A stretch of DNA of 11,126 bases from Bacillota bacterium (GTDB lineage: Bacteria > Bacillota > Clostridia > DSM-8532). Location of the stretch: contig JAEXPO010000073.1 of the NCBI GenBank assembly GCA_023446675.1, positions 1 through 11,126 on the forward strand, given 5' to 3'. The first letter of the stretch is position 1, and each line of letters begins with the position of its first letter. This document shows, piece after piece, positions 1-11,126 of this stretch. The position numbers and the translations under genes are program-made. Below the pieces are notes generated by a model. That model saw only the letters and a program-made list of their open reading frames with translations. It had not been told where the DNA came from and searched no databases.

Positions 1-669
1 AAAATTGCGGACCAAAAGACCGGCCTGACCACCGAAGTAAATGAAGCGGGCTTTCCACTTATGCAAAGTCATTTGGAAGCCTTTTTAAGCAAATTGGAAG
101 CACTCTGTGTGCAATTAAAAGCCTCCTGTCTGGCTTTAAGCGGCGGCATACCTCCTGAAACGGATACAGGGATTTATTCCCAGATTATCTCAAGAATGAA
201 AACTCTCGGGGTACAGGTGGTGCTGGATGCCGACGGAAAGCCTTTAAAGGAAGGGGTTAAGGCAACCCCCTTTGCAATAAAGCCCAATATTCATGAGCTT
301 TCTGTTCTTGCAGGAAAGCCCATTGAGTCGGAGGCTGACGCTATAGAACAATGCAGACAGCTTTTAAGCCAAGGCATACAGTGGATAGGTGTTACACTGG
401 GAGAAAAAGGGGTTTTGCTTGCCGGACGGGAAGGCTTCTACCGTGCACATCCTTTTCCAATACATCCTTTAAGTACCACCGGAGCAGGGGATGCGGCACT
501 TGCCGCCTTTCTCTACGGGCTCTCAAAGAATTTAGACGGTGAAGCCCTGGCTGCAATCATGACCTGCGGCGGAACCCTGGCAGCACAAAAGCCGGGAACA
601 GCCGCCTGCACCGAAGAGGAGCTGCTGCAGAATTTGCACCGGGTAAAGGCGGAGAAGCTTAACCTGTAG
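1..669 (+). CDS. fruK: PfkB-family sugar-phosphate kinase, 1-phosphofructokinase type (5' end outside window)
   Basis: The frame is open from base 1, so this is the C-terminal 222 residues of a protein of about 300; the ATG at 61 is internal because the preceding codons read KIADQKTGLTTEVNEAG, a normal PfkB segment. Visible family features are LSGGIPP (sugar-phosphate loop), VLDADGKPL, IKPNIHEL, GVTLGEKGVLL, and the second PfkB signature STTGAGDAALAAF with the GAGD anion hole and catalytic Asp. The family phosphorylates fructose-1-phosphate (FruK) or tagatose-6-phosphate (LacC) with ATP in the cytoplasm. FruK is preferred by general resemblance, but LacC cannot be excluded because the N-terminal substrate-binding part and the upstream neighbours are missing. 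A terminator follows 37 bp after the stop, so it ends its transcription unit. Nothing appears damaged. Confidence 0.87.
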   Translation, partial: KIADQKTGLTTEVNEAGFPLMQSHLEAFLSKLEALCVQLKASCLALSGGIPPETDTGIYSQIISRMKTLGVQVVLDADGKPLKEGVKATPFAIKPNIHELSVLAGKPIESEADAIEQCRQLLSQGIQWIGVTLGEKGVLLAGREGFYRAHPFPIHPLSTTGAGDAALAAFLYGLSKNLDGEALAAIMTCGGTLAAQKPGTAACTEEELLQNLHRVKAEKLNL

Positions 670-705
670 ACCCATGGATACCTATGATAGTGTCACACCG
701 TGCAT

Positions 706-740
706 CGGGCAGAGCTTTCCCTTGGCTGCCCGCTCTTTTT
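706..740 (+). terminator. Rho-independent terminator after the PfkB kinase
   Basis: A 7-bp GC-rich stem, CGGGCAG (706-712) with CTGCCCG (726-732), closes a 13-nt loop and is followed by CTCTTTTT. It lies 37 bp after the kinase stop codon and separates this gene from glmM. Confidence 0.8.
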
Positions 741-1003
741 CTGCTAAAAAATCTGATGGAACCGTAATGCTCCTATTCCTCATTTCGCCTCTGGGATAAC
801 ACCTGAAAAAGTAACAGATGAAAAAGCAAGGGGGGAGTCTGCATCGGACAGTACAATGTCCTGTAATGAAATCTAGTTAAACAGCAAGTTTTTTTAAATC
901 ATAGAGCAGCAGCAAATTGGTATAATCTCCGTTTAGACATAGGATAATCATAAGAAGATAAAGGGCCGTTTCATGTCAGATTTGAGGCAAAGTGAAAGTT
1001 TTA
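741..1003 (+). other. Non-coding stretch upstream of glmM, with an extended -10 motif
   Basis: I find no convincing gene here on either strand. There is an extended -10 motif, TTGGTATAAT (917-926), without a good -35. A small hairpin GGACA/TGTCC (846-850 and 857-861) lies about 30 nt before a run of seven T at 890-896, too far for a normal terminator. I recognise no riboswitch class. Confidence 0.4.
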
Positions 1004-1033
1004 TTGCCTGGAAAGGCTGTTAGAAAGTATAAT
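1004..1033 (+). promoter_or_regulatory. Probable sigma-A promoter of glmM
   Basis: TTGCCT (1004-1009) and a perfect TATAAT (1028-1033) are separated by 18 bp. This predicts a transcript start near 1040 and a leader of about 90 nt before the glmM ATG. Confidence 0.65.
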
Positions 1034-1053
1034 GAGATTGTTTGCGTAATGAC

Positions 1054-1075
1054 TTAACCTTGTGAGTCAAGTTAA
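1054..1075 (+). other. Hairpin in the glmM leader
   Basis: TTAA-C-CTTG pairs with CAAGTTAA around the 5-nt loop TGAGT, giving 8 bp with one bulged C (1058). It lies downstream of the predicted start and about 50 nt before the ATG. There is no T run, so it is not a terminator; it could be a leader hairpin or an operator. Confidence 0.4.
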
Positions 1076-1128
1076 ATTATGATTTTGAATGATCCTTTTC
1101 AGTAAACCTTATTCGGAGGTTATAAAGT

Positions 1129-2478
1129 ATGGGTAGATTATTTGGCACTGATGGTGTCAGAGGTGTTGCGAATACGGAGCTTACAGGAGAGCTTGCCTAC
1201 GCCCTGGGGCGTACAGGGGCTTTTGTCCTGGCAAGTGAGACAAGGCATGTGCCTAAAATATTGGTTGGAAAGGACACACGCCGTTCGGGAGATATGCTTG
1301 AAAAAGCGCTGGTCGCAGGCATTTGCTCCACCGGTGCCGAGGCTGTTCTGGCTGGGTTTATTCCTACTCCTGCCATAGCTCATCTTGTTCGGGCGCATCA
1401 GTTTGATGCCGGGGTAGTTATCTCCGCATCGCATAATCCTGCTGAGTTTAATGGCATTAAATTCTTTAATTCGGAAGGCTATAAGCTTTCCGATGCCCTT
1501 GAGGATCGCATTGAGGCCCTTATTAAGAGCGGAGGCAGTGAAATTCCAAGCCCAACCGGTGAACAGTTGGGGATTGCTACGGAGCTGACCTCGGCTGTAA
1601 CCGAATATGTCGATTTTGCCTGTTCCACTGTGGAAGGGGATTTAACCGGGCTTTCCGTTGCCATTGACTGTGCCAACGGCGCAGCCTATAAAACCTCTCC
1701 CGAGGCACTTAAAAAACTGGGTACAAAGCTTTTTGTAATGGAGAATACGCCTGACGGACTCAATATCAATAAAAACTGCGGCTCAACCCATCTTGACAGA
1801 CTGAAAGCCTTTGTTCTGGAAAACGGCTGTGATGTGGGCCTGGCTTTTGACGGAGATGCCGACAGAGTTCTGGCCATAGACGAAACCGGAGCTATGGTGG
1901 ACGGAGATCAGATTATGGCTATCCTTGGGCTTGGTATGAAGCGGCAGGGCCAGCTTAAAAACAATACCATTGTGGCTACCGTTATGAGCAATCTCGGCTT
2001 TGATATCCTTTGCCGCAATGAAGGAATAAACCTTTTAAAGGCAGCGGTGGGGGATCGCTATGTGCTTGAAAAAATGATTGAAGGTGATTTTGTCATCGGC
2101 GGGGAGCAATCGGGACATATCATTCTGAAAAGCCACAATACCACAGGTGACGGACTGGTTACCGGGCTCAAGCTGCTTGCGGAGCTTAAGGCATCGGGAC
2201 GGAAGCTTTCAGAGCTGGCCTCCATTATGGCCATTTTCCCTCAGGTTCTCGTAAATGCCCGGGTGAGCAATGCCAAAAAGCACGGGTATTTAAACGACGA
2301 GGTAATAGCCGGTGCATGCAAGGCCCTGGAGGACGCATTTCACGGAGAAGGAAGAGTACTCATTCGCCCGTCAGGTACAGAGCCGCTGGTTAGGGTAATG
2401 ATTGAAGGGCGTGAGCAGGCGGTAATAACCCAAAAGGCGCAGGAGCTGGTGGATCTGATAGAGCAAAGGCTTGGCTGA
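1129..2478 (+). CDS. glmM: Phosphoglucosamine mutase GlmM
   Basis: Interconverts glucosamine-6-phosphate and glucosamine-1-phosphate in the cytoplasm, the second step toward UDP-GlcNAc for peptidoglycan. At 449 aa it is full length. Family landmarks are in order: N-terminal [11 protein letters not shown]; the phosphoserine loop VVISASHNP with catalytic Ser101; the magnesium loop [10 protein letters not shown] with Asp241, Asp243 and Asp245; the sugar-binding loop GGEQSGHI; and the C-terminal phosphate-binding [12 protein letters not shown]. This serine-loop form together with the GRLFGTDG start separates GlmM from phosphoglucomutase/phosphomannomutase. The start is set by CGGAGG at 1114-1119, 9 nt before the ATG, and by the universal N-terminus. 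It has its own promoter and a strong terminator, so it is not co-transcribed with glmS even though the two act in sequence. No defect is visible. Confidence 0.97.
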
Positions 2479-2564
2479 CATAAACAAGAGGAATATTCGC
2501 TTCATGAATGCCAGGTGTATGGGAATGGTGAGGCGTAAAAAGGATAGGTCAGGCACATAACAGA

Positions 2565-2631
2565 AGCAGGCTGCATAGGCTGTAAAGAACCCTGAAACAA
2601 AGGGTCAAAAGCCAGCAGCCTGCTCCTTTTT
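2565..2631 (+). terminator. Strong branched-stem terminator of glmM
   Basis: AGCAGGCTGC (2565-2574) pairs perfectly with GCAGCCTGCT (2615-2624). Inside are GGCT/AGCC (2578-2581 and 2610-2613) and ACCCT/AGGGT (2589-2593 and 2601-2605), so the arms stack into one long interrupted hairpin. TCCTTTTT follows. It lies about 86 bp after the glmM stop. Confidence 0.85.
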
Positions 2632-2685
2632 ACCTGTGAATCAGAGTGCGGTTGGAGTAAGGAACAGAGCTGTCTTTTGAAGCTA

Positions 2686-2714
2686 TTGAATCTTTACCGT
2701 CAATGGTATACAAT
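2686..2714 (+). promoter_or_regulatory. Probable promoter of the glmS transcript
   Basis: TTGAAT (2686-2691) and TACAAT (2709-2714) with a 17-bp spacer lie between the glmM terminator and the ribozyme. The predicted start near 2721 leaves about 80 nt of leader 5' of the ribozyme cleavage site. Confidence 0.6.
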
Positions 2715-2800
2715 GGTTGAGGATTAGGTTCAAACTGATGAGCTGGAGATTGGAAAAGAAGCTGCCAGGAAGGAGAGTTGAGGACAGGGCAGTAATAAAA

Positions 2801-2951
2801 AGCGCCAGGGCTGCACAAGTGTAAAAGCAAATGCAGTTGACGAGGAGAGGGAGGTTATCGATTTTTCGGCGGAAACCCTCCGGTGCACCACCATCGTAAC
2901 GGTACAACAAAATCCTGCGGTAATGCAGGCAACAGAAGGTATCTAAGTGGT
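2801..2951 (+). ncRNA. glmS self-cleaving ribozyme (glucosamine-6-phosphate responsive)
   Basis: The strand reads A-GCGCC at 2801-2806, the invariant cleavage-site context; cleavage is expected between A2801 and G2802. Conserved core blocks then appear in family order: TTGACGAGGAGAGGG at 2836-2850, GTTATCGA just after, TCGGCGGAAACC, and CCCTCCGGTG. Helices can be traced: P1 CTGCA/TGCAG (2811-2815 and 2832-2836), P3 ACCAC/GTGGT (2887-2891 and 2947-2951), P4.1 CCTGC/GCAGG flanking GGTAAT, and a short P4 GUAC/GUAU with one wobble pair. In this family glucosamine-6-phosphate acts as coenzyme for cleavage, after which the 5'-OH mRNA is degraded and GlmS production falls. All core elements look intact, so it should be functional; this is inferred from matching the consensus by eye. 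The next gene is glmS, as expected, but about 330 nt away. Confidence 0.95.
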
Positions 2952-3280
2952 CTTTTCTTTATTCTCTCAAAATCAATCCGAAACAAAATTGAAAAACGGC
3001 AATACTAGCAGAAGTAAAAACCTGCTGAAAAGGGACCTGTTTTTGTGTTGCACAGTTTTGACTCTAAAACTCTAAAACGGATACCAAAGGCAGAGTAAGC
3101 AAAGCTTAATTACTAGTTTAGCTTTAATAAATGATGCCGTAGCTTCGTTAACGGAGTCTTTAAATCTGTGTGCATAAAGGCGCAGGTTTGTAGATCCAGC
3201 TGTTGGTGCCGTGTATTTAATCTACACTGAGACAGATTAATCAGATAATAAAAGTGTGATTTGAAGGGAGAATTCTATAT
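2952..3280 (+). other. Long untranslated spacer between ribozyme and glmS
   Basis: No gene is visible in these 329 nt. It holds several hairpins: AGCAG/CTGCT near 3006-3025, AAAGCT/AGCTTT (3101-3106 and 3120-3125), CTTC/GGAG around GTTAAC (3143-3156), and the competing pair at 3189-3240. A TTGACT at 3058-3063 has only a poor -10 partner (ATACCA), so a second promoter is possible but weak. The glmS ribosome binding site, AAGGGAG at 3264-3270, closes the spacer. Confidence 0.5.
3189..3240 (+). promoter_or_regulatory. Two mutually exclusive hairpins just before glmS
   Basis: TGTAGAT (3189-3195) pairs with ATCTACA (3220-3226). TTAATCT (3217-3223) pairs perfectly with AGATTAA (3234-3240). Both stems need ATCT at 3220-3223, so only one can form. 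The second ends 23 nt before the ribosome binding site. Regulatory use is inferred. Confidence 0.4.
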
Positions 3281-5107
3281 ATGTGTGGAATTGTTGGTTA
3301 TATAGGAAAAAAGGACGTTACCCCGATTTTGCTGGAGGGTTTAAAAAAACTTGAATACAGAGGTTATGACTCGGCCGGCGTGGCCGTTTTAGCTCATGAT
3401 AAAATAGATGTGGTAAAGGCCAAGGGCCGTCTTGCCGTACTTGAAGAAAAGCTGAATGCAAAGCCGGTTACCGGCAACATCGGTATCGGGCATACGCGAT
3501 GGGCTACCCACGGGGAACCCAATGATGTAAATTCTCATCCTCATGTTAGCTTTAATCAAAAAATAGCAGTTGTTCATAACGGGATAATTGAAAATTACAT
3601 GCAAATTAAAGATTTCCTAATGGGCAAGGGATATGTCTTTCAGTCTGAAACAGACACAGAGGTTATTGCGCATCTCATCCAGTACAATTATAAGGGTGAT
3701 CTGGTAAAGGCCGTGATGGAAACGCTTAACGACGTAGAAGGAGCCTATGCACTGGGGGTTGTATGCACGGACTGCCCGGAGCGTTTTGTAGCTGCCAGAA
3801 AGGACAGTCCGCTCATTGTGGGCCTTGGCAGGGATGAAAACTTTATTGCTTCGGACATACCCGCTATTTTGGAATATACCCGTGACATATACATTCTTGA
3901 GGACAAGGAAGTAATCAACATAACCGCCGACAAGGTTGAGATTTATAATCTTTTGGGCGAAAGAGTCCAGCGTGACGTATTCCATGTGGACTGGGATGTT
4001 AAATCCGCGGAAAAGGGCGGCTATGAGCACTTCATGATGAAGGAAATGTGCGAGGAGCCTAACGTAATTAAAGCAACGATTAGTCCCCGCCTTCAGGACG
4101 GTCATGTTGTTTTTGATCCCTTTAAGCTCACTGAGGAGAAAATCAAGTCAATCGACAAAATTAACATTATTGCCTGCGGAACGGCCTATCACGCAGGTAT
4201 GATTGGAAAATACGCCATTGAAAAGCTGGCGGGTATTCCTGTTGAGGTAGATGTGGCCTCCGAATTCCGTTATCGGGATCCCCTTGTCACTCCAAGCCAA
4301 CTGACATTGGTAATCAGTCAGTCAGGCGAAACGCTGGATACCTTAATGGCCATGAGGGAAGCTAAAAAGAAGGGCTCCAGAACTCTGGCCATTGTCAATG
4401 TGGTAGGCAGCTCCATAGCAAGAGAAGCTGACGATGTCATCTACACCTGGGCGGGACCTGAAATCGCCGTAGCCTCAACCAAGGCCTACAATACCCAATT
4501 GTCCGCCCTTTACCTTTTGGCCTTCTACCTTGCGGAAAAAAGGGGAAGGATAGGGGAAGAAGAGCTTAAAGGCTTTATGGAGAATTTTAAGGCTCTGCCG
4601 GGACAGGTGGAAGATGTCCTCACTCAGCGGGAGATAATTCAGAAATTTGCCTATCAGCATTTCAATTCAAAAAGTGTTTTCTTTATAGGAAGAGGCCTGG
4701 ATTACGCTCTTTCCATGGAAGGCTCCCTGAAGCTCAAGGAAATTTCCTAAATCCATTCGGAAGCCTACGCAGGCGGCGAGCTAAAGCACGGAACCATTGC
4801 CCTTATTGAATCAGGAACCCTGGTGGTTTGCCCTCTTACCCAGGATAGCCTTTTTGACAAAATGGTAAGCAATATCCGGGAAGTTAAGGCTCGTGGGGCG
4901 GTTGTTCTTGCCATTGCCTGCGAGAAACGGGCAGCGGAGGTTGAAAAGGTTGCTGACGCCGTGATTACAATTCCGGATGTAACGCCTCTTTTGGCACCGG
5001 CCGTTGCAGTAACGCCATTACAGCTTTTTGCCTATTATGTGTCTGTCATGAAGGGCAATGACGTGGATAAGCCCAGGAACCTGGCTAAAAGCGTTACGGT
5101 GGAATGA
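3281..5107 (+). pseudogene. glmS: Glutamine-fructose-6-phosphate aminotransferase GlmS, interrupted by an in-frame TAA
   Basis: GlmS makes glucosamine-6-phosphate from fructose-6-phosphate and glutamine, the first committed step to UDP-GlcNAc. The start is certain: MCGIVGYIG with nucleophile Cys2, and AAGGGAG 10 nt upstream. The glutaminase domain spans about residues 1-220 (HTRWATHGEPN, HNGIIENY, ETDTEVIAHLI). The first SIS domain has IIACGTAYHAG, SEFRYRDP, ISQSGETLDT and AVASTKAYNTQ. The second begins FFIGRGLDYALSMEGSLKLK. Codon 490, a conserved Tyr in the family (KEISYIH), is TAA. Translation would continue in the same frame as IHSEAYAGGELKHG and run to DKPRNLAKSVTVE, giving 608 residues, normal family length. 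A terminated product keeps Glu487 but loses His503 of ELKHG, the family's ring-opening residue, so it should lack synthase activity. The options are a recent nonsense mutation, a base-call error, or readthrough. Confidence 0.9.
4748..4750 (+). other. In-frame TAA inside glmS (expected Tyr codon)
   Basis: The context reads GAA ATT TCC TAA ATC CAT. The family reads E-I-S-Y-I-H here, so one base change from TAC or TAT explains it. The next 118 sense codons show no other lesion. Confidence 0.93.
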
Positions 5108-5178
5108 GAAAAGGGCTCTTCTCAATTCTCAAAGAGGCAAGGCTGCAAGGTTAAAGGGACAAAAACCTGATTCATGTG

Positions 5179-5225
5179 TAAAAGCCATCGGTGATGTTTA
5201 TCCCAACGTCGTCTGATGGCTTTTA
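5179..5225 (+). terminator. Terminator of the glmS unit (likely bidirectional)
   Basis: TAAAAGCCATC (5179-5189) pairs perfectly with GATGGCTTTTA (5215-5225), 11 bp with A and T flanks on the two arms. A GATG/CGTC extension inside lengthens it. It lies about 70 bp after the glmS stop. Confidence 0.8.
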
Positions 5226-5305
5226 TCAATGCTACATTTATTGCCGAGGCACATCTGAAATGATATCATTGTAAAGTATTACCATGGCTTTGGCAGCAGA
5301 TGAAA

Positions 5306-5333
5306 ATCTGGATGTAATGAGTGAAATCCAGAT
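5306..5333 (+). repeat. Perfect 8-bp inverted repeat upstream of the 195-aa gene
   Basis: ATCTGGAT (5306-5313) and ATCCAGAT (5326-5333) flank a 12-nt spacer, ending 45 bp before the ATG at 5379. No T run follows, so an operator or leader hairpin is more likely than a terminator. Confidence 0.45.
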
Positions 5334-5378
5334 ATAAGTTTGTTAATATGGATAAAAATATAATCGAAGGGGGTTTAT

Positions 5379-5966
5379 ATGGAAAAGCAAATAATTGATT
5401 TAATAAACCGAATTAAGACAACAACTAATCCTGGAATAATTGCTTCTGAAATCTCTCACCTTATTGTAGAAGCCTTGAGAGAAGAGAAAATTAGTCTTTA
5501 TGAAGCATATATGCTTAATTACGAGTACATCAAATTCAATAGAATGTGGTACACTCAACCCGCATGGAGGGGATGGAGCCAGACTTCAAGATGTCTGGAT
5601 ATATTGAATCAGAAGTTATTAGCACACGTTTTTAATGAGGATATAACTGCTGACAGGATGAGAGAATGGGGTCTTGAAGCGTTTAAGCTTTCTAATGAAA
5701 AAAGAAAGCATTACATTATGGACAGGTATAATTTGTTTTTAAACGCAGAGGAACAGCCGCAGTTAATAAAAGAATTACTAAAGTATAGAAATAATTATAA
5801 AAAGTTAAGTTTTGATAATGGACCCTATCATACTGAGTCTTTTCCTTATGAATTTTATTCTCCGGAGGAAATCCTTTTAGATACATTCTCTAAGGACAGA
5901 TATAAGGCAAGCATGAATATGAGTGAAGCTATAGAAGATCTCATCGTTGAAATAAATTTAGTATAA
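5379..5966 (+). CDS. Hypothetical protein, 195 aa, mostly helical
   Basis: I do not recognise this family. The start is well supported: AAGGGGG at 5367-5373 lies 5 nt before the ATG. There is no signal peptide or membrane segment, so it is probably cytoplasmic. The sequence is charged and helix-prone, with a Trp/Tyr-rich middle (around residues 57-68, MWYTQPAWRGWSQ) and an acidic C-terminus. Its DNA is clearly more AT-rich than glmM and glmS next door (about one third G+C in the line I counted), which suggests separate acquisition. It stands alone, with 120 bp to the next gene and a perfect inverted repeat upstream. Small acidic orphan proteins like this are sometimes immunity proteins of contact-dependent toxins, but no toxin gene lies in the window, so that is speculation. 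Confidence 0.75.
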   Translation: MEKQIIDLINRIKTTTNPGIIASEISHLIVEALREEKISLYEAYMLNYEYIKFNRMWYTQPAWRGWSQTSRCLDILNQKLLAHVFNEDITADRMREWGLEAFKLSNEKRKHYIMDRYNLFLNAEEQPQLIKELLKYRNNYKKLSFDNGPYHTESFPYEFYSPEEILLDTFSKDRYKASMNMSEAIEDLIVEINLV

Positions 5967-6098
5967 ATCAGTATTATAGTGTCAGACGGGGTTTCTGCTT
6001 GCCCTTAACCGGTTGACCGGCAGAGGTAACTATTTTGGTAATACAAGTTATAACAGTTAATCCATTGGTAAATTTTCAGTTATTTTATGGAGGATACA

Positions 6099-6365
6099 AT
6101 GCAAGAGAATAGTTCAATTACCCAAGCGACAGAGGAAGAAGCTCAGAAACGAGTTATTAAGGAGGGCAAGCGTTATCGACACTTTAAAGGTAAGGAATAT
6201 TTGGTAATATACGTTGCAAAACATTCAGAAACAATGGAAGAAATGGTTGTTTATCAGGCTCTTTATGGAGAGCATGGCATATGGGTAAGACCTTTAGGTA
6301 TGTTTTTGGAAAAAACCGAGGTTAATGAAAAATGGGTGTATAGGTTTGAAGAGATCAATGATTAA
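6099..6365 (+). CDS. DUF1653 family protein
   Basis: The protein is 88 aa. The core GKRYRHFKGKEYLVIYVAKH, followed by SETMEEMVVYQALYGEHG and IWVRPLGMFLEK, is the DUF1653 signature: a small beta-rich, SH3-like domain of unknown function found as a stand-alone protein in many Firmicutes and other bacteria. The start is placed at the second ATG: the ATG at 6087 overlaps the Shine-Dalgarno GGAGG (6089-6093), which is correctly spaced (5 nt) for the ATG at 6099. The domain occupies about residues 20-85; the first 20 residues are a polar tail. The protein is soluble and complete. Neighbours do not suggest a role, and I see no terminator directly behind it. Confidence 0.88.
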   Translation: MQENSSITQATEEEAQKRVIKEGKRYRHFKGKEYLVIYVAKHSETMEEMVVYQALYGEHGIWVRPLGMFLEKTEVNEKWVYRFEEIND

Positions 6366-6564
6366 TTTTGGGTTTTGAGGAAGCTTGACGTAGTCCACGG
6401 AAATGAGACTCGGGGTGTACGATAAGAGAGATAAATGTAAAAATAGAGAGTTAATCAAACAAATACTTTTTACGGACAAATTTCTATTTTCTGAAAATAA
6501 TAGATTCTTTGCTATTACAAAGTGGTATCAAAGGGTATATAGCTTGAAGAAATTGAATATTGGG

Positions 6565-6592
6565 TTAACAGGGCTGAACAGAGATTTATAAT
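6565..6592 (+). promoter_or_regulatory. Probable promoter of the 114-aa gene
   Basis: TTAACA (6565-6570) and a perfect TATAAT (6587-6592) are 16 bp apart. The predicted start near 6599 leaves a leader of about 43 nt that includes the ribosome binding site GCGAGG (6626-6631). Confidence 0.6.
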
Positions 6593-6641
6593 CTTTGACA
6601 AGTAACTGGATTTATTTCTCTAATTGCGAGGTAAAAGTTAG

Positions 6642-6986
6642 ATGAAATTTGAATATGGAAGCTTCACCTGTGATGTGGAAGTGTTTCGTAAAAATCAGGA
6701 TCTTTTAATTCGTTTTTATAATAAATCGACAGAGCAAGATGAGGATGAAATTGTCAATCTGGTTATCGTAGACCCTGGTTATGGTTATCTTCTCCTTAAA
6801 ATTAAAGGGGATGGGGGACTGTTAAGTGGTTATTTAGATGAGAATATATTTTCATCGGATGAATTGGTGGATGCCGCGATTGATTATATACAAAGTCTGC
6901 TCCCTTTATCAAAAAGCATATATATAGCCTATCATGTTAATCTTGTGAAAACGACAAGTTTTATCGAGTACAATGGTGAGTATTAG
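6642..6986 (+). CDS. Hypothetical protein, 114 aa, acidic
   Basis: I do not recognise the family. The ATG has GCGAGG 10 nt upstream and a promoter about 50 bp away, so expression is plausible. The first half looks like antiparallel beta strands (MKFEYGSFTCDVEVFRK, LLIRFYN, EIVNLVIVDPGYGYLLLKI). The second half has a helix (SSDELVDAAIDYIQSLLPL) and two final strands. It is acidic, without signal peptide or membrane segment. The gene is AT-rich like the one at 5379. Its size and fold pattern would suit a small immunity or antitoxin protein, but no cognate partner is visible and I assign no function. Confidence 0.68.
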   Translation: MKFEYGSFTCDVEVFRKNQDLLIRFYNKSTEQDEDEIVNLVIVDPGYGYLLLKIKGDGGLLSGYLDENIFSSDELVDAAIDYIQSLLPLSKSIYIAYHVNLVKTTSFIEYNGEY

Positions 6987-7032
6987 TTTCAATTCTCTAA
7001 CAGTCATAATGCTGATATAAAGGATTTCCAAT

Positions 7033-7066
7033 GGAAGTCAGTAAAGCTGTCCTGGTCTTCCCTTTT
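7033..7066 (+). terminator. Weak terminator-like hairpin after the 114-aa gene
   Basis: GGAAG-t-CAG (7033-7041) pairs with CTG-gt-CTTCC (7052-7061), about 8 bp with mismatches. CTTTT follows directly and a second TTTT comes shortly after. It lies about 47 bp after the stop at 6986. Confidence 0.4.
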
Positions 7067-7149
7067 CGGATTTTCTTAAGCATTTAGATAAGCATCGGAG
7101 TCCGCAGAACAAAGCTTATAAATATATTTTTGCATGAAAGAGGTTATTT

Positions 7150-7779
7150 ATGAGTACTACCTTTGAGGTTTATCCAGGTATGAGCGAGATTCCATCTTTT
7201 AAGCAAGTTGTAAATCTGTCCAATGAAAGATTGAAGGCGTACTTGTCTTCAATTCATGTTCATGCAGATATTGCTGTAAATGTAGAGTTGCGGGAGTGCA
7301 TGACAAATAAGGTACTTCATTTGGACTTAAAAAAGCCCTTCACATTTGAGTATACCCATTATGCCTGGTTTACAGTTGGTGCCGAAATGGGAGGCAGTGA
7401 TGCCTATTTTCGCAAGCTGTATGAATTGGACAAGGATGTATGGGAGGCTGAGCTTGCAAGCAACATGAGGGCTAAAGCCATGGAAAATCATATTCAGGAT
7501 AGTCTGAAGCTGGGCTATTACTGGTATTTTAGAAGGTCAGTGGGACAGCCCGCAATGGTTAATCTTACATATGGAATAATTGCCGCATCCCTTGCCCAGC
7601 TTACAAAAGGATTTGTTTTCACAGAAGATGGGGCATGGGAATATAGAAAATTTCCAACAACAGCCGAAGATTTTTTTAACTGGTATTTCATACCCGAGCT
7701 GTCAGGTTACGAAAATGACAGAAACTGGTCACGGGAATGTATTTCGGAAATAATTCAGAGATATGGAGCTATAGGCTAA
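7150..7779 (+). CDS. Hypothetical protein, 209 aa
   Basis: I do not recognise the family. The ATG follows AAAGAGG (7137-7143) by 6 nt. The N-terminal half reads as beta strands (HADIAVNVELREC, KPFTFEYTHYAWFTVGA) and the middle as a long helix (around residues 90-130, charged). The C-terminus has an aromatic acidic motif, FTEDGAWEYRKFPTTAEDFF followed by NWYFIPE. That EDGAW motif next to a Phe/Trp/Tyr cluster is the best handle for a profile search. There is no signal peptide or clear membrane helix; the segment at about 141-155 (YGIIAASLAQLTKG) is only mildly hydrophobic. G+C is somewhat higher than in the two genes before it. An imperfect hairpin, AGCC/GGCT, follows at about 7824-7836. No function is assigned. 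Confidence 0.75.
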   Translation: MSTTFEVYPGMSEIPSFKQVVNLSNERLKAYLSSIHVHADIAVNVELRECMTNKVLHLDLKKPFTFEYTHYAWFTVGAEMGGSDAYFRKLYELDKDVWEAELASNMRAKAMENHIQDSLKLGYYWYFRRSVGQPAMVNLTYGIIAASLAQLTKGFVFTEDGAWEYRKFPTTAEDFFNWYFIPELSGYENDRNWSRECISEIIQRYGAIG

Positions 7780-7852
7780 ATTATACAAAATGGAAGTTGT
7801 AAACCCAGTGTAAAACTATGGGAAGCCATTAAGGCTATATAAGTATATTTCA

Positions 7853-7880
7853 TTGAATAAATAACGAAGCTAAATATAAT
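7853..7880 (+). promoter_or_regulatory. Probable promoter of the 184-aa gene
   Basis: TTGAAT (7853-7858) and TATAAT (7875-7880) are 16 bp apart, predicting a start near 7887. This helps exclude the GTG at 7892 as translation start, since almost no leader would precede it. Confidence 0.65.
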
Positions 7881-7918
7881 AAAATTGATGAGTGAATGAA
7901 TTAATAAGTGGGGTTATA

Positions 7919-8473
7919 ATGTTTTCCGATTCGATTAACACCGTAGATGAGGCTGAAATCTATTTTAAATCCATGGGATGCATGCATTTTCATATGCTTC
8001 GGGAATACCCTCAAAGGTATGATGAATATAAACGGCTTAATATATCTAAACAACAGGAAATACAATGGACCGAGGAAAGCTTTAACAACTATTATGATGC
8101 TGTTATAATGGAAAAAAGCGACGCAGTTCTTTGGGTTGTTCACAGTAATATGGCGAACTTAACTGCACAATTAAAAAGTGAAAAGCTTTTACTTAAGATG
8201 CTGGAAACGACGCAATTTATTCGTGACAAAGTTCATCAGAAAGAAAAGGTTATCGTCTCCGAAACCATTAATGGAAGAGCTCATAGAAAGCTGCGAAGCG
8301 GGCTTATCTACCTGTCCTATGACCTAAATAATATCCATGCAGCAAAAGCCTTTGCGGAAGTGTCTCTCTACCTTTCAGATACAGAAGCGGAGGATGTAGC
8401 CTTTGAGCATTTTGAAAGATTTCACAGCGCTGCAGGGATTTGCAGAAGCATAATGAAAGAACTTGCAATATAG
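7919..8473 (+). CDS. Hypothetical protein, 184 aa
   Basis: I do not recognise the family. The frame opens at GTG 7892, but ATG 7919 is the better start: GTGGGG ends 5 nt before it, and the predicted transcript start is near 7887. The protein is soluble and helix-rich, with MGCMHFHMLREYPQRYDEY near the N-terminus, a central WVVHSNMANLTAQLKSEK segment, and a C-terminal half rich in Ala, Glu and His (YDLNNIHAAKAFAEVSLYLS, FEHFERFHSAAGICRS). Histidines recur, but I see no established metal motif. Its TAG stop overlaps an AGGAG sequence, placing a ribosome binding site for something immediately downstream (see 8489). Confidence 0.72.
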   Translation: MFSDSINTVDEAEIYFKSMGCMHFHMLREYPQRYDEYKRLNISKQQEIQWTEESFNNYYDAVIMEKSDAVLWVVHSNMANLTAQLKSEKLLLKMLETTQFIRDKVHQKEKVIVSETINGRAHRKLRSGLIYLSYDLNNIHAAKAFAEVSLYLSDTEAEDVAFEHFERFHSAAGICRSIMKELAI

Positions 8474-8488
8474 GAGTGGTTAACGTAC

Positions 8489-8647
8489 ATAGAAGAGTGT
8501 AAACTGAAAAATATGGCATATATGAATAGTTTATACTGCTGCATATTGGCAAAGGTTTGTCCCGACGAAAAAACCAGGGTAGTATACCTTGAGTGTATGA
8601 AAGAATGCAGCCATTTGTACAACAGATATATGACGGCCGTACGTTAA
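8489..8647 (+). CDS. Small cysteine-rich protein, 52 aa if started at ATA, 44 aa from the first ATG
   Basis: AGGAG (8472-8476) overlaps the preceding stop codon, as in coupled genes, yet no ATG, GTG or TTG follows at useful distance. The codon at 8489, in frame with a good-looking small protein, is ATA: it would give (M)EECKLKNMAYMNSLYCCILA followed by KVCPDEKTRVVYLECMKECS to an end at TAA 8645-8647. The first ATG in frame is at 8513, with only weak upstream purines (44 aa). Five cysteines lie in the part after 8513 (pattern CC-x5-C-x11-C-x3-C) and a sixth before it. The amphipathic, helix-like spacing looks like real protein, perhaps a small helical Cys protein, but I cannot name a family. 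A mutated ATG start, use of the internal ATG, or a decayed remnant are all possible. Confidence 0.45.
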   Translation: MEECKLKNMAYMNSLYCCILAKVCPDEKTRVVYLECMKECSHLYNRYMTAVR

Positions 8648-8705
8648 ACAGAAAATAAAAAAAGCTGGGATAAGCCGGAAGAAATAATTTAAAGAGGTCT
8701 TAAAC

Positions 8706-9245
8706 ATGGCAAAGGTGTATTTAATATCCGATATGCATTTCGGACATGCCAATATAATGAAGTATGAAAACCGTCCGTTTTCCACCGTTGAAGATATGGA
8801 TAATACTATTGTAAATAACTGGAATAAGACGGTAAATAAAGATGATAAGGTTTTTATATTAGGGGACGTTTCCTTTTACAGCAAGGATAAAACCAGGGAT
8901 ATCATCAACCGGCTAAAAGGCTATAAGACCTTGATCATTGGTAATCATGACAAAGACAGATCTCTTGCCTGGTGGAAGGATGCGGGATTTCAGGAGGTAT
9001 ACCAATACCCCATTATTTATAATGACTATTATATTCTTTCACATGAACCCCTTTACTTAAACGAAAATATGCCCTATGCCAATATTCACGGACATATTCA
9101 TCATTTAAGATATGACAGCAGGCAATTTTTTAATGTCAGCGTGGAATGCATTGATTACACCCCTATGGATTTCGAGAAAATAAAAGCCACGATACTGGGT
9201 AAAGTCAATGGGGATGATGAAAATCTTGATGCTCCATCCAATTAA
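8706..9245 (+). CDS. Calcineurin-like metallophosphoesterase
   Basis: The protein is 179 aa with the dinuclear-metal phosphoesterase motifs in order: LISDMHFGH (Asp9, His11), ILGDVSF (Asp54), IIGNHDK (Asn80, His81), LSHEP (His113) and NIHGHIHH (His128, His130). All metal ligands and the catalytic His are present, so it should be active. Its compact size and the DxHFGH start match the small bacterial phosphoesterase subfamily often annotated as metallophosphatase or phosphohydrolase; the natural substrate is unknown for most. It is cytoplasmic, with no signal peptide. AAAGAGGT (8691-8698) lies 7 nt before the ATG. A 45-aa gene with its own good ribosome binding site starts 15 bp after the stop, so the cluster 8706-9795 is probably one transcript. 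Confidence 0.93.
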   Translation: MAKVYLISDMHFGHANIMKYENRPFSTVEDMDNTIVNNWNKTVNKDDKVFILGDVSFYSKDKTRDIINRLKGYKTLIIGNHDKDRSLAWWKDAGFQEVYQYPIIYNDYYILSHEPLYLNENMPYANIHGHIHHLRYDSRQFFNVSVECIDYTPMDFEKIKATILGKVNGDDENLDAPSN

Positions 9246-9260
9246 CAGGGAGTAATCAAC

Positions 9261-9398
9261 ATGAGCAGGCATGCCTTTTTATCTTCAGGGGACTTCATAT
9301 ATATTGAAAATGCCAATCCGCAAGAAAACTTCTATGAATGGAAGAAATGTAAGGATACTGTTATAGGAGGTCCTGGGACATCTGAGGTGATGAAGTGA
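9261..9398 (+). CDS. Small hypothetical protein, 45 aa
   Basis: AGGGAG (9247-9252) precedes the ATG by 8 nt, an excellent site. The frame runs MSRHAFLSSGDFIYIENANP, then QENFYEWKKCKDTVIGGPGT and SEVMK, ending in TGA at 9396-9398. That stop overlaps the GTG start of the TmrB-like gene as GTGA, a layout typical of translational coupling. I do not recognise the sequence. It could be a genuine small protein or the remaining N-terminus of a larger gene; the tight spacing at both ends favours a real unit. Confidence 0.6.
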   Translation: MSRHAFLSSGDFIYIENANPQENFYEWKKCKDTVIGGPGTSEVMK

Positions 9399-9795
9399 TT
9401 ATTTGGATAAACGGCGCCTTTGGCGCGGGCAAAACGCAAACGGCCTATGAATTAAATCGTAGACTGCCGGATTCCTTTATTTATGATCCTGAAAATATGG
9501 GTTTCTTCATTCGCAGAAACATTCCGCCTGGGATACAGAAGGATGATTTCCAGGATTATAGCATATGGATGGGGCAGGCTCATGGGGTGCCAGACAGATT
9601 GACCGGTGCCTTGAGGGGCTTTCTGCAGAAGCCTTCAGCGAACATCTTTATACGGATGAGCTTTCGATTGAGGAAGTGGTTGAGGCTATCGCTCATAAAT
9701 GCAATATTCAATTGACCCCGAATAATGGGAATGGATTTCAAAAAAGCTTAAGACGCTTAGGCATAAAACTTCAGCAGATGGGATTTTTTAAATAA
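9395..9795 (+). pseudogene. TmrB-like P-loop ATPase gene, broken by an out-of-frame internal deletion
   Basis: TmrB-type proteins are about 200-aa P-loop NTPases, named for tunicamycin resistance in Bacillus. The N-terminal 58 residues are here in one frame from GTG 9395: MIIWINGAFGAGKTQTAYEL with Walker A GAFGAGKT (7-14), then FIYDPENMGFFIRRNIP and KDDFQDYSIW. The C-terminal 70 or so residues continue in another frame: GSWGARQIDRCLEGLS, YTDELSIEEVVEAIA and a basic end, stopping at TAA 9793-9795. Compared with the family, roughly 65-70 residues between QDYxxW and the SWxAxQIDRC motif are missing; the junction is at about 9566-9575. The first frame runs on as nonsense to a stop at 9713-9715. 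GAGGTGA (9384-9390) is a near-perfect ribosome binding site and the start overlaps the 45-aa gene by 4 bp, so the gene was once properly expressed. The product should be inactive. Confidence 0.85.
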
Positions 9796-9838
9796 ACTCC
9801 TCTGGAAAACAAAGCATAAGCCTTTTAAAACCCTGATC

Positions 9839-10762
9839 TTAAGGTACGACCTGAAGAGACTGCTTGTAATAAAGCTTAAAAACAATATCCTGGTTATAAT
9901 TTCCGAATTCCTTTCCGAAAAGGGTAACACCGCCTACATGCTCCGACTCCTCAAGCACCGCAATTCGGAAGGTCATGGACTTCTGTCTTAGATTGAGATG
10001 GGACAGGGTAACATCAGAAACCTTCATCCCGTCGATGAAGGAGCCCTCATCATTTATGCGAATCCTTTTATAAAGCCCGTATTGGGCCACATCCATACTC
10101 CACCAAATAGGTGTGAATTTACCACGGCTGCCTCCGAAATCTCCGGGGCTTGTCCACATTCCCAGCCTTTCGCCATTTAGAAAAAAGGTAATGTCCGAGG
10201 GCCAGTTGTTATTTATCCCCGGTGCTTCCGAGCTGAGCTCCAGTGAAATTTCCAGCTCCTTAGGCTCCTGATCCGACAGAAGGTAATTAGGAAGCTTGTA
10301 TTCCACATAGCCTTGAGTAAACCATACAATTTCGGCATTAACCCTTTCAGGCTCCCAGAAGGAGCGTGGATCGTCAAAATGGCCTATAATCTTTTCTGCG
10401 GTTGCCAGACCACAGGTGGGAGTGATGCTGTAATCCGTATAATGACCTACCGGTACGGAAAAGCCGTGGTGCTTAAGTCCGTTAACCGGCTTTCCGGGAA
10501 ATTCAATTTCAAGCGAATCCATGGAGAGGGAGCAAAGCTTCTGAACCGCATTACGGGTTGAATTTCGTACACATTTAATGATAGAAGCCTGTTCAAGCTT
10601 TTTAATATGCATGGTGATAATGGCGCTGCTTAAATTAAGCTCACCGGCTATTTCCTTGATATTCATGGACCTTTGAGCCAGCAGCTCAATTATTTTCAGT
10701 CTTACTTCGCTTGCAAGGGCTTCATAAACCGGAAGCCACCGGGTGGATGTATCTATTTTCAT
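9839..10762 (-). CDS. ArsR-type transcriptional regulator with large C-terminal domain (COG4189-like)
   Basis: Protein of 307 aa. Residues about 8-75 are an ArsR-like winged helix (YEALASEVRLKIIELLAQRS, NIKEIAGELNLSSAIITMHI, KKLEQASIIKC), placing the recognition helix near residues 41-55. The remaining 220 residues are Trp-rich and beta-rich (WFTQGYVEYKLPNY, NWPSDITFFLNGERLGMW, GKFTPIWWSMDV) and resemble a ligand-binding jelly-roll more than a classical metal-sensing ArsR; no Cys-x-Cys metal box is present in the recognition region. AAGGAG (plus strand 10772-10777) sits 9 nt before the ATG. It diverges from a GH51 arabinofuranosidase gene across 246 bp, the usual layout of a local regulator of pentose-polymer use. 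I infer that it controls that gene and perhaps itself, in response to a sugar. The gene looks intact, and its 3' end faces the TmrB-like remnant. Confidence 0.85.
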   Translation of the reverse strand: MKIDTSTRWLPVYEALASEVRLKIIELLAQRSMNIKEIAGELNLSSAIITMHIKKLEQASIIKCVRNSTRNAVQKLCSLSMDSLEIEFPGKPVNGLKHHGFSVPVGHYTDYSITPTCGLATAEKIIGHFDDPRSFWEPERVNAEIVWFTQGYVEYKLPNYLLSDQEPKELEISLELSSEAPGINNNWPSDITFFLNGERLGMWTSPGDFGGSRGKFTPIWWSMDVAQYGLYKRIRINDEGSFIDGMKVSDVTLSHLNLRQKSMTFRIAVLEESEHVGGVTLFGKEFGNYNQDIVFKLYYKQSLQVVP

Positions 10763-10789
10763 TACATAACGCTCCTTGTGATTAATAAA

Positions 10790-10818
10790 AGTATAAATTA
10801 CTTGTGCTATGATGTAAA
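10790..10818 (-). promoter_or_regulatory. Promoter of the ArsR-type regulator gene
   Basis: On the minus strand, TTTACA (plus 10813-10818) and TATACT (plus 10790-10795) are separated by 17 bp, predicting a start near 10783, about 20 nt before the ATG. Confidence 0.75.
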
Positions 10819-10830
10819 GGGCATAAATTG

Positions 10831-10843
10831 CTCAACTATTGAG
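10831..10843. promoter_or_regulatory. Candidate operator between the divergent promoters
   Basis: CTCAA-cta-TTGAG is a perfect 13-bp palindrome lying between the two -35 elements. Winged-helix dimers commonly bind such sites. Assignment to the adjacent regulator is inferred. Confidence 0.45.
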
Positions 10844-10849
10844 TTTTTA

Positions 10850-10878
10850 TTGACATAAGGGGTGGATGGATATAGAAT
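10850..10878 (+). promoter_or_regulatory. Promoter of the GH51 arabinofuranosidase gene
   Basis: A perfect TTGACA (10850-10855), 17-bp spacer and TAGAAT (10873-10878). The predicted start near 10885 gives a leader of about 124 nt. Confidence 0.8.
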
Positions 10879-10891
10879 CTAATCAAACATA

Positions 10892-10918
10892 ATGTTAACT
10901 AATTAATATTCATGTTAA
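10892..10918. repeat. Direct repeat ATGTTAA, 20-bp period
   Basis: ATGTTAA occurs at 10892-10898 and 10912-10918, two helical turns apart and just downstream of the predicted arabinofuranosidase transcript start. This spacing suits two protein monomers on one DNA face, but the motif is short and AT-rich. Confidence 0.3.
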
Positions 10919-10941
10919 TAACTCGTTGCAATATTTAAATA

Positions 10942-11126
<185 letters not shown>

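What the first reader, a model, noticed from the sequence alone, without database searches (positions are those of the whole stretch)
4748..4750. Nonsense codon in the middle of an otherwise perfect glmS
A single TAA replaces the conserved Tyr of KEISYIH at codon 490, yet the remaining 118 codons read as undamaged GlmS to the canonical SVTVE end. Termination would remove His503 and most of the second SIS domain and so abolish synthesis of glucosamine-6-phosphate, normally essential. Either this is a sequencing error, the strain has another glmS or lives on imported amino sugars, a suppressor exists, or the UAA is read through. Because glucosamine-6-phosphate also triggers the upstream ribozyme, loss of GlmS would keep that ribozyme permanently off.
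Basis: partly seen in the sequence, partly recalled or inferred. Interest (0 to 1): 0.7.

Follow-up and report, generated by a model that had tools for sequence, protein, structure and literature searches.

The report
Stray stop codon in glmS
One contig of an uncultured clostridium shows a stop codon inside an otherwise intact cell-wall gene, but near-identical sequences carry the gene whole, so this is most likely a sequence error or a one-off mutation and not biology.

Summary
In detail: TAA at 4748-4750 interrupts glmS (3281-5107) at codon 490; the pieces of 489 and 118 codons are otherwise a complete GlmS. It is not a feature of the lineage. In the listed best 120 of 7,998 scored homologues the identical 489-residue product is on one contig, of the window's own length, while a 608-residue GlmS identical on both sides of the stop, with tyrosine at 490, is on three contigs, the longest 12,372 bases. 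The window's next gene, unchanged, is also on three contigs whose longest is 12,372 bases, so a near-identical contig with whole glmS very probably exists. Tyrosine is also there in 80 of 80 genomic loci returned. TAA ends five other ORFs here. Best reading: a base-call or assembly error; second, a private nonsense mutation. Programmed read-through is very unlikely. Reads were not available, so error and private mutation cannot be told apart.

The parts
3281..4747 (+). glmS, 5' piece: glutaminase domain, first SIS domain and the start of the second (489 codons)
   Evidence: Pfam SIS at residues 288-414; TIGR01135 positions 1-489
4748..4750 (+). in-frame TAA at codon 490, where relatives have tyrosine
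   Evidence: Tyr in 15 of 15 aligned relatives and in 80 of 80 genomic loci
4751..5107 (+). glmS, 3' piece: rest of the second SIS domain with H503 and K603, and the TGA stop
   Evidence: TIGR01135 positions 491-607; Pfam SIS, 35.8 bits
2790..2954 (+). glmS ribozyme (RF00234), complete match, in the glmS leader
   Evidence: 89.8 bits, model 1-167 of 167
1129..2478 (+). glmM, phosphoglucosamine mutase, open frame intact
   Evidence: TIGR01455, 555.8 bits against a cut-off of 447.55
5379..5966 (+). next gene downstream, 195 residues, function unknown; used as link to the near-identical contig
   Evidence: identical protein on 3 contigs, longest 12,372 bases

Best explanation
The TAA is a single wrong base in this contig (base-call or consensus error) inside an ordinary, functional, ribozyme-controlled glmS. 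In the living population the gene encodes the complete 608-residue enzyme. Shown: the stop was seen on one contig only, and otherwise identical intact proteins exist. Inferred: that the cause is technical and not a real mutation in some cells, and that the contig is metagenomic.
For: P0001 (489 aa) is on one contig, of 11,126 bases, the window's own length. P0002 (608 aa, identical over the 489 and over the 118 residues, Tyr490) is on three contigs, longest 12,372. The window's next gene is on three contigs, longest 12,372; the window is presumably one of those three, which leaves two others. The shared length links a near-identical contig to the intact gene. Two proteins 98% identical over the 489 residues are intact; 80 of 80 genomic loci have a Tyr codon. 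No further decay of the gene: no frameshift, no second stop, similar GC3 on both sides.
Against: No reads were available, so the error itself is not shown. That the 12,372-base contig of P0002 and that of P0241 are one and the same is inferred from the equal length. The DNA of the intact near-identical contig could not be read, and the sources of P0002 are not shown.
Confidence: 0.75

Rival explanations
1. A real, recent nonsense mutation private to a strain or minority of cells, which either are dying out or get glucosamine-6-phosphate from elsewhere (imported GlcNAc, or NagB run backwards).
For: GlmS-less bacteria exist: Akkermansia muciniphila lacks GlmS and needs GlcNAc (PMC5902328, passages); a Streptococcus mutans glmS mutant grew with GlcNAc and not without (PMC3306399, passages); glmS insertion mutants of Pasteurella multocida were recovered in a library (PMC9045168, passages). 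nagB is over cut-off in 24 of 33 genomes of a related order and nagA in 18 of 33. The absence of further decay fits a recent event as well as an error.
Against: The allele is on one contig against three intact ones. No genome of this organism is held. Two relatives, G001 (the genome of the locus with the best identity, 81%) and G003, have neither nagB nor nagA at E<=1e-20, though G002 has nagA over cut-off and a weak nagB. In Akkermansia NagB did not make GlcN6P at physiological conditions.
Confidence: 0.2
2. The UAA is read through, suppressed or reassigned and full-length GlmS is made from this allele.
For: The 118 codons after the stop are intact.
Against: Not conserved: Tyr codon in 80 of 80 loci and Tyr in the otherwise identical P0002. 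TAA ends five other ORFs in the window. The 106 bases from 4745 on fold no better than shuffles (z +0.80). No tRNA in the window; the genome could not be searched for one.
Confidence: 0.02
3. A naturally truncated, functional GlmS variant, or a split gene with a re-initiated second piece (GTG ORF at 4823-5107).
For: A GTG ORF of 94 codons lies downstream.
Against: Truncation removes H503 and K603 (alignment; roles recalled), and the GTG ORF begins after the H503 codon. In the listed best 120 of 7,998 homologues only the window's own contig carries this 489-residue form; two others of 485 and 506 residues are labelled partial by their source.
Confidence: 0.01

Closest known systems
GlmS, glutamine--fructose-6-phosphate transaminase (isomerizing), NCBIfam TIGR01135
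   Same: Both pieces together cover 606 of 607 model positions; glmM - ribozyme - glmS order as in relatives such as G001.
   Different: One in-frame TAA at codon 490, seen in this contig only.
glmS ribozyme, RF00234
   Same: Complete match upstream of glmS.
   Different: Nothing unusual seen; 89.8 bits against 80.4, 89.8 and 97.4 in three relatives.

Membership tests
GlmS (TIGR01135) | match over the curated cut-off | tested here: met
   5' piece alone 658.8 bits against 418.05; 3' piece 142.7 bits
GlmS (TIGR01135) | complete open frame with H503 and K603 translated | tested here: not met
   TAA at codon 490 in this contig; met in P0002, identical otherwise
glmS ribozyme (RF00234) | covariance model match over the gathering score, upstream of glmS | tested here: met
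   89.8 bits against 37, 326 bases before the ATG
glmS ribozyme (RF00234) | self-cleavage on glucosamine-6-phosphate | not testable with these tools
   needs an in vitro assay
Programmed stop read-through or recoding | stop conserved in relatives | tested here: not met
   Tyr in 15 of 15 proteins, Tyr codon in 80 of 80 loci
Programmed stop read-through or recoding | stimulatory downstream structure | tested here: not met
   z-score +0.80; 156 of 200 shuffles fold at least as well
Stop codon reassignment | TAA not used as a stop | tested here: not met
   TAA ends five other ORFs in the window
Pseudogene by long-standing decay | more than one disabling change | tested here: not met
   one stop, no frameshift, GC3 similar on both sides

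The most novel reading that the evidence does not exclude
The stop is real in a living subpopulation that makes no GlmS and obtains glucosamine-6-phosphate by scavenging GlcNAc or by the ammonia-dependent reverse reaction of NagB: an early step of GlmS loss caught in a lineage whose relatives often carry nagB.
Probability: 0.05. Interest if true: 0.35.

Novelty: not a real feature. Interest (0 to 1): 0.06.

Why it matters
It hardly does: the gene is a normal glmS and the stop is most likely an error of this contig. The case is useful only as a caution: a nonsense codon in an essential gene seen on a single contig should be checked against near-identical contigs before any mechanism is proposed. 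If real, it would be a start point for studying how clostridia live without GlmS.

Tried and rejected
Whole genome of the window: not held, so a second glmS, nagA/nagB, uptake genes and suppressor tRNAs could not be sought in this organism. Plasmid and phage records: no megablast match. Viral contigs: no match to 39 bases across the codon. Literature: a search for glmS with 'premature stop codon' and 'glucosamine-6-phosphate synthase' gave one paper, unrelated by its passages (PMC3071312). A search with 'glmS ribozyme', 'nonsense mutation' and 'glmS' (at least two of three) matched 355 papers; the ten listed showed nothing on point by title and start of abstract. Searches on glmS and nagB led to PMC5902328, PMC3306399 and PMC9045168, of which I saw passages. 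A listing on metagenome errors was not used.

Idea that sister lineages have truly lost glmS: 13 of 33 genomes of the order have no glmS at E<=1e-100 (over the NCBIfam cut-off 19 of 33 have it). Of those 13, 12 have nagB over cut-off against 12 of the other 20, and 0 of 13 against 17 of 20 have the ribozyme. glmM itself is missing at E<=1e-60 in 3 of 33. But on a glmM tree the absence is not clustered (8 changes, shuffled mean 8.5, 232 of 500 shuffles as low; 29 genomes and the window; 4 of 33 genomes dropped, namely three without a glmM hit and G002, whose glmM is in two pieces), and in 3 of the 10 glmS-less genomes fetched the contig ends just after glmM. Gaps in draft genomes may explain most of it; I do not claim loss.

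Script errors: a motif search read the wrong place in at least 3 of 80 loci and missed one; one search replaced it by alignment. In one search the codon letters of L081-L083 (minus strand, duplicates of L059, L001, L002) are wrong; the residue is Tyr in all 83 rows, and the 80 original loci have 46 TAT and 34 TAC.

Full report
Observation. The window carries, in order on the + strand, the end of a sugar kinase gene (PfkB-like by eye; no family search was made), glmM (1129-2478), a glmS ribozyme (2790-2954), glmS (from 3281) and a run of small genes. The glmS frame is open for 489 codons, stops at TAA 4748-4750, and goes on for 118 codons to a TGA. The two pieces match the glmS model TIGR01135 at positions 1-489 and 491-607. 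The finding is therefore accurate, and chance is excluded: both sides are homologous and in one frame.

Consequence if real. By alignment with GlmS of E. coli type (4amv) the truncated product keeps E487 but loses H503 and K603. That these act in catalysis (E. coli Glu488, His504, Lys603) is recalled, not tested. I infer that the product would not make glucosamine-6-phosphate.

Is it in the lineage? A search of 5.8 billion proteins scored 7,998 relatives (the candidates that share most words; the best 120 are listed). The identical 489-residue form is held by one contig, of 11,126 bases, which is the window's length. P0002, 608 residues, identical at all 489 and all 118 positions and with Tyr490, is held by three contigs, the longest of 12,372 bases. 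Its sources are not shown. P0003 and P0004, 98% identical over the 489 residues, are intact; P0004 is on a contig of 606,568 bases. The window's next gene (5379-5966) is also held, unchanged, by three contigs, the longest again 12,372 bases; the window is presumably one of the three. I infer that one contig of that length carries both the unchanged neighbour and the intact glmS, that is, a near-identical copy of this stretch without the stop. Fifteen of 15 relatives in the alignment have Tyr at 490. In genome contigs 80 loci were returned (82 confirmed, best 80 kept), and 80 of 80 have a Tyr codon there. In the order of G001, the genome of the locus with the best identity (81%), 20 of 33 genomes have glmS at E<=1e-100 and none of these 20 matches has a stop inside (the match in G005 covers residues 1-292 only, so it says nothing on codon 490).

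Read-through or recoding. A programmed stop should be conserved; it is not. TAA ends five other ORFs in the window, so it is not reassigned. The sequence after the stop folds no better than shuffles (z +0.80). No tRNA lies in the window.

Error or private mutation. Both predict what is seen: one contig with the stop, no other decay of the gene (GC3 0.49 and 0.51). Reads would decide and were not available. Loss of GlmS usually makes cells depend on amino sugar: a Streptococcus mutans glmS mutant did not grow without GlcNAc (PMC3306399, passages), and Akkermansia, which lacks GlmS, needs GlcNAc (PMC5902328, passages). Against strict essentiality, glmS insertion mutants of Pasteurella multocida were recovered (PMC9045168, passages). 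The intact form also outnumbers the broken one, three contigs to one. I therefore put an error first (0.75) and a private mutation second (0.20). A second gene in the window, an AAA-type ATPase at 9395-9795, looks broken too; whether this is real decay or another fault of the contig I cannot say.

Could this lineage do without GlmS? The window's genome is not held. In the order of G001, nagB is over cut-off in 24 of 33 and nagA in 18 of 33 genomes; G001 and G003 have neither at E<=1e-20, while G002 has a nagB match below cut-off and nagA over it. Thirteen of 33 genomes show no glmS at E<=1e-100, but on a glmM tree this absence is scattered like shuffled labels, and in 3 of the 10 fetched the contig ends beside glmM, so gaps of draft genomes may explain most cases. 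The one case worth a look is the sister pair G029 and G030: glmM lies inside a contig, with nagB beside it in convergent orientation, and neither glmS over cut-off nor the ribozyme was found in either genome.

Verdict. An ordinary ribozyme-controlled glmS whose stop codon is most likely an error of this contig.

Noticed in passing
L099 (G029) 4346-6702 and L100 (G030) 2261-4536: In two sister draft genomes nagB lies beside glmM in convergent orientation, and neither glmS (over cut-off) nor the glmS ribozyme was found in either genome. Possibly NagB stands in for GlmS there, or both drafts miss glmS.
   Followed up: partly
window 9395-9795: A seemingly decayed AAA-type ATPase gene: about the first 58 residues are up to about 80% identical to relatives, then the frame and a middle part appear lost; the end seems to lie in ORF 9565-9795 (by eye). 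A second disrupted gene in this window.
   Followed up: partly
order of G001, 33 genomes: 12 of 13 genomes without glmS at E<=1e-100 have nagB over cut-off, against 12 of 20 with glmS; seven genomes carry SIS-only GlmS-like proteins of about 350 residues at 248-262 bits against TIGR01135, similar in layout to GlmD or NagB-II (recalled).
   Followed up: partly
L028: A stop codon near the C-terminal end of the glmS match of this draft genome (alignment index 602).
   Followed up: no
window 2955-3280: The stretch between ribozyme and glmS start is 326 bases, longer than the 207-249 bases in L001, L002 and L059.
   Followed up: no
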